Shown here: positions 1 to 64,000 of the stretch, piece by piece | Layout: the number at the start of each line of letters is the position of its first letter | Numbering within the stretch: the first letter of the stretch is position 1 | NCBI RefSeq assembly: GCF_000373145.1 | Contig: NZ_KB890621.1 | Coordinates: 62,001-126,000, forward strand | DNA: 64,000 bases | Source: Thermus oshimai DSM 12092 | GTDB taxonomy: Bacteria > Deinococcota > Deinococci > Deinococcales > Thermaceae | Direction: 5' to 3' | Position numbers and translations under genes: made by a program | Notes under the pieces: generated by a model | Seen by the model: the letters and a program-made list of their open reading frames with translations, nothing else | What the model was told of the DNA's origin: nothing | Databases searched by the model: none

Positions 1-1644
1 GATGAGGACCTGCAGGGTGGCCAAGGCCGCGATCACGTCCACCGCCCCCGTGCCCCACAGGGCCACGATCTGGGCCCCCAGCACCTCGGTCCCAGCGGTG
101 AGCAGGTAGACCCCCGTGGAGTACTCCCGCACGAACTGGATGAAGAGGAGGAACCAGGCGGTGAGGATCCCCCCCTTCAGGAGGGGCAGGGTGCCGTTCA
201 GGAAGGCCCGGACGGGGGAAGCCCCAGCGATGCGGGCCGCCTCCTCCACCTCCCGCCCCACCTGCAGGAGGGCCGCGGTGAGGAGCCGGACCCCGTAGGG
301 CATCCAGACCACGGTGTAGGCCAGGATAAGGCCCAACAGGGTGGTGCGGAGGGGGGCCAGGGGCTTGAAGAAAAGGAAGATCCAGAGGAAGGCCAGCCCC
401 ATGACCAGCCCCGGCACCGCCCGGGGCAGCCCGGCCAGGTAGTCCAGCACCCGGCCCCAACCCCGTCCCCGCTGGATGCCCAGGGCCACGAGCAGGTAAA
501 AGGCCAGGGCGGCCATGCCCCCCAAGGCGGCCACGACCAGGGTGTTGGTCACCGCCCGGCTCAGGTTGGGCAGCTTGAAGACCTCCACGTAGTGGCCTAG
601 GGTAAAGACCTCCCTCAGGTCCACCCCCGGCCCCCAGCTGGTCACCAGGCTGCGGAAAACCACCCCCAGCACCGGGAGGACCACGGCCACCAGGAGGTAG
701 AGGGCCAGGACCAGGGCCCACACGTAGCGCAACCGCCCCAGGGGGAGCCTTTCCGTACGGTACCCCCGGGCCCCGATGGCCACGTACCGTCCCTCCAGCC
801 GGCCCACCAGGTAGCGCTGCAGGAGCACCAGGGTAAAGGCGATGAGGACGATGGCCACGCTCACCGCCCCCATGAGGTGGTAGGCGGAGGTTCCGGTGAT
901 GGCCGTGAGGCGGTAGAGGTAGGTGGTGATGACCATGATCCCCTTGGCGTCGCCCAGCACCAAGGGAAGACCAAAGAGCTCAAACCCCAAAAGGAGCATG
1001 AGCGCCCCGCTGTAGACCAAGGCCGGGCGCACCAGGGGCAGGGTTACAGAAAGGGCCACCTGGTAGGGCCTGGCCCCTGCCACCCGGGCCGCCTCCTCCA
1101 AAGAGGCGTCCACGTTCTGGATGGTGCTGGCCACGTAAAGGTAGACGTAGGGCACGTGGGTGAGCCCAGCGATCACCGCGATAGCAGGTAGGGTGTAAAT
1201 GGTCCAGGGCACCCGCCCCAGGAACCCCTCCACCCACCCCGACACCAGGCCCGAGGGGCCGAAGGCCACGATGAAGCCGATGCCTAGGATGATGGCCGAG
1301 ATGAAGATGGGAGCGAGAAGGAGGAGTTCGAAGAGGCGGGCCAAGGGGAGGTCCGTCTTGGTCACCAAGAAGGCGAAGAGGCTGCCCAGGGGCACGGCCA
1401 CCAAGACCATCCCCAAGCCGATGAGAAAGGAGTTCTTCAGAGCCTCAAAGAAGTAGGGATCGTGGAGGATGTAGCGGTAGGCCTCCAGGGCAAACCGCTT
1501 GAGGGGGGCGAAGAAGGGAGCGGTGAGGAGGCTCTGGTAGAGCAGGATCCCGATGGGGGCCAGGACCATGGCCCCCACCAGGGCCGCCATCAGGGCCGCC
1601 GGCCAGGCCTCGAGGAGCCGGGAAAGCCTACCCGATGGGGCCAC
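1..1644 (-). CDS. Fused two-domain ABC permease, iron(III) type (partial, C-terminus off window)
   Basis: Inner-membrane permease, probably for ferric iron or a similar small anion, working with the binding protein encoded just upstream. The 548 codons present show two permease units in tandem. Each has an EAA loop: EEAARVAGARP near residue 180 and EEAARIAGASP near residue 463. This duplicated layout is typical of FbpB/SfuB-type permeases. The chosen start is a GTG 10 nt after the binding-protein stop codon, with an AAGGGGGGAAGG purine run immediately before it; no ATG lies near. The reading frame runs off base 1, so the end of the second unit and any ATPase gene lie outside. Substrate is inferred from family, not shown. 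Confidence 0.85.
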   Translation of the reverse strand, partial: MAPSGRLSRLLEAWPAALMAALVGAMVLAPIGILLYQSLLTAPFFAPLKRFALEAYRYILHDPYFFEALKNSFLIGLGMVLVAVPLGSLFAFLVTKTDLPLARLFELLLLAPIFISAIILGIGFIVAFGPSGLVSGWVEGFLGRVPWTIYTLPAIAVIAGLTHVPYVYLYVASTIQNVDASLEEAARVAGARPYQVALSVTLPLVRPALVYSGALMLLLGFELFGLPLVLGDAKGIMVITTYLYRLTAITGTSAYHLMGAVSVAIVLIAFTLVLLQRYLVGRLEGRYVAIGARGYRTERLPLGRLRYVWALVLALYLLVAVVLPVLGVVFRSLVTSWGPGVDLREVFTLGHYVEVFKLPNLSRAVTNTLVVAALGGMAALAFYLLVALGIQRGRGWGRVLDYLAGLPRAVPGLVMGLAFLWIFLFFKPLAPLRTTLLGLILAYTVVWMPYGVRLLTAALLQVGREVEEAARIAGASPVRAFLNGTLPLLKGGILTAWFLLFIQFVREYSTGVYLLTAGTEVLGAQIVALWGTGAVDVIAALATLQVLI

Positions 1645-1654
1645 CCTTCCCCCC

Positions 1655-2734
1655 TTACTGCCCCCGCACCGCCTGGCGCCAGAAGGTTAGGAAGCGCATC
1701 CGCTCCGCCGGGTCCAGGTTCTTCAGGATCTCCCGGGACACGGGGATGGCGTAGACCTTATCCTTGCCCCCCACCGCCCGGTAAAGGGCCTGGGGCGTGG
1801 CCTCCCCCACCACCGTTTCCCTCCGGGCGAAGATCAGGGCGGTGTAGGCCATGAGGTTCTGCCCCCGGAGGGAGAGGAGGTAGTCCAGAAAAAGCTTGGC
1901 AGCGTTCGGGTGGGCGGCCCGCCGGCTGATGAGGGCCACCCTCTGGATGGCCACAGTGCCGTCGGTAAGGTACACGATTTCCAGGTCCTTTACGGTGCGT
2001 TGGCGCAGGAGGGCGTAAGATCCGAAGAAACCGTAGGCCAGGTAGTGTTCGCCGGAGATCACCTTTTCAAAGGCCGCCCCGGTGGAAGAGTAGAGGGCCA
2101 CCTGGGCCCGGCCAAAGGCCCGGGCGAGGTCCTGGAACGCCGGGTACTGGTCGTAGTCCGCCTTGAGGATGGTGAAGCCCACCGCGCTCCGCTCGGGATC
2201 CCAGGTGGCCACCCGGCCCCGCATCCGGGGCTCCTGGAGGAGGCGGACCAACCCCTCCCGGGTGGAGGGCACCTCCCCTGGCCTAAGGAAACGCCGGTTG
2301 TACACCACCACCGCCGGCTCCAGGGTGGTGCCGTAGGCCAGGTTCTCCAGACGGGCGTTGGCCGGCCAGTTCTTGGCCTCGGGGGAGTCGTAGGGAAGGG
2401 CGTACCCCTCCAGGGCCAACTTTACCTGGAGCTCCATGGCGCTGGACCACAGGAGGTCCGCACTCCTGGCCCCCGCGGCCGTCTCGCTCACGAAGCGATC
2501 GTAGATGGCCTGGGTCCCAAGGTCATTGTACTCAATCTGTATAAACGGGTACAGGCGCCGGAAATCGTCCAGAAGCGCCTGGGCGCTGGCCTGATCCGTG
2601 GAGGAGTAAACGATGAGCCTTCCCTCCTTTTTAGCGGCTTCCACCACGGCGGGGTCGGAAGCTGGCCGGGTTTGCTGGGCCAGAGCCAAGAAGCTAAGGA
2701 ACAGGATCAGAAACCCCCAAAGCCTCGTCCGCAT
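1655..2734 (-). CDS. ABC transporter substrate-binding protein, iron(III)/FutA-like
   Basis: Periplasmic binding protein of 359 aa that would deliver its ligand to the permease encoded 10 nt downstream. Residues 1-19 form a signal peptide (MRTRLWGF, hydrophobic core, ALA cleavage site). The body begins with the usual class pattern KKEGRLIVYSSTD and continues as a type-2 periplasmic binding fold of normal length. It resembles FbpA/FutA-type iron or 2-aminoethylphosphonate binding proteins; I cannot separate these by eye. The ATG is supported by GGGAGG seven bases upstream and by a promoter at 2768-2796. It is first in a binding-protein/permease operon. Confidence 0.85.
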   Translation of the reverse strand: MRTRLWGFLILFLSFLALAQQTRPASDPAVVEAAKKEGRLIVYSSTDQASAQALLDDFRRLYPFIQIEYNDLGTQAIYDRFVSETAAGARSADLLWSSAMELQVKLALEGYALPYDSPEAKNWPANARLENLAYGTTLEPAVVVYNRRFLRPGEVPSTREGLVRLLQEPRMRGRVATWDPERSAVGFTILKADYDQYPAFQDLARAFGRAQVALYSSTGAAFEKVISGEHYLAYGFFGSYALLRQRTVKDLEIVYLTDGTVAIQRVALISRRAAHPNAAKLFLDYLLSLRGQNLMAYTALIFARRETVVGEATPQALYRAVGGKDKVYAIPVSREILKNLDPAERMRFLTFWRQAVRGQ

Positions 2735-2767
2735 CTCTCCACCTCCCAGATGGGTCTAACAGGGGAC

Positions 2768-2796
2768 ACTATAGGGGACGCCTGGCCCAGGAGCAA
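2768..2796 (-). promoter_or_regulatory. Sigma-A-type promoter of the iron-type ABC operon
   Basis: On the minus strand TTGCTC (2791-2796) is followed after exactly 17 bp by TATAGT (2768-2773). It points at the binding-protein ATG at 2734, leaving a leader of roughly 30 nt that contains the GGGAGG ribosome-binding site. No Fur-like box is obvious. Confidence 0.65.
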
Positions 2797-2808
2797 GGCC
2801 CGTTGCGT

Positions 2809-2851
2809 TTTTTTCCCGCTGGTGCTTTGGAGCACAAGCGCAGGGAAAAAA
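2809..2851. repeat. Compound palindrome between divergent iron and chromate transport genes
   Basis: Outer arms TTTTTTCCC (2809-2817) and GGGAAAAAA (2843-2851) enclose inner arms GTGCT (2822-2826) and AGCAC (2831-2835). The structure could fold as a hairpin from either strand and has T-runs on both outer sides, as in a bidirectional terminator, but it sits upstream of both divergent genes rather than after one. Function is unknown; an operator or the scar of a small element are alternatives. Confidence 0.5.
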
Positions 2852-3005
2852 GGCCGCTCTCATCGAGGAAATCGGTTTAAAGAAAGGTGCGCTTCCTAGG
2901 ATACGCTTAACCCATAATGGGGTGGGTGTGGGGATTCCCGAAGGAAGCGAAGAGGGCCGGTCAAAGGGGTTGCCCAACGAAGCCCGGCGGCCCCCATCCT
3001 ACCGT

Positions 3006-3545
3006 ATGCGCGTGCCTTGGCCAAAACTCCTAGGCGCTTTCCTCTACGTGGGCTTCACCGCGTTCGGCGGTGGGGGCACCGCCCACCTTTACCAGCTCGT
3101 GGTGGTGCGGCGGGGCTGGCTGAGCGAGAGGGAGTTCCTCGAGGCCGCCGCCCTATGCCGGATCCTCCCGGGGCCGGTTTTCGCCAACCTGGCCGCCCAC
3201 CTGGGAACACGGCTGGGAGGGATTCCGGGCGGGGTGGCGGCCCTCATAGGGGTGCTCTTCCCCGGGGCGAGCCTGATGCTGGCCCTAAGCCTGGCCTACT
3301 TCCATTTAGGAACCCAACCCGGATCCTCCGCCGCCGAGGCCTTGAGGGGCATCATGGCCTCAGCCATCGGGTTGATCCTGGCGACCACGTTGCACCAGGC
3401 ACGGATCGGGCTGGACTCCCCCAAGGCGGTTGCCCTGGCCCTTTGGGTGTTCGTAACCTACGGCCTCTTCCATTGGCCCCTTCCCATGGTGCTCCTTTCG
3501 GCGGTCCCCGTGGGGGTGGCCTTCTACTGGAGGGAAAGCCGATGA
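3006..3545 (+). CDS. chrA: Chromate transporter, N-terminal-type subunit
   Basis: Membrane protein of 179 aa, one half of a chromate (CHR family) transporter. It carries the signature FTAFGGGGTAHLYQL near residue 20 and the second motif LPGPVFANLAAHLGTRLGG near residue 60, followed by hydrophobic helices. Short CHR proteins occur as adjacent gene pairs whose products act together, and that is the case here: its TGA overlaps the next gene's ATG. The start at 3006 begins right before the conserved WPKLLGAF helix; the frame is open upstream to 2922 but that extension is polar and not family-like. A CATAAT at 2913-2918 may be its -10 element. The ligand in vivo may be chromate or sulfate. Confidence 0.85.
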   Translation: MRVPWPKLLGAFLYVGFTAFGGGGTAHLYQLVVVRRGWLSEREFLEAAALCRILPGPVFANLAAHLGTRLGGIPGGVAALIGVLFPGASLMLALSLAYFHLGTQPGSSAAEALRGIMASAIGLILATTLHQARIGLDSPKAVALALWVFVTYGLFHWPLPMVLLSAVPVGVAFYWRESR

Positions 3546-4060
3546 GAGAAGAGCTGGAGATCTTCCTGACCTTTTTTCGCCTAGGCCTCATCAGCTTTGG
3601 GGGCGGGATGGCCAACCTGCCCGAGATGGCCCGCGTCCTCACCGCCCGGGGGTGGGTCACGCCCCGGGAGTTCGCCGACGGCTTCGCCCTCGGCCAGTTC
3701 GTGCCCGGACCCAACATGCTGGCGGTGGTGTTCTACGGCCTGAAGGCAGGCGGCTTAGGGGGGACTTTGGCCGCCCTGCTGGGAATGTTCCTGCCTGGAG
3801 CCACAGGGGCTGCCCTCCTGGTCCATGTCCGGGAGTGGATGGCGCGCGCCCGCTGGAGCCGGGCCTTGCGCAGGGCCTTGGTCCCCATAGGCATGGGCCT
3901 TTCGTTTAGCGTCCTCCTGACCCTCATCCAGATGGGGTTGGACAGCTTGGGGAGCCTTCTCCTCGTGGGGCTGTCCGCTTTCTTGATTTACCGGGGAAAG
4001 GGTATCCTTCCGGTCCTGCTGGCAGGAGCCGTACTGGGGCTTCTGCTTCCTGGGGTGTGA
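3542..4060 (+). CDS. chrA: Chromate transporter, C-terminal-type subunit
   Basis: Second CHR-family half, 172 aa, with the paralogous signature LGLISFGGGMANLPEM near residue 14 and FVPGPNMLAVVFYGLKAGG near residue 54. It starts with ATG inside an ATGA overlap with the first half, so the two are translationally coupled and probably form a heterodimer with opposite topology. Several hydrophobic helices follow. It ends just before the AT-rich origin region. The two-gene split, rather than one long ChrA, is normal for this subfamily. Confidence 0.85.
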   Translation: MREELEIFLTFFRLGLISFGGGMANLPEMARVLTARGWVTPREFADGFALGQFVPGPNMLAVVFYGLKAGGLGGTLAALLGMFLPGATGAALLVHVREWMARARWSRALRRALVPIGMGLSFSVLLTLIQMGLDSLGSLLLVGLSAFLIYRGKGILPVLLAGAVLGLLLPGV

Positions 4061-4084
4061 GCCTTCGCGCCATATGAAAGCCGG

Positions 4085-4541
4085 GAAAGCCCTGTTTAAT
4101 GTTAAAAGTCCAGATTTATCGGCTCTGTTGTTGATTTCTTTTAAAAGCTTTAAACCCCTTAAAACATATTGTTGATAAACAACAAGGAGGCCCCCCGGCC
4201 CCGGCTTTTCGCCGTGCAGGACGCAAGCCGCTCCCCAAAACGCCCCAAGTCTTCCGATAGAACTCCCCAAGTCTTCCGATACCAACTCCCCAAGTCTTCC
4301 GATAGTCCGGGGTCCAAACTCCCCAAGTCTTCCGATACCAACTCCCCAAGTCTTCCGATAGCGATTCCCCAAGTCTTCCGATACCTCAAGCCCCAAACGC
4401 CCCAAGTCTTCCGATACCTTGGGGCCCGAACTCCCCAAGTCTTCCGATAGGGGGGCTTGAGGGGATAAATTCCCTTTTTCATCGCAAAAATCCCCTTTTG
4501 GCCCCTTTAGGGGTCCCCCGAACTCCCCAAGTCTTCCGATA
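4085..4541. other. Replication origin of the megaplasmid (AT-rich tract, DnaA-box-like site, iterons)
   Basis: Between chrA and repA the sequence turns sharply AT-rich (about 4085-4182), unlike nearly everything else here, which suits a DNA-unwinding element. At its edge TGTTGATAA (4172-4180) differs by one base from the consensus DnaA box TGTGGATAA and sits in the palindrome TTGTT-GATAAAC-AACAA. Nine iterons follow (4243-4541), then the 3' end of repA. The combination of unwinding element, DnaA site, iterons and an adjacent initiator gene is the standard layout of an iteron plasmid origin. Confidence 0.8.
4243..4541 (+). repeat. Nine iterons, core CCCCAAGTCTTCCGATA
   Basis: Identical 17-base cores start at 4243, 4265, 4288, 4321, 4344, 4367, 4400, 4433 and 4525. 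Start-to-start distances are 22, 23, 33, 23, 23, 33, 33 and 92 bp, so the first eight are phased on two or three helical turns. Most are preceded by CT or CG and followed by G or C. They are the expected binding sites for RepA. The last copy is separated by an AT-containing spacer and ends three bases from the repA stop codon. Confidence 0.9.
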
Positions 4542-4544
4542 CCC

Positions 4545-5924
4545 CTATGGGCCGAGCCGCTGGCGAAAACTTTGGATCCAGTCTTCCAAAGTCCCCCGGG
4601 CCGCGGCCTCCTTGAGCTCCTCCACCACCGTCTTCGGCTCCAGGACCCCGCTTTCCATGAGCCGGGTGAGGTCCTCCAGGTCCCCCACCCCGGCGCGGGC
4701 GCGCAGGAGGAGCTGGGCCACCTGGAGGGCCCGGCGGATCTGGGCCTCCTTGGGCATGCTCTGCCACTCCCGCTCCGCCTCCTCCTCCATGCGCCGGGCC
4801 TCTTCCTCCTCCTGTTTGGCTTGGAGGCGCCGCCGGGTGGTGGGGGGCAGGGCCCGGGCGTACTTGCCGCTTTCGTCCCGGATCACGTCTACCAGGAAGC
4901 CCAGGAGGTTCTTGGGCTTATACCCTGAGGCCAGGATGGCCCGGTAGCGTTCCAGGCGCTCCTTGATGTGGGCCAGAGAGAAGCGGCGGGCTAGGGAGTA
5001 GGCGGAGGTGAAGGAGAGCCCCTCGGCCATGAGGAGTTCCACCGCCTCCATGTCCGGCACCCCCCCGGCCTCCTCCCCGAAGACGTAGACGATGGTCTGG
5101 TTCTGCCCCCGGCCCACGTACTCCACGGACTGGAGATAGCGGCGGGCGATGAGCTCCTCGTGGGCCGGGGCCAGGGTGCGGCGCACCTTGTCCGGGCGCT
5201 TGTGGACGATCTTGCAGGCCGCGGCCCACTCCATCAGGTTCACCTCAAAACGGGCAAGGGGGGTGGGGTTCTCCGGGGAGAAGCGCTGGGCGTCCAGGAG
5301 GCGGTAAAGGGCCCGGCTTAGGGGCCTGCGCAGGCTGGCCATGAACTCGATGTCGATGGGCTTCACGTAGTTTTGCTTCAGGGAGCGGACGATCTCCTTG
5401 GCCAGGGTGACCCGGAGGACGCTGGCCCGGTCCAGCCGGCCCTCGGGGGAGCTGGTGTACTCCAGCTTTTCGATGTAGCGGAAGGTGACGCTCTGCCACC
5501 TTCCCCCGGAGCGCCAGGCCTCGGAGAGGACGTAGGTGGCGGTGGTGAGGCGCATAAGGCTCTCCTTGAGGGCCTGGTAGTAGTAGCCGGAGGTGTCCAG
5601 GCCCATGAGCTTCAGGATCTGGTAGGGGGTGGTGGTGAAGGTGCCGTCCTCCGGGGCCCCGGCGTTGAAGTAGAGGGCCAGGAGGGCCAGGGAGACCTCA
5701 TTGTCTAGGCCGTGGGGCACGCCCCCCACCTTCTCGCTGGCGTAGCAGGCCAGCTTCACGGGCTTGCCCAGGAACTCAAACTCCTCCTCCCAGGAGGCGT
5801 ACCCCTCGGGGATCCTCTCCTGGATGGAGATAAGCCCCAGGCGGGCCACGTTGGCCTCGTCGAAGTGCTTGGGCTGGGGGAGGAGGTCCCGGGGGAGGCG
5901 GGGTTTTTTGCCCTGGGTGGCCAT
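4545..5924 (-). CDS. repA: Plasmid replication initiator protein RepA
   Basis: Initiator protein of 459 aa that should bind the iterons lying immediately 3' of its own gene. The N-terminal half (about residues 15-260) has the replication-initiator-A pattern, including PHGLDNEVSLALLALY and a winged-helix-like stretch around TPYQILKLMG. The C-terminal quarter is a charged, probably coiled-coil helix (about residues 325-410). The start at 5924 gives MATQGKKPRLPRD. The frame is open upstream to 6143, but that part overlaps eda and is low complexity. A TAAACT at 5935-5940 on this strand lies ten bases before the ATG, which suggests a near-leaderless transcript. The 3' iteron position allows autoregulation only through looping. 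Confidence 0.85.
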   Translation of the reverse strand: MATQGKKPRLPRDLLPQPKHFDEANVARLGLISIQERIPEGYASWEEEFEFLGKPVKLACYASEKVGGVPHGLDNEVSLALLALYFNAGAPEDGTFTTTPYQILKLMGLDTSGYYYQALKESLMRLTTATYVLSEAWRSGGRWQSVTFRYIEKLEYTSSPEGRLDRASVLRVTLAKEIVRSLKQNYVKPIDIEFMASLRRPLSRALYRLLDAQRFSPENPTPLARFEVNLMEWAAACKIVHKRPDKVRRTLAPAHEELIARRYLQSVEYVGRGQNQTIVYVFGEEAGGVPDMEAVELLMAEGLSFTSAYSLARRFSLAHIKERLERYRAILASGYKPKNLLGFLVDVIRDESGKYARALPPTTRRRLQAKQEEEEARRMEEEAEREWQSMPKEAQIRRALQVAQLLLRARAGVGDLEDLTRLMESGVLEPKTVVEELKEAAARGTLEDWIQSFRQRLGP

Positions 5925-5934
5925 GCTGGGAAAC

Positions 5935-5974
5935 AGTTTACCTGGAGAGGGGATAGGGGCCTCCGAAGTATAAT
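5935..5974. promoter_or_regulatory. Divergent leaderless promoters of repA and eda
   Basis: On the plus strand a perfect TATAAT (5969-5974) ends eight bases before the eda ATG. On the minus strand TAAACT (5935-5940) ends ten bases before the repA ATG. Neither gene has a Shine-Dalgarno sequence in the short gap, so both mRNAs probably begin at or next to the start codon. No good -35 hexamer is visible for either. Confidence 0.55.
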
Positions 5975-5982
5975 CTTGGGCG

Positions 5983-6600
5983 ATGGCCCCCGCGCTGGAG
6001 GCGGCTCTGGCGGCCGCCAAGGTTCTACCCATCCTAACCCCGAGGACCCTGGAGGGCCTCGAGGGGCTGGGGGAGGCCCTCTTAGAGGCGGGGTTCTCCT
6101 GGATGGAGGTGACCCTCCGCACCCCCCTGGCCCTGGAGGCCATCCGCCGCCTCCGGGCCCTGGGCCTGGAGGTGGGGGCGGGGACGGTGCTGAACGAAGC
6201 GCAGGCGGAAGAGGCCCTGGCGGCCGGGGCCTCCTTCCTGGTGTCCCCCGGGCTCAGCCCGGGCCTGGCCCGCTGGGCGGAGGCCCAGGGCCTCCCCTAC
6301 CTCCCGGGGGTGGCCACCCCCACCGAGGTCCAGGAAGCCCTGGCCCTGGGCCTCCGCCTCCTCAAGTTCTTCCCCGCGGAGGCCATGGGCGGGGTGCGCA
6401 CCCTTAAGGCCTACGCCCCTGTTTTCCCGGGGGTGCGCTTCGTCCCCACCGGGGGCATCGGCCCGGAAACCCTCGAGGCCTACCTGGCCCTGGAAAACGT
6501 TCTGGCCTGCGGGGGAAGCTGGCTCTTGGAAGGGAGCCTGGAGGAGGTCCGGACCAAGCTTAGGGGGCTGGGGAAGCTCAGGCCCCAAGCTCAGCGCTGA
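5983..6600 (+). CDS. eda: 2-dehydro-3-deoxyphosphogluconate (KDPG) aldolase
   Basis: Class I aldolase of 205 aa that splits KDPG into pyruvate and glyceraldehyde 3-phosphate, the last step of the Entner-Doudoroff and uronate routes. The Schiff-base lysine is K128 in LLKFFPAEAMGG, the general acid/base glutamate is E42 in WMEVTLRTP, and VGAGTVLN (64-71) and PGVATPTE are conserved. Length matches the family. It is leaderless behind TATAAT. It is divergent from repA, and its 3' end overlaps the convergent iclR gene by 23 bp. With KDG kinase (8489-9415) it forms a complete KDG-to-triose route. Confidence 0.92.
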   Translation: MAPALEAALAAAKVLPILTPRTLEGLEGLGEALLEAGFSWMEVTLRTPLALEAIRRLRALGLEVGAGTVLNEAQAEEALAAGASFLVSPGLSPGLARWAEAQGLPYLPGVATPTEVQEALALGLRLLKFFPAEAMGGVRTLKAYAPVFPGVRFVPTGGIGPETLEAYLALENVLACGGSWLLEGSLEEVRTKLRGLGKLRPQAQR

Positions 6601-7336
6601 TCCTCCGGGCCGCCTCCTGGACCAGGGGGGCCACCTCCTGGATGCGGGCCTCGTCCAGGTACACCGCCGCGGTGGACACGCTCACCGCGGCCACCACCTG
6701 CCCCTGCCCGTCCCGGATGGGGGCGGCGACGCACCGCACGCCCACCTCGTTCTCCTCCAGGTCCAGGGCGTACCCCCGGGCCCGGGTGCAGCGGAGTTCC
6801 TCCCGGAAGGCCTCGAGGTCCCCGATGGTCCTGGGGGTGCGCCTGAGGCCGGGCACGAAGTGCCGGGCCCAGACCTCCTCGGGCAGGTGGGCCAGGAGGG
6901 CCTTGCCTAAGGCGGTGGACTGGGCGGGGAAGCGGGAGCCCACCCGGGAGGCCAGCTGGAGCTCCCGCCTTCCCGGGAGCTTGTCCACGTAGACCACCTC
7001 TCCCCCCTCCAAGACCCCCAGGTGCACCGTCTCCCCCGTGCGATCCCGGAGCCACTCCAGGTGGGGGCGGGCGAGAAGGAGCAGCTCCTGCTGGGCGTGG
7101 GCCTGGAATCCCAGGCGGATGAGCTTGGGGCCCAGGGCGTAACCCCGCCGGGGCTGGTGGCGGAGGTAGCCCGCCTGGACCAGGGCCCGGGCCAGGCGGT
7201 GGGCGGTGCTTTTGGGAACCCCCAGGGCCCGGGCCAGCCCCTCCAGGGTGTGCACCCCCTCCCCCACCTTCTCCAGGAGGGCCAGCCCTCGGGCTAGGGT
7301 CTGGGTGCCCCGCGGTTCCCCCTTCACGCTCCCCAT
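6578..7336 (-). CDS. IclR-family transcriptional regulator
   Basis: DNA-binding regulator of 252 aa, likely controlling the surrounding sugar-acid genes. An N-terminal winged helix-turn-helix (about residues 17-65: LEGLARALGVPKSTAHRLAR) is followed by an IclR effector domain with FPAQSTALGKALLAHLP and the end pattern AVSVSTAAVY. I chose ATG 7336 (MGSVKGEPRG) over an upstream ATG at 7399 because homologous proteins start here and a shared promoter motif lies directly upstream. The upstream blocks TACCACTT and AGTAGGACTAG (7339-7356) recur at the TRAP promoter, which points to autoregulation and control of the importer (inference). Confidence 0.88.
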   Translation of the reverse strand: MGSVKGEPRGTQTLARGLALLEKVGEGVHTLEGLARALGVPKSTAHRLARALVQAGYLRHQPRRGYALGPKLIRLGFQAHAQQELLLLARPHLEWLRDRTGETVHLGVLEGGEVVYVDKLPGRRELQLASRVGSRFPAQSTALGKALLAHLPEEVWARHFVPGLRRTPRTIGDLEAFREELRCTRARGYALDLEENEVGVRCVAAPIRDGQGQVVAAVSVSTAAVYLDEARIQEVAPLVQEAARRISAELGA

Positions 7337-7338
7337 GT

Positions 7339-7361
7339 TACCACTTAGTAGGACTAGGGGG
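7339..7361. promoter_or_regulatory. Putative IclR operator upstream of the iclR gene
   Basis: TACCACTT followed at once by AGTAGGACTAG. The core TACCACTTAGTAGGA is an imperfect 15-bp palindrome, the size usual for IclR-family operators. The same two blocks occur in the opposite order (AGTAAGACTAG then GTACCACTT) in the dctP promoter at 13936-13955. The role is inferred from this sharing. Confidence 0.4.
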
Positions 7362-7679
7362 CAAAGCCACCCCAAAGCGTCTTTGCCCTGGGGTGCCAAG
7401 CCTCAGGGCGGTGGCCAGGATGAACCGGTCGGCCGGGTCGGGGTGGGGGAGGTCCAGGTAGGCGGCCTCGAGGGCCACCCCCCTCCAGGGGCACCACCCG
7501 GATCCCCCACACCCGCAAGGCCTCCTCCGGCCAGCGCCGGGGCTCCAGGGTGAAGGCGAGCTGTCCCTTCCGGGCCGGGACCGCCATCTCCTGGGAGGCG
7601 ATGGCCGGGATGTAGCGGGCCTCCCTCCGGGCTTGTACTCCAAGGCGTGGGCCTTGAAGCGGGACTTGGAGACCTTCAT
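7354..7679 (-). pseudogene. Decayed antitoxin/PIN-toxin module
   Basis: The remnant starts like a small antitoxin (MKVSKSRFKAHALEY), then jumps, apparently by a deletion, into the middle of a PIN-domain toxin. The toxin part is recognisable as IPAIASQEMAVPARKGQLAF, then ALRVWGIRVVPLEGG, then after a frameshift LDLPHPDPADRFILATAL with the PIN acidic residues. A second frameshift precedes the end. The toxin N-terminus with its first catalytic aspartate is missing, so no active toxin can be made. It lies between iclR and the SDR gene and is probably a relic of plasmid addiction. Confidence 0.65.
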
Positions 7680-7738
7680 GACCAAGGCCACGGTACACGC
7701 ATCGGGGGGCCGAGGCGGGCCCGGGTGCGTCCAGGGGC

Positions 7739-8473
7739 TCAGTAGGCCAAAAACCCCCCGTCCACCACCACCGCCTGCCCCGTGAGGTACTCCGCCCCCT
7801 CGCCTGCCAGGAAGGCCGCCACCTGGGCGATCTCCTCGGGCTTGGCCCAGCGGCCTAAGGGGATGCGGGCGGTGATGGGCCCATAGAGGGCGGGGTTTTG
7901 CCGAACGGGCAGGGTGAACTCCGTCTCCACGTACCCCGGGCAGAGGAGGTTGACCCGGATCCCATGGGGGGCCCACTCCTTGGCCAAGGCGCGGGTGAGG
8001 CCGAGAAGGGCGGTCTTGGCCGTGGTGTAGGCGGGGATGGGCACCGGTCCCCCCGCGGTGAAGGTGGTGACCGAGCCCAGGAAGATCACCCGGCCAAAGC
8101 CCGCCTGGGCCATGTGGGGGAAGGCCGCCTTGGCCAGGAGGAAGGCCACGTCCAGGTGGAGGTAGAGCACCCGGCGCCACTCCTCATAGCTGAGCTCCAG
8201 GGCCGGTTTGCGCACGTTGACCGCGGCCGCGTGCACCAGGATGTGGAGCCCCCCTAGGGCCTCCGCCGCCTCCGCCACCAGGGCCTCCGGCGGGTCCTTT
8301 TCCAGATCCACGGGGAGGGCTAGGGCCGGCAGGCCCTCCCTCTTTAAGGCCTCCGCCGCCTCTCCAGGGTGGCGGCTGGCGATGGCCACCCCCACCCCCT
8401 GCCGGAGCAGAGCCTCGGCGATGGCCCGGCCGATGCCCCGGCTTCCGCCCGTTACCAGCGCCTTTCGCTCCAT
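7739..8473 (-). CDS. SDR-family oxidoreductase, gluconate/deoxygluconate dehydrogenase-like
   Basis: NAD(P)-dependent short-chain dehydrogenase of 244 aa. It has the cofactor motif TGGSRGIGRAI near residue 7, the structural motif VHAAAVN, the catalytic serine in IFLGSVTTF and the YxxxK pair in AYTTAKTALL, and ends with GQAVVVDGGF. The closest functional groups by context are 2-deoxy-D-gluconate 3-dehydrogenase (KduD) and gluconate 5-dehydrogenase. I chose the second of two close ATGs (8473), since AGGAGG then lies nine bases upstream, whereas the first (8479) is only three bases from it. It is the last gene of the KDG kinase operon, 15 bp after kdgK. Confidence 0.85.
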   Translation of the reverse strand: MERKALVTGGSRGIGRAIAEALLRQGVGVAIASRHPGEAAEALKREGLPALALPVDLEKDPPEALVAEAAEALGGLHILVHAAAVNVRKPALELSYEEWRRVLYLHLDVAFLLAKAAFPHMAQAGFGRVIFLGSVTTFTAGGPVPIPAYTTAKTALLGLTRALAKEWAPHGIRVNLLCPGYVETEFTLPVRQNPALYGPITARIPLGRWAKPEEIAQVAAFLAGEGAEYLTGQAVVVDGGFLAY

Positions 8474-8488
8474 GCCCATCCACCTCCT

Positions 8489-10438
<1,950 letters not shown>

Positions 10439-10442
<4 letters not shown>

Positions 10443-11146
10443 AGGGTCATCCCCCCGTCCACCACGAAGAAGCTCCCCGTGGCGAAATCCCCCGCGTCCG
10501 AGGCCAGGTAGACCGCGAGCTCCGCGATCTCCTCGGGCCGGCCCAGGCGGCCGATGGGCTGGCGCTGGGCGAAGGCCTTTAGGCCCTCCTCCCCCCCGGC
10601 CCGCGCCCGCAGGGACGGGGTGTCCACGGTGCCCGGGCAGATGGCGTTCACCCGGATGCCCCGGTCCGCGAAGTCCAGGGCCACGGAGCGGGTCATGGCC
10701 AGGATGGCCCCCTTGGTGGCCGCGTAGACGAAGCGCCGGGGCACCCCCTTGAGGCTCGAGGCCACCGAGGCGATGTTGATGATCCGCCCCCCACCCTGGG
10801 CCAGCATCTTGGGCAGGGCGGCCTGCATGGCCCAGAAAACGCTCTTGGCGTTGAGGAGAAAGGCCTCCTCCCAGTCCGCGTCCGTGGCCTCCAGGAGGTC
10901 CCCCGTGTGGACCACCCCCTGGGCGTTCACCAGGATGTCCAGCCGCTCCAGGCCGCCGATGACCCGGAAGAGGGCCTCCTTGTCCCGGGCGTCCAACCGC
11001 ACCGCGGGCACCACCCCCTGAAGCTTTTCCGGATGGAGGGTGGCCCCCAGGACCTGGGCCCCTTCCCGCTGGAAGGCCTCGGCGATGGCCCGGCCGATGC
11101 CCTGTCCCGCCGCGATGACCAGCGCGTGTTTGCCCTTAAGCCGCAT
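10439..11146 (-). CDS. SDR-family oxidoreductase
   Basis: Short-chain dehydrogenase of 235 aa with the cofactor motif IAAGQGIGRAIAEAF (about 12-26), NAQG, the catalytic serine in INIASVASS, YAATKGAI with the Tyr-Lys pair, and the usual ending GSFFVVDGGMTL. It resembles the DHRS6/3-hydroxybutyrate dehydrogenase branch of the family. It lies 9 bp downstream of dctM and overlaps the next gene by 4 bp, so it probably oxidises or reduces the acid imported by the TRAP system or a derivative. Confidence 0.85.
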
Positions 11147-11155
11147 CCAACCCCC

Positions 11156-12430
11156 CTAGAAGAGAAGCCGGGGCAGGAAGAGCACGATCCCCGGGAAGAG
11201 AAAGGCCAAGACCAGCACCAGAAGGGTGGCCAGGAGGAAGGGCCACCCCTCCCGCACGTACGCCCCGATGCCGCACCCCATGACGGAGCAGACGGAGTAC
11301 ATGGAAAGGCCCACCGGGGGCGTAAGGAGCCCCACCGCACAGGTGAGGACCATGAGGACCCCGAAGTGGACCAGGTCCAGCCCTAAGGCCCTGGCCGCGG
11401 GCACCAGGATGGGGGTGAGGAGGATGATCATCACCGTGGAGTCCAGGATGGTGCCCAGAAGAAGGAGGGCCAGCAGGATGAGGGCCAGGCCCACCTGCGG
11501 GTTTTGGATGGCCTCGAGGAAGAAGGCGGAAACCTTTTGGGGCACCATCTCCCACTTCATCCCGTAGCCCAAGACCGCGGCCATGGCGATGAGGAGGGCC
11601 ACCATGCCCACATCCCGCACGGAATGGGCGAGGGCCCGCACGAGCCTTTCCCAGGAAAGCTCGCGGTAGACCAGGCCCACCAGGAGGGCGTAGACCACCG
11701 CCGCCGCCCCCACCTCCGAGGGGACGAAGACCCCGAAGCGGAGGCTTAGGAGGAGGAGGAAGGGAAAGAGAACGGCCAGGAAGCTCTCCCGGAAGGCCCG
11801 CCAGAGCTCGAGGGCCCCCGGAGGCCTGGGCCTTTCCGGGGCGTAGCCCCGCCTCCGGCTCAAAAGGGCCACCGTGGCCATGTAGGCCGCGGCCAGGAGC
11901 ACCCCCACCCCGATCCCCCCGGCGAAGAGCTGCCCGATGGACACCTGGCCGATGCTCCCGTAGAGGATGAGGCCGATGCTGGGGGGGATGGCCACGGCCA
12001 GGAGGCCGGAGAACCCCTGGAGGGCGGCCACAAAGCCCGCGGGGTACCCCTTGCGCACCATCTCCGGCCCCAGGAGGCGGGCCTGCATGGTGGCGTCGGC
12101 GATGGCCGACCCCGAGACCCCGCCCATGAGGAAGCCCAGGAGCACGCTCACCTGGGCCAGCCCCCCCTGGAGGAAGCCGGTGAGGGTGTGGGCAAAGGCC
12201 AGAAGCCGCCGGGTGATCCCCAGCTCGTTCATCAGGTTGCTGGCCAGGATGAAGGTGGGGATGGCCAGGAGGGAGAAGTTTTGCGTTTCCGAAAGGGCCA
12301 GCTGCACGGGCATGGTGAGCTGGAGCCCGGGCTGGCTCAGGAAGAAGAGGAGGCCCCCGATGCCGATGGCGAAGACCACGGGCATCCCCAGGAGGAGGAG
12401 GGCCAGAAAGACCAGGAAGCTCAGGACCAT
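11156..12430 (-). CDS. dctM: TRAP transporter large permease, DctM
   Basis: Twelve-helix membrane subunit of 424 aa that carries the Na+-driven transport step of a TRAP importer. It begins MVLSFLVFLALLLLGMPVVF and shows the family motifs SVLLGFLMGGVSGSAIADA near residue 95 and AIPPSIGLILYG near residue 140. The start at 12430 lies within the end of dctQ (10-bp overlap), a usual DctQ-DctM arrangement; the frame is open further upstream but only as an out-of-frame shadow of dctQ. It works with dctQ and dctP. Confidence 0.93.
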   Translation of the reverse strand: MVLSFLVFLALLLLGMPVVFAIGIGGLLFFLSQPGLQLTMPVQLALSETQNFSLLAIPTFILASNLMNELGITRRLLAFAHTLTGFLQGGLAQVSVLLGFLMGGVSGSAIADATMQARLLGPEMVRKGYPAGFVAALQGFSGLLAVAIPPSIGLILYGSIGQVSIGQLFAGGIGVGVLLAAAYMATVALLSRRRGYAPERPRPPGALELWRAFRESFLAVLFPFLLLLSLRFGVFVPSEVGAAAVVYALLVGLVYRELSWERLVRALAHSVRDVGMVALLIAMAAVLGYGMKWEMVPQKVSAFFLEAIQNPQVGLALILLALLLLGTILDSTVMIILLTPILVPAARALGLDLVHFGVLMVLTCAVGLLTPPVGLSMYSVCSVMGCGIGAYVREGWPFLLATLLVLVLAFLFPGIVLFLPRLLF

Positions 12431-12891
12431 GGCCCCCTCCGGAGGAGTTCCCTTAGCTTCCCAAGAGCGGTGAGGAGCATCAGGAGGCTTCCTAGGGCCA
12501 CGCTCAGGGTCACCCAGGTGTAGCTGAACCCGGGGATGCCCTGGAAGCTGCGGAAGCGGGTGAGGTAGGCCATCTGGAAGCCGTAGTAGGCCAGGAGGAG
12601 GAGGAAGAGGGCCACCAGGCTCCAGGTGAGGAGGCGCACCCCCCAGCGCACCTTTGGGGGAAGGAAGGCCAGGAAGGTGTCCACCGCCACGTGCCGCCCC
12701 TCCTTGAGGGCCAGGTCTGCTCCCAGGAAGACCGCCCAAGCGAAGAAGAAGGTGGCGAGGTCTATGGACCAGTCCAAAGGATGCCCCAGGAAGCGGGCCA
12801 CCCCCCCGGCGAAGACCACCAGGGTGGAGGCCAGGAGGCAGACCATGGCCAGGGCCTCTTCAAGCCGTTGGATCCGGGAAGGCATGGGCAT
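12421..12891 (-). CDS. dctQ: TRAP transporter small permease, DctQ
   Basis: Four-helix membrane subunit of 156 aa with the family pattern DWSIDLATFFFAWAVFLGADLALKEGRHVAVD (here spanning roughly residues 40-71). It stabilises DctM. Two ATGs are possible, 12891 and 12885; neither has a clear Shine-Dalgarno, and either gives an essentially identical protein. It follows dctP after a 42-bp gap containing a strong hairpin. Confidence 0.9.
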   Translation of the reverse strand: MPMPSRIQRLEEALAMVCLLASTLVVFAGGVARFLGHPLDWSIDLATFFFAWAVFLGADLALKEGRHVAVDTFLAFLPPKVRWGVRLLTWSLVALFLLLLAYYGFQMAYLTRFRSFQGIPGFSYTWVTLSVALGSLLMLLTALGKLRELLRRGPWS

Positions 12892-12904
12892 GGCAGGAGA
12901 AAGC

Positions 12905-12928
12905 GGGGCCCCCCACCCTGGGGGCCCC
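12905..12928 (-). terminator. Intercistronic hairpin between dctP and dctQ
   Basis: Arms GGGGCCCCC (12905-12913) and GGGGGCCCC (12920-12928) pair perfectly over 9 bp around a 6-base loop, right after the dctP stop codon. There is no U-run, so it more likely stabilises the dctP message or partly attenuates transcription than fully terminates. That would give the usual excess of binding protein over membrane subunits. Confidence 0.6.
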
Positions 12929-12933
12929 AGGGT

Positions 12934-13908
12934 TTAGCGCCTCAGGGCCTGGTAGAGGGCGTCGCGGATGGTCTTGAGGCCAAGCCGCTCGTACGCAGCC
13001 TCCGCCGCCCGCCGGAAGGCGGCCAGGTCCACGTCGCTCACGATGGTCATCCCCCGTTGCTGGATAAGGCCCTTGATCCTCTCCTCCTCGGCGGCGATCC
13101 GCTGGGAGGTCTCCCGTCCGGCCCGCACGCACTCCTCCCGGAGGATCTGGCGGTAGTTGGCGGGAAGGCGGCGGTACCAGGCCTCCCCCACCACCTGGAA
13201 GTTGATGAGGAGGAAGTGCTTGGTCTCGTTCACGTAGCGCAGGACCTCCCAGAGGCTCATGTCGGGGATGTTGGCGTAGACCAGCTCGGCCCCGTCGATG
13301 GCCCGCTGTTGCAGGGCGGAGTAGATCTCCCCAAAGGGCAGGGCCACGGGGGTGGCCCCCAGGGCCCGCACGGATTCCTGCCATACAGGCGCCGGGGGCG
13401 TGCGGATCCTAAGCCCCCTCAGGTCCTCAGGCCGCCGCACGGGGCGGTTGGTCATGAAGTGGCGGTAGCCCTGGACCCAGTTGAAGCAGAGCACCCGGAT
13501 CCCGTACTGCTGGGCCAAGCGCTCCACCCACCCCTGGACCACGGGCAGGGCGGCGAGCCGTTCCACCGCGGCGTAGCTGTCCACGAAGTAGGGCCCGTTG
13601 AACACGCCGAGCTCCCTTACGTAGTTGCCCAGCCGGGCCCCGTCGGTGTTCTGCCCCACGGGAACCCCCTGGCGGAGCTGCTCCAGGATGTCCTCCTCCA
13701 CCCCGAGCTGGGCGCTGTGGAAGACCAGGATCTGCAGGTCCCCGCCCGTGCGCTGGGCCACCCGTTCCGCCCAGGCCTGGAACCCCGCGTGGTAGGGGTG
13801 GTTGGGGCCCAGCACGTGGTTGAAGCGCAGGGTGTACGTGGGAGCGGCCCAAGCCCCACCCAAAAGCCCGAGCGCCCAAAGCCAAACCGCAAGCCCGACC
13901 CTTTTCAT
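12934..13908 (-). CDS. dctP: TRAP transporter substrate-binding protein, DctP
   Basis: Periplasmic receptor of 324 aa for a carboxylate-containing ligand, probably a sugar acid given the operon. It has a signal peptide (MKRVGLAVWLWALGLLGGAWA) and the DctP signature: LRFNHVLGPNHPYH near the mature N-terminus, then PEDLRGLRIRTPPAP with the carboxylate-binding arginine, and AIDGAELVYANI. ATG 13908 is preceded by AAGGGGG and is consistent with the signal peptide, so I reject the earlier in-frame start at 13953. A promoter with -35 TTGACA lies upstream. First gene of the dctPQM-SDR-Ldh-kdgK-SDR operon. Confidence 0.92.
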   Translation of the reverse strand: MKRVGLAVWLWALGLLGGAWAAPTYTLRFNHVLGPNHPYHAGFQAWAERVAQRTGGDLQILVFHSAQLGVEEDILEQLRQGVPVGQNTDGARLGNYVRELGVFNGPYFVDSYAAVERLAALPVVQGWVERLAQQYGIRVLCFNWVQGYRHFMTNRPVRRPEDLRGLRIRTPPAPVWQESVRALGATPVALPFGEIYSALQQRAIDGAELVYANIPDMSLWEVLRYVNETKHFLLINFQVVGEAWYRRLPANYRQILREECVRAGRETSQRIAAEEERIKGLIQQRGMTIVSDVDLAAFRRAAEAAYERLGLKTIRDALYQALRR

Positions 13909-13933
13909 GGTTGACCCCCTTGTGGTCTCCCAT

Positions 13934-13963
13934 AAAGTAAGACTAGGTACCACTTTTTGTCAA
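13934..13963 (-). promoter_or_regulatory. Promoter and putative IclR site of the TRAP operon
   Basis: On the minus strand a perfect TTGACA (13958-13963) is followed after 18 bp by a weak TACTTT (13934-13939). The spacer carries AAGTGGTAC and CTAGTCTTACT, the same blocks found upstream of iclR in swapped order. A weak -10 overlapped by a regulator site suits a regulated promoter. Confidence 0.55.
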
Positions 13964-13988
13964 TAGGTTTGGCCCCCAACCTGGGGCG

Positions 13989-14016
13989 GGCTGGGGAGGA
14001 CCCGTGCTTCCCAGCC
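13989..14016. terminator. GC-rich hairpin, possible weak terminator
   Basis: GGCTGGG (13989-13995) and CCCAGCC (14010-14016) form a 7-bp stem in the gap between the dctP promoter and the end of the flavin reductase fusion gene. It lacks a T-run on the minus strand, so termination activity is uncertain. Confidence 0.3.
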
Positions 14017-14046
14017 CCCCGCTCGGGCGAGGGCTCCGGTGGGGCG

Positions 14047-14924
14047 CTAAACCACCTCCCCCCGCACCAGCCCGATCCGCCCCACCCGCTTGCCGAAGGC
14101 CCGGAAGCCCGCGCCCCGGAGGAGCCCCAGGAACCCCTCGAGGCTCGGCCGGTAGAGCATCCCCCCTCTCCCCTCCCCCAGGAGGAGCAGGGCGAAGAGC
14201 CGCCCGCCCCTCCTCAGCACCCGGAAGGCCTCCCGGGCCGCGGCCTCGGGGTCTTCCAGCTCGTTCCAGGTGGGGCCGAAGGCCACGCCGGAGAAGGCCC
14301 CATCGGGGAAGGGCAGGGCCTCCGCCCGTTCCGCCTCCCGCCCCACGGGGCGGAGGAGGGTCCCTCCAGGTGGACGGCCATGAGGGGAAACCCCTCGGGG
14401 AGGGGTTCCACGGGGAACGAGAGGCCCAGGGCTTCCTCCAGAAGGCGCATGGGGCCCCCGGGGGCGAAGCCCGAGAGGAGGGTGGCCCCCGTGTCCAGAA
14501 AGACCCCCCGGTGGTGGAGGCTTCCCGCAAGCCCGCCGGGGTAGGTGTGGGCCTCCAGGACCACCTCCCCGAGGAAGAGGGCGTGGTCCCCGTCCGTGGG
14601 CCACTCCACCGTCCTCAGCTCGTAGACCGCCAGGGCCTTTTCCGGCACCAGGGTCCTTTGCAAAACCCTCGCCGGGCGCAAGGCCACCGCCAGCCGTTCC
14701 GCCTTGTCGGCCTTCCGGCCCGTGAGGTAGCCCGCCCGCACCACCCAGGCCCGCTCCTCCCAGGGGAGGAAGCAGAGGGCCCCCTCCTCGAGCTCCCGGA
14801 GGAGGGTTAGGGTGTGGTTCTTGCGGTCCACCGCCAGGAGGAAGCGGAAGGGGTCCTTGGAGACCGGGGTCCACCAGGCCATGGGCATGAAGTTCCGTCC
14901 CACCGTGAGGAGGGCCAGGCGCAT
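14047..14924 (-). pseudogene. Flavin reductase-methyltransferase fusion, interrupted by one frameshift
   Basis: Residues about 1-155 form a flavin-reductase split-barrel domain (MRLALLTVGRNFMPMAWWTP, VSKDPFRFLLAVDR). The remainder reads as a small SAM-methyltransferase-like domain: FLDTGATLLSGFAPGGP could be a motif I, and AEALPFPDGAFSGVAF with EAFRVLRRGGRLFAL is typical of the family. The two parts are in different frames. They join cleanly as ..HLEG-TLLRPVGRE.. if one G is added to the GGG run at 14362-14364, so a single-base deletion (real or a sequencing error) is the simplest reading. Uninterrupted, the protein would be about 292 aa. A GTG at 14948 is an alternative start. If the shift is real, the flavin reductase domain is still intact up to 14214. 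Confidence 0.6.
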
Positions 14925-15082
14925 GGGGTAGAAGTGGGCCTTGTACACCCCCCTATGATGGGCCTGGGGTCTGGGGAAAAGTGTAGCCCCGCGAAAGGAG
15001 GAGGCCAGCCCCCTGTGGGAAGGAGAGGAGGCTTCCCTTTCGGGAAAGCGTGGTAAAGTGGGCCATTTACGGAGGGGCTTGG

Positions 15083-16309
15083 GTGAGGGGGCGCCTTTTC
15101 TACGGTTGGGTCGTGGTGGCGGTGGCGGTGCTGGCCACCTTGGTGGCCGCCGGGGTCCGCTCGGTGCCGGGGGCCCTGCTGGTGCCCGTGGAGCAGGAGC
15201 TGGGCTGGAGCAGGACCACCCTCTCGCTGGCCGTCTCCATCGGGCTGGTGCTCTTCGGGTTGGGGGGGCCTTTCAGCGGCCACCTTATGGACCGCTACGG
15301 CCCGCGCCGCGTGGCCTTCGCCGGCCTCCTCCTGATGGGGCTGAGCATGGCGGGCAGCGCCCTCATGGCCCAGGTCTGGCAGCTCCACCTCGCTTGGGGT
15401 GTGGTGAGCGGGGTGGGCACGGGCATCGTGGGGAGCGTGCTGGGCGCCACGGTGGCCAACCGCTGGTTCATCCGGCGGCGGGGGCTGGTCACGGGGCTCT
15501 TCGGGGCGGCCACCTCGGCGGGGCAGCTCGTCTTCATCCCGGCCCTGGTGGCCTGGGCCACGGGCCTGGGGTGGCGGGAGGCCAGCTGGATCATGGCCGG
15601 GGTGGTCTTGGTAGTGGCGGTGCCCATCCTCTGGCTCATGAGGGACAGCCCGGCCGAGGTGGGGGAGCGGCCTTTGGGGGCTCCGCCGGGTAGCCCGCCC
15701 CTTAAGGTCACCGCCGAGGCCGGGGTCATGGGCCGGGCGGTGCGCTCCCCCACCTTCTGGCTCTTGGCGGGCACCTTCTTCATCTGCGGGGCCACCTCCA
15801 ACGGCCTCATCGGCGTCCACTTCATCCCCTACGCCGTGGACTGCGGTATCCCCCAGGGGGTGGCCTCGAGGATGCTGGCCCTGCTGGGGGCGATGAACTT
15901 TCTGGGCACGCTGGCCTCGGGCTGGCTCACCGACCGCTTTGACCCCCGCAAGCTCCTCAGCCTCTACTACGCCTTTCGCGGCGTTTCCCTCCTCTTCCTG
16001 CCCTACGCGGTGACCCCCGAGACCATGGTTCCCTTCGCCATCCTTTTCGGCCTGGACTACATCGCCACCGTTCCCCCCACCGTGGCCCTGGCGGCCGACC
16101 ACTTCGGGCGGCGGAACGTGGGTACGGTCTACGGCTGGGTCTTCGCGGCCCACCAGCTGGGGGCGGCCTTCGCCTCCTGGGCCGGGGGGAGCGTGCGGGA
16201 CGCGTTTGGCGCGTACACCCTGGCCTTCTTCCTGGCGGGGGCGCTGGCGGTCATGGCCGGGCTGCTCTCCCTGGGCATCCGCCGGGCTCCCCGGGGCGCG
16301 GGGGCCTAA
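15083..16309 (+). CDS. MFS transporter, monocarboxylate/oxalate-formate antiporter-like
   Basis: Twelve-helix carrier of about 408 aa. RGRLFYGWVVVAVAVLA near the N-terminus and DRYGPRRVAFAGLLLMG (loop 2-3 motif) are typical of the monocarboxylate-porter and OxlT-like MFS branch. A cytosolic loop lies near residue 205. I chose GTG 15083 because GGAGGGG lies five bases upstream and the family pattern starts there; an ATG at 15050 in the same frame has no ribosome-binding site. It is divergent from the flavin reductase fusion. The substrate is probably an organic acid. Confidence 0.8.
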   Translation: MRGRLFYGWVVVAVAVLATLVAAGVRSVPGALLVPVEQELGWSRTTLSLAVSIGLVLFGLGGPFSGHLMDRYGPRRVAFAGLLLMGLSMAGSALMAQVWQLHLAWGVVSGVGTGIVGSVLGATVANRWFIRRRGLVTGLFGAATSAGQLVFIPALVAWATGLGWREASWIMAGVVLVVAVPILWLMRDSPAEVGERPLGAPPGSPPLKVTAEAGVMGRAVRSPTFWLLAGTFFICGATSNGLIGVHFIPYAVDCGIPQGVASRMLALLGAMNFLGTLASGWLTDRFDPRKLLSLYYAFRGVSLLFLPYAVTPETMVPFAILFGLDYIATVPPTVALAADHFGRRNVGTVYGWVFAAHQLGAAFASWAGGSVRDAFGAYTLAFFLAGALAVMAGLLSLGIRRAPRGAGA

Positions 16310-16350
16310 GGCAAGGGGGGTTTCTTGACGATTCCGCACCATCCGAGCGC

Positions 16351-16380
16351 TTGACACAAAATCGGAAACCCGGCTAGGAT
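16351..16380 (+). promoter_or_regulatory. Leaderless promoter of parAB
   Basis: Perfect TTGACA (16351-16356), an 18-bp spacer, then TAGGAT (16375-16380), followed six bases later by the parA ATG at 16387. Transcription should begin at the start codon, so parA is translated as a leaderless message. No palindromic operator is visible in the spacer. Confidence 0.75.
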
Positions 16381-16386
16381 GCCCCC

Positions 16387-17304
16387 ATGAAGGAAAGGCT
16401 GGTGCCCCTGAGCCTCTGGGCCGAGCAGCGGGGGATTCCCGGCTCCACTGCCCGCAAGATGGCCGAGGAGCGGGAGATCCCCGCCCGCAAGCTGGGCCGC
16501 TACTGGTACGTGGTGGAGGAGGTGGAGGAGGGGAGCGGCCAGGGCCGGGTCCTCACCCTCTTCAACCACGCGGGGGGGGTGGGGAAGACCACCCTGGCCC
16601 GGGACCTGGGGTTTGAGCTGGCCTCGAGGGGCCACCGGGTCCTCCTGGTGGACGTGGACCCCCAGGCCAACCTCACCCAGTGGCTGGGCCTGGGGCCCGT
16701 GGAGGAGAAGGACACCCTCCTCACCCTGACGGGCGGGGTCCTGCCCGAGCCCAAGGAGGCCTACGGGATGCACGTGATCCCCAGCAGCCTCCGCCTGGCG
16801 GTCCTGGACGTGAAGCTGAAGTCCGTCCCCGCGGGGGAGCTCCTCCTGAGGCGCAAGCTCCAGGCGGTGCGGGAGGCCTACGACTTCATCCTGGTGGACT
16901 CCCCGCCCTCCCTGGGGCCCCTTTCCTTCCTGGCCGGCCTGGCGGGGGAGGGGTTCATCGTCCCCGTGGAGACCACGGCCAAGGGCCTGCAGGGGCTCGA
17001 GGGGGTGATGGAGGTGTCCGAGCTCTACGCCACCGCGGTGGGGGCGGCCAACTTCATCCGCCTCCTGGTGCCCACCCGCTACGACCCCCGCTCCCGCACC
17101 GCCCAGGAGGCCCTGGAGGGGGTACTGAGCCTGGGCAAGCGCTTCCCCGTGGCCCCGCCCCTGCACGAGCGCCCCGGCCCCTTCCGCCGCAGCGCGGCGG
17201 AGCGGGTGCCCATCCACATGGTGGACGGGGCCCAGGAGGCGGTGCGGGAGGTCCAGGCCATCGCCGACGCCCTCCTGAAGGTGGCCCAGGAGGTGGAGGC
17301 ATGA
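16387..17304 (+). CDS. parA: ParA-family partition ATPase with N-terminal DNA-binding domain
   Basis: Partition ATPase of 305 aa that moves plasmid copies apart together with ParB. Residues 1-45 look like an excisionase/MerR-type helix-turn-helix (LSLWAEQRGIPGSTARKM), as in ParA proteins that repress their own operon. The ATPase part follows: HAGGVGKTTLARDLGFELA with K67 (Walker A), VLLVDVDPQANLT (A'), FILVDSPPSLGPL (Walker B). The usual first lysine of the deviant Walker motif (KGGxGKT) is alanine here. Its TGA overlaps the parB ATG. Lies about 10 kb from repA and the origin. Confidence 0.92.
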   Translation: MKERLVPLSLWAEQRGIPGSTARKMAEEREIPARKLGRYWYVVEEVEEGSGQGRVLTLFNHAGGVGKTTLARDLGFELASRGHRVLLVDVDPQANLTQWLGLGPVEEKDTLLTLTGGVLPEPKEAYGMHVIPSSLRLAVLDVKLKSVPAGELLLRRKLQAVREAYDFILVDSPPSLGPLSFLAGLAGEGFIVPVETTAKGLQGLEGVMEVSELYATAVGAANFIRLLVPTRYDPRSRTAQEALEGVLSLGKRFPVAPPLHERPGPFRRSAAERVPIHMVDGAQEAVREVQAIADALLKVAQEVEA

Positions 17305-18197
17305 GCCAGCTCCGGGAACTCTTGGGCCACCTGGAGGCCAAGGCCGAGGCCCTGGATAGGCGCCTCAAGGCCCGGACCGCCCTCCCCCTCTCCGCCCTCC
17401 TCCCCTCCCCCCACCAGCCCCGGAAGCGCCTGGAGGGCCTGGAAGACCTCGCCGCTTCCATCCAGGAGAAAGGAATCCTCCAGCCCCTCCTGGTGCGCCC
17501 CCTGGGGGAGGGGCGGTACGAGATCGTGGCCGGGGAGCGCCGGTACCGGGCGGCGAAGATGGCGGGCCTCGAGGAGGTCCCGGTGGTGGTCCTGGACCTC
17601 ACCCCCGAGGAGGCCCGCGCCGTCGCCCTCATCGAGAACCTCAAGCGGGAGGACCTGAACCCCTACGAGGAGACCGTGGCCCTCCTGGACCTCCTGGCCC
17701 TCAGGCTGGGGACGGACCGGGAGGGGGCGGCCAAGGCCCTCCAGAACCTCCTCCAGGCGGAGAAGCGGAAGGGGGAGGTGTCCCATAACGTTATGGGACA
17801 GGCGGAGGTGGTGGAGGAGGTCTTCCGCACCGCCGCCCGCCTGGACTGGCGCTCCTTCGTCCAGAACCGCCTCCCCCTCCTCCGCCTCCCCGAGGACCTG
17901 AAGGCCGCCCTGGAGGAAGGGGCCATCCCCTATACCGCCGCCCTGGAGCTCAAGAAGGTGAGGGACGAGGGCGTGCGGAAGGCCCTCCTGGAGGAGGCCA
18001 GGGCGGGGCTTTCCTTAAGGGACCTCAGGGCCCGGGTGCGGGCGGTTCTAGAGGGAAAGCGGGAGGAGAGGAAGGGAGACCTGGCCCTTCGCCTGAAGGC
18101 CCTCCTCCCCCGGCTCAGGACCCTCTCTCCGGAAAGGCGGGCTCGGGCGGAAACCCTTTTGGCGGAGCTGGAGGCCCTAGTCCGAGGGAAGAAGTAG
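17301..18197 (+). CDS. parB: ParB-family centromere-binding protein
   Basis: Partition protein of 298 aa. The N-terminal CTP-binding/sulfiredoxin-like region is clear: LSALLPSPHQPRKRLEGLEDL, GILQPLLVRPLG, then the box EIVAGERRYRAAKMAG near residue 75 and ALIENLKREDLNPYEE near residue 113. A helix-turn-helix region follows (about 130-200), then a charged C-terminal dimerisation helix. The coding sequence contains a perfect 22-bp palindrome at 17779-17800, a candidate parS. Coupled to parA by an ATGA overlap. Confidence 0.92.
   Translation: MSQLRELLGHLEAKAEALDRRLKARTALPLSALLPSPHQPRKRLEGLEDLAASIQEKGILQPLLVRPLGEGRYEIVAGERRYRAAKMAGLEEVPVVVLDLTPEEARAVALIENLKREDLNPYEETVALLDLLALRLGTDREGAAKALQNLLQAEKRKGEVSHNVMGQAEVVEEVFRTAARLDWRSFVQNRLPLLRLPEDLKAALEEGAIPYTAALELKKVRDEGVRKALLEEARAGLSLRDLRARVRAVLEGKREERKGDLALRLKALLPRLRTLSPERRARAETLLAELEALVRGKK
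17779..17800. promoter_or_regulatory. parS: Candidate parS centromere: perfect 22-bp palindrome inside parB
   Basis: Each half is TGTCCCATAAC and its exact complement; the centre is AACGTT. It encodes SHNVMGQ, in the linker just before the ParB DNA-binding region. Long perfect palindromes of this kind are rare by chance, and plasmid parS sites are often palindromes in or next to parAB. It does not match the chromosomal parS consensus (TGTTTCACGTGAAACA) beyond the TGT..ACA ends, so the assignment is inferred from form and place. Confidence 0.55.
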
Positions 18198-18213
18198 CCC
18201 AAGGCCTCAAGCC

Positions 18214-21200
18214 ATGCGCCTCGAGGACCTTTGCCCTGGCCTTTTCCTGAAGGGTCTCCTCCCCCAGGCCCTGGTGGAGGTGGTGGCCGTGGAGCGGATG
18301 GGCTCCGGCGCGGTGAACCTCACCTACCGCACCCTGGAGGGCCACGTGGGCTCGCGCCTCCTTCTGGCGGAGGAGGCCCGGGCCCTGGAGGCCCTAGAGG
18401 GGGCCCCCTCCTGGCCCTTTGACGGGGACGGGGCCCTTTTCCGCCTGGCGGCCGAGGCCCACCGCCTCAAGCTGGCCTACCTCTTTGACCCCCTCCTGGC
18501 GGTGCACACCTCGGAGGTGGAGCCCCTGCCCCACCAGATCCTGGCCGTCTACGAGGTCATGCTCCGCCGCAACCCCCTCCGCTTCCTCCTGGCGGACGAC
18601 CCCGGGGCGGGGAAGACGGTCATGACCGGCCTCCTCATCAAGGAACTCATGGTCCGGGGGGACGTGCGCCGGTGCCTCATCGTGGCCCCGGGGAGCCTTT
18701 TGGAGCAGTGGCAGGAGGAGCTGCAAGGGCGTTTCCAGCTTCCCTTTGAGATCCTCACGGGGGAGCGCATCGCCCATGCCCGCACGGGGAACCCCTTCCT
18801 CGAGGCCGATCTCCTCATCGCCCGCCTGGACAAGCTGGCCCGCGATGAGGCCCTGCAGGCCAAGCTGGCCCACCCGGAGAACCGCTACGACCTGGTGGTG
18901 GTGGACGAGGCCCACAAGCTCTGGGCCAGCGTGTTCGGGAACGAGGTGCGCTACACCAAGCGCTACCACCTGGGCCAGCGCCTTTCCCGCCTCACCCGCC
19001 ACCTCCTCTTCCTCACCGCCACCCCCCACAACGGCAAGGAGGAGGAGTTCCAGCTCTTCCTGGCCCTCCTGGACCCCGACCGCTTCGCAGGCCGGTTCAG
19101 GGCAGGGGTGCACCGCAGCGACATCAGCGACCTCATGCTCCGCCGCCAGAAGGAAGACCTCCTCCGGATGGACGGCACCCCCCTCTTCCCCGAACGCCGG
19201 GCCTACACCGTGGCCTACCGCCTCTCCCCGGAGGAGGAGGCCCTGTACCGGGAGGTTACGGACTACGTGCGCCAGGAGTGGGGGCGGGCGGAGCTCCTGC
19301 CCGACCGGCGCCGCGGTGCGGCGGTGGGCTTCGCCCTCACCCTGCTCCAACGGCGGCTGGCCTCCTCCCCTGAGGCCATCTACCAGTCCTTGAAGCGGCG
19401 CCGGGAGCGCCTCGAGGCCCGCCAGGCCCGGGTAAGGTGGGGTGAAGCGCTCCTTCCCGAAGACCTCGAGGCCCTGGACGCCGACCAGCCGGAGTGGGCC
19501 AACCTGGAAGACCTCCCCGAGGAGGAACAGCTCCGGCTGGAAGAGGCCCTCTTGGGGGAGGCCACCGCGGCCCGCTCCCTGAAGGAGCTCCAGGCGGAGG
19601 TGGAGACCCTAAAGCGCCTCGAGGCCCTGGCCCTGGAGGTGCGGAACCGGGGGGAGGACACCAAGTGGCGCGAACTCCGCTCCCTTCTGGAGGCCCTCTT
19701 CGGCCGTAGCGCCGACCCCGGCCGGAGGAAGCTCGTGGTCTTCACGGAGCACCGGGACACCCTGCGCTACCTGGAAAAGCGGGTGGGGGACTACCTGGGC
19801 CCCGAGCGGGTGGTGGCCATCCACGGGGGGCTTTCCCGGGAGGAGCGAAGGAGGCTTCAGGCCCGCTTCCTGGAAGACCCCAGGGTGCAGGTCCTCCTGG
19901 CCACCGACGCCGCGGGGGAGGGGATCAACCTCCAGCGGGCCCACCTCATGGTGAACTACGACCTTCCCTGGAACCCCAACCGCCTGGAGCAACGCTTCGG
20001 GCGCATCCACCGCATCGGCCAGACCGAGGTCTGCCACCTCTGGAACCTGGTGGCCGAGGGCACGCGGGAAGGGGAGGTGTACCGCCGCCTTCTGGACAAG
20101 CTGGAGGAGGCCCGCAAGGCCCTAGGCGGCCGGGTCTTTGACGTGCTGGGCCGGCTCCAGTTTGGGGGTAAGCCCCTGAAGGACCTCCTGCTGGAGGCCA
20201 TCCGCTACGGCGACCGGCCCGAGGTTCGGGCCCGCCTGCAAGAGGCGGTGGAGGGGGCTGTGGACCCGGAAGCCCTGAAGGCCCTGCTAGAGGAAAGGGC
20301 CCTGGCCCGGGAGGTGCTGGACCGGGCGCGGGTGCTCCGGGTGCGGGAGGAGATGGAGCGGGCCGAGGCCCGGCGCCTGCAGCCCCACTACGTGGCCTCC
20401 TTCTTCCTCGAGGCCTTCCGCCGCCTCGGGGGCGGGGCCAGGGAGCGGGAAAGCGGCCGCTACGAGATCACCCACCTGCCCGCACGGGTGCGGGAGAGGA
20501 TGCGGCAGGTGGCCAAGGGCCACGTCCCCGAGGGCTACGAGCGCGTTACCTTTGACAAGGGCCGCCTAAACCTCCCCGGCAGGCCCCCCGCGGTCCTGGT
20601 GGGCCCCGGGCACCCCCTCTTTGAGGCCGTCCTGGACCTCACCCTCGAGGCCCACCAGGGCCTCCTGCGCCAAGGGGCGGTGCTGGTGGACGAGGCCGAT
20701 CTGGGCACCGTCCCCAGGGTCCTCTTCCTCCTGGAGCACGCCCTCGAGGGGGGCAAGGAGGGCGGCGTGCTCTCCCGGCGGGTCTTCTACCTGGAGGTGC
20801 ACCCCACCGGCGAGATCCGCCCCCTGCCCGACGCTCCCCACCTGGACTACCGCCCCCTCCGCCCCGAAGAGCCCGCCCCGCAAGACCTTCTGGCCCGGCC
20901 GGAGCTGGCCTGGGCGCGGGGGGACCTGGCCCGGAAGGCCCTGGAGTACGCGGCGGAGCGCCTGGTCCCCGAGCACCTGAAGGCGGTGCGGGAAGAACGG
21001 GAAAGGTGGGTGGAGAAGGCCAAGGCCGAGGTCCAAACCCGCCTGGTGCATGAGATCGCCCATTGGGACCGCCGCGCCCAGGAGCTCAAGGAGAAGGAAG
21101 CCAGGGGCCAGCGCAACGCCAAGCTGAACTGGCAGGAGGCCCAAAAGCGGGCGGACGAGTTCCGCGAGCGCCTGGAGAAGAGGATGAAGGAACTGGACTT

Positions 21201-21699
21201 GGAGGCCCAGGTCTTCGCCAAGCCCCCCATCCTCCTCGGAGGGGCCGTGGTGGTGCCTAAGGGGCTTCTGGAGCGCCTTCTTGGGGAGCCCCCTTCCAGG
21301 GAATCCCTTCCCAAAGACACCCAGGCCGCGGCCGCCCGGGCACGGGCCATCGTCATGGAGGTTGAGCGCCGCCTGGGCTTTGAGCCCGTGGACCGGGAAC
21401 TGGAGCGCTTGGGCTACGACATTGAAAGCCGCGACCCCAAAACAGGCCGCCTGCGCTTCATTGAGGTCAAGGGCCGCGTGGCCGGGGCCGACACCATCAC
21501 CGTAACCCGCAACGAGATCCTCACCGCCCTGAACAAGCCGGAAGACTTCATCCTGGCCCTGGTGGTCTTCCAGGAGGACGGGAGCCACCAGGTGCGCTAC
21601 GTGCGCCGCCCCTTCAACCGCGAGCCCGACTTTGGGGTAACCAGCGTGAACTACAGCTTTGCGGAGCTTTTTGCTCGGGGAGAGGAACCCTGGAAATGA
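18214..21699 (+). CDS. SNF2-family helicase with C-terminal DUF3883 domain (defence-associated, DrmD-like)
   Basis: Large 1161-aa superfamily 2 ATPase. Motif I is DDPGAGKTVMTGLL near residue 127, motif II VVVDEAHKLW near 230, motif III FLTATPH, and the second RecA lobe ends with TDAAGEGINLQ and QRFGRIHRIGQ near 595, which is the SNF2/RapA-like form. A long charged region follows. The final 120 residues are a DUF3883 domain (RRLGFEPVDRELERLGYDIE, then RFIEVKGR with a nuclease-like D/ExK pattern). Such helicases occur in DISARM and related anti-phage clusters. It follows parB by 16 bp and begins a plus-strand run of five defence-type genes. Confidence 0.88.
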   Translation: MRLEDLCPGLFLKGLLPQALVEVVAVERMGSGAVNLTYRTLEGHVGSRLLLAEEARALEALEGAPSWPFDGDGALFRLAAEAHRLKLAYLFDPLLAVHTSEVEPLPHQILAVYEVMLRRNPLRFLLADDPGAGKTVMTGLLIKELMVRGDVRRCLIVAPGSLLEQWQEELQGRFQLPFEILTGERIAHARTGNPFLEADLLIARLDKLARDEALQAKLAHPENRYDLVVVDEAHKLWASVFGNEVRYTKRYHLGQRLSRLTRHLLFLTATPHNGKEEEFQLFLALLDPDRFAGRFRAGVHRSDISDLMLRRQKEDLLRMDGTPLFPERRAYTVAYRLSPEEEALYREVTDYVRQEWGRAELLPDRRRGAAVGFALTLLQRRLASSPEAIYQSLKRRRERLEARQARVRWGEALLPEDLEALDADQPEWANLEDLPEEEQLRLEEALLGEATAARSLKELQAEVETLKRLEALALEVRNRGEDTKWRELRSLLEALFGRSADPGRRKLVVFTEHRDTLRYLEKRVGDYLGPERVVAIHGGLSREERRRLQARFLEDPRVQVLLATDAAGEGINLQRAHLMVNYDLPWNPNRLEQRFGRIHRIGQTEVCHLWNLVAEGTREGEVYRRLLDKLEEARKALGGRVFDVLGRLQFGGKPLKDLLLEAIRYGDRPEVRARLQEAVEGAVDPEALKALLEERALAREVLDRARVLRVREEMERAEARRLQPHYVASFFLEAFRRLGGGARERESGRYEITHLPARVRERMRQVAKGHVPEGYERVTFDKGRLNLPGRPPAVLVGPGHPLFEAVLDLTLEAHQGLLRQGAVLVDEADLGTVPRVLFLLEHALEGGKEGGVLSRRVFYLEVHPTGEIRPLPDAPHLDYRPLRPEEPAPQDLLARPELAWARGDLARKALEYAAERLVPEHLKAVREERERWVEKAKAEVQTRLVHEIAHWDRRAQELKEKEARGQRNAKLNWQEAQKRADEFRERLEKRMKELDLEAQVFAKPPILLGGAVVVPKGLLERLLGEPPSRESLPKDTQAAAARARAIVMEVERRLGFEPVDRELERLGYDIESRDPKTGRLRFIEVKGRVAGADTITVTRNEILTALNKPEDFILALVVFQEDGSHQVRYVRRPFNREPDFGVTSVNYSFAELFARGEEPWK

Positions 21700-21737
21700 G
21701 GATGACCTACGGGCGCGGGCTTCCCAATAACGAAAGA

Positions 21738-21810
21738 GACGCCCTTTTGGGGCGTCGGGCCAGAGATACTATCTCTGGCGGGGTTTACGCTTTAATTAAA
21801 GCGAAACCCC
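21738..21810. repeat. Three tandem palindromes between the helicase and NYN genes
   Basis: Hairpin 1: GACGCCC / GGGCGTC (21738-21756). Hairpin 2: CCAGAGAT-ACT-ATCTCTGG (21760-21778), perfect. Hairpin 3: GGGGTTTACGCTTTAA against TTAAAGCGAAACCCC (21780-21810), one base short of perfect. The three follow each other with almost no gap. Together they may be a terminator plus an operator or RNA-processing site, or the boundary of an inserted cassette. None is followed by a proper T-run on the plus strand. Confidence 0.65.
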
Positions 21811-21847
21811 ACCCCGTTGTCAAGACCCCATTTTATGGAGGAATCTC

Positions 21848-22465
21848 ATGGAGAGGGTAATCGCTTACGTGGATGGCTTTAACCTTTACTTCGGCCTGCG
21901 CGAGGCGAAGCTAAAGCGCTATTATTGGCTTGACGTCAGCTTGTTGGCCAAAAACCTACTTAAGCCTCAACAACATTTGGTTGCCACCCACTATTTTACG
22001 GCGCGCATACAGGATACGGGAAATAACGGACCTGATCGGAAGCGTCAAAACGATTACTTAGAAGCCTTGACTTTGGTGGGTGTGAACTGCCACTTTGGTC
22101 ATTATCTACAAAAGACCCAGCGGTGCCATAAATGTGGGGCAAGCTGGCCCTACTACGAGGAGAAAATGACCGATGTGAATATCGCTACCCAAATACTCTT
22201 GGATGCATGTGATGACCTTTTTGATGTAGCCCTTATTGTTTCTGGAGACAGCGACCTAAGCACTCCTATTCAGCGCGTACGGAGCCGCTTTCCTAATAAG
22301 CGAGTCATTGTCGCTTTTCCTCCGGGACGTTCTTCGGAACAGCTAAAAAAGCACGCTAGTGGCTACCTGCATATTGGCAAGGATAAGTTACGAAAAAGCC
22401 AACTACCTGATCGGCTGACAAAGCCAGATGGCCATGTGCTGGTTCGTCCGTCAACTTGGCGCTAA
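21848..22465 (+). CDS. NYN-domain (LabA/DUF88-like) predicted ribonuclease
   Basis: Protein of 205 aa with a PIN-like NYN nuclease fold. The acidic site residues are visible in AYVDGFNLYFGL (D9), EEKMTDVNIATQILLDA and VSGDSDLSTPIQ. CHKCG near residue 96 may bind metal with another residue, but a second pair is not seen. GGAGG precedes the ATG by six bases. Base composition is far lower in GC than its neighbours (30 of 60 bases in 21961-22020), so it was probably acquired separately. It sits between the helicase and the methylase genes, which suggests an RNA-cleaving effector or processing role in the same system (inference). Confidence 0.82.
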   Translation: MERVIAYVDGFNLYFGLREAKLKRYYWLDVSLLAKNLLKPQQHLVATHYFTARIQDTGNNGPDRKRQNDYLEALTLVGVNCHFGHYLQKTQRCHKCGASWPYYEEKMTDVNIATQILLDACDDLFDVALIVSGDSDLSTPIQRVRSRFPNKRVIVAFPPGRSSEQLKKHASGYLHIGKDKLRKSQLPDRLTKPDGHVLVRPSTWR

Positions 22466-22475
22466 GAGGTGAATC

Positions 22476-25352
22476 ATGAGTGAGGTACGCTCCCGGAAGA
22501 AACTCATTGAAGTCGCTCTACCCCTGGAAGCCATCAACGCCGCCTCCGCGCGGGAAAAGTCCATCCGCCACGGCCACCCCAGCACCCTGCACCTCTGGTG
22601 GGCCCGCCGCCCCCTGGCCTCGGCCCGGGCGGTCATCTTCGCCCAGATGGTGGACGACCCCTCCGCCTGCCCCGAGGAGTTCCCCACCGAGGAGGCCCAG
22701 GCAAGGGAGCGCGAGCGCCTTTTCCGCCTTATAGAAAAGCTGGTGCAGTGGGAAAACACCACCAACGAGGCCCTTTTGGAAGAGGCCCGGCAGGAGATCT
22801 GGAAAAGCTGGCAACGGGCCTGCCGGGATAACGCCCACCACCCCAGGGCCGAGGAGCTTTTCAACCCCAAGCGCCTGCCCGCCTTCCACGACCCCTTCGC
22901 CGGGGGCGGCGCCCTTCCTCTGGAAGCCCAGCGCCTGGGCCTGGAGGCTTACGCCAGCGACCTGAACCCCGTGGCCGTGCTCATCAACAAGGCCATGATT
23001 GAGATTCCCCCCCGCTTTGCGAATAGGCCCCCGGTGAACCCCGAGGCCCGGGCCAAGAAGGCCCTTATGGAGCGGGAGTGGAAGGGCGCCCAGGGCCTGG
23101 CCGAGGATGTGCGCTACTACGGCCGCTGGATGCGGGACGAGGCCGAACGGCGCATCGGCCACCTCTACCCCAAGGTGAAGATCACCCCCGAGATGGCCCA
23201 GGACCGGCCCGACCTGAAGCCCCTGGTGGGCCAGGAGCTCACGGTAATCGCCTGGATCTGGGCCCGTACCGTGCGGAGCCCCAACCCCGCCTTCGCCCAT
23301 GTGGAGGTGCCCCTGGCCTCCACCTTCATGCTCTCCACCAAGCCGGGCAAGGAAGCCTACGTGGAGCCGGTGATTGAGGGGGATGGCTACCGCTTCACCG
23401 TGAAGGTGGGCAAGCCCAAAGACCCGGAGGCGGCCAAGATGGGCACCAAGCTGGCGCGTGGGGCCAACTTCCGTTGCTTGATGTCTGGCATGCCCATTGC
23501 AGCCGATTACATCTATGCTGAGGCCCGGTCAAAGCGGATAGGAACGCGCCTTATGGCCATTGTTGCAGAGGGCCCTAATGGTCGGATTTATCTCCCACCT
23601 ACGCTTGAGCATGAGATGGTAGTTCTAGAGGCAAAACCGGATTGGAAGCCGGATGTACCTATGCCTGATAACCCCCGCTGGTTTTCGCCCCCTCTTTACG
23701 GTTTCACTACCTATGGCGACCTCTTCACCCCCCGCCAGCTGGTGTCCCTCACCACCTTCGCCGACCTGGTGGGCGAGGCCATGGAGCGCGTGCGCCAGGA
23801 TGCCCTAGCCGCGGGCCTCCCCGACGACGACACCCCCCTGCGGGAGGGCGGCACCGGCGCCCGGGCCTATGCGGAGGCGGTGGGGGTGTATTTGGGGTTT
23901 GCAGTAGATAAAATGTCTGACCGAAACTCCGCAATATGCGGATGGGATTCTTCAAGAGATAGCATCCGGGGTGTGTTTGGGCGTCAGGCCATCCCAATGG
24001 TTTGGGACTTTGCTGAATCTAACTCAGTTGGTGGAAATGCTGGCAGTTTTGAAAACGCGTTGGAGCAGATTCAACAGGTTTTAGGTCACCTTCCCTCATT
24101 ACTTCCTGGCGTTTCAAAACAAGCAGACGCTCAGAACCAAACTGTCAGCGCCGGAAAAATTATTTCTACCGACCCTCCCTACTACGACAACATCGGCTAC
24201 GCTGACCTTTCCGACTTTTTCTATGTTTGGCTCCGTCGCTCCCTCCGCTCTGTTTTTCCCGACCTCTTTGCTACCGTGGCCGTGCCCAAGGCGGAGGAGC
24301 TGGTAGCTACGCCCTACCGGCATGGGAGCAAAGATAAAGCCGAGCAGTTCTTCTTGGAGGGCATGACCAAGGCCCTAGCCCGCCTGGCGGAGCAGGCCCA
24401 CCCGGCCTTTCCGGTTACCATCTACTACGCCTTCAAGCAGTCGGAAAGCGAGGGGAACGGCGAGGCCCGGCGCACGGGGTGGGAAACCTTTTTGGAAGCC
24501 GTTATCCGGGCGGGGTTTTCCATCACCGGCACCTGGCCCATGCGCACGGAGCTGAGCAACCGCATGGTGGGGAAGGACACCAACGCCCTGGCTTCCAGCA
24601 TCGTCCTGGTCTGCCGCAAGCGCCCGGAGAACGCCCCCACCGCCACCCGGCGCGAGTTCCTCTCGGCCCTGAAAGAGGAGCTTCCCAAGGCCCTTCGCCT
24701 CCTCCAGGCGGGCAACATCGCTCCCGTAGACCTGGCCCAGGCGGCCATCGGGCCGGGGATGGCGGTGTACACGCGCTACGCCGGGGTGCTGGATGCGGAG
24801 GGCAACCCCGTGACCGTGCGGGAGGCCCTAGCCCTCATCAACCAGGTGCTGGACGAGGCCCTGGCGGAGCAGGAGGGCGACTTTGACCCCGACACCCGCT
24901 GGGCCCTGGCCTGGTTTGAGCAGTTCGGCTTTGGGGAAGGGGAGTTCGGCGTGGCCGAAACCCTCTCCAAGGCCAAAAACACCAGCGTGGAGGGGCTGGT
25001 GGAGGCGGGCATCCTGGAGTCCCGGCGGGGTAAGGTGCGCCTCCTAAAGCCCGAAGAGCTCCCCGGGGACTGGGACCCGGTGCGGGATGGCCGCTTCACC
25101 TACTGGGAGGCGGTGCACCAGCTGGTCCTCCGCCTGGAAACCGGGGGCGAGATGGCCGCCGCGGACCTCCTGGCCAAGCTGGGAAGCCGAGGGGACACCG
25201 CCCGCGAACTGGCCTACCGCCTGTACGCCCTTTGCGAGCGCAAGGGCTGGAGCAAGGAGGCCCTTTCCTACAACGCCCTGGTGCAGAGCTGGCCCGAGAT
25301 CGCCCGCCTGAGCCAGGAGGGGAAGGCCCCAGCGCAAACCGAGCTTTTTTAG
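22476..25352 (+). CDS. DUF1156-containing DNA methyltransferase
   Basis: Putative DNA N6-adenine or N4-cytosine methylase of 958 aa. The N-terminal DUF1156 region is distinctive ([17 protein letters not shown], then [17 protein letters not shown], residues about 8-50). The SAM motif [17 protein letters not shown] lies near residue 138 and the catalytic [18 protein letters not shown] near 565. It probably protects host DNA in a modification-linked defence system with the DUF499 gene, its usual partner. Two internal stretches (about 23460-23720 and 23890-24260) have much lower GC than the rest, which suggests allelic exchange. AGAGGTG precedes the ATG by four bases, and the gene starts 10 bp after the NYN gene. 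Confidence 0.87.
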
Positions 25353-25368
25353 AAAGGGGGGATAAACT

Positions 25369-28300
25369 GTGGCCATGACCAACCGCGAGCGCGTGGGCAA
25401 GGGGCTGGACCTTCTGCGGGAAGGCCTGGCCCCCTTTGTGGGGCGGGAGGTTAAGAGCGCTCTGGAAAAGGGAGCGCTTAACCCGGAAAAGCTCCGCACC
25501 TTTCTGGAAGACGGGCTCCTCAAGGACAAGCCCATCCTGGAGTGGGACAGCGCCGCCCTTCTTAAGCTCATGTGGGAGACCTGGAACGAGGTCTTCCGCG
25601 ACACCCTGGGCCAGACCGAGCGGAGCCTGGTGAGCGAAATCCGGGACTGGCGGAACAAGTGGGCCCACCAGGAGCCCTTCTCCAGCGACGACGCCTACCG
25701 GGCCCTGGACTCCATGGAGCGCCTCCTTTCCGCCGTTTCCGCTCCCCAGGAAGACGAGGTGCGCCGCCTGAAGCTGGAGCTCATGCGCCAGGTCTTTGAC
25801 GAGCAGGTGCGCCAGGAAAAGCGCAAGGCGGGGGGCTCCCTGGTTGAGGCCGCCAGCGGGACGCTCAGGCCCTGGCGGGAGATCATCACCCCCCACCCCG
25901 ATGTGGCCAGCGGCCGCTACCAGCAGGCGGAGTTCGCCGCCGACCTCTGGCAGGTGCACCTGGGGGAGGGGAGCGACGAGTACCGGGACCCCGTGGAGTT
26001 CTTCCGCCGCACCTACCTCACCGAGGGCCTGAAGGGGCTTCTGGTGAACGCCTTAAGGCGCCTTTCCGGCCAGGGGGGGGACCCGGTGGTCCAGCTCCAG
26101 ACCAACTTCGGGGGAGGGAAGACCCACTCCATGCTGGCCCTCTACCACCTGTTCTCCGGCAGGAAGCCCAGCGAGCTTCCCGGCGTGGAGGCCCTCCTGG
26201 CCGAGGCCGAGGTAACAGAGCTTCCCCAGGTGCGCCGGGTGGTGCTGGTGGGGAACAAGATCTCCCCCGGGAACCCCGTCACCAAGCCCGACGGCACCGT
26301 GGTCCGCACCCTGTGGGGGGAGCTTGCTTACCAGCTTGGGGGGAAGGAGGCCTACGCGGTCATCGCCGAGGACGACAAGAACGCCACCAGCCCCGGCGAC
26401 CGCCTGCGGGAGCTTTTCGTGCGCTACGGCCCCTGCCTCATCCTCATTGACGAGTGGGTGGCCTACGCCCGCCAGCTCCACGACACGGGGGACCTCCCCG
26501 GGGGGAGCTTTGAAACCCAGTTCTCCTTCGCCCAGGCCCTCACGGAGTCGGCCAAGCTGGCCCCGAACTGCCTCCTGGTGGTCTCCCTGCCCGCTTCCGA
26601 TGCCCGGAGCGAGGACGTGGAGGTGGGAGGCCTTAGGGGCCGGGAGGCCCTGGAGCGCCTCCGGAACGTGGTGGGGCGGTTGGAGTCTTCCTGGCGGCCG
26701 GCAAGCCCCGAGGAAAGCTTTGAGATCGTCCGCCGCCGCCTCTTCCAGCCCATCGCCGACCCCGAGGCCTACAAGCACCGGGACACCACCGCCCGGGCCT
26801 TCGCCGACCTCTACCGGAACCACGCGGCCGAGTTTCCGACGGAGTGCGCCACCAGCGACTACGAGGAGCGCATCAAAAGGGCCTTTCCCATCCACCCCGA
26901 GATCTTTGACCGCCTGTACCAGGACTGGTCCTCCCTGGTGAAGTTCCAGCGCACCCGGGGGGTCCTGCGCCTCATGGCCGCGGTGGTCCACGTCCTGTGG
27001 GAGAAGGGGGACAAGAACCCGCTCATCCTGCCCTCCACCATCCCCCTGGACGACCCCAGGGTCCAGTCGGAGCTCACCCGCCACCTGCCCGACAACTGGG
27101 CCCCCATCATCTCCCGGGACGTGGACGGGGAAAACGCCCTGCCCCTGCGGATAGACGCAGAGGTGCCCAACCTGGGCAAGTTCCAGGCCGCCCGGCGCGT
27201 GGCCCGCACCATCTTCCTGGGTTCGGCCCCCAAGGTGGGGGCGGCCCACCGGGGCCTCGAGGACCGCCGCATCAAGCTGGGGTGCGCCATGCCTGGGGAG
27301 TCCCCCGCGGTCTTCGGGGATGCCCTAAGGCGCCTGGCTGCCCAGGCCACCTACCTTTACCAAGACGGCACCCACTTCTGGTACGACACCCAGCCCACGG
27401 TGACCAAGCTGGCGGAGGACCGGGCCGGGGCTCTAAGGCGGGAGCCCGACAAGGTCTTTGAGGAGCTGGAACGGCGCCTAAGGGAGGCCTTTAGGGAACG
27501 GGGGCCCTTCGCCAAGGTGCACCTCTTCCCCCGCACGGGGGCCGACGTGCCCGACGACCTCGAGGCCCGCCTGGTGGTCCTCTCCCCGGAGTACCTCCAC
27601 ACCCGGGAAGGGGAGAGCAAGGCCCTTTTGGCTGCCCGGGAGCTCCTGGAGAAGCGGGGGAACGCCCCCAGGCTCTACCGCAACACCTTGGTCTTCCTGG
27701 CCGCCGATGGGCCCCGCTGGCAGGATTTGGAGGAGGCCATCCGCCTCTACCTGGCCTGGCGCTCCATCCTGGAGGAGAAGGAGGTTCTGAACCTCACCCC
27801 CTTCCAGGTGCGCCAGGCGGAGACCCAGCTGAAGGCGGCCGAAGGCACGGTGAACGCCCGCATTCCCGAGGCCTACGCCTGGCTCCTGGTGCCCGAGCAG
27901 AAGACCCCTTCCGACCCCATCACCTGGCAGGCCTTAAGGCTCACCGGCAACGACGCCCTAGCGGTCCAGGCAGGCAAGAAGCTCAAAAACGAGGACCGAC
28001 TGGTTACCGGCCTGGCTCCCACCATCCTGCGCAAATACCTGGACGACGTCCCCCTTTGGCGGGGAAACCACGTGGCCATCCGCCAGCTGGTGGAGGACTT
28101 CGCCACCTACCTCTACCTGCCCCGCCTGGAAGGGCCTCATGTCCTGGCCCAGGCCATCCAGAAGGGGCTTTCCCTGCGCACCTGGCAGGCGGAAACCTTC
28201 GCCTACGCCGATGCGTACGATGAGGCCACGGGCCAATACCGGGGCCTTCGGGGTGGGGAAACCCTCCTGATCTCCCCGGATGACCCCGGCCTCCTGGTGC

Positions 28301-28668
28301 GCCCCGAGGTGGCCCGGGACCAGCTGGAACGGGAAAAGGTCGTTATCCCACCCCCCCCTCCAACCCCGCCCGAGGGGGGAGGCTCTCCGGGCGTCTCGGG
28401 TGGGGTGACCTCTCCCCCTCCGCCCCCCAAGAAGGTGCGGTTCTACGGGGTGGCCTCCTTAAACCCCATGCGGGTGGGCCCGGATGCGGCCAAGATCGCG
28501 GAGGAGATCATCGCCCATCTCCTGACCCAAGGGGCTAGGGTGGAGGTCACCTTGGAGATCAAGGCCCACGCCCCCCAGGGGTTTTCGGAGCATACGGTGC
28601 GGGTTCTGGCGGAAAACAGCCGGGCCCTCCGCTTTAACCAGGCGGACTTTGAGGAGGAGGGCGCCTAG
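25369..28668 (+). CDS. DUF499 ATPase with N-terminal Swt1/HEPN-like domain
   Basis: Large 1099-aa ATPase. The first ~130 residues are all-helical and include RNKWAH (R95 to H100), the RxxxxH ribonuclease motif of HEPN domains. The ATPase part has a Walker A in NFGGGKTHSMLALYHLF near 248 and a Walker B in CLILIDEWVAYAR near 357. Near residue 1000 a proline-rich linker (PPPPPTPPEGG) precedes a C-terminal domain of about 85 aa. GTG 25369 is preferred: GGGGG ends seven bases upstream, whereas the ATG at 25375 is too far. It pairs with the upstream DUF1156 methylase; its role as the sensor or effector ATPase is inferred. Confidence 0.85.
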   Translation: MAMTNRERVGKGLDLLREGLAPFVGREVKSALEKGALNPEKLRTFLEDGLLKDKPILEWDSAALLKLMWETWNEVFRDTLGQTERSLVSEIRDWRNKWAHQEPFSSDDAYRALDSMERLLSAVSAPQEDEVRRLKLELMRQVFDEQVRQEKRKAGGSLVEAASGTLRPWREIITPHPDVASGRYQQAEFAADLWQVHLGEGSDEYRDPVEFFRRTYLTEGLKGLLVNALRRLSGQGGDPVVQLQTNFGGGKTHSMLALYHLFSGRKPSELPGVEALLAEAEVTELPQVRRVVLVGNKISPGNPVTKPDGTVVRTLWGELAYQLGGKEAYAVIAEDDKNATSPGDRLRELFVRYGPCLILIDEWVAYARQLHDTGDLPGGSFETQFSFAQALTESAKLAPNCLLVVSLPASDARSEDVEVGGLRGREALERLRNVVGRLESSWRPASPEESFEIVRRRLFQPIADPEAYKHRDTTARAFADLYRNHAAEFPTECATSDYEERIKRAFPIHPEIFDRLYQDWSSLVKFQRTRGVLRLMAAVVHVLWEKGDKNPLILPSTIPLDDPRVQSELTRHLPDNWAPIISRDVDGENALPLRIDAEVPNLGKFQAARRVARTIFLGSAPKVGAAHRGLEDRRIKLGCAMPGESPAVFGDALRRLAAQATYLYQDGTHFWYDTQPTVTKLAEDRAGALRREPDKVFEELERRLREAFRERGPFAKVHLFPRTGADVPDDLEARLVVLSPEYLHTREGESKALLAARELLEKRGNAPRLYRNTLVFLAADGPRWQDLEEAIRLYLAWRSILEEKEVLNLTPFQVRQAETQLKAAEGTVNARIPEAYAWLLVPEQKTPSDPITWQALRLTGNDALAVQAGKKLKNEDRLVTGLAPTILRKYLDDVPLWRGNHVAIRQLVEDFATYLYLPRLEGPHVLAQAIQKGLSLRTWQAETFAYADAYDEATGQYRGLRGGETLLISPDDPGLLVRPEVARDQLEREKVVIPPPPPTPPEGGGSPGVSGGVTSPPPPPKKVRFYGVASLNPMRVGPDAAKIAEEIIAHLLTQGARVEVTLEIKAHAPQGFSEHTVRVLAENSRALRFNQADFEEEGA

Positions 28669-28673
28669 GTGGG

Positions 28674-28726
28674 GGCGCTCTACCCAGCCCCCTTTCCTGG
28701 GTTGGCGTGGGTGGAGCGCCTTTTCT
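28674..28726 (+). terminator. Intrinsic terminator after the DUF499 gene
   Basis: GGCGCTC plus ACCCA (from 28674) pairs with TGGGT plus GAGCGCC (ending 28720), with one T-G position between, and TTTTCT follows directly. It begins five bases after the DUF499 stop codon and separates the helicase-NYN-methylase-DUF499 run from the next helicase gene. Confidence 0.7.
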
Positions 28727-28746
28727 GCCTATAGAATGAGCGCCAA

Positions 28747-30831
28747 ATGGCCTCTTCTCTATCAAAAGCCGAGCTTGTTCCTACCCCAGAACAGGAAAAG
28801 GCCCTGCACCTTTACCGTTCCCGCCAAGACTTCAAGCTGGTGGCGGTGGCGGGAAGCGGGAAGACCACCACCCTACGCCTCATGGCGGAGAGTTTTCCCA
28901 GAAGACACATCGCCTATTTGGCTTTCAACCGGGCCATGAAGGAAGAGGCCCGGCGCAAGTTTCCTCCCAATACCCGGGTGTTCACCCTCCACGCCCTGGC
29001 CTACCGGCGCACCGTGCCCGGCACCCCCTACGAGGCCAAGTTCCGGCTGGGGAACGGACAGGTTCGCCCCGTGCACGTTCGGGAACGCCTCCAGGTGGAT
29101 CCCCTCCTGGCCTACGTGGTCCGCTCGGGGCTGGAGCGGTTCATCCGGTCGGGGGACCCGGAGCCCCTACCCCGGCACCTGCCTCGGGATTGGCGCAAAA
29201 CCGTGGAGGCTCGGGGTCCTTCCGGCTTCGCCGAGGTGGAGCGGGCGGTGAAGGGGGTGGCCCTCCTTTGGAAGGCCATGCGAGACCCCAAGGACCCCTT
29301 CCCCCTCTCCCACGACGGCTACGTGCGCATCTGGCGGGAGGAGGGGGCAGGGGGGGACCCTCCGGCCGGGGTCATCCTGGTGGACGAGGCCCAGGATCTG
29401 GACCCCAACTTCCTGACGGTGCTTTCGGGCTGGCGGGGAAAGGCTCAACAGGTGTTCGTGGGGGATCCCCGCCAGCAGATCTACGGCTGGCGGGGCGCGG
29501 TGAACGCCATGGGGGAGATAGACCTGCCGGAAAGCCCCCTCACCTGGAGCTTCCGCTTTGGGGAGCCCCTGGCCTCCTTCGTTCAGGCCATCACCGCCCG
29601 GCAAACCCAGGGCCTGGTGCCCCTGGTGGGGCGGGCGGGGTGGGCTACGGAGGTCCACGTCAACCTTTTCCCCACGCCCCCCTTCACCATCCTCACCCGA
29701 TCCAACCTGGGTCTGGTCACCGCCCTCTTAGAGGGGGCCCAGCTCTTTTCCCTGCAAAAGGAGGAGGCCCACGTGGTGGGGGGTGTGGAGGAGCTGGTCT
29801 GGCTCCTCACCGACTTGCAGGCCATCAAGGAAGGGGGTGAGCGCCCCAGGCCTCACCCGGAGCTTTTGGGTATTTCCAAGTGGGAAGAGGTGGAGTCCCT
29901 GGCGGAGTATTCCATCGTCTTGAACCGTTTGCTCCGCCTGGCCAAGGAGTACGATCTCGAGGCCCTCGCCCACAAGATCGCCCAGCTGCACGGTCCGGAG
30001 GAGGGAGCTAAGCTGGTCCTTTCCACCGCCCACAAGGCCAAGGGGCGGGAGTGGGACCGGGTGCTCCTCTGGGAGGATTTTTACTGGGTTGCGGCCTACC
30101 GATGGTTTTTCCCCAACACTGCTCCGCCCCCTAGCGAGCCGTCCCCGGAGTTTTTGGAGGAAGAGAACATCTTCTATGTGGCCATGACCAGGGCCCGCCT
30201 TGGCCTTCACATTTCCCTGCCCGAGGCTTTGGCGGAAGAGGAGGCCAAGCGGATCCTGGACCGCCTGTCCCCAGGCTTACCTTCGGGGGAGGATAGGGGA
30301 GAGGACGAGAGGGGAGAAACCCTCCCGGCGCCCTTTACAGGGCCTACCCCGGTTTCCCCTAAAGAAGCCACCTTCCCCCTTCCCTCCCTTTACGACCGCC
30401 TGCTTTCGGAGGCCCTCAATGGGGGGAGGGACCCCCTGCTTCACCTCCTCCGGGATGATCTGGCCCGCCTCTCCGGCCTTTCTCCCACCCCCTTACCCCC
30501 GGAAGTGGCCCAGGCCCTTTGGGAAAGGGCCCGTCCGGAAGAGGCCCTGGGTGCCATACGGGAAGGGCTTGGAGCCATGTGGCGGGAGGATCCCTACGAG
30601 CTCCTGCGCGCCATCAACGCCCTAGCCCTCTTGGGCGGGCGCAACCCCCGCAAGCTTGCCAAAATCCTCGGGGATAGGTTCCCCGGGGGCGAGGAGGCGG
30701 AGGATCTTCTTTTCGTGGCCCGGGCCAGGAAGCGGGAGCTTATGGGTAGGTCCCTTGCCGAGTTTTGGCGGGGCTTAGGGGCGAGCGTGCGGCACCCTCT
30801 TTTAAAGGCCTATGCCCGGGCACGGTTTTAA
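28747..30831 (+). CDS. UvrD/Rep-like superfamily 1 helicase
   Basis: ATP-dependent DNA helicase of 694 aa. Motif I is VAVAGSGKTTTLRLMA near residue 33, motif II VILVDEAQDLDPNF near 210, motif III FVGDPRQQIYGWRGA, motif V STAHKAKGREWDRV near 420 and motif VI VAMTRARLGLHI near 478. The C-terminal 200 residues are a less conserved helical region. Its own promoter is likely: TAGAAT (28732-28737) ends nine bases before the ATG. Although separated by a terminator, it lies in the same block and probably supports the same defence or repair function. Confidence 0.87.
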   Translation: MASSLSKAELVPTPEQEKALHLYRSRQDFKLVAVAGSGKTTTLRLMAESFPRRHIAYLAFNRAMKEEARRKFPPNTRVFTLHALAYRRTVPGTPYEAKFRLGNGQVRPVHVRERLQVDPLLAYVVRSGLERFIRSGDPEPLPRHLPRDWRKTVEARGPSGFAEVERAVKGVALLWKAMRDPKDPFPLSHDGYVRIWREEGAGGDPPAGVILVDEAQDLDPNFLTVLSGWRGKAQQVFVGDPRQQIYGWRGAVNAMGEIDLPESPLTWSFRFGEPLASFVQAITARQTQGLVPLVGRAGWATEVHVNLFPTPPFTILTRSNLGLVTALLEGAQLFSLQKEEAHVVGGVEELVWLLTDLQAIKEGGERPRPHPELLGISKWEEVESLAEYSIVLNRLLRLAKEYDLEALAHKIAQLHGPEEGAKLVLSTAHKAKGREWDRVLLWEDFYWVAAYRWFFPNTAPPPSEPSPEFLEEENIFYVAMTRARLGLHISLPEALAEEEAKRILDRLSPGLPSGEDRGEDERGETLPAPFTGPTPVSPKEATFPLPSLYDRLLSEALNGGRDPLLHLLRDDLARLSGLSPTPLPPEVAQALWERARPEEALGAIREGLGAMWREDPYELLRAINALALLGGRNPRKLAKILGDRFPGGEEAEDLLFVARARKRELMGRSLAEFWRGLGASVRHPLLKAYARARF

Positions 30832-31020
30832 GGGAGGGTTTCGCTACCTAGGCCGGCCCGCTGGGGGTGAGGAAGCGCAAGGGCCAGCCATTGGAGGCTC
30901 CCGAGTAAAACGAGGCCTCGGGGAGGACGCCGGGCTCCCCGGCCTCGAGGCTAGGCAGGGAGGCCAACCCCTGGGTAAGATGCTCACCCTGTTGGGAAAA
31001 CCCCTCCCTATCATGGGGTC
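30832..31020. other. Intergenic region with hairpin and a possible -10 element
   Basis: No gene seen. CGGGGAG and CTCCCCG in the 30918-30944 area can pair, flanked by further GAGGCC/GGCCTC repeats. TATCAT (31009-31014) lies six bases before the ATG at 31021, in keeping with a leaderless transcript. Confidence 0.35.
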
Positions 31021-31401
31021 ATGGAGCTTGACCCGCTGCTGGTTAGTCTGAGGGATCATCTTCAGAGCGATGCGATTCTTGAGGAGAATCCTAAGGGTGG
31101 TTGGCAGGTGAGGGCTTCCCGTTCATCCCGTGTCCTTGAAATTACCGAGGAGCAAGCCCGCCTATTGATGCTTCCTGAATCAGAGTGGTTTCCACTAGAA
31201 CTGGAATACTGGCGTAAACGGGCGCAAAAACTTAGAACAGAAGAGGAAAGGAACCGTCGGGAGATCGGATGGTACGAAAGCCGTGACCTACTGCCTCCCC
31301 TTTACCTTTTTGAGCGGAGAAACCGCCTCATCAACGATCTCGCAACCGCCGAGGAAAAGATCAAGATTCTAGAGCAGAAGCTTTTTAATCAAGAACCATA
31401 G
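31021..31401 (+). CDS. Hypothetical protein with C-terminal coiled coil
   Basis: Unrecognised 126-aa protein. The first ~55 residues look like a small globular domain (VRASRSSRVLEITEEQARLL). The remainder is strongly charged and helical, ending in a heptad-like stretch (INDLATAEEKIKILEQKLF). It contains no signal peptide or membrane segment. GC is lower than in nearby genes, so it may be acquired with the defence block just upstream. A TATCAT six bases before the ATG supports expression as a leaderless message. A role as a phage-tail-like, regulatory or antitoxin protein cannot be distinguished. Confidence 0.6.
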   Translation: MELDPLLVSLRDHLQSDAILEENPKGGWQVRASRSSRVLEITEEQARLLMLPESEWFPLELEYWRKRAQKLRTEEERNRREIGWYESRDLLPPLYLFERRNRLINDLATAEEKIKILEQKLFNQEP

Positions 31402-31409
31402 ACAAACCA

Positions 31410-32054
31410 CTAAAGGAAGCTCAGGTCCTCCACCCACACGATCTCGCAGGCCCCGTTGCCCGTGTCCGAGCGGGTGGTGGAGGTGCGCCAGTAGAAGCCC
31501 TCTGGGCCGGTCACGTTCACCAAGAACCCCCGGATGGCCACCAGATGGCCGGGCCGGAGGCGCAGGAGCGCTTTCTTCAGGGCGTCGTTGGCGGGCACCA
31601 TGTGCATGTTGGCGCTGTTTACCGCCATCTCCCCCGGAGGGATAGGGGGTTTCCCCGACCAGCTGTAGAAGTAGAAGCGGAAGTCCTGGCGGATCCGGAG
31701 GTGCCGGAGCACCGCGGTGTCGGACATGGGCCCCCAGCCCAGGGCCAGGTCCAGGGGGGCGACGGCTGCACCCCGGTCGCGGTAGACCCGCTTGGCCAGC
31801 ACCCGCGCCCGGAGTTCAAAGCGGGCCACGGGGATGAAGCGGTAGCCGTCCCTTTCCCAAACCCGGACTTCCTCGCGGGAAAGGGGGCGTTGCACCGGGG
31901 GGTCGGGAACCAAGACCCCTGGGGGATGGGGGATGGGCCGGTTTCCTGCGTAGCGGTTCCAACCCAGGACCGTGCCTAGGAGAAGGAGTGCCAAAAGGAG
32001 GGTTCGCAACGCCCAAACCCAGAGGTCGCGCTCGCCGCCCTCTGGTCTCCTCAC
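31410..32054 (-). CDS. Membrane-anchored conserved hypothetical protein
   Basis: Protein of 214 aa not assigned to a named family. After a short basic start there is one membrane anchor (about residues 13-32, LWVWALRTLLLALLLLGTVL), then an exported domain. The domain has a motif-rich core (WGPMSDTAVLRHLRI, SANMHMVPAND, RSDTGNGACEIVWVEDL) that looks strongly conserved, with a single cysteine near the end. The start is a GTG; TAAACT (32058-32063) just upstream may be its -10 element. It is convergent with the small hypothetical gene. An extracytoplasmic binding or envelope role is possible. Confidence 0.65.
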   Translation of the reverse strand: MRRPEGGERDLWVWALRTLLLALLLLGTVLGWNRYAGNRPIPHPPGVLVPDPPVQRPLSREEVRVWERDGYRFIPVARFELRARVLAKRVYRDRGAAVAPLDLALGWGPMSDTAVLRHLRIRQDFRFYFYSWSGKPPIPPGEMAVNSANMHMVPANDALKKALLRLRPGHLVAIRGFLVNVTGPEGFYWRTSTTRSDTGNGACEIVWVEDLSFL

Positions 32055-32123
32055 CCCAGTTTAGGGGACCAGGGGCCAGTGTGCTTTAGAAGGCCAAGCC
32101 TCGGGGATGCCCTGCGGGACGCC

Positions 32124-32789
32124 CTAGACCCCCGGGCCCGCTAGGAGGCGGAAGAGGCCCCGGTGGCTCGGAAGGAGCTCGGGGTGCCACTGCACCCCCA
32201 GGAAGAGGGGATGGCCCTCCAGGACCACGGCCTCCACCAGCCCGTCTGGGGCCACGGCCACGGGCCTAAGCCCCTGGCCCAGGGCCTTCACCCCCTGGTG
32301 GTGGTAGGAGTTCACCCGGAAGGTCTCGGGGAAGAGGCCCTCCAGGGGGCTCTTTCCCACCTGGCGCACGCTGTGCCCGAGGGTGCCCCAGGGGGCCTTT
32401 TGGTAGTGCTGGATGGGGCTTTGCAGGTCCTGGTGGAGGCTTCCTCCTAGGGCCACGTTCAGCACCTGGAGGCCCCGGCAGATCCCGAGAAGGGGCATGC
32501 CCTCTTTGGCCGCGTACCGGGCCAGGCGGAGCTCCAGGGCGTCCCGCTCCGGGTGCACCTCCCCCAGGCCGGGCCCGGGCTCCTCCCCGTAGAGGGCGGG
32601 GTCCACGTCCACCCCCCCGGGGAGGAGGAGGCCGTCCAGGTGGGGGAGGAGGCGCTCCACCCCCTCCGGGTCCTGGGGGGGGAGGAGGACGGGGGTGAGG
32701 CCCACCTGGACCAAGGCCTCCAGGTAGGGGGTGCGCACCCCGTAGAAGCCCTGGGTAAACTGGGTGGCGATGCCGATGAACCTGGCCAT
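32124..32789 (-). CDS. puuD: Class I glutamine amidotransferase-like gamma-glutamyl hydrolase
   Basis: Hydrolase of 221 aa in the peptidase C26 family, which splits gamma-glutamyl amides such as gamma-glutamyl-GABA. The nucleophile elbow is PLLGICRGLQVLNVALGG with the catalytic cysteine near residue 101, and the His-Glu pair is in LGVQWHPELLP. LLLPGGVDVDP near residue 55 is also typical. The start at 32789 gives MARFIGIATQ and overlaps the ATG of the divergent lysA by two bases. TAAACT at 32795-32800 on this strand ends five bases before the ATG, suggesting a leaderless transcript. Exact substrate is unknown. Confidence 0.85.
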   Translation of the reverse strand: MARFIGIATQFTQGFYGVRTPYLEALVQVGLTPVLLPPQDPEGVERLLPHLDGLLLPGGVDVDPALYGEEPGPGLGEVHPERDALELRLARYAAKEGMPLLGICRGLQVLNVALGGSLHQDLQSPIQHYQKAPWGTLGHSVRQVGKSPLEGLFPETFRVNSYHHQGVKALGQGLRPVAVAPDGLVEAVVLEGHPLFLGVQWHPELLPSHRGLFRLLAGPGV

Positions 32790-33948
32790 GCCCCAGTTTA
32801 CCGAGGGCTTCCTCGAGGCCCTCAAGGAGGCGGCCCGCCGCTTCCCCACCCCCTTTTACGCCTACGACCTCCCCCAGGTGGAGCGGGAGGTGGCCCTCTT
32901 CCGGGAGGCCTTCCCCGGGGCCCGGCTCTTCTACGCCCTGAAGGCCAACCCCCGCCTGGGCCTCCTCCGGCGCCTCCGGGCCCTGGGGCTTGGGGTGGAG
33001 GCCGTCTCCCTGGGGGAGGTCCTCCGGGCCTACCGGGCGGGGTTCGGCCCGGAGGAGGTGGTCCTGAATGGGCCGGTGAAGACCCCGGAGGACCTGAGGG
33101 TCCTGGCGGAACGCCCCCCCTATGTGGTCCTGGACTCCTGGCCGGACCTCCGCCGGGTGGCCCGCCTCCTCCCGGGGGTCCGGGTCCTGGTGCGGGTGAA
33201 CCCGGGCCTGGAGGTGGCCACCCACGCCCACCTGGCCACCGCCAGGAAGGAGAGCCAGTTCGGCTTCCTCCCCGAGGAGGCGCCCTCCGCCCTGGAGGAG
33301 GCCCAGGCCTTGGGACTTAGGCCCCTGGGCCTCCACCTCCACCTGGGCTCCCACCTGGACCGGCCGGAGGACTTCCTCCGGGGCTACCGGGTCCTGGAGG
33401 GCCTAAGGGGGGCGGTGGGGCCTTTAGAGGTCCTGGACCTGGGGGGCGGGTTCGGCCCGGCCCTGGACCTGAAGGCCCTGGCCCCGGAGGCGGCCCGCCT
33501 ATCGGCCCTCTACGGGGCCCAGCTCTGGCTGGAGCCCGGGCGGCGCCTGGTGGCGGGGGCGGGGGTCCTGGTGGTCCGGGTCTGGGGGGAGAAGCGCACC
33601 GGCCGGCCCTACCTCCTCCTGGACGGGGGGATGAGCGTCTTCCTCCGCCCCGCCCTCTACGGGGCCCGGCACCCCGTCCTGCCCCTGTACGAGGGGGAAG
33701 GGGAGGGGGTCTACGACCTGGCGGGTCCGGCCTGCGAGGCGGGGGATGTCCTGGCCCGGGAGGTGCGCCTGCCCCGCCCAGAGGAGGGGGACGCCCTGGC
33801 CTTCCTCTGGGCGGGGGCCTACGGGGGGAGCATGGCCACCCCCTACCTGGACACCCCGGCCCCCTTGGAGGTGGCCTGGACAGGGTCGGGGTGGGAGGTC
33901 CTCCGCCCCCGGGGCCGCATCGAGGCCCTCTGGGCGGGGGAGGGGTAG
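32788..33948 (+). CDS. lysA: Diaminopimelate decarboxylase-like PLP enzyme
   Basis: Fold type III PLP decarboxylase of 386 aa, expected to convert meso-diaminopimelate to lysine. The PLP lysine is in LFYALKANPRLGLL near residue 52. HLHLGSHL, the phosphate-binding VLDLGGGFGPAL, LEPGRRLVAGAG and the active-site GPACEAGDVLA (Cys-Glu) are present. ATG 32788 is the last of several in-frame ATGs (32764, 32770, 32788) and fits family length best; none has a good Shine-Dalgarno. Thermus makes lysine by the aminoadipate route, so a related ornithine/arginine-type or D-amino-acid-related activity is also possible. Confidence 0.8.
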   Translation: MPQFTEGFLEALKEAARRFPTPFYAYDLPQVEREVALFREAFPGARLFYALKANPRLGLLRRLRALGLGVEAVSLGEVLRAYRAGFGPEEVVLNGPVKTPEDLRVLAERPPYVVLDSWPDLRRVARLLPGVRVLVRVNPGLEVATHAHLATARKESQFGFLPEEAPSALEEAQALGLRPLGLHLHLGSHLDRPEDFLRGYRVLEGLRGAVGPLEVLDLGGGFGPALDLKALAPEAARLSALYGAQLWLEPGRRLVAGAGVLVVRVWGEKRTGRPYLLLDGGMSVFLRPALYGARHPVLPLYEGEGEGVYDLAGPACEAGDVLAREVRLPRPEEGDALAFLWAGAYGGSMATPYLDTPAPLEVAWTGSGWEVLRPRGRIEALWAGEG

Positions 33949-33953
33949 GGGGG

Positions 33954-35030
33954 ATGGAGCTCCTGGCCAACGCCTTCTTTCCGGAGGGGCCGGCCCTGGC
34001 CCGCCTCCGCTTCTCTGAGCGGGTGGAGGGCCTGGAGCCCCGGGGCCCCGTGGACCTCGAGGCCCCTTGGGCCCTCCCGGGCTTTGTGGACCTGCACGTG
34101 CACGGGGGCGGGGGACGGGAGGTTATGGAGGGGGAGGAGGGGATCCGGGCCCTCCTCGCCTTCCACCTCCGCCACGGGACCACGGCCCTCCTGGCCACCA
34201 CGGTGACCGCCCCCCTGGAGGACCTCCTAAGGGTGTTGGAGGCCGCCCGGCGGGTGATGGCGCGCCCCGGGCCCGGCGAGGCGCGCCTTTTGGGGGTGCA
34301 CCTGGAGGGGCCCTTTATCTCCCCCCGGCGCCTGGGGGCCCAGCCCCCCTTCGCCCGGCCCCCCACCCTAGAGGAGCTCGAGGCCCTCCTCGCCTCCCAG
34401 GCCGTGCGGGCCGTTACCCTGGCCCCGGAGCTTCCCGGGATGGACTGGGCCATTCCCCTCCTCAGGGAGCGGGGCGTGCGGGTGCAGATCGGCCACACGG
34501 AGGCGGGCTACGAGGAAACCCTGAGGGCCCTGGAGCGGGGGGCTTCGGGCTTCACCCACCTCTTCAACGCCATGCCCCCCCTGCACCACCGGGCCCCGGG
34601 GGTGGTGGGGGCGGCCCTGGAGCGGGGCCGGTGGGCGGAGGTCATCCCCGACGGCCTCCACGTCCACCCCAGCCTCCTCCGCCTGGCTCACCGCCTGATC
34701 CCCGGCCTCTACGCGGTCACGGACGCGGTGGCCGCGGCGGGGATGCCGGACGGGGTCTACCCCTTGGGGGCCCACCGGGTGGAGAAGCGGGGGGAGGGGG
34801 TGTGGCTGGGGGAGGGCCTGGCGGGGAGCACCCTCACCATGGACCGGGCCCTTGAGCGCCTCCTGGAGTTCGGCTTTTCCCTGGAGGAGGCCGTGGCCCT
34901 GACGGGCCTCCGCCCCGCGGCCTACCTGGGGCTAGAGCACGGCCTGGAGCCCGGCCTCCCCGCGGACCTCGTCCTCTGGCAGGGGGGGCTTGTGGAGGTT
35001 TACCTGGGAGGGCGTAAGGTGGTGGGGTGA
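33954..35030 (+). CDS. nagA: N-acetylglucosamine-6-phosphate deacetylase
   Basis: Metal-dependent amidohydrolase of 358 aa that removes acetate from GlcNAc-6-phosphate. Conserved metal and substrate motifs are in order: DLHVHGGGG near residue 43, GVHLEGPFISP near 117 (metal Glu), QIGHTEAGY near 180, THLFNAMPPLHH near 200, and VTDAVAAAG near 256 (catalytic Asp). It starts 6 bp after lysA with GGGG before the ATG, and its end overlaps the next gene by 4 bp. With the Gfo/Idh and GH4 genes it suggests amino-sugar glycoside catabolism. Confidence 0.9.
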   Translation: MELLANAFFPEGPALARLRFSERVEGLEPRGPVDLEAPWALPGFVDLHVHGGGGREVMEGEEGIRALLAFHLRHGTTALLATTVTAPLEDLLRVLEAARRVMARPGPGEARLLGVHLEGPFISPRRLGAQPPFARPPTLEELEALLASQAVRAVTLAPELPGMDWAIPLLRERGVRVQIGHTEAGYEETLRALERGASGFTHLFNAMPPLHHRAPGVVGAALERGRWAEVIPDGLHVHPSLLRLAHRLIPGLYAVTDAVAAAGMPDGVYPLGAHRVEKRGEGVWLGEGLAGSTLTMDRALERLLEFGFSLEEAVALTGLRPAAYLGLEHGLEPGLPADLVLWQGGLVEVYLGGRKVVG

Positions 35031-36283
35031 AGGGCGACACGCCGGTAAGGCTGGTGGTCCTGGGCGGGGGGAACCGGGGCCGGACCCTTGCCCAATACGC
35101 CCTCCTGCACCCGGACCGGACCCGGGTGGTGGCCGTGGCCGAACCCCACCCGGGCCGCCGGGCCTACTTCGCCGAGGCCCACGGCCTGCCCCCGCACCGG
35201 CTTTACGAGGACTGGAGGGCCCTCCTGGAGGAGCCCCGCCTGGGGGAGGCGGCCCTCCTCACCCTCCCCGATGCCCTCCACGCGGAGGCCGCGGTGGCCC
35301 TCCTGGAAAAGGGGTACCACGTCCTCCTGGAGAAGCCCGTGGCCACCACCCTGGAGGACCTGGACCGGGTGGAGGGGGCCTGGCGGCGGTCGGGCCGCAT
35401 GGTGGCCGTGGCCCACGTCCTCCGCTACACCCCCTACGCCCGGGGGCTGAAGGCCCTCCTGGAGGAGGGGGTCATCGGGCATCCCGTCTCCCTCCAGCAC
35501 CTGGAGCCCGTGGGGCACTGGCACTTCGCCCACTCCTACGTCCGCGGGAACTGGCGGGAGGAGAAGGCCTCCAGCCCCTTCCTCCTGGCCAAGGCGGTGC
35601 ACGACCTGGACTGGATCCTCTTCCTCATGCCGGGGGAGGTGGCCCGGATGGCCTCCTTCGGCGGGCTTTACCACTTCCGGCCGGAGAACCGGCCTAAGGG
35701 GGCGGGGGAGCGGTGCCTCTCCTGCCCCGAGGAGGTGGAGCGGGCCTGCCCCTTTTCCGCCCGGCGGATCTACCTCGAGGCCTACGACCGGGGGGAGCGG
35801 GGCTGGCCCCTGGACGTGGTGGCCTTCCCCCTCACCCGGGAGGCCCTCCTGGAGGCCCTCTGGACGGGGCCTTACGGGGAGTGCGTCTACCTGGGGAAGA
35901 ACGACGTGGCCGACCACCAGGCGGTCCTCCTGGAGTACCGGGACGGGCGCACCGCCAGCTTCCACGCGGAGGCCCTGAGCCGCATGCGCTTCCGGGAAAC
36001 GCGCCTCTTCGGCACGGAGGGGGAGCTTTGGGGGGATGGGGAGTCGGTGCGGGTCTTCCGCTTCCTGGAGGGCGAGCGGGTCTACCGGGTGGGGGAGGGC
36101 CGGGAGGGCTCCTTGCGTTCGGGCCACGGCGGGGGGGACATGGGCCTCATGGCGGACTTCGTGGAGGCGGTGGCCCGGGAGGACCCCTCCCGCCTCGAGG
36201 CCTTTGAGGAGGCCCTTTACGCCCACCGCCTCACCCTCCTGGCGGAGCAGAGCCGAAGGGAAGGGCGAACGGTGGACCTGTGA
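35027..36283 (+). CDS. Gfo/Idh/MocA-family NAD(P)-dependent oxidoreductase
   Basis: Sugar-type dehydrogenase of 418 aa. The N-terminal Rossmann motif is VVLGGGNRGRTLAQ near residue 9, followed by the family EKP motif in HVLLEKPVATTLEDLD near residue 98 and the catalytic-region HDLDWILFLM near residue 190. An insertion carries CLSCPEEVERACPF near residue 228, a small cysteine cluster that is unusual for the family and could hold zinc. GTG 35027 overlaps the nagA stop codon. Coupled to the GH4 gene by a 4-bp overlap, so it likely oxidises a sugar released by that enzyme. Confidence 0.85.
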   Translation: MKGDTPVRLVVLGGGNRGRTLAQYALLHPDRTRVVAVAEPHPGRRAYFAEAHGLPPHRLYEDWRALLEEPRLGEAALLTLPDALHAEAAVALLEKGYHVLLEKPVATTLEDLDRVEGAWRRSGRMVAVAHVLRYTPYARGLKALLEEGVIGHPVSLQHLEPVGHWHFAHSYVRGNWREEKASSPFLLAKAVHDLDWILFLMPGEVARMASFGGLYHFRPENRPKGAGERCLSCPEEVERACPFSARRIYLEAYDRGERGWPLDVVAFPLTREALLEALWTGPYGECVYLGKNDVADHQAVLLEYRDGRTASFHAEALSRMRFRETRLFGTEGELWGDGESVRVFRFLEGERVYRVGEGREGSLRSGHGGGDMGLMADFVEAVAREDPSRLEAFEEALYAHRLTLLAEQSRREGRTVDL

Positions 36284-37548
36284 TCCGCATCGCGTTTGTG
36301 GGCGCCGGCAATGCGGTTTTTGGCCGCACCTTTCTCTTAGACCTCTTCCTCTCCCCCTTGGAGGAGGTGGAGGTGCGCCTGGTGGACCCCGAAGGGGACC
36401 GCCTAGCCCGGCTGGTGCGCTTGGGAGAGAAGTTCCGGGAAGAGGGGCCCAAAGCCGTTTACCTCCGCCCTCTGCCCCTGCCGGAGGCCCTGAGGGGAGC
36501 CCACGTCCTGGTCTTCGCTGCGGATGTGGGGGGAGAGGAGGTCCTGAGGCAGGACTACGAGACGGCGTTGGCCTTTGGGGTGGACCAGTCTATCGGCGAT
36601 ACCCTGGGCCCGGGGGGGCTCATGAAGTTCCTCCGCCTGCTCCCCCTCCTGGAGGAGGTGGCGGAAGGGTTTCAGGGAGAGCTTATCCTGAACTACGCCA
36701 ACCCCCTGACCGCCGTGACCGCCTTTTTGGCGCGGAAAGGGCATAGGGCGCTGGGCCTTTGCCACTCCATTGCCGAAACCGCCCGTACCCTGGCGGGCTA
36801 CCTGGGCTTTTCGGAAGGGGAGCTGGACTACCTGGCGGGAGGGGTTAACCATCTTTCCTGGTTTGTCCGCCTAGCCCATGGGGGGGAGGACCTTTACCCC
36901 CGCCTCCGGGCCCTGGCCCAGCAGGAGGATTACTGGGAGCTGGACCCGGTGCGGTTTGAGCTCTTGCGCGTCTTTGGCCTCTTCCCTTCGGAGTCCAGCG
37001 GACACGTTTCCGAATACCTGCCCTACTTCCGCAAGCGGCCGGAGATCATGGCCCGCTATGTCCGTTCCGGGTATAGGGGAGAGAGCGGGTTTTACCCCCG
37101 CCACCACCTCCGCTTTGTGGAGGAGGCCCTGCGGGAGGAGGAGGCTTGGCTTCGCGGCGCCTACCCAAAATCCCCCAGCGGGGAGTATGCGGTACCGGTG
37201 TTGGAGGCCTTCTTCTTGGGGAGGGCGTTCCGCCTTTACGCTACCCACCTCGAGACCCGGGTCCCTGGGCTCCTGGCCGGTTTTCCCGCGGAGGCCCCCT
37301 TGCGCCTCCCCGCCTGGAAGGGGGAGGAGGTCCTCCTCCCCCCGGGTCCCCTGGCCCTAAGCCGGCATGCTCAGGAGGTTCAGGCCCTTTGGGTGGAGGG
37401 GGCTCTAGGGCATGACCCCAGCCTTCTCCTTCAGGGCCTGGCCTTGGATCCCCTCACGGCGGCGGTGCTGGACCTCAGGGGAATAGAGGCCCTCTTTCGC
37501 AGGCTGGTAGAGGCCGGAAAGGGCCTTCTCCCTTCTTGGGTAACGTAG
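36280..37548 (+). CDS. Family 4 glycoside hydrolase (NAD- and Mn-dependent)
   Basis: GH4 enzyme of 422 aa. This family cleaves glycosides by an oxidation-elimination mechanism using NAD+ and a divalent metal. The cofactor motif is AFVGAGNAVFGRTFLLDL at the N-terminus. LNYANPLTAVTAF near residue 145, GLCHSIAET near residue 162 (metal Cys) and GGVNHLSWFVRL near residue 188 (metal His) are all present. It is closer to the alpha-galactosidase (MelA) branch than to 6-phospho-glucosidases by these motifs, but the substrate is open. GTG start overlaps the upstream stop. Last gene of the nagA operon. Confidence 0.85.
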   Translation: MIRIAFVGAGNAVFGRTFLLDLFLSPLEEVEVRLVDPEGDRLARLVRLGEKFREEGPKAVYLRPLPLPEALRGAHVLVFAADVGGEEVLRQDYETALAFGVDQSIGDTLGPGGLMKFLRLLPLLEEVAEGFQGELILNYANPLTAVTAFLARKGHRALGLCHSIAETARTLAGYLGFSEGELDYLAGGVNHLSWFVRLAHGGEDLYPRLRALAQQEDYWELDPVRFELLRVFGLFPSESSGHVSEYLPYFRKRPEIMARYVRSGYRGESGFYPRHHLRFVEEALREEEAWLRGAYPKSPSGEYAVPVLEAFFLGRAFRLYATHLETRVPGLLAGFPAEAPLRLPAWKGEEVLLPPGPLALSRHAQEVQALWVEGALGHDPSLLLQGLALDPLTAAVLDLRGIEALFRRLVEAGKGLLPSWVT

Positions 37549-37710
37549 CGGGTTCGTGCCTTGCCCTTGCAAAGCGGGGGGAAGCGCTAAAGCCCCATGC
37601 CGATGGGGAGGCCGTTAGGTCAGGGGGAACTGGCCCGAAGGAAAAGCAAGGGGACAGAGCAGAGGGCTTCCGGGCAAGGCCCCGCACCTAAAGGCCAGGC
37701 GACTTCCTCC

Positions 37711-37805
37711 CTAGGGCTTGGGCACCCGGTCCACGAAGGCGTTGGTGTCGGTGCGCTTGAATTCGAGGCGGACCCGGCGATGCCTTTGTTTGGGTCTTCA
37801 GGGTG
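37711..37805 (-). pseudogene. Remnant of an ABC substrate-binding protein C-terminus
   Basis: The minus strand reads RRVRLEFKRTDTNAFVDRVPKP then TAG. This matches the last residues of the intact binding protein encoded at 45186-46175 (RARIDLKRTYTNAFVDRVPKQ). A frameshifted DPN just upstream corresponds to its DPNV. Only about 30 codons survive and no start exists. It faces the same way as the intact homologue and the two bracket the efflux cluster. Confidence 0.7.
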
Positions 37806-38232
37806 TGGGCTTCCTAACCTTGGGCTAACACGGGGGGATTAGCCTGAGGGAGTGGGATACCTCAGAACTTGCACCTATATTTCTCTGAGGTTTATGCAGG
37901 TGAGCTGCTGCAAAGGGGCCGTCGGTTTCCCGTTGGGTAACGGGTGGCATGAAGCTCGTGGCCCTCTTCTTCCTTTCCCGTATTTTCGCTCTTTGGCCAA
38001 GCGCCCGCCTCCCCACTTCCTTCAAGCCCACCTTTCTCGTCACGGGCCAAGGCGGAGCCAGACCTCAGCACGCCGGGATGGGATCTCTCTCCGCCTCCTC
38101 CCACTTCCTCCTCGATTCCCTGGCATCCTAGCTGGGAATCCCCATCTAGGTGGCCGATGCTGCCCCAAGGGGACCTTTTCAGGTTGGACTTGGTATCTTC
38201 CCCTTCTTCTCCTTGGGCAGGGGGTGCTGGGG
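37806..38232. other. Gene-poor leader region before the efflux operon
   Basis: No convincing gene. TTGCAC near 37873 and TTATGC 17 bp later could be a plus-strand promoter. CCCGTT-GGGT-AACGGG (37929-37944) is a small hairpin. An open frame covers the whole stretch in phase with tolC, but its translation is not family-like, so I treat it as leader DNA. The GC content and codon-free texture suggest decayed sequence. Confidence 0.4.
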
Positions 38233-39534
38233 ATGCGGGTTTTGAGGTACCCAGTACTCCTGGCTTTTATCCTTTGGACCTTCTCTTCCACCTCAGCCCA
38301 GGGCCTTACCTGGCAGGAAGCCCTCAATGTTCTTTGGACTAGTCCTGAGGCCCAGGCCTTGGAGGCCCAGTACCGCTCAGCCGAGGTTGCTTACGCCAAA
38401 GCCCTGGCGGCGGTGGGTTTCCAGGTCTTGGGGGGTGGGGGCTATGCCTACACAGAGGGGACGGGCCAGGCAACCCTTCAGGCCAGCCTGAGCCTAGGGG
38501 TTCTTCCCTATAGCCCTGCTAGCGAGGCCCTTAGGGCTGCTAGGAAAGCCCTAGAGCGGGCAGAGCTCAGCCTGAGGGCCGGGAAGATGGATCTGGTTCT
38601 CACCCTGGCCCAACGCTACTACGCGGCTTACCTGGCGGGGAAAAACCTGGAGGTGGCCCAGAAGGCTCTGGAGGTAGCCCAAAGCGCCTACCGGGCGGCC
38701 CAGGCCCGACGGGCCCAAGGACAGCTTGCCCCTTCGGGCCTCCTCCAAGCGGAGGCCGACCTTAAGGCGGCGGAGGCGGCTTTGGCTCAAGCCGAGGCGG
38801 ATCGGGTGGCAAGTCTGGCGGCCCTTTATGCCCTGCTGGGACGCCCGGTAGGTCTGGACCCCGCCACCCCTCCTCCGGAGACCCTGCCCTCTGTACCCGA
38901 TCTGGAAACGGCCCTCCGTGGGCTTTCCAGCCTGCCCGAGGTGGCCCGAGCCCAAAACACCCTGGAGGACGCTCAAGCCAGCTTGACCTACGCTGAGCGG
39001 AGCCGTTTCCTCCCCCAGGGGAGCCTGATCTTGGCCTACGGCCAGGGCACAGGGGCCTCTAGTTTGGGGTTGAACCTTAACCTAGCCACCGGTACCCTGA
39101 GCGTAAGCGGTACCTACGCTCCGGGTGCGGGAGGAAGCGGACGCTTCCAGGCTAGCCTAAGCCTGGCCCTGCCCCTGGTGGACCCTGGCGGGGAAGCCCA
39201 GGTGGCCGCGGCCAAGGCGGCTTTAGAGGGGGCTCTGGCCGCTTTGGATCAGGCTCGCTTTTCTGCAGAAGCCACCCTAAGGGGGCGTTTGGCCGCCTAC
39301 CGGGCAGCGTTGGACCAGCTCGAGGCCGCCCAGGCTGCACACCGAGCGGCGGTGCAGGGGGAGGAGGAAGCCCGTCTCCGCCTGCAGGCGGGCCTCATCT
39401 CCCCCCTGGAACTGGCCCAGGCCCAACTGGCCCGCCTACGAGCGGCCTACGCCGTGGAAAGCGCTCGGGTAAGCGCCTATCTGGCCTGGCTGGCCCTACA
39501 ACGGGCCCAAGGCCAGCTGGAGGTGGAACAGTGA
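38233..39534 (+). CDS. TolC-family outer-membrane efflux protein
   Basis: Outer-membrane channel subunit of 433 aa. It has a signal peptide (MRVLRYPVLLAFILW to SAQG). Two repeats of long alpha-helical hairpins follow (alanine-, glutamine- and leucine-rich, about residues 90-190 and 320-430), each preceded by beta segments such as GQATLQASLSLG and GRFQASLSLALPLVDPGG. These strands should form the barrel. ATG 38233 fits the signal peptide; no classical Shine-Dalgarno apart from GGGGG ten bases up. First of a four-gene RND efflux operon, overlapping the next gene by 4 bp. Confidence 0.85.
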   Translation: MRVLRYPVLLAFILWTFSSTSAQGLTWQEALNVLWTSPEAQALEAQYRSAEVAYAKALAAVGFQVLGGGGYAYTEGTGQATLQASLSLGVLPYSPASEALRAARKALERAELSLRAGKMDLVLTLAQRYYAAYLAGKNLEVAQKALEVAQSAYRAAQARRAQGQLAPSGLLQAEADLKAAEAALAQAEADRVASLAALYALLGRPVGLDPATPPPETLPSVPDLETALRGLSSLPEVARAQNTLEDAQASLTYAERSRFLPQGSLILAYGQGTGASSLGLNLNLATGTLSVSGTYAPGAGGSGRFQASLSLALPLVDPGGEAQVAAAKAALEGALAALDQARFSAEATLRGRLAAYRAALDQLEAAQAAHRAAVQGEEEARLRLQAGLISPLELAQAQLARLRAAYAVESARVSAYLAWLALQRAQGQLEVEQ

Positions 39535-40568
39535 GAAATTTTTGGAAAGTGGTTTTCCCGTTGCTCCTTTCCCCCTCTTTGGCCCAACCGGCTTCCATGA
39601 CCCTGGCCGATGCCCTGCGACAAGCCTTAGAGACGGGACCGGGTCTGCAGGCGGCCCAGGTGGCCCTGCAAAACGCTGAATTGCAGCTACGGGCTAGGGA
39701 GGCGGATCCCACCACCCTTATCCTGGACCTGACCCGGGCCCGGCAAGCCTACGCCCTAGCCCAGGCCAACCTAGCCTACGCCCGGCTTCAGGTCCTGCAG
39801 GGGGTGGTGAACACCTATCTGGCCCTCTACGAGAACCAAGAAAACCTCAAGCTCCAAGAGGCCCAGGTGGCCTTGGCCGAGCGCAACCTCCAGGTGGCCA
39901 AGGCCCGGCAGGCCGTGGGCAACGCCACCCCCTTGGACGTGGCCCGGGCCCAGGCCAGCTTGGACAGCGCTCGCCAGACTTTGGCCACCCTTCAAGGACA
40001 AAGGCCCATCCTGGCTGGGCAGTTGGCTGTCCAGCTAGGGCTTTCCGATCTGGGCCCCGTGGTTCTAGCGGCCCCACCGGAGCCACCTTCCCTGACGGCG
40101 CCCCTCGAGGACCTGGAGGTGGGCTTGGCTGACCGGATCCCTTCTCTCCTCCAGGCCCGGCAGGCGGTGGAATACGATGAACTCCAGGTGAAGCTTTACG
40201 ACAACGATTACACGCCGGCGCTAACCCTGAGGACGGCCCAGCTGGCCTTGGAAAACGATCGGAAAGCACTGGATCTGGCCCAGAAAAACGCCCTCACCAG
40301 CCTACGGAACGCCTATGAGGCTGCCCGGGCAGCCTATGGAGCTATCGCCTTGGCCCAGGCGAGCCTCCAAAACGCCCAGAAAGTTCTGGAGCAGGACCAG
40401 GCCGCCTTCAGGGCGGGCACGGTCTCCGCTCTCCAGCTTCAAGCGGACCAGGTCTCGGTTATGACCGCGGCCTACGCCCTCCTTCAGGCTAAAAACAGCT
40501 ACCTAAGAGCCCTGGTGGCCCTCTCCCTGGCAGCGGGGCAGGACCTTACTGGGCTTCTGCCCCAGTAG
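39531..40568 (+). CDS. Short TolC-like efflux protein, apparently lacking barrel strands
   Basis: Second TolC-like protein, 345 aa. It has a signal peptide (MRNFWKVVFPLLLSPSLAQ) and begins with the family pattern MTLADALRQALETGPGLQAAQ. Nearly all of the rest is alpha-helical hairpin. Where a normal TolC has two pairs of beta strands, this one passes directly from LKLYDNDYTPALTL into helix, and the first repeat is equally short. About 90 residues are missing compared with its neighbour. GTG 39531 overlaps the upstream stop. It could form mixed trimers with the longer protein or act in the periplasm. Confidence 0.78.
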   Translation: MRNFWKVVFPLLLSPSLAQPASMTLADALRQALETGPGLQAAQVALQNAELQLRAREADPTTLILDLTRARQAYALAQANLAYARLQVLQGVVNTYLALYENQENLKLQEAQVALAERNLQVAKARQAVGNATPLDVARAQASLDSARQTLATLQGQRPILAGQLAVQLGLSDLGPVVLAAPPEPPSLTAPLEDLEVGLADRIPSLLQARQAVEYDELQVKLYDNDYTPALTLRTAQLALENDRKALDLAQKNALTSLRNAYEAARAAYGAIALAQASLQNAQKVLEQDQAAFRAGTVSALQLQADQVSVMTAAYALLQAKNSYLRALVALSLAAGQDLTGLLPQ

Positions 40569-40580
40569 CGGAGGTGACGT

Positions 40581-41885
40581 ATGGTGCGGCAGATCGCCCT
40601 TTTGCTCCTCGCCCTTCTCCTCGGGGCCCTCGCGGGCTGGAGCCTGGCCCCCAAGGAGAGTAGGGTGCAGGAAGCCCCCACCACCCCTGGTGCCGGTGCT
40701 CCTTCCGGCGCCTCGGGCCGCCAGGCCCGCCCGGGCCTGGGAACGGCGATGACGGTGGAGCTGGTCCAGGTGGAACGGGGCCCCCTTACAGCTGAGCGCC
40801 AGGCTCCTGGGGTGGTGGTGGCCACCACCAGCCGGGTCTCGGCGCAGGTGGGAGGGGTTGTGGCCCAGGTTCTCAAACCCGCAGGCAGCCAGGTGGTTCA
40901 GGGGGAGACGGTGGTTCTGCTGGATCGGACCCCCCTTGAGCTGGCCCTAGCCAGCGCCCGCGCCGCCTTGGCTCAGGCGGAGATCGCCTTGCAGAGCCAG
41001 ACCCGGGCGATAGCCGAGGCCCGAGCCCGGTTGGAAAGCCAGCTTCGGGCAGCCCAGGCGGCCTACCGGGTGGCCCAAAGCACCTACGAGGCCACACGGC
41101 GCACCTTTGAGCTGGGAGGCGCCTCGAGGGTGGAGCTGGAAAACGCCCAGGCCACCTTGGCCCAGGCCCAGGCCAACTTGGAAGCTGCCCAGGCTGCCTT
41201 GGCCCAGAACGAGCGCGCAGGGAAGGAGACCTTGGCCCAGCTCCGCCTGCAGGTGGAAGCCGCCCGCGTCCAGGTGGCCCAAGCGGAGCGGAACCTGGGC
41301 TTGGCCGCCATCCGGGCCCCCTTCACCGGGGAGGTGACCGGTGTGAACGTGGCGCCGGGAGAGTACCTGGGGATGGGGGGAGTGGCCTTTACCCTTGCCG
41401 CACAGGAACGCCGAGTCCAATTCAGCCTGCCCCCTGCCGACGCGGCCAGCCTCTCCCCAGGGTCTGACCTGACCTTCGTGGCCGAAGGACAGACCTATAC
41501 CCTTCGGGTGGAGCAGAACCCCAAGGCCCCTAGCGGGGGCCAAGTCACCCTTTTGGCCCGCTTTGCCCAGGGTGCACCTAACCTCCCCTTGGGGACCACA
41601 GGTATGGTCCGTTACCGCCTGACCTTGGCCCAGGGGCTCCTCCTGCCCGTGGTAGCCCTCAGCGTGGAGGGGAACACCGCCTACGTTTTCCAGGTGGAAG
41701 GAGAGGTGGTTCGGCGACGCCAGGTGACCGTCTTGGCGCAGTCCGGGGACCTGGCTGTGGTGGAAGGGCCGCTGGCCCCAGGGGATCGAGTGGTTTTGAA
41801 CCCGCCGCCCGGCCTTCTAGACGGTAGCCGGGTGCGCACCACCTCGGGGCAGCCCGGATCCCAGCCCCGTAGGGGAGGTGACTAG
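40581..41885 (+). CDS. RND efflux periplasmic adaptor (membrane fusion protein)
   Basis: Adaptor of 434 aa linking the RND pump to the outer-membrane channel. An N-terminal anchor (IALLLLALLLGALAGWSL) is followed by a first lipoyl half (GVVVATTSRVSAQVGGVVAQVL, about 73-95), a long coiled-coil hairpin of Ala/Gln/Glu-rich helices (about 120-235), the second lipoyl half (AAIRAPFTGEVTGVNVAPGE near 243) and beta-barrel domains. GGAGGTG precedes the ATG by four bases. The next gene begins at the base directly after its stop codon. Confidence 0.88.
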   Translation: MVRQIALLLLALLLGALAGWSLAPKESRVQEAPTTPGAGAPSGASGRQARPGLGTAMTVELVQVERGPLTAERQAPGVVVATTSRVSAQVGGVVAQVLKPAGSQVVQGETVVLLDRTPLELALASARAALAQAEIALQSQTRAIAEARARLESQLRAAQAAYRVAQSTYEATRRTFELGGASRVELENAQATLAQAQANLEAAQAALAQNERAGKETLAQLRLQVEAARVQVAQAERNLGLAAIRAPFTGEVTGVNVAPGEYLGMGGVAFTLAAQERRVQFSLPPADAASLSPGSDLTFVAEGQTYTLRVEQNPKAPSGGQVTLLARFAQGAPNLPLGTTGMVRYRLTLAQGLLLPVVALSVEGNTAYVFQVEGEVVRRRQVTVLAQSGDLAVVEGPLAPGDRVVLNPPPGLLDGSRVRTTSGQPGSQPRRGGD

Positions 41886-45173
<3,288 letters not shown>

Positions 45174-45185
45174 CTAAGGGGATTT

Positions 45186-46175
45186 TCACTGTTTCGGAAC
45201 TCGGTCCACAAAAGCGTTGGTGTAGGTGCGCTTGAGGTCTATCCGGGCCCGCTGCACGTTGGGGTCAAAGGCGGAGAGGACGGTGAGGGGGCGCAAGGGG
45301 GCGGTGTCGCTGAAGCGGCCCGTGGGGGAGAAGGACTCCAGGGAGTTCCTGAGGACCTTGAGGTAAAGGGCCCGGTCCCCCAGGAAGTACTCCTCGGGGA
45401 GGACCGCGGCGATCTCCTCGGGGGTCTTCCCCTGCATCCAGCGGAGGCCCCGCACCATGGCGTTCACCAGGCGCTGGGCGGTGTCGGGGTTGCGGTCCAG
45501 CCAGGCCCGGGTGGTGTAGAGCACGGCCGCGGGGTACTCCCCGCCCAGGACCTCTCGGGTGCCCCGGGTGGAGCGGGTGTCCGCCAGGACCTTGATGAGG
45601 CCCCGCTCCTCCAGGAGGGTGATGGCGGGCTCCACGTTGGAGATGGCCTCCACCTGCCGGTTCTGCACCGCGGCCACCGCCTGGGCCCCCACGGAAACCC
45701 CCACCACGGCCACGTCCGTGGGCTTGAGCCCGTTCTTCACCAGGAGGTAGTTCAGGAAGAAGTGGGTGGAGCTCCCAGGGGCGGTGACCCCCACCCGCCG
45801 CCCCTTGAGGTCGGCCACGGAGCGGATCTGGTCCGCGAGGTCGCTCCGCACCCCCAGGACGATGGCCGGGTAGCGCCCCACCTGGACGAAGGCCACGATG
45901 TCCCGGCCCTGGGCTTGCATCTGGATGGTGTGGTCGTAGAAGCCCATGACCACCTCCACGCTGCCCCCGATGAGGGCCTGGAGGGCCCGGGAGCCCGCCT
46001 GGAGGTCCTGGATGACCACGTCCAGGCCCTCCTCCTTGAAGTAGCCCAGCCGCTCCACCACCGTGAGGGGGAGGTAGACCACCGCGGTCTTCCCCCCCAC
46101 GCCCAGGACCACCCGCTTCTGGGCCAGCCCGAAGGCCAGTAGCACCGCCAAAAACACCAGGACTGCGCGCTTCAC
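45186..46175 (-). CDS. NitT/TauT-type ABC substrate-binding protein
   Basis: Periplasmic binding protein of 329 aa in the NMT1/SsuA-like family. After a signal peptide (MKRAVLVFLAVLLAFGLA) it shows the family pattern VYLPLTVVERLGYFKEEGLDVVIQ and later VADLKGRRVGVTAPGSSTHFFL near residue 125. Ligands of this family include sulfonates, nitrate, pyrimidines and aromatic acids. GTG 46175 overlaps the permease stop by 4 bp. It is last in the cyclase-ATPase-permease-SBP operon. A broken copy of its 3' end lies at 37711-37805. Confidence 0.87.
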   Translation of the reverse strand: MKRAVLVFLAVLLAFGLAQKRVVLGVGGKTAVVYLPLTVVERLGYFKEEGLDVVIQDLQAGSRALQALIGGSVEVVMGFYDHTIQMQAQGRDIVAFVQVGRYPAIVLGVRSDLADQIRSVADLKGRRVGVTAPGSSTHFFLNYLLVKNGLKPTDVAVVGVSVGAQAVAAVQNRQVEAISNVEPAITLLEERGLIKVLADTRSTRGTREVLGGEYPAAVLYTTRAWLDRNPDTAQRLVNAMVRGLRWMQGKTPEEIAAVLPEEYFLGDRALYLKVLRNSLESFSPTGRFSDTAPLRPLTVLSAFDPNVQRARIDLKRTYTNAFVDRVPKQ

Positions 46176-46945
46176 CTTTGCCCTCCTTCCCCCTGGGGGC
46201 GCCAGACGAGGAGCCTCCGCTCCAGGGCGCCCACCAGAGCGTCCAGCACCAGCACGAAGGCCATGAGCACCACCATCCCCGCGAAGACCCCGGTGGTGTC
46301 AAAGACCCCTTCCGCCTGGGCGATGAGGTAGCCCAGGCCCGCGGCGGAGCCCAGGTACTCCCCCACCACCGCCCCGATGACCGCGAAGCCGATGGAGGTC
46401 CTTAAGGAGCTGAAGATCCAGCTGGCCGCCGAGGGCAGGTAGACGTGGCGGAGGAGGTGGAAGCGGGTGGCCCCCAGGAGGCGGGCGTTCTGGAGCACCA
46501 CCGGGCTCACCTCCTTCACCCCCTGGTAGGTGTTGAAGAAGGCCACGAAGAAGACCAGGGTCACCCCCAGGGCCACCTTGGAGAGGACCCCGAGGCCGAA
46601 CCAGAGGGTGAAGATGGGGGCCAGGACCACCCGGGGGATGGCGTTCAAGGCCTTCACGTAGGGGTCCAGCACCGCGGCCACCCCGGGGGCCAGGGCCAGC
46701 CAGAGCCCGAAGACCACCCCCAGGAGGGTGCCGATGGCGAAGGCCAGGAGCATCTCCAGGGTGGTCACGTAGAGGTGGGGGTAGACCTCCCCCGTGCTGA
46801 ACCAGCGGTGGACGCGGGCGGCGATGGCCGAGGGCTGGGAGAAGAAGAAGGGGTCCAGGCGGCCGGTCCTCGAGGCCCACTCCCAGAGGGCGAGGAGGGC
46901 CAGGAGGAGGCCCGCCTGCCAGGCCCTGACCCTAAGCCCCCGCAT
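46172..46945 (-). CDS. NitT/TauT-type ABC permease
   Basis: Inner-membrane permease of 257 aa with six predicted helices. The EAA-type loop is in LQNARLLGATRFHLLRHVYLPSAASWI (about residues 150-176), and AFAIGTLLGVVFGL and LNAIPRVVLAPIFTLWFG near residue 92 are typical of the SsuC/TauC branch. It overlaps the ATPase gene by 14 bp and the binding-protein gene by 4 bp. It moves the ligand delivered by the SBP into the cell. Confidence 0.88.
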   Translation of the reverse strand: MRGLRVRAWQAGLLLALLALWEWASRTGRLDPFFFSQPSAIAARVHRWFSTGEVYPHLYVTTLEMLLAFAIGTLLGVVFGLWLALAPGVAAVLDPYVKALNAIPRVVLAPIFTLWFGLGVLSKVALGVTLVFFVAFFNTYQGVKEVSPVVLQNARLLGATRFHLLRHVYLPSAASWIFSSLRTSIGFAVIGAVVGEYLGSAAGLGYLIAQAEGVFDTTGVFAGMVVLMAFVLVLDALVGALERRLLVWRPQGEGGQR

Positions 46946-47705
46946 GGGCCCGCATCACCTCCCCCCTCAGGAGGTCCCAGATCTCCCGGTGGAGCCTCAG
47001 GAACTCGGGCGTGAGCCGGATCTCCGCCACGTCCCGGGGCCGGGGCAGGGGGATGGGGAAGTCCCCGATGGGCCTCGAGGCCGGCCCCGCGGCGAGGACC
47101 ACCACCCGGTCGGAGAGGGCGATGGCCTCCTCCAGGTCGTGGGTCACGAAGAGCACGGTCTTGCGGTCCTCCTGCCAGAGCCTGAGGAGCTCGTTTTCCA
47201 TGAGCTGCCGGGTCTGGATGTCCAGGGCGGAAAAGGGCTCGTCCATGAGGAGGAGCTTGGGATCCGCGATGAGCACCTGGGCCAGGCCCACCCGCTTGCG
47301 CATCCCTCCCGAGAGCTGGTGGGGGTAGCGGTCGGGAAAGCGCTCCAGGCCCACCTTGGCGAGCCAAGCCCGGGCGCGGGCCCGGGCCTCCTTCAGGGGC
47401 ACCCCCCGGAAGAGGAGGGGCAGGGCCACGTTGTCCAGGGCGGTCTTCCAGGGCAGGATGGCGTCCTGCTGGAAGAGGTAGCCCGCCTTGGGGTTCAGGC
47501 CCCTCAAGGGGCGCCCTTCCAGAAGGACCTCCCCCCGGGTGGGGGGGAGGAGGCCCGCGGCTACGTTGAGGAGGGTGCTCTTCCCGCACCCCGTGGGCCC
47601 CACCAGGCTCACGAACTCCCCCTCCGAGACCCGCAGGCTCACCCCCTCCACGGCCACGTAGGCCCCGAAGGCCACGGCCACCTGGCGGAACTCCAGGAAG
47701 GCCAT
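46932..47705 (-). CDS. NitT/TauT-type ABC ATPase
   Basis: Cytosolic ATP-binding subunit of 257 aa. Walker A is VGPTGCGKSTLLNVAAGL near residue 35, the Q-loop YLFQQDAILPW near 82, the signature LSGGMRKRVGLAQVLI near 133, Walker B KLLLMDEPFSALD near 155 and the H-loop FVTHDLEEA. All are intact. It starts one base after the cyclase gene ends and overlaps the permease gene. Confidence 0.92.
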   Translation of the reverse strand: MAFLEFRQVAVAFGAYVAVEGVSLRVSEGEFVSLVGPTGCGKSTLLNVAAGLLPPTRGEVLLEGRPLRGLNPKAGYLFQQDAILPWKTALDNVALPLLFRGVPLKEARARARAWLAKVGLERFPDRYPHQLSGGMRKRVGLAQVLIADPKLLLMDEPFSALDIQTRQLMENELLRLWQEDRKTVLFVTHDLEEAIALSDRVVVLAAGPASRPIGDFPIPLPRPRDVAEIRLTPEFLRLHREIWDLLRGEVMRAHAGA

Positions 47706-48515
47706 CTACCACACCGCCAGGGCCCGCACCGGCCCCCCGGAGGCCCCCCGGTGCTTGGGGCCCCCCACCAGGATGAGGGCCCCCGCGGGGGGCACCTGGG
47801 CCAGGTTGGCCAGGTTCTCCAGGCCGTACTTCCCCGCCCCCAGGAGGGTGAGGTGGGCCTTGAAGTCCTTGGAGGGGCCATAGTCCAGGGAGAGGGTGTC
47901 CACCCCTACCCCCACGATCTCCCGCTCCTCCACCAGGAAGGCCGCGGCCTCGGGGGAGAAGCCGGGGAAGTGGAGGGTGCCCGAGGCGTCCTGGTTCAGG
48001 AAGGCCTTGGGGTCCCGCCAGCGGGCCTCCCAGCCGGAGTGCAGGGCCACGAAGGCCCCCTTGGGCAGGCGGCCGTGTTGCCGTTCGTAGGCCAGGAGGT
48101 CGTCCACCGTGACCTGGGCGTCGGGGTCCTTGGCCGCCTTCTCGTGGATGTGGACCACCGCCAGGGGGGCGATGAGCCGCTCCACCGGGAGCCGTTCCGC
48201 GGTGAGCCCCCCTTCCGCGAAGTGGGCGGGGGCGTCCATGTGAGTGCCGGAGTGCTCCCAAAGGTCCAGCCGGTTGCCGTAGTAGCCGTTCTGGCGCACG
48301 GTGACCAGGGTGGTGATGCGCATGGGCTCGGCCCCTGGGAAGAGGGGGATCTCGGGGGAGAGCTCGTGGGTGAGGTCCACCACCCGGCGGAAGGCCTTGC
48401 CGGGGACCTCCGCCTGGGCCAGGGCGGGGGCCGCCAAAAGCCCCAGCCCCGCGCCCAGGAAGGCCCGCCGGGAAAGGGCGCGGTTCACCGCATCCATCAC
48501 CAAGGGGGCGCACAT
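47706..48515 (-). CDS. Cyclase-family (kynurenine formamidase-like) metal hydrolase, Tat-exported
   Basis: Hydrolase of 269 aa. The N-terminus has a twin-arginine signal (LSRRAFLGAGLGLLAAPALA, about residues 14-33), so it acts outside the cytoplasm. The metal site HSGTHMDAPAHF near residue 88 is the cyclase-family signature (HxGTHxDxPxH), and GVGVDTLSLDYG near 200 is also typical. AAAGGAGG sits five bases before the ATG. As first gene of the ABC operon it may hydrolyse an amide or lactone outside the cell so that the product can be imported (inference). Confidence 0.85.
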   Translation of the reverse strand: MCAPLVMDAVNRALSRRAFLGAGLGLLAAPALAQAEVPGKAFRRVVDLTHELSPEIPLFPGAEPMRITTLVTVRQNGYYGNRLDLWEHSGTHMDAPAHFAEGGLTAERLPVERLIAPLAVVHIHEKAAKDPDAQVTVDDLLAYERQHGRLPKGAFVALHSGWEARWRDPKAFLNQDASGTLHFPGFSPEAAAFLVEEREIVGVGVDTLSLDYGPSKDFKAHLTLLGAGKYGLENLANLAQVPPAGALILVGGPKHRGASGGPVRALAVW

Positions 48516-48578
48516 CTTGGCCTCCTTTGGAGGAGGAGGTTACCACACCCCTTCCCGGGCGGGCAAGCCCCACGGGTG

Positions 48579-49769
48579 TTAAAGCTCCAGGGGCCTCGCT
48601 AGGAACTCTTCAAAGGGAATCCCCCCCGTGCCCACCACCAGGACCTCCGCCCCGAAGGCCTTGCGGAAGGCCTCGAGGCCAGAGAAGGCCTCCCGGGGGC
48701 GCCCGCTTTTGACCTCCAGGGCCAACAGGCGCCGCCCTTTCCGCACCACGAAGTCCACCTCCAGGTTCCGCTCCCGCCAGTAGAAGACCTCAAACCCCTT
48801 TTGGAAGGCCTCGTTCCAGAGGTGGGCCCCCACGGCGTTCTCCAAAAGCCGCCCCCGTAGCGCGGGGTCGCCTAAGTCCTCGGGTTCCAGGCCCCGGAGG
48901 GCAGTGAGGAGGGCGGGGTTGGGGATGAGGAGCTTGGGGCTCGAGGCCCGCCGTCGCACCGCCTGGGCGGCGTACTTCTCCAGGCCGGCGGCCAGCCCGG
49001 CCCCCTCCAGGAGGTCCAGGTAGTGGGCCAGGGTCACGGTGTTCCCCCGCTCCTGGAGCTGGCCCAGCATCTTGGTGTAGGAGAGGACCTGCCCCGCGTG
49101 GTGGCAGGCCAGGTGGAAGAGGCGGCGGAGAAGGGCCGGCTTTTCTATACGGCTTAGGAGCAGGATGTCCCGGGCCAGGGCCGCTTCCACCAGGCTGTCC
49201 CGGATGTAGCGCCTGAACCGGTCGGGCTCCCCCCTAAGCGGGGCGGCCCCCGGGTAGCCTCCGAAGAAGAGGTAGTCCTCCAGGGTGTAGCCGAAGGCCG
49301 TGGCCATCTCCCCGAAGCTCCAGTGGGGGATGGGGAGGGTCTCAAGGCGGCCCGCCAGGCTTTCGGAAAGCCCCTTCTGCAGGAGGAGGGGGGCGGAGGT
49401 CAGGAGGACCACCTTGAGGGGGTGGCCTTTCAGGGTGTCCTCGTCCCAGAGGCGCTTTACCGCTTCGGCCCAGTCCGGAGCTTTGTGGATCTCGTCCAGG
49501 ACTAGGAGGGCCTCCCCCAGCCCCTGCCCCAGAAGCCCCCGGGCCCGGGCCCACTGGACCTCCACCCAGCCGGGCCCCACCAGGCCCGGTTGGTCCGCGC
49601 TGGCGTAGTGGTGGGGGAGGCCCAGGCGCTCCAGCACCTGCCGCACCAGGGTGGTCTTACCCGCCTGCCGGGGGCCGAAAAGGGCCTGTAGGAAGCGCCT
49701 CGGTTCCCGGAGGCGCTGGAGGAGGGTTCCCGCCTGGGGGCGGGTGTAGGGGGGAAGGGAGGACGGCAC
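48579..49769 (-). CDS. AAA+ ATPase with DUF4143 domain
   Basis: Protein of 396 aa in the archaeal-type ATPase/DUF4143 family. Walker A is FGPRQAGKTTLVRQVLE near residue 31, Walker B LLVLDEIHKAPDW near 88, and the sensor stretch VVLLTSAPLLLQ follows. The C-terminal DUF4143 part ends with a nuclease-like core (LEVDFVVRKGRRLLALEVKSGR, roughly residues 335-356) that resembles the PD-(D/E)xK fold. The start is GTG 49769, four bases after the TACTAAAC of a palindromic promoter. Role unknown; such genes are often strain-variable and have been linked to mobile DNA. Confidence 0.82.
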   Translation of the reverse strand: MPSSLPPYTRPQAGTLLQRLREPRRFLQALFGPRQAGKTTLVRQVLERLGLPHHYASADQPGLVGPGWVEVQWARARGLLGQGLGEALLVLDEIHKAPDWAEAVKRLWDEDTLKGHPLKVVLLTSAPLLLQKGLSESLAGRLETLPIPHWSFGEMATAFGYTLEDYLFFGGYPGAAPLRGEPDRFRRYIRDSLVEAALARDILLLSRIEKPALLRRLFHLACHHAGQVLSYTKMLGQLQERGNTVTLAHYLDLLEGAGLAAGLEKYAAQAVRRRASSPKLLIPNPALLTALRGLEPEDLGDPALRGRLLENAVGAHLWNEAFQKGFEVFYWRERNLEVDFVVRKGRRLLALEVKSGRPREAFSGLEAFRKAFGAEVLVVGTGGIPFEEFLARPLEL

Positions 49770-49777
49770 GTTTAGTA

Positions 49778-49803
49778 TTTTTACTAGACCAAGCTAGTAA
49801 AAA
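49778..49803. promoter_or_regulatory. Palindromic promoter/operator of the DUF4143 gene
   Basis: TTTTTACTAG (49778-49787) and CTAGTAAAAA (49794-49803) are exact 10-bp inverted arms around ACCAAG. On the minus strand the second arm merges with TACTAA, and GTG follows, so the palindrome lies where the -10/-35 region should be. It is likely an operator, possibly for the protein itself, in an otherwise GC-rich setting. Confidence 0.55.
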
Positions 49804-49834
49804 CAAGGAGCGGGGTAGACCTGCTCCGGATGGC

Positions 49835-50638
49835 CTACCGCCAGGTCCTGGGGTCCAGCCGGTCCCGGAGCCCATCCCCCAGGAGGTTGAAGCCCAGGAC
49901 CCCCAGGGAGAGGGCCAGCCCCGGCACCAGGGCCGGGTAGGGGGAGAGGGGGAGGAAGCTTTGGGCCTCCCGGAGCATCCGCCCCAGGCTCGGGTGGGGG
50001 GGCTGGACCCCAAGGCCCAGGTAGGAGAGGGCGGCCTCGCTGAGGAGGGCCGCGGCGAAGGCCAGGCTCACCTGGACCAAAAGGGGCCCCAGGAGGTTGG
50101 GGAGGAGGTGGCGGAGGAGGACCCGGCCCCAGGGGGCCCCCAGGGCCAGGGCCGCCTCCACGAAGGGGGCCGATCTCAGGGCCAGGGCCCCCGCCCGGGC
50201 CACCCGGAAGAAGGCGGGCACCAGGGCGAGCCCGATGGCCAGGGTGCTGCTCAGGGCCCCGGGGCCCAGGAGGGCCGCGAGGAGGAGGGCCAGGAGGAGC
50301 CCGGGGAGGGCGTAGAGGGCCTCGGTGAGGAGGCTTAGGGCCCCGTCCCAGCCCCGGCCCAGGTACCCCGCGAGGAGGCCCAGGGCCACCCCCAGGCCGG
50401 CCCCGAGGCTCACGGAAACCCCCCCCACCAGGAGGGCGTTTTTGGCCCCGTGGAGGAGGCGGGCCAGGAGGTCCCGGCCCAAGGGGTCGGTGCCCAGGGG
50501 GTGCTCGAGGGAGGGGGGGCTCAGGCGGCGGAGGAAGTCCGGGGCGTTGGGGTCCACGGGGTAGAGGAGGGAGGCCAGGGCCAGGAGGAGGAAGAGGCCC
50601 GAGAGGAGGCTTCCTAGGAGGAGGCTTGGGCTACGCAT
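49835..50638 (-). CDS. dppC: Peptide/nickel-type ABC permease, DppC-like
   Basis: Inner-membrane permease of 267 aa. It shows the DppC N-terminal pattern EHPLGTDPLGRDLLARLLHGAKNAL (about 46-70) and the EAA-like loop VEAALALGAPWGRVLLRHLLPNL near residue 165, then SEAALSYLGLGVQPPHPSLG. Five to six membrane helices are predicted. It overlaps dppB by 8 bp. Downstream there are no ATPase genes before the convergent-free gap to the DUF4143 gene, so the energy subunits must come from elsewhere. Confidence 0.88.
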   Translation of the reverse strand: MRSPSLLLGSLLSGLFLLLALASLLYPVDPNAPDFLRRLSPPSLEHPLGTDPLGRDLLARLLHGAKNALLVGGVSVSLGAGLGVALGLLAGYLGRGWDGALSLLTEALYALPGLLLALLLAALLGPGALSSTLAIGLALVPAFFRVARAGALALRSAPFVEAALALGAPWGRVLLRHLLPNLLGPLLVQVSLAFAAALLSEAALSYLGLGVQPPHPSLGRMLREAQSFLPLSPYPALVPGLALSLGVLGFNLLGDGLRDRLDPRTWR

Positions 50639-51566
50639 ACTCGATCCGGGGGTCCAGGAGGCCGTAGAGGAGGTCCACCGCCAGGTTGAAGAGGACGATG
50701 AGGGCCGCCATGGCCACCACCAGGCCCTGGAGGAGGGGGTAGTCCCGGGCCTCGAGGGCGGTGAGGGCCAGGCTCCCCAGGCCCGGCAGGGCGAAGACCG
50801 CCTCCACCACCACCGCCCCCGTGAGGAGGAACCCCCCCTCCAGGCCCAGGAGGGTGACCAGGGGGAGGCTTGCGGGCTTGAGGGCGTGCTTGAGGAGGAC
50901 CCGCCCCTCGGGCACCCCCTTGGCCCGGGCGGTGCGGATGTAGTCCTGGGAGAGGACCTCCAGGAGGCTCCCCCGGGCCATGCGGAAGAGGATGGCCGCC
51001 CGGGCCAGGGCCAGGGTGAGGGCGGGGAGGAGGAGGTGGCGGAGGGCCTCCAGGGGCCGTTCCCACCCCGGGAAGCCGCTTGCGGGGAGGAGGGGGAGGT
51101 GGACGGCGAAGGCGTAGAGGAGGACCACCCCCAGGAAGAAGGTAGGCAGGGACTGGAGGAAGGCCATGAGGCCGCTTAGGAGGAGGTCCAAGGGGGGAGA
51201 GCGGAGGGCGAGGAGGGCCAGGGGCAGGGCCAGGAGGAGGGCCCCCGAAAGGCCCAGCCCCACCAGGGCCAGGGTGAGGGGAAGCCTCTCCTCAAGAAGC
51301 TCCCCCACCGGCTTGCCGTAGCGGATGGACTCCCCCAGGTCCAGCCGGAGAAGCCCCCAGAGCCAGTCCAGGTAGCGGGGGAGGGGCGGCCGGTCCAGCC
51401 CCAGGGCCCGCTCCAGGGCGGCCCGGGCTTCGGGGCTCGCCTCGAGGCCCAGGATGGCCTGGACGGGGTCCCCGGGGAGGAGGAGGAGGGTGAGGAACAC
51501 GAGGCTCCCCGCAAGCCACAGGGTGCCGAGGGCCAGGAGGAGGCGGCGCAGGGCGTAGGCGGCCAT
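50631..51566 (-). CDS. dppB: Peptide/nickel-type ABC permease, DppB-like
   Basis: Inner-membrane permease of 311 aa. MAAYALRRLLLALGTLW and the following LPGDPVQAILG are standard for DppB/OppB starts, and the conserved loop YIRTARAKGVPEGRVLLKHALKPASLP lies near residue 208. ATG 51566 shares its A with the stop codon of the binding-protein gene (TGATG), so translation is coupled; the frame stays open upstream only as a shadow. Works with dppC and the upstream binding protein. Confidence 0.9.
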   Translation of the reverse strand: MAAYALRRLLLALGTLWLAGSLVFLTLLLLPGDPVQAILGLEASPEARAALERALGLDRPPLPRYLDWLWGLLRLDLGESIRYGKPVGELLEERLPLTLALVGLGLSGALLLALPLALLALRSPPLDLLLSGLMAFLQSLPTFFLGVVLLYAFAVHLPLLPASGFPGWERPLEALRHLLLPALTLALARAAILFRMARGSLLEVLSQDYIRTARAKGVPEGRVLLKHALKPASLPLVTLLGLEGGFLLTGAVVVEAVFALPGLGSLALTALEARDYPLLQGLVVAMAALIVLFNLAVDLLYGLLDPRIEYA

Positions 51567-53050
51567 CAACGGGCCAGGTACACCCGGGTCACGTTGAGGC
51601 TGGGGGTGGGCTGGTTCTGCCACCAGCCCATGACCTCCCGGCGCATGGCCGCGATGTAGGGGGCGTTCATCACCCAGAGGTTCACCGCGTCCTCGGCCAG
51701 GAGGCGTTGCATGGCCTTCATGAGCTCGCAGGCCCGGTTGGGGTCTGGGGTGCGCAGGTACTGGGCGTAGAGCTCCCGGAACCGGGGGGAGTCGTAGCGG
51801 AAGTAGTAGCCCGGGTTGGCGTAGACCCCGATGTCGTGGGGCTCCGAGTGACCGATGATGGTCATCTGGTAGTCCGCCCCCCGGAAGACCCGGGAGAGCC
51901 AGGTGGCCCACTCCACCACCTCCAGCCGGGCCTGGATCCCGATCCCCGCGAGCTTAGCGGCGATGGCCTCCCCCAGGCGGCGCTCGTAGGGGTAGGGGGC
52001 GGCCAGGGTGAAGGTGAAGCGCAGAGGGTTGCCCGGGCCGTAGCCCGCCGCCTCTAGGAGGGCCCGGGCCCGGGCGGGGTCGTAGGGGTAGAGGCCCGAG
52101 AGGTCCTCGTAGCACCGCTCGCCGGGGGAGCGGTGGCTCCCGATGGGGGTGCCGAAGCCCAGCATCACCCCCTGGATGAGCTCCTTCTTGTCCACCGCGT
52201 GCTGGATGGCCCGGCGCACCCGGGGGTCGTTGAAGGGGGGGCGGGCGTTGTTCATCCCCACGGTGATCTCCGTGGTGGTGGTCCCGCTCACCACCTTGAA
52301 GGCGGGGTCCCGCCCCAGGGTGAGGGCCGCCTCCGGGCTCACCCCCAGGCCGATCACGTGGATGTCCCCTGCCCTTAGGGCCGCGATCTGGGCGTTGGGG
52401 TCGGGGAGGAAGCGGAAGAAGACCCGGTCCAGGTAGGGGAGGCCGGGCTCGTAGTAGCCCTCAAACCGCTCCAGCCGCACCCCCACCCCCCGCTCCCAGG
52501 CCACGAAGCGGAAGGGCCCGGTGCCGATGGGCTGGGTCTTCTGCTCCTCCACCCGCCCCTTGGGCCCGATGACGGAGTCCGGCCGGGCCAGGTTGAAGAG
52601 GAAGTCCTGGTCCGGCTGGCGCAGGCGGAAGACCACGGTGTAGGGGTCCTTGGCCTCCACGCTCTGGATGTCCCGGTAGTACTCGGGGTGGGTGTGGCCG
52701 GATCTGGGGTCCCGGGCCCGGTTGAACTTGAAGAGGACGTCCTCCGCGGTGAAGGGGGCCCCGTTGTGGAAGCGCACCCCCTTTCTCAGGTGGAAGGTCC
52801 AGGTGAGGCTCGAGGGGCTCCCCTCCCACCTTTCCGCCAGGGCGGGGACGATCTCCCCCTTCTCGTTCAGCTTCACCAGCCCCTGGAGGACGTTGTCGTA
52901 GAGCATGCGGGGGATCTCCTGGCTGGTGGAGGCCGAGGGGTCCAGCACCGGGGGTTCGGCCAGCACCGCCACCCTAAGCTCCCCGCCCCGGGTCTGGGCC
53001 AGGGCCAAGGCCAGCGTCCAGGCCAAGAGGGCCATCCAAGCCTTTCTCAT
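51566..53050 (-). CDS. dppA: Peptide/nickel-type ABC substrate-binding protein
   Basis: Periplasmic family 5 binding protein of 494 aa. It has a signal peptide (MRKAWMALLAWTLALALA) and the class motifs PALAERWEGS, LRKGVRFHNGAPFTAEDVLFKFN near residue 90, and VRRAIQHAVDKKELIQGVMLG near 285. ATG 53050 has GGAGGGA five bases upstream; an earlier ATG would add an unlikely prefix before the signal peptide. Likely takes up an oligopeptide or peptide-like compound that the M20 enzyme encoded next to it then hydrolyses. Confidence 0.9.
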   Translation of the reverse strand: MRKAWMALLAWTLALALAQTRGGELRVAVLAEPPVLDPSASTSQEIPRMLYDNVLQGLVKLNEKGEIVPALAERWEGSPSSLTWTFHLRKGVRFHNGAPFTAEDVLFKFNRARDPRSGHTHPEYYRDIQSVEAKDPYTVVFRLRQPDQDFLFNLARPDSVIGPKGRVEEQKTQPIGTGPFRFVAWERGVGVRLERFEGYYEPGLPYLDRVFFRFLPDPNAQIAALRAGDIHVIGLGVSPEAALTLGRDPAFKVVSGTTTTEITVGMNNARPPFNDPRVRRAIQHAVDKKELIQGVMLGFGTPIGSHRSPGERCYEDLSGLYPYDPARARALLEAAGYGPGNPLRFTFTLAAPYPYERRLGEAIAAKLAGIGIQARLEVVEWATWLSRVFRGADYQMTIIGHSEPHDIGVYANPGYYFRYDSPRFRELYAQYLRTPDPNRACELMKAMQRLLAEDAVNLWVMNAPYIAAMRREVMGWWQNQPTPSLNVTRVYLAR

Positions 53051-53080
53051 AGGTTCCCTCCTCTCCACGCTACCATGCGC

Positions 53081-54238
53081 CTACTCCAGGTAAAGCACCG
53101 CCAGGGCGGCGTACACCCGGGCCGCCCGCACCACCTCCTCCACCTCCACCCACTCGTCCACCTGGTGGGGTAGGGTCTTCCGCCCGGGGCCCATGACCAC
53201 CACGGGCAGACCCCCCCAGGCCCGGAGGAAGGTGCCGTCCGTGGCCCCCGGCACCCCCCCGTGGCGCACGGGGAGGCCCAGGAGCCTTAGGGCCTCCTCC
53301 GCCGCCTGGACCAGGGGGTCCTCCCGGGGGGTCTCCACGGGGGGGCGGTCCTCCAGGACCTCCACCCCCACCCCCGCCAGGGCCCCGATCTCCGCCACCA
53401 GGCCCGCGTGGTCCACCCCCGGCACGGTGCGCACGTCCAGGGCCACCTCCGCCCGGTCGGGGAGGACGTTGAGCTGGCCCTCGCCGGCGCTGGCTAGGAA
53501 GCGGGTGGGGGTGAGGTAGGGGGGGCCCAGGAAGGGGTGGGGGAAGGCCCTTTGGAGCCTCTCCTCCAGGGCCTTCAGTTCCAGCACGAACCGGGCCGCC
53601 TTGGGGATGGGGTTCTCCCCCGCGTAGGGCATGGCCCCGTGGGCCATCCGTCCGGGGAAGAGGAGGCGGAGGCGCAGGGCCCCCTTCTGCCAGAGGCAGA
53701 CCTCCATCTCCTCGGGCTCGGCCACCACTGCCCCCCGGAAGCCCTGGGCGAGGCCCGCCCGTAGGAAGGCCTTCACCCCCAGCATCATCCCCTCCTCGTC
53801 CGCCAGGGCGGCCAGGCGCAAGGGGCGCTTTAGGGGCCCAAGGGCCCGCTTCACCGCCAACAGGGCCCCCACCAGGGCCGCGAGGCCCCCCTTCATGTCG
53901 CAGGCCCCCCGGCCGTAAAGCCGCCCCCCTTCCACCACCGCCCCGTAAGGGGGGTGGGTCCAGCGGGCCTCGTCCCCCGGGGTCACCACGTCCGTGTGCC
54001 CCTCCAGGATGAGCCCCCCTTCCCCCTCCCCCAGGTCGGCCACCAGGTTGGGCCGCCCCGGGGCCGCCTCCTGGAGGAAGGGCCTAAGCCCCCGCCCCCT
54101 TAGGTATTCCGCCAGGAAGGCGGCCACCCCCGCCTCCCCGGGCCCCGGGTAGTGGCTGGGGATCCGCACCAAGGCCTGGAGGAGGCCCACCACCTCCTTC
54201 TCCTCCACCGCTTCGGCCGCGCGCAGGGCCTTTTCCAT
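53081..54238 (-). CDS. M20-family metallopeptidase (ArgE/DapE/carboxypeptidase-like)
   Basis: Zinc-dependent exopeptidase or deacylase of 385 aa. Metal-site motifs are present in order: ILEGHTDVVTPGD near residue 78, YGRGACDMKGGLAALVGAL near 108 and ALADEEGMMLG near 145 (catalytic Glu). The dimerisation domain lies in the middle, and DEWVEVEEV near the end is the usual last metal region. The start at 54238 is just 5 bp after the SDR gene's stop. In an operon with the peptide importer, it probably cleaves the imported amide or peptide. Confidence 0.87.
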   Translation of the reverse strand: MEKALRAAEAVEEKEVVGLLQALVRIPSHYPGPGEAGVAAFLAEYLRGRGLRPFLQEAAPGRPNLVADLGEGEGGLILEGHTDVVTPGDEARWTHPPYGAVVEGGRLYGRGACDMKGGLAALVGALLAVKRALGPLKRPLRLAALADEEGMMLGVKAFLRAGLAQGFRGAVVAEPEEMEVCLWQKGALRLRLLFPGRMAHGAMPYAGENPIPKAARFVLELKALEERLQRAFPHPFLGPPYLTPTRFLASAGEGQLNVLPDRAEVALDVRTVPGVDHAGLVAEIGALAGVGVEVLEDRPPVETPREDPLVQAAEEALRLLGLPVRHGGVPGATDGTFLRAWGGLPVVVMGPGRKTLPHQVDEWVEVEEVVRAARVYAALAVLYLE

Positions 54239-54243
54239 GGCGC

Positions 54244-55026
54244 CTAGAGGGGCGGGGTGAAGCGGCCGTCGATGGCCGTCCACCCCCCGTCCACCAGGAA
54301 GAGGGTGCCCGTGATGTAGCTCGAGGCCCTCGAGGCCAGGAAGACCACGGCCATGGCCACCTCCTCGGGCCGGCCCCAGCGGCCCAAGGCGGTCTTCTCC
54401 GCGTAGGCCCGGTACCACTCGGGGTGGGCCTTGATGGGGGCGGTGAGGGGGGTTTCGATGGGCCCGGGGGCGATGGCGTTGGCCCGCACCCCATGGGGCC
54501 CAAGCTCCGCCGCCAGGGCGCGGATGAGCTGGAGGATCCCCGCCTTGGTGGCCGCGTACACCCCCTGCCCCGGCTCCACCACCAGGGCCCGGATGGAGGC
54601 CAGGGCGATGAGGCTGCCCGACCCCTGGGCCCGCATGGCCCGCCCCCCGGCCCTTAGGAGGCGCAGGGTGGACTTGAGGTTCAGGTCCACCACCCGGTCC
54701 ACCTCCTCGTCCGTGTAGTCCAGAAGGGGCTTGCGCACGTTGATGGCCGGGGTGGAGACCAGGGTGTCCAGCCGGCCGTGGCCCTTTAGGACCCGCTCCA
54801 CCAGCCCCTCCGCCGCCCCCCTTTCGGTGAGGTCCACGGGGTGGGCCTCCCCCCCGGGCACCCCCTTCAGGGCCTCTTGGAGGCCCCGCTCGTCCCGGTC
54901 CGCCAGCACCACCTGGGCCCCGAAGGCCGCCAGGGCCTCCGCGGAGGCCCGGCCGATCCCCGAGGCCGCCCCCACCACCAGGGCCACCTGCCCCGTCAGG
55001 TCCATGAGCTCGCGGTAGTTGGTCAT
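54244..55026 (-). CDS. SDR-family oxidoreductase
   Basis: Short-chain dehydrogenase of 260 aa with the cofactor motif VVGAASGIGRASAEAL near residue 18, the catalytic serine in IALASIRAL, YAATKAGILQLIRALAAELG with the Tyr-Lys pair, and the final GTLFLVDGGWTAIDGR. First gene of the SDR-M20-peptide ABC operon, divergent from the methylmalonate-semialdehyde dehydrogenase gene. It replaces the common NNAG motif with STPAIN. Substrate not readable from sequence. Confidence 0.85.
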   Translation of the reverse strand: MTNYRELMDLTGQVALVVGAASGIGRASAEALAAFGAQVVLADRDERGLQEALKGVPGGEAHPVDLTERGAAEGLVERVLKGHGRLDTLVSTPAINVRKPLLDYTDEEVDRVVDLNLKSTLRLLRAGGRAMRAQGSGSLIALASIRALVVEPGQGVYAATKAGILQLIRALAAELGPHGVRANAIAPGPIETPLTAPIKAHPEWYRAYAEKTALGRWGRPEEVAMAVVFLASRASSYITGTLFLVDGGWTAIDGRFTPPL

Positions 55027-55091
55027 GTTTCCTCCAGCTTAGCCTCTCCTTTCCCTTGCGGGAAGGTGTAGCCTTGAACCTGGAGGACCCC

Positions 55092-56519
55092 ATGCTTAAA
55101 AACCTCATCGGCGGCCAGTGGGAGGCGGTTTCGGGCCCGGCCCTACCGGTGTACAACCCGGCCACGGGGGAGGTGTTGGAGGAGGTGCCCCTCTCGGGGC
55201 CGGAGGCGGTGGACCGGGCGGTGCGGGCGGCGGAGCGGGCCTTCCCGGTGTGGAGCCGGACCCCCCTCCTGGAGCGGGTGCGGCTCATGTTCCGTTTCAA
55301 GGCCCTTTTGGAGGAGCACTTTGAGGAGCTGGCCCGGCTGGTGACCCTGCACCACGGGAAGACCCTGGAGGAGGCCCGGGGGGAGGTGCGGCGGGGGATC
55401 GAGGTGGTGGACTTCGCCCTCTCGGCCCCCACCCTCCTCCAGGGCCGGACCCTGCGGGAGGTCACGGGCGGGGTGGACCAGAACCTCTTCCACTACCCCT
55501 TGGGGGTGGTGGCGGGGATCCCCCCCTTCAACTTCCCGGTGATGATCCCCCTGTGGATGATCCCCATCGCGGTGGTGGCGGGGAACACCTTTGTGCTGAA
55601 GCCCTCGGAGAGGACCCCCTTGGGGGCGGTGCGGCTGGCGGAGCTCTTCCTGGAGGCGGGCTTCCCCGAGGGGGTGCTGAACCTGGTCCACGGGGGCAAG
55701 GAGACGGCGGAGGCCCTGGTGGCCCACCCGGGGGTGCGGGCGGTGCAGTTCGTGGGTTCGGAGCCCGTGGCCCGGCGGATCTACGCCCTGGCGGCCCAGG
55801 GGGGGAAGCGGGTGTCCGCGGCGGGTGGGGCCAAGAACTTCCTGGTGGTGATGCCGGATGCGGACCTGGAGCTGGCGGTGCCGGCCATCCTGAACTCCGC
55901 CTTCGGCAACGCGGGGGAGCGGTGCCTGGCGGGGAGCGTGGCCGTGGGGGTGGGGGAGGCGGGGCCTAGGCTTTTGGAGCGGGTGGTGGAGGCCGCTTCC
56001 GGGCTCAAGGTAGGCCCGGGATGGGAGGAGGGGGTGCAGGTGGGCCCCCTCATCCGGGCGGAGCACCGGGCGCGGGTGGTGGGGTACATCGAGCGGGGCC
56101 TGGCGGAGGGGGCGGAGCTGGTCCTGGACGGGCGGAAGGAGATGGGGCGGCCGGGGTTTTTCCTGGGGCCCACGGTCATGGCGGGGGTATCGTCGGGGAT
56201 GGCGGTGGGGCGGGAGGAGATCTTTGGGCCGGTGCTGGGGGTGGCCTACGCGGGGGACGTGGAGGAGGCCATCCGCATGGCCAACGCGGTGCCCTACGGG
56301 AACATGGCCTGCATCTTCACCGCCTCGGGCCGGGCGGCCCGGGCCTTCCGGGAGGGGGTGGAGGCGGGGATGGTGGGGGTGAACGTGGGGGTGGCCCAGC
56401 CCTTCGCCTTCTACCCCTTCTCGGGGTGGCGGGCGAGCTTCTTTGGGGACCTGCACCCCCACGGGCCGGACGCCTTCCTCTTCTACACCCGCAGGAAGGT
56501 GGCGGTGGAGCGGTGGTGA
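55092..56519 (+). CDS. mmsA: CoA-acylating methylmalonate-semialdehyde dehydrogenase
   Basis: Aldehyde dehydrogenase of 475 aa that turns malonate or methylmalonate semialdehyde into acetyl- or propionyl-CoA, as in valine or inositol breakdown. It opens with LKNLIGGQWEAVSG, has GIPPFNFPVMIPLWMIP near residue 143, and the catalytic cysteine in FGNAGERCLAGSVAVGVG near 278. The end, FSGWRASFFGDLHPHGPDAF, is distinctive of MmsA/IolA. ATG 55092 with GGAGG five bases upstream is preferred to the in-frame start at 55056. A TnpB element follows. Confidence 0.9.
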   Translation: MLKNLIGGQWEAVSGPALPVYNPATGEVLEEVPLSGPEAVDRAVRAAERAFPVWSRTPLLERVRLMFRFKALLEEHFEELARLVTLHHGKTLEEARGEVRRGIEVVDFALSAPTLLQGRTLREVTGGVDQNLFHYPLGVVAGIPPFNFPVMIPLWMIPIAVVAGNTFVLKPSERTPLGAVRLAELFLEAGFPEGVLNLVHGGKETAEALVAHPGVRAVQFVGSEPVARRIYALAAQGGKRVSAAGGAKNFLVVMPDADLELAVPAILNSAFGNAGERCLAGSVAVGVGEAGPRLLERVVEAASGLKVGPGWEEGVQVGPLIRAEHRARVVGYIERGLAEGAELVLDGRKEMGRPGFFLGPTVMAGVSSGMAVGREEIFGPVLGVAYAGDVEEAIRMANAVPYGNMACIFTASGRAARAFREGVEAGMVGVNVGVAQPFAFYPFSGWRASFFGDLHPHGPDAFLFYTRRKVAVERW

Positions 56520-56568
56520 GGGTCCCCTTGCGGAAGCGTTCACGTGTCCCTTAGAGAAAAGGGGGGGT

Positions 56569-56623
56569 GTGGGGGAGCTATAATCCCCCGGTTTTCAAAC
56601 CGGGGATACATGGACTCCCCCAC
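56569..56623. repeat. Nested palindrome at the left end of the tnpB element, enclosing TATAAT
   Basis: Outer arms GTGGGGGAG (56569-56577) and CTCCCCCAC (56615-56623) match exactly. Inside, CCCCGGTTT-TC-AAACCGGGG (56586-56605) is a second perfect hairpin. A TATAAT (56579-56584) lies between the two left arms. IS200/IS605 ends are recognised as hairpins in single-stranded DNA, which this suits; the TATAAT could drive tnpB. Confidence 0.65.
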
Positions 56624-56704
56624 GCGCTCCGCAGGAGCACATAGCATAGCGGTCGGCGGATGTACTATCATATGCACGTGCCTAAAGAGCGTACTGCACG
56701 CTCC

Positions 56705-57922
56705 ATGACGAGGAAGGCGTTCAAGTACCGCCTGTATCCCACCCAGCCCCAGCGCAAAGACCTGGAGCGCACCCTTGCGCTGTGCCGCCGCCTCTACAAC
56801 GCGGCCTTGCAGGAGCGTAGAGACGCCTACCGCAAGGCAGGCAAGACGGTAAACTTCTACGAACAAAAGAGGGGGTTGCCGGAGATACGGGCCGACTTGC
56901 CGGAGTACAGGCGCATTCATTCCCAGGTCTTGCAGAACGTCATCGAACGGGTGGACAAAGCCTTCCAAGGCTTCTTCCGGCGGGTCAAACAGAGAGGGAA
57001 AGCGGGCTACCCCCGCTTCAAGGGGGAGGCGCGCTACGACTCGTTCACCTTCCCCCAGGCCGGGACTACCGGGGTAAAACTCCAGGAGGGGGGCAAGCGG
57101 GTCCTCATCCACGGCGTTGGCTCCGTCAAGCTCAAGATGCACCGCCCCCTGGAGGGGGAGATCAAGACGGCAACGGTAAAACGAGAAGGAGATCAATGGT
57201 ATATCATCTTTGTCTGCGAAGTTGAACCCCGACCACTTCCGGAAAGCGACAAAGCGGTGGGGATTGATTTGGGCACCAACCCCAACTTCCTCGTTACCTC
57301 AGACGGGGAGATGATTGAAGCTCCTAGATACCTTCAGAAGGCTCAGGCAAAACTTGCCAGCGCTCAACGCAGTTTGTCCAGGAAAAAGCCCGGTAGCAAT
57401 CGCCGTCGTAAAGCTCAACGACGAGTGGCTAAATTGCACCGAAAAATCGCCAATCAGCGTAAGGACTTCCACCACAAAATAGCGAGGAGGCTTGTCAACC
57501 GGTACGGCACCATCGTCCACGAAGACCTGAACGTCATCGGCCTGGCCCGCAGTCGCACGGCCAAGGGGGTGCTGGATGCGGGCTGGGGGCAGTTTCTTAA
57601 AATCCTCGCCTACAAAGCGGAGGAGGCTGGTAGGCGGGTCGTCGGGGTAGACCCCAAGCACACCAGCCAGGACTGTCCGGTGTGCGGCCACAGGGAAAAA
57701 CGCCCTCTCTGGGTGCGGGAGTACACCTGCCCCCGGTGCGGCGCCCCCCAGCACCGGGACGTGGCTGCTGCACTAAATATCCTGGCTAAGGCTCGGACGG
57801 AGCCTGCGGGGATGGGTACGGATAAATCCGTACCCCTAGAACCGCGAAGCCCCGTTCTAAAGAACGAGGAGTCGTCACAACGGGGAGTCGTCACACTGCC
57901 CCTCATCGGAGGTGAGGGATGA
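56705..57922 (+). CDS. tnpB: TnpB RNA-guided nuclease of an IS200/IS605-family element
   Basis: Protein of 405 aa, counted from ATG 56705 (MTRKAFKYRLYPT, the usual TnpB opening). The RuvC-like site is complete: D188 in AVGIDLGTNP, E273 in TIVHEDLNVIGL and D352 in HRDVAAALNIL. The zinc finger has C324/C327 and C342/C345 (CPVCG, CPRCG). So it should be active in cutting DNA guided by an omega RNA from the right end. Its stop codon overlaps the ATG of the next gene, so the last few codons may be host sequence. Confidence 0.9.
   Translation: MTRKAFKYRLYPTQPQRKDLERTLALCRRLYNAALQERRDAYRKAGKTVNFYEQKRGLPEIRADLPEYRRIHSQVLQNVIERVDKAFQGFFRRVKQRGKAGYPRFKGEARYDSFTFPQAGTTGVKLQEGGKRVLIHGVGSVKLKMHRPLEGEIKTATVKREGDQWYIIFVCEVEPRPLPESDKAVGIDLGTNPNFLVTSDGEMIEAPRYLQKAQAKLASAQRSLSRKKPGSNRRRKAQRRVAKLHRKIANQRKDFHHKIARRLVNRYGTIVHEDLNVIGLARSRTAKGVLDAGWGQFLKILAYKAEEAGRRVVGVDPKHTSQDCPVCGHREKRPLWVREYTCPRCGAPQHRDVAAALNILAKARTEPAGMGTDKSVPLEPRSPVLKNEESSQRGVVTLPLIGGEG
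57850..57895 (+). ncRNA. Right-end structure, likely 3' part of the TnpB omega RNA
   Basis: CGTTCT-AA-AGAACG (57853-57866) is a perfect small hairpin. CCCCGTT (57850-57856) can also pair with AACGGGG (57879-57885) as an outer stem. GGAGTCGTCACA occurs twice (57868-57879 and 57884-57895). In elements of this type the guide RNA overlaps the 3' end of tnpB and ends at the right end, its guide coming from flanking DNA. Exact ends cannot be set here. Confidence 0.45.
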
Positions 57923-58902
57923 GGCGCTGGCTCCTCTTGGGTGCTCTTTTGGGTGGGGCGCTGGCCCAGAAGCCCCAGGTGGTCATCGGCACAGGGGGCG
58001 TGGGCGGGGTCTACTTCTACTACGGCACCGCCATCGCCGAGATTCTGAACAAGGGCGGGGCCGTGCAGGCCCAGGCCATGCAGTCGGGGGGCTCCATGGA
58101 GAACCTTCTCCTCCTCCGGGACCGCACGGACCCCGCGCGGGGCCTCTACTACTGCGGCACCGCCTTGCCCGACGCGGTCCTCCTGGCCTTCCAGGGGGAG
58201 GAGCGCTTCCAGGGCAAGCCCGCGCCGGTGCGCATCCTCTTCACCATGTACCCCAACTACTTCCACGTGGTGACCACGGAGGACAGCGGGATCCGCGTCC
58301 TCCAGGACCTGAAGGGCAAGCGGGTCTCCACGGAGGTCCCCGGCGGGATCATCGAGTACGAGGCCCGCATCCTCATGGCCGCGGCCATCCCCGGCTTTGA
58401 CCCCCGGGTCCACTTCGGGAAATGGGAGCGGGTCCGGGTGGCGGAGAGCGCCCAGATGCTCTCCGAGGGCAACCTGGACGCCTTCTTCTGGTCCGGGGGG
58501 CTCCCCACGGGGAGCCTGGTGGAGCTCTCGGGGAGCCTGGCCCGGAAGGGGAAGCGCCTCTTCCTGGTGCCCCTTCCTCCCCAGAGCACGCCGGTGCAGA
58601 TGCTGAAGGCGCGCTTCCCGGGGGTGGTGGACACGGGGACGATTCCCAAGAGCGTGTACAACACCCGCTACGACACCCCCACCCTGACCTTCTGGAACGT
58701 CTTCGTATGCCCAGAGAGCCTTCCCGAGGAGGTGGCCTACGCCATGGTGAAGGCGGTCTTTGAGAACCTTTCCCTCCTGCACACCGCCGTGGCCCCGGCC
58801 CGGGACACCACCTTGGAGAACGCGGTCCGTTCCCGGGGCGGGAAGGTGCCCTACCACGAGGGGGCCGTGCGCTACTTCCGCGAGCGGGGGGTGTGGCGGT
58901 AG
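57919..58902 (+). CDS. TAXI-family TRAP solute receptor
   Basis: Periplasmic binding protein of 327 aa. A signal peptide (MRRWLLLGALLGGALAQ) leads into the TAXI pattern VVIGTGGVGGVYFYYGTAIAEILN. Later come LQDLKGKRVSTEVPGG near residue 130 and LDAFFWSGGLPTGSLVEL near residue 190. GGAGGTGAGGG lies directly before the ATG. TAXI receptors work with a fused DctQM permease, but none follows: the next gene is convergent. The tnpB element sits immediately upstream and may have separated it from its old operon or promoter. Confidence 0.87.
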   Translation: MRRWLLLGALLGGALAQKPQVVIGTGGVGGVYFYYGTAIAEILNKGGAVQAQAMQSGGSMENLLLLRDRTDPARGLYYCGTALPDAVLLAFQGEERFQGKPAPVRILFTMYPNYFHVVTTEDSGIRVLQDLKGKRVSTEVPGGIIEYEARILMAAAIPGFDPRVHFGKWERVRVAESAQMLSEGNLDAFFWSGGLPTGSLVELSGSLARKGKRLFLVPLPPQSTPVQMLKARFPGVVDTGTIPKSVYNTRYDTPTLTFWNVFVCPESLPEEVAYAMVKAVFENLSLLHTAVAPARDTTLENAVRSRGGKVPYHEGAVRYFRERGVWR

Positions 58903-58934
58903 GCTTGCCAGACCCTTTTCTTGGGGAGCCCTTC

Positions 58935-60083
58935 CTAAGCAAGTTTCTTATCCGCTTCCCGCTGCAGGAGGAGGCCCACCCCCATGAGCCCGCTTAAGGA
59001 GAGGACCACCAGGGCGAAGGCCAGGCGGTGGCCTAGGGGGTTTAGGGCCTCGAGGCCCACCCCCGCCAGGAAGCCCCCTAGGCCCTGCCCCAGCACCCGG
59101 GCCACGGAGAGGGCCCCCGAGGCCAGGGCCTCCTCCCCCTTGGGGGCCAGGCCCAGCACCTGGGCGTTGTTGGCCGCCTGGAAGAGGGCCCGCCCTACCC
59201 CCAGGAGGACCAGGCCCAAGACCGCCCCCGGAAGGGGGCTTAGAAGGGCCAGGAAGGCGAGGAGGGCCCCGCCCAGCACCAGGAGGACCCCTCCCAGGCG
59301 CACCACCCGGGCGTAGCCCGCCCGGTCCGCCGTCCGCCCGGCCCAGGCCCCGAGGAGGAGGAGCTGAAAAGGGGAGAGGAGGAGAAACCCCCCCACCGCC
59401 TCCGGCCCCAGGCCCTCCCCCGAGAGGAAGAAGGCCAGGGCCAGGGTGGTGCCCAGGGTGTGGGCGAAGTAAAGGGCGGTGGCCAGGAGGGCCCGAAGAA
59501 AAGCCCTAGCCCGGAAAAGCCGCCCCAGGTCCCCCCCTTGGGGGGGAAGCTCGGGCAGGCCCCCACTTTGGGCCAAGGCCAAAAGGCCGAAGGGCAGGGG
59601 AAGGAGGAAAACCCACCGCCACCCCAAGGCCCCCGTGAGGAGCCCCCCCAGGGCGGGGCCGAGAAGGGTGCCCGCGGCCACGGTGCTGGCCACCCAGCCC
59701 AGGGCGTACCCCCGCCGTCCGGGGTAGAGGCTCGCCGCCAGGCCCGGGACGAGCCCCACCACCCCCGCGGTGGCCAGGCCCTGGAGGAAGCGGAGGGCGT
59801 AGAGGGCCGTGGGGGAGGGGAAGAGGAAGAGGAGGAAGCCCAGGAGGGCCTGGAGGAGGAGGCCCGTCCGGTACACCCGCCCCGCCCCCACCCGCCCCGA
59901 AAGAAAGGTAAGGGGCAGGTAGGCCAAGGCCGCCCCCAGAAGCCCCGCGGTCACCACCCCCTGGGCCTCCCCGGCAGAGATCCCCAGGTCCCGCGCCAGG
60001 AAGGGCAGGGCGGGGGCCAGGGCGCTTTCGTTGACCGTGGATACCAGAACCCCCAGGAGGAGGGCGAGAAGGCGCGGGCTCAC
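58935..60083 (-). CDS. MFS transporter
   Basis: Major facilitator carrier of 382 aa with twelve hydrophobic segments. LSGRVGAGRVYRTGLLLQAL is the loop 2-3 motif and PTALYALRFLQGLATAGVVGLVPGLAASLYPG near residue 90 is typical of drug or aromatic-acid MFS proteins. The GTG start lies 9 bp after the small tautomerase gene, so it is the last gene of the catechol lower-pathway operon and may import or export an aromatic acid or pathway product. Confidence 0.82.
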   Translation of the reverse strand: MSPRLLALLLGVLVSTVNESALAPALPFLARDLGISAGEAQGVVTAGLLGAALAYLPLTFLSGRVGAGRVYRTGLLLQALLGFLLFLFPSPTALYALRFLQGLATAGVVGLVPGLAASLYPGRRGYALGWVASTVAAGTLLGPALGGLLTGALGWRWVFLLPLPFGLLALAQSGGLPELPPQGGDLGRLFRARAFLRALLATALYFAHTLGTTLALAFFLSGEGLGPEAVGGFLLLSPFQLLLLGAWAGRTADRAGYARVVRLGGVLLVLGGALLAFLALLSPLPGAVLGLVLLGVGRALFQAANNAQVLGLAPKGEEALASGALSVARVLGQGLGGFLAGVGLEALNPLGHRLAFALVVLSLSGLMGVGLLLQREADKKLA

Positions 60084-60092
60084 GGGAAAAGC

Positions 60093-60269
60093 CTACCCCT
60101 CGCCCGGCCCTTCTGCCTCCTCCAAGGGGTCCGGCAAGGGGTAGACCGCCACCCTGAGCCGCCCCTCCGGGGTGCCCAGCACCTCCTTGAAGATGCGGTG
60201 GGCCTCCTCCACGAAGGCCCTTACCTCCCGTTCCCCCTCGCCCACCAGGATGACCTCCAGCAACGGCAT
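60093..60269 (-). CDS. 4-oxalocrotonate tautomerase-like protein, Pro1-containing
   Basis: Small protein of 58 aa, read by eye on the minus strand. It starts MPLLEVILVGEGEREV, so after removal of Met the catalytic Pro1 of the tautomerase family is exposed. LRVAVYPLPDP corresponds to the second beta strand. The C-terminus departs from the classic 62-aa form. It would interconvert 2-hydroxymuconate and 2-oxo-3-hexenedioate between the semialdehyde dehydrogenase and the decarboxylase. It lies 19 bp after the decarboxylase gene. It may pair with the Pro1-lacking paralogue at 63286-63480. Confidence 0.75.
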   Translation of the reverse strand: MPLLEVILVGEGEREVRAFVEEAHRIFKEVLGTPEGRLRVAVYPLPDPLEEAEGPGEG

Positions 60270-60288
60270 GCGCCCTCCCCCAGGGGCT

Positions 60289-61062
60289 TCAAGAAAAGCG
60301 CAGGGCCAGGGCCCTTCCCCCCGTGGCCGTGAGGTGGACCAGGTCCCCCGGACCCACGGGCACCACCGGCGCCCAGGCCCCGGAGAGGACGATGTCCCCC
60401 GGCTCCAGCCTCAGGCCAAAGCCCGAGAGGGTGTTGGCCAGCCAGGCCACCGCCCGCGCCGGGTGGCCCAGGCAGGCCGCCCCCGTGCCCTGGACCTGGA
60501 GTTCCCCGTTCTTGTAGAGGGCCAGGCCCAGGGTGGAGAGGTCCTCCTCCAGGAGCTTCCTCTCCCAGGGGAGGAGGACGAAGCCCCCAAAGGAGGCGTT
60601 GTCGGCCACGGTGTCCTCCAGGCGGATCCTCCAGTCCCGGATGCGGGAGTCCACGATCTCCAGGGCGAAGGCCAGGGCCTCCGTCTTGGCCAGGACCTCC
60701 TGGGGCGTGGCGTGGGGGCCCTGGATGGGCTTGCCGATGAGGAAGGCCAGCTCCCCCTCCACCCGGGGCTGGAGGAAGGGGTCGCTTGAGGCCTCGAGGC
60801 GCACCCCCTGGCCGAAGAAGCGGCTTTCCCAGAGGTTCCCGAAGTCCGGCTGGTCCACCCCGAGCTGCTGCTGCACCGCCTTGGAGGTGAGGCCGATCTT
60901 CCGCCCCACCACCCGGTCCCCCGCCCTCAGGCGCAGGGCGTTCCAGGCCTCCTGCACCCGGTAGGCGGCCTCGAGGCCCCTAAGGCCCCGCTCCGAGAGG
61001 GGCTCTATGGGCTTCCCCTCCCGCCAGGCCCGTTCCAGCTCCTCGGCAAAGGCTTCGGTCAA
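60289..61062 (-). CDS. dmpH: 4-oxalocrotonate (2-oxo-3-hexenedioate) decarboxylase
   Basis: Enzyme of the MhpD/fumarylacetoacetase-like fold, 257 aa, that decarboxylates 2-oxo-3-hexenedioate to 2-oxopent-4-enoate. Motifs are VVGRKIGLTSKAVQQQLGV near residue 55, FLQPRVEGELAFLIGKPI near 95 (metal Glu pair) and ALEIVDSRIRDW with TVADNASFGGFVL near 135. I propose a TTG start at 61062 with GAGGGG six bases upstream; there is no ATG near, and the frame's upstream part overlaps the dehydrogenase gene. Close paralogue of the hydratase at 62585-63289. Confidence 0.82.
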   Translation of the reverse strand: MTEAFAEELERAWREGKPIEPLSERGLRGLEAAYRVQEAWNALRLRAGDRVVGRKIGLTSKAVQQQLGVDQPDFGNLWESRFFGQGVRLEASSDPFLQPRVEGELAFLIGKPIQGPHATPQEVLAKTEALAFALEIVDSRIRDWRIRLEDTVADNASFGGFVLLPWERKLLEEDLSTLGLALYKNGELQVQGTGAACLGHPARAVAWLANTLSGFGLRLEPGDIVLSGAWAPVVPVGPGDLVHLTATGGRALALRFS

Positions 61063-61073
61063 GGTCCACCCCT

Positions 61074-62582
61074 CTAGCGGTTCGCGATGCAGACGTTCTT
61101 CGTTTCGTAGTAGAACTCGTACCCGTAGTGCCCCCCCTCGCGGCCGATGCCGGACTGCTTGGCCCCACCGAAGGGCACCCTCAGGTCCCGCACGAACCAA
61201 TCGTTCACCCAGACCGTGCCCACCTCCAGGGCGGCGGAGACCCGCACCGCCTGGCCCACGTCCCGGGTCTGGACGATGGCGTTCAGGCCGTAAGGGGTGT
61301 TGTTGGCCAGGGCGATGGCCTCCTCCTCGGTGTCAAAGGGAAGGACCGCTACCATGGGGCCGAAGATCTCCTCCTGGCAGACCTTGTCCGAGGGGGCCAC
61401 GTCCACCACCACCGTGGGCTCTAGAAAGTAGCCCTTGTCCAGGGGGTGGGGAAGGTCGGGCCGCTTCCCGCCGGTGAGGACCGTGGCCACCCGCTTGGCG
61501 TGCTCCACGTAGCCCATGACCTTCTCCAGGTGCTCCTCGGCGATGAGGGCCCCCATCTGGGTCTCGGGGTCCAGGGGGTCCCCGATCCTCAGGGCCCGGG
61601 CCGCGGCCACCAGCTTTTCCACAAAGGGCTCGTAGACCGGGCGCTCCACCAGGAGCCTCGAGCCCGCCAGGCACACCTCCCCTTGGTTGAAGAAGGCCGC
61701 CCGCACCGTCACCTCCACCGCCCGGTCCAGGTCTGCGCTGGCGAAGATGAGGTTGGCCGCCTTGCCCCCAAGCTCCATGGAGGTGCGCTTGAGGGTATCC
61801 GCGGCGTTTTTCAGGATGATCCGCCCCGTGGTCGTCTCCCCGGTGAAGGAGATGAGCCGCACCAGGGGGTGCTTGGTGAGGAGCTCCCCCGCGGAGTCCG
61901 GCCCGAAGCCGTGGACCACGTTGAAGACCCCGGGGGGCAGGCCCGCCTCGTGGGCGCACCGGGCGAGGAGCCAGGCCCCCAAGGGGGTGAACTCCGCGGG
62001 TTTCAGCACCGCGGTGTTCCCGAAGGCCAGGGTGGGGCCGATCTTCCAGGTGGCCAGCATGGAGGGCATGTTCCAGGGGGTGATGAGGGCCGCCACCCCC
62101 ACGGGGAAGCGCAGGACGTAGTTGATGTAGCCGTTTTCCATGGGGTAGGCCTCGGAGCCGTGGGTCACCGCGAAGTCGGCGAAGAACTCTATGTTATTGG
62201 CCATGCGGTCCACGTACCCCAGGCGGTTTTCCCGGATGGGCCGGCCCACGTCCAGGCTCTCCAGCACCTCAAAGACCGGGCGGTACTCCCGGATCTTCTC
62301 GGCGAAGCGCCTTAGGTAGGGCCGCCTCTCCGAGGGGGGCATCTTGCCCCAGCTCTGGAAGGCCCGGTGGGCGGCCTCCACCGCCAGGTCCACCTCCTTG
62401 GCCCGGCCCTCGGGGGCGGAACCGATCACCTCCCCCGTGGCGGGGTAGATCACCGGGAAGGGGTTTTCCCCCTTCACGAACTCCCCCCCGATGTAGTGGG
62501 TGACCTCGAGGGGCAGTTCAAAGGGAAAGCCCAGGGCCTTCAGCCGCTCCAGCGTTTCCTTGTACAGTTTGGGTTCCACCAT
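61074..62582 (-). CDS. dmpC: 2-hydroxymuconate semialdehyde dehydrogenase
   Basis: NAD-dependent aldehyde dehydrogenase of 502 aa. LITPWNMPSMLATWKIGPTLA near residue 163, SMELGGKAANLIFASAD near 262 (catalytic Glu) and FNQGEVCLAGSRLLVERP near 296 (catalytic Cys) are intact. It fits the 2-hydroxymuconate or 5-carboxymethyl-2-hydroxymuconate semialdehyde class; the DmpE/G/H-type neighbours favour the catechol form. It starts 2 bp after the hydratase gene. The homoprotocatechuate variant (HpcC) is the main alternative. Confidence 0.85.
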   Translation of the reverse strand: MVEPKLYKETLERLKALGFPFELPLEVTHYIGGEFVKGENPFPVIYPATGEVIGSAPEGRAKEVDLAVEAAHRAFQSWGKMPPSERRPYLRRFAEKIREYRPVFEVLESLDVGRPIRENRLGYVDRMANNIEFFADFAVTHGSEAYPMENGYINYVLRFPVGVAALITPWNMPSMLATWKIGPTLAFGNTAVLKPAEFTPLGAWLLARCAHEAGLPPGVFNVVHGFGPDSAGELLTKHPLVRLISFTGETTTGRIILKNAADTLKRTSMELGGKAANLIFASADLDRAVEVTVRAAFFNQGEVCLAGSRLLVERPVYEPFVEKLVAAARALRIGDPLDPETQMGALIAEEHLEKVMGYVEHAKRVATVLTGGKRPDLPHPLDKGYFLEPTVVVDVAPSDKVCQEEIFGPMVAVLPFDTEEEAIALANNTPYGLNAIVQTRDVGQAVRVSAALEVGTVWVNDWFVRDLRVPFGGAKQSGIGREGGHYGYEFYYETKNVCIANR

Positions 62583-62584
62583 GC

Positions 62585-63289
62585 CTACTCCCTCCGCACC
62601 GGGGCCACCATCACCCCGGCTTCGCTATGGACTTCCAAGGTCCCTTCCTCCGTGAGGGGCACGGCGGGGGCTGGGCTTCCCAGGAAGACCACCTGCCCCG
62701 CCCTTAGCCCTCCCACCGTCCCCGCAAGCCAGAGGAGCCGTTCCACCGGGTCCCCCAGGGCGGCCACGGGGCCCTCGGAGAGGAGGCGGCCGTTTAGGTA
62801 GAGGGCCAGGTTCCCCCTGGGGGGAGCCTCCATCCGCCTAAGGCCCAGGAGGAAGCCGCCCCCGGAGGCGTTGTCCGCCACCACCTCCGCCGCAGTGAAG
62901 CGGTACCCCTCCCAGACGGAGTCCAGGAGGTCCACCGCCAGGAAGAACCCGCCGATGGCCCGCCCCGCCTCCCCAGGGGGTGCCCCTGGGGGCAGGTCCT
63001 CCTTCAGGACCAGGGCCACCTCGGGCTCCGCCCGCGGCTGGAGGAAGGCGGAAAGCCGAACCCCCTCCAGGAGCATCCCCGGGTGGACCCGGCCGTAGAT
63101 GGGGCTCTTTAGGCCCATCTGCGCCTGCTTGGCGGGGGAGACCAGGCCCAGCTTGTACCCCACGAGGGGCCCCGGGAAGAGGGCCTCCTGGATGCGGTAG
63201 GCCTCCTCCAGGCCCACCCCCCAGTCCCGCCCCCCGGGGATAGGCTTTCCTTCTTCCCGCGCCTTTCGCACCGCCTCCCTCAGGCTCAT
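62585..63289 (-). CDS. dmpE: 2-oxopent-4-enoate hydratase
   Basis: Hydratase of 234 aa that adds water to 2-hydroxypenta-2,4-dienoate to give 4-hydroxy-2-oxovalerate. LVGYKLGLVSPAKQAQMGL near residue 43, FLQPRAEPEVALVLKEDLPPG near 81 and VADNASGGGFLLG near 137 are the family motifs, parallel to those in the decarboxylase. AAGGAGGGAGG precedes the ATG, which is coupled to the tautomerase gene by an ATGA overlap. Confidence 0.87.
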   Translation of the reverse strand: MSLREAVRKAREEGKPIPGGRDWGVGLEEAYRIQEALFPGPLVGYKLGLVSPAKQAQMGLKSPIYGRVHPGMLLEGVRLSAFLQPRAEPEVALVLKEDLPPGAPPGEAGRAIGGFFLAVDLLDSVWEGYRFTAAEVVADNASGGGFLLGLRRMEAPPRGNLALYLNGRLLSEGPVAALGDPVERLLWLAGTVGGLRAGQVVFLGSPAPAVPLTEEGTLEVHSEAGVMVAPVRRE

Positions 63290-63480
63290 CCTCCCTCCTT
63301 GTCGCTGAAGAGCACCCCCCCGGCGGCCCACTGGTCGCGGCGAACCTCGTAGAGGATGACCCGGATCTCCTCCTGGGGTTCCTTCAGGTGCCGGGCCGCG
63401 GCCTCGGTGAGCCTTTTCACCAGCTCCCGTTTCTTTTCCATAGAGCGGCCCTCCAGAAGCGTCACCTTGAGCACCACCAC
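63286..63480 (-). CDS. 4-oxalocrotonate tautomerase-like subunit lacking Pro1
   Basis: Protein of 64 aa, MVVLKVTLLEGRSMEKK, ending QWAAGGVLFSDKEGG. It aligns with 4-oxalocrotonate tautomerase through LLEGRS, the arginine segment IRVILYEV and the final WAAGG. However, position 1 after Met is valine, where the family needs the catalytic proline. The GTG start is well supported by GAGGAGG seven bases upstream, and no alternative start would give Pro1. It is probably the non-catalytic partner of the second tautomerase in this operon (inference). Confidence 0.8.
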   Translation of the reverse strand: MVVLKVTLLEGRSMEKKRELVKRLTEAAARHLKEPQEEIRVILYEVRRDQWAAGGVLFSDKEGG

Positions 63481-63493
63481 GGATCCACCTCCT

Positions 63494-64000
63494 CTAGTCC
63501 GCCAGCGCCCCCGCTTCCTTCTCCTTGAGCTCCAGGGCCACCCGGAGGATCCAGTCCTCCTGCCCCGCCACCGCCTGGCGCCGCCCGAGCTCCAGGAGGA
63601 TGGCCAGGGGGTCCACCCCGAGCTCCTTCCCGATGCGCTTGGCGTGGAGGAGGAAGGTGGAGTACACCCCCGCGTAGCCGATGGCCACCGCGTCCCGGTC
63701 GGGGAAGGGCTGGAAGTGCTGGATGGGCCCGAGGACGTACTCCGCCGCGTCCAGGAGCTTGAAGACATCCAGGCCCGGGTTGAGCCCCGCCTTGTCCAGG
63801 ACCGCGGCCAGGACCTCCAGGGGGGCGTTCCCCGCCCCCGCCCCGTAGCCCCTTAGGGTGGCGTCCACCCAGTCCGCCCCCGCCTCCAGGGCGGCCAGGG
63901 TGTTGCCCATGGCCAGGCCCAGGTTGTTGTGGGCGTGGAAGCCCACCTTGGCCCGGCTTAAGGCCTCCTTCAGGGCCCTGACCCGGGCGTAGGCGTCCTG
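63494..64000 (-). CDS. dmpG: 4-hydroxy-2-oxovalerate aldolase (partial, N-terminus off window)
   Basis: The C-terminal 168 residues of a DmpG-type aldolase that splits 4-hydroxy-2-oxovalerate into pyruvate and acetaldehyde. The HMGL-like barrel end is clear: [20 protein letters not shown] with two metal histidines, then [20 protein letters not shown]. The rest, [16 protein letters not shown], is the DmpG communication domain that contacts the acetaldehyde dehydrogenase (DmpF), expected beyond the window. First visible gene of the operon, 13 bp before the tautomerase gene. Confidence 0.9.

Follow-up and report, generated by a model that had tools for sequence, protein, structure and literature searches.

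Iteron-type plasmid origins combine direct repeats, an adjacent AT-rich DNA unwinding element (DUE) and a winged-helix Rep protein; DnaA boxes are common in the class without defining it. F and RK2-like plasmids, with RepE and TrfA as their two-winged-helix Rep proteins, carry iterons plus a DUE and DnaA boxes in many of their origins, and sensitivity to half-turn insertions has been reported for them (PMC10797057). In Vibrio cholerae, the chromosome 2 origin ori2 sets iterons beside a DUE in which the initiator RctB binds (G/A)ATCA as single-stranded DNA; ori2 also carries Dam-methylated 12-mers, 29/39-mers, an IHF site and a DnaA box, the last being the one element among these that was sought here. 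In Deinococcus radiodurans, the iteron arrays cisII (chromosome II) and cisMP (megaplasmid) maintain an otherwise non-replicating plasmid, and copy number falls when they are lost; homologues of RepC and RctB were sought for these replicons, none was found and no Rep was named (PMC7671480). For Thermus, we found no paper in the open-access literature that joins the genus, a megaplasmid and iterons, and the origin of T. thermophilus pTT27 may be described in the subscription literature.

We analysed a 64,000-nt stretch (the window) that is part of a 185-kb Thermus contig and carries a real iteron origin of the known class, in a position displaced in this lineage. With a probability of about 0.88, an RPA-type (RctB/RepE-like) megaplasmid starts its replication at this iteron array, where binding of RepA to the iterons opens an AT-rich tract. 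The locus is built from the following features.

4125–4187, no strand assigned: putative DUE, an AT-rich tract with inverted arms, recognized by composition, inverted repeat and conservation
4125–4135: left arm, CTGTTGTTGAT
4170–4178, minus strand: TTATCAACA, a DnaA-like 9-mer one mismatch from TTATCCACA, overlapping the arm and not conserved
4176–4187: right arm, ATAAACAACAAG
4213–4228, minus strand: conserved element CTTGCGTCCTGCACGG in the interval between iterons and AT-rich tract, found in alignments
4243, 4265, 4288, 4321, 4344, 4367, 4400, 4433 and 4525, plus strand: starts of the iterons, exact copies of CCCCAAGTCTTCCGATA (start-to-start distances 22, 23, 33, 23, 23, 33, 33 and 92 bp)
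4243–4449, plus strand: the eight phased iterons, covering the first seven of these distances
4450–4524, no strand assigned: 75-bp gap between iterons 8 and 9 (92 bp start to start), its length quantized in relatives
4525–4541, plus strand: solitary ninth iteron, adjoining the repA stop codon
4545–5924, minus strand: repA, 459 aa, RPA-family replication initiator (Pfam RPA, 2e-50)
5925–5983, minus strand: repA promoter region, from an alignment of Thermus loci

The nine 17-bp iterons, which span 4243–4541, are exact copies of one another, and eight of them are 22–23 or 33 bp apart, as a preliminary description of this DNA had stated. It had likewise placed them at the 3′ end of repA, and the last iteron indeed lies 4 bp from the end of the gene. 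Its observation that the repA promoter holds no iteron, together with its proposal to look for further copies nearby, led to the same answer over a wider range: with up to 3 mismatches, neither the 64,000-nt window (chance expectation 0.18) nor the 2.26-Mb genome holds a further iteron, and no dispersed copies that could serve as titration sites were found on the plasmid. Comparison with relatives bounds the conserved element at about 4125 to 4541, with 4085–4124 not conserved. The counterparts of CTTGCGTCCTGCACGG in relatives are GCGTCCTGGA or TCCAGCACGC, and an element of this type is unrecognizable in alignments of the T. thermophilus clade. The GC skew of the 185-kb contig, with its minimum at 90 kb versus the array at 66 kb, gives no pointer to the array.

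RepA scores 171.8 bits against the Pfam RPA family (PF10134; cut-off 27) and is identical to the RepA of the T. oshimai JL-2 plasmid pTHEOS01 (271,713 bp). A search of the PDB with its sequence gave no match, and no sequence-level match to RctB was found. An AlphaFold model built with 24 relatives (mean pLDDT 80) was compared with solved structures by Foldseek: its closest fold is that of domains 2–3 of RctB, the Vibrio chromosome 2 initiator (E 6e-9), and it also matches operator-bound RepE of plasmid F (E 9e-4). Judged by this model, RepA resembles two-winged-helix initiators with a helical C-terminal part in addition, and is thus predicted to be a winged-helix Rep of the kind found at iteron-type origins. 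The only element common to the Thermus repA promoters is a −10-like TAnAAT/TAAACT, located some 10 nt ahead of the ATG; their alignment holds no iteron and no conserved operator beyond this −10.

The iterons follow a helical rule that extends across the phylum. Against a simple null of uniform spacings, the in-phase regularity of the window array, which is built in quanta of about 11 bp like other Deinococcota RPA origins, has p ~1e-4. Among 17 representative RPA architectures with several unrelated iteron sequences, from lineages that are not fully independent, 132 of the 141 short spacers deviate by no more than 1.5 bp from a multiple of 11.1 bp, against an expectation of 29%, and the best in-phase period is 11.0–11.2 bp. 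Long gaps of 51–125 bp keep a similar register (p 0.002), with lengths in relatives of 79/80, 89–92, 102–104 and 113–115 bp; they are the weaker part of the case, and all gaps above 50 bp taken alone fit best at another period in a wide search. The phylum-wide comparison upholds functional helical phasing as first proposed, but the accompanying claim that RepA binds on one DNA face holds only at about 11.1 bp per turn and not at 10.5, where each two- or three-turn step rotates neighbouring sites by ~50 degrees. This leaves two possibilities: underwinding of the DNA, in the complex or in vivo, or an array that follows a shallow helix and has no strict single face. In other plasmids, Rep binding and replication are reported to suffer when half a turn is inserted between iterons (PMC10797057).

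The AT-rich tract noted earlier beside the iterons is plainly present: GC content is 0.38 at 4100–4199 versus 0.6–0.75 in the flanking genes, which gives the array the adjacent AT-rich sequence of an iteron-type DUE. An inverted repeat, 4126–4135/4175–4184, was found in the window, and conservation of the tract stops sharply at the outer arm. In relatives, the AT-rich tract runs for roughly 35–55 bp between arms TGWTGWTG and CAWCAWCA, inverted triplets in contrast to the direct 13-mers that form the DUE repeats of RK2. The arm pattern occurs in 25 of 34 modules and in no shuffled sequence; the remaining nine are in part truncated contigs or misassigned ends, and in the T. thermophilus clade the right arm is truly degraded. 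The motif (G/A)ATCA (RATCA), known from the single strand of ori2, is also enriched in the RPA-origin family, at 2.38 per 130 bp versus 0.50 in shuffles, with one occurrence in the window itself. As a lead for further work, these motifs hint that RepA might capture the arms as single strands.

Deinococcota RPA origins usually lie 5′ of repA, a placement that does not define them and from which the window departs. The module of Meiothermus, Allomeiothermus, D. peraridilitoris and other Thermaceae stands on the 5′ side of repA with its orientation and internal order unchanged, namely 2–5 iterons, a long gap, 7–8 iterons, the GCGTCCTGGA-type element, the AT tract with inverted arms, the −10 and repA. 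In more distant Deinococcus species and in a sister family, too, the array is found 5′ of repA. Among the lineages compared, the 3′ position is confined to Thermus, where an orthologous array lies 3′ of repA in every RPA locus whose flanking sequence is long enough. A midpoint-rooted RepA tree, with long branches outside the Thermaceae, requires a single change to the 3′ position (support 99/100). Because the 5′ position is common to all outgroups, the module was probably 5′ ancestrally and passed to the 3′ side a single time, in the lineage of Thermus. D. deserti and Deinococcus sp. AJ005 (L046, L066) have the AT tract distal to repA and the array apparently inverted as a block, a layout suggesting that the module may function in either orientation.

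Within Thermus, iterons stay conserved while their spacers diverge freely: 14 loci hold 124 iterons, 119 of them exact, and 8 of their 2108 bases are substituted. Aligned with each other, the window plasmid and the JL-2 plasmid agree in all 153 iteron columns and differ in 36 of the 313 other columns; most of these differences are found past the outer arm of the AT tract, at which homology stops. The initial proposal of an iteron origin for RepA is supported. Among the closest described systems, pTT27 of T. thermophilus HB27 and HB8 has a RepA about 78–79% identical to that of the window, the same 17-bp iteron, an array 3′ of repA and the same spacing rule. Unlike the window plasmid, it has a degraded right DUE arm, a long gap of 79 rather than 92 bp, parAB directly after the origin, and extra iterons in and beyond parB. 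Each of the two pTT27 plasmids (L040, L041) has three such dispersed iterons, inside parB and 1–4 kb further, in the same orientation, which may titrate or pair with RepA. In the window, parAB lies more than 10 kb from repA, versus the adjacent repA, origin and parAB of T. thermophilus.

16387–17304, plus strand: parA
17301–18197, plus strand: parB, a 58% match to pTT27 ParB

The arrays beside the RPA genes of D. radiodurans (L065 on chromosome II, L064 on the megaplasmid) carry iterons identical to those published for cisII and cisMP. Like the window, both have iterons by an RPA-family repA, in steps of 22/32–33 bp in cisII and of 32 bp plus longer gaps in cisMP, and an AT-rich tract set between inverted arms of this type. 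They differ in that the module is directly 5′ of repA, the iteron sequence is unrelated and RepA is about 33% identical. The RPA gene beside each array is the obvious candidate for the cisII or cisMP initiator.

Could host DnaA bind TTATCAACA and open the AT tract, with RepA merely helping? The preliminary description had pointed to a near-perfect DnaA site; the 9-mer is there at 4170–4178 on the minus strand, the DnaA of D. radiodurans binds both cisII and cisMP in vitro (PMC7671480), and DnaA could act without a canonical box. However, TTATCAACA is absent from the JL-2 plasmid, where one base differs despite identical RepA and iterons, and its kind is no more frequent than chance: DnaA-like 9-mers number 4 in the window (2.4 expected) and 4 in the 34 modules, with 2 in the DUE-side stretch against 1.1 expected. 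We therefore rejected a DnaA box here and read TTATCAACA as a one-plasmid variant of the conserved inverted-repeat arm, and we consider a DnaA-led origin improbable. Because DnaA boxes are common but not universal in the class, a missing box does not exclude membership. One of the few DnaA boxes in the RPA-origin family is a perfect TTATCCACA within the iteron array of D. proteolyticus (L068), about −390 from repA. The repeats might instead form a partition (centromere) or incompatibility locus and not an origin, given that D. radiodurans ParB binds the cisII and cisMP iterons and that direct repeats are reported to flank the pTT27 par region (PMC7671480 and PMC4409726, respectively). This is very unlikely for the window: parAB, at 16387–18197, has no iteron nearby, the ParB site of the T. 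thermophilus megaplasmid is a different 14-bp palindrome, and the array retains its AT-rich element with inverted arms and stays by repA even where parAB lies apart from it. A parSm-like palindrome, AAGGACGCGTCCTT, is absent from the window.

The phasing, in turn, might reflect common descent of one tandem array instead of selection for register. The homology of the Thermus arrays is clear, and where plasmids differ little in RepA their array length shifts by the copying of whole blocks of three iterons (78–79 bp), with 15 versus 9 iterons in L018 and L017 and 6 versus 9 in L012 and L011. Against this, unrelated iterons in Deinococcus and the sister family keep the same 22/33 rule, and homologous long gaps differ in ~11-bp steps (79, 90, 103 and 114); the sequence of the spacers varies freely. 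Because unrelated iterons obey one rule and gaps shift by ~11 bp, selection on register is the best explanation; descent alone has little chance of accounting for the pattern, and the spacings argue that phasing was probably selected for helical register.

For the RPA-type origin, we infer a course of events in which RepA from the adjacent gene would bind the nine iterons. Their two- or three-turn spacing, at ~11.1 bp per turn, would line up the protomers of RepA as a single stereospecific complex, and the solitary ninth iteron would keep roughly the same register as the array. The complex would melt the adjoining AT-rich tract at 4125–4187, RepA would probably capture one strand through the inverted TGWTGWTG/(G/A)ATCA arms, and helicase loading would follow. 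The module would work whatever its position relative to repA. Copy control by titration or pairing of iterons is plausible, and handcuffing in place of simple autorepression, as the preliminary description suggested, may operate here. Neither arrangement puts iterons over the repA −10; where the module is 5′ of the gene, the array stops well short of it. In several Thermus loci (L010–L012, L014 and others) the long gap contains a strong GC hairpin that leads into a run of T in the repA sense, possibly a repA terminator. The 75-bp gap of the window, unlike these, has no clear hairpin, and we rejected a terminator role for it.

A broader reading, which we offer tentatively and regard as possible but rather doubtful, is that Deinococcota RPA origins represent a distinct relocatable design in which opening proceeds without any DnaA box: a RepA array in strict 11-bp phase by a DUE, inverted TGWTGWTG/(G/A)ATCA border arms gripped by RepA as single strands from both sides, and copy control kept after the move to the other end of the gene. 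We found no description of the phylum-wide phasing rule in the accessible literature. The comparison links scarcely characterized megaplasmids and secondary chromosomes of Thermus, Meiothermus and Deinococcus through one origin design, and supplies the likely missing initiator for D. radiodurans cisII and cisMP. Further, natural variants in phasing and array length offer a test of how register and iteron number relate to initiation and copy number in a genetically tractable thermophile.

Finally, the surroundings of the module are less stable than the module itself. In the window, two short membrane-protein open reading frames at 2995–4060 on the plus strand flank the origin and resemble a putative split chromate transporter, and the JL-2 plasmid has an ABC transporter at the same position. 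The flanking genes of the two plasmids differ, therefore neighbours turn over while the module stays.
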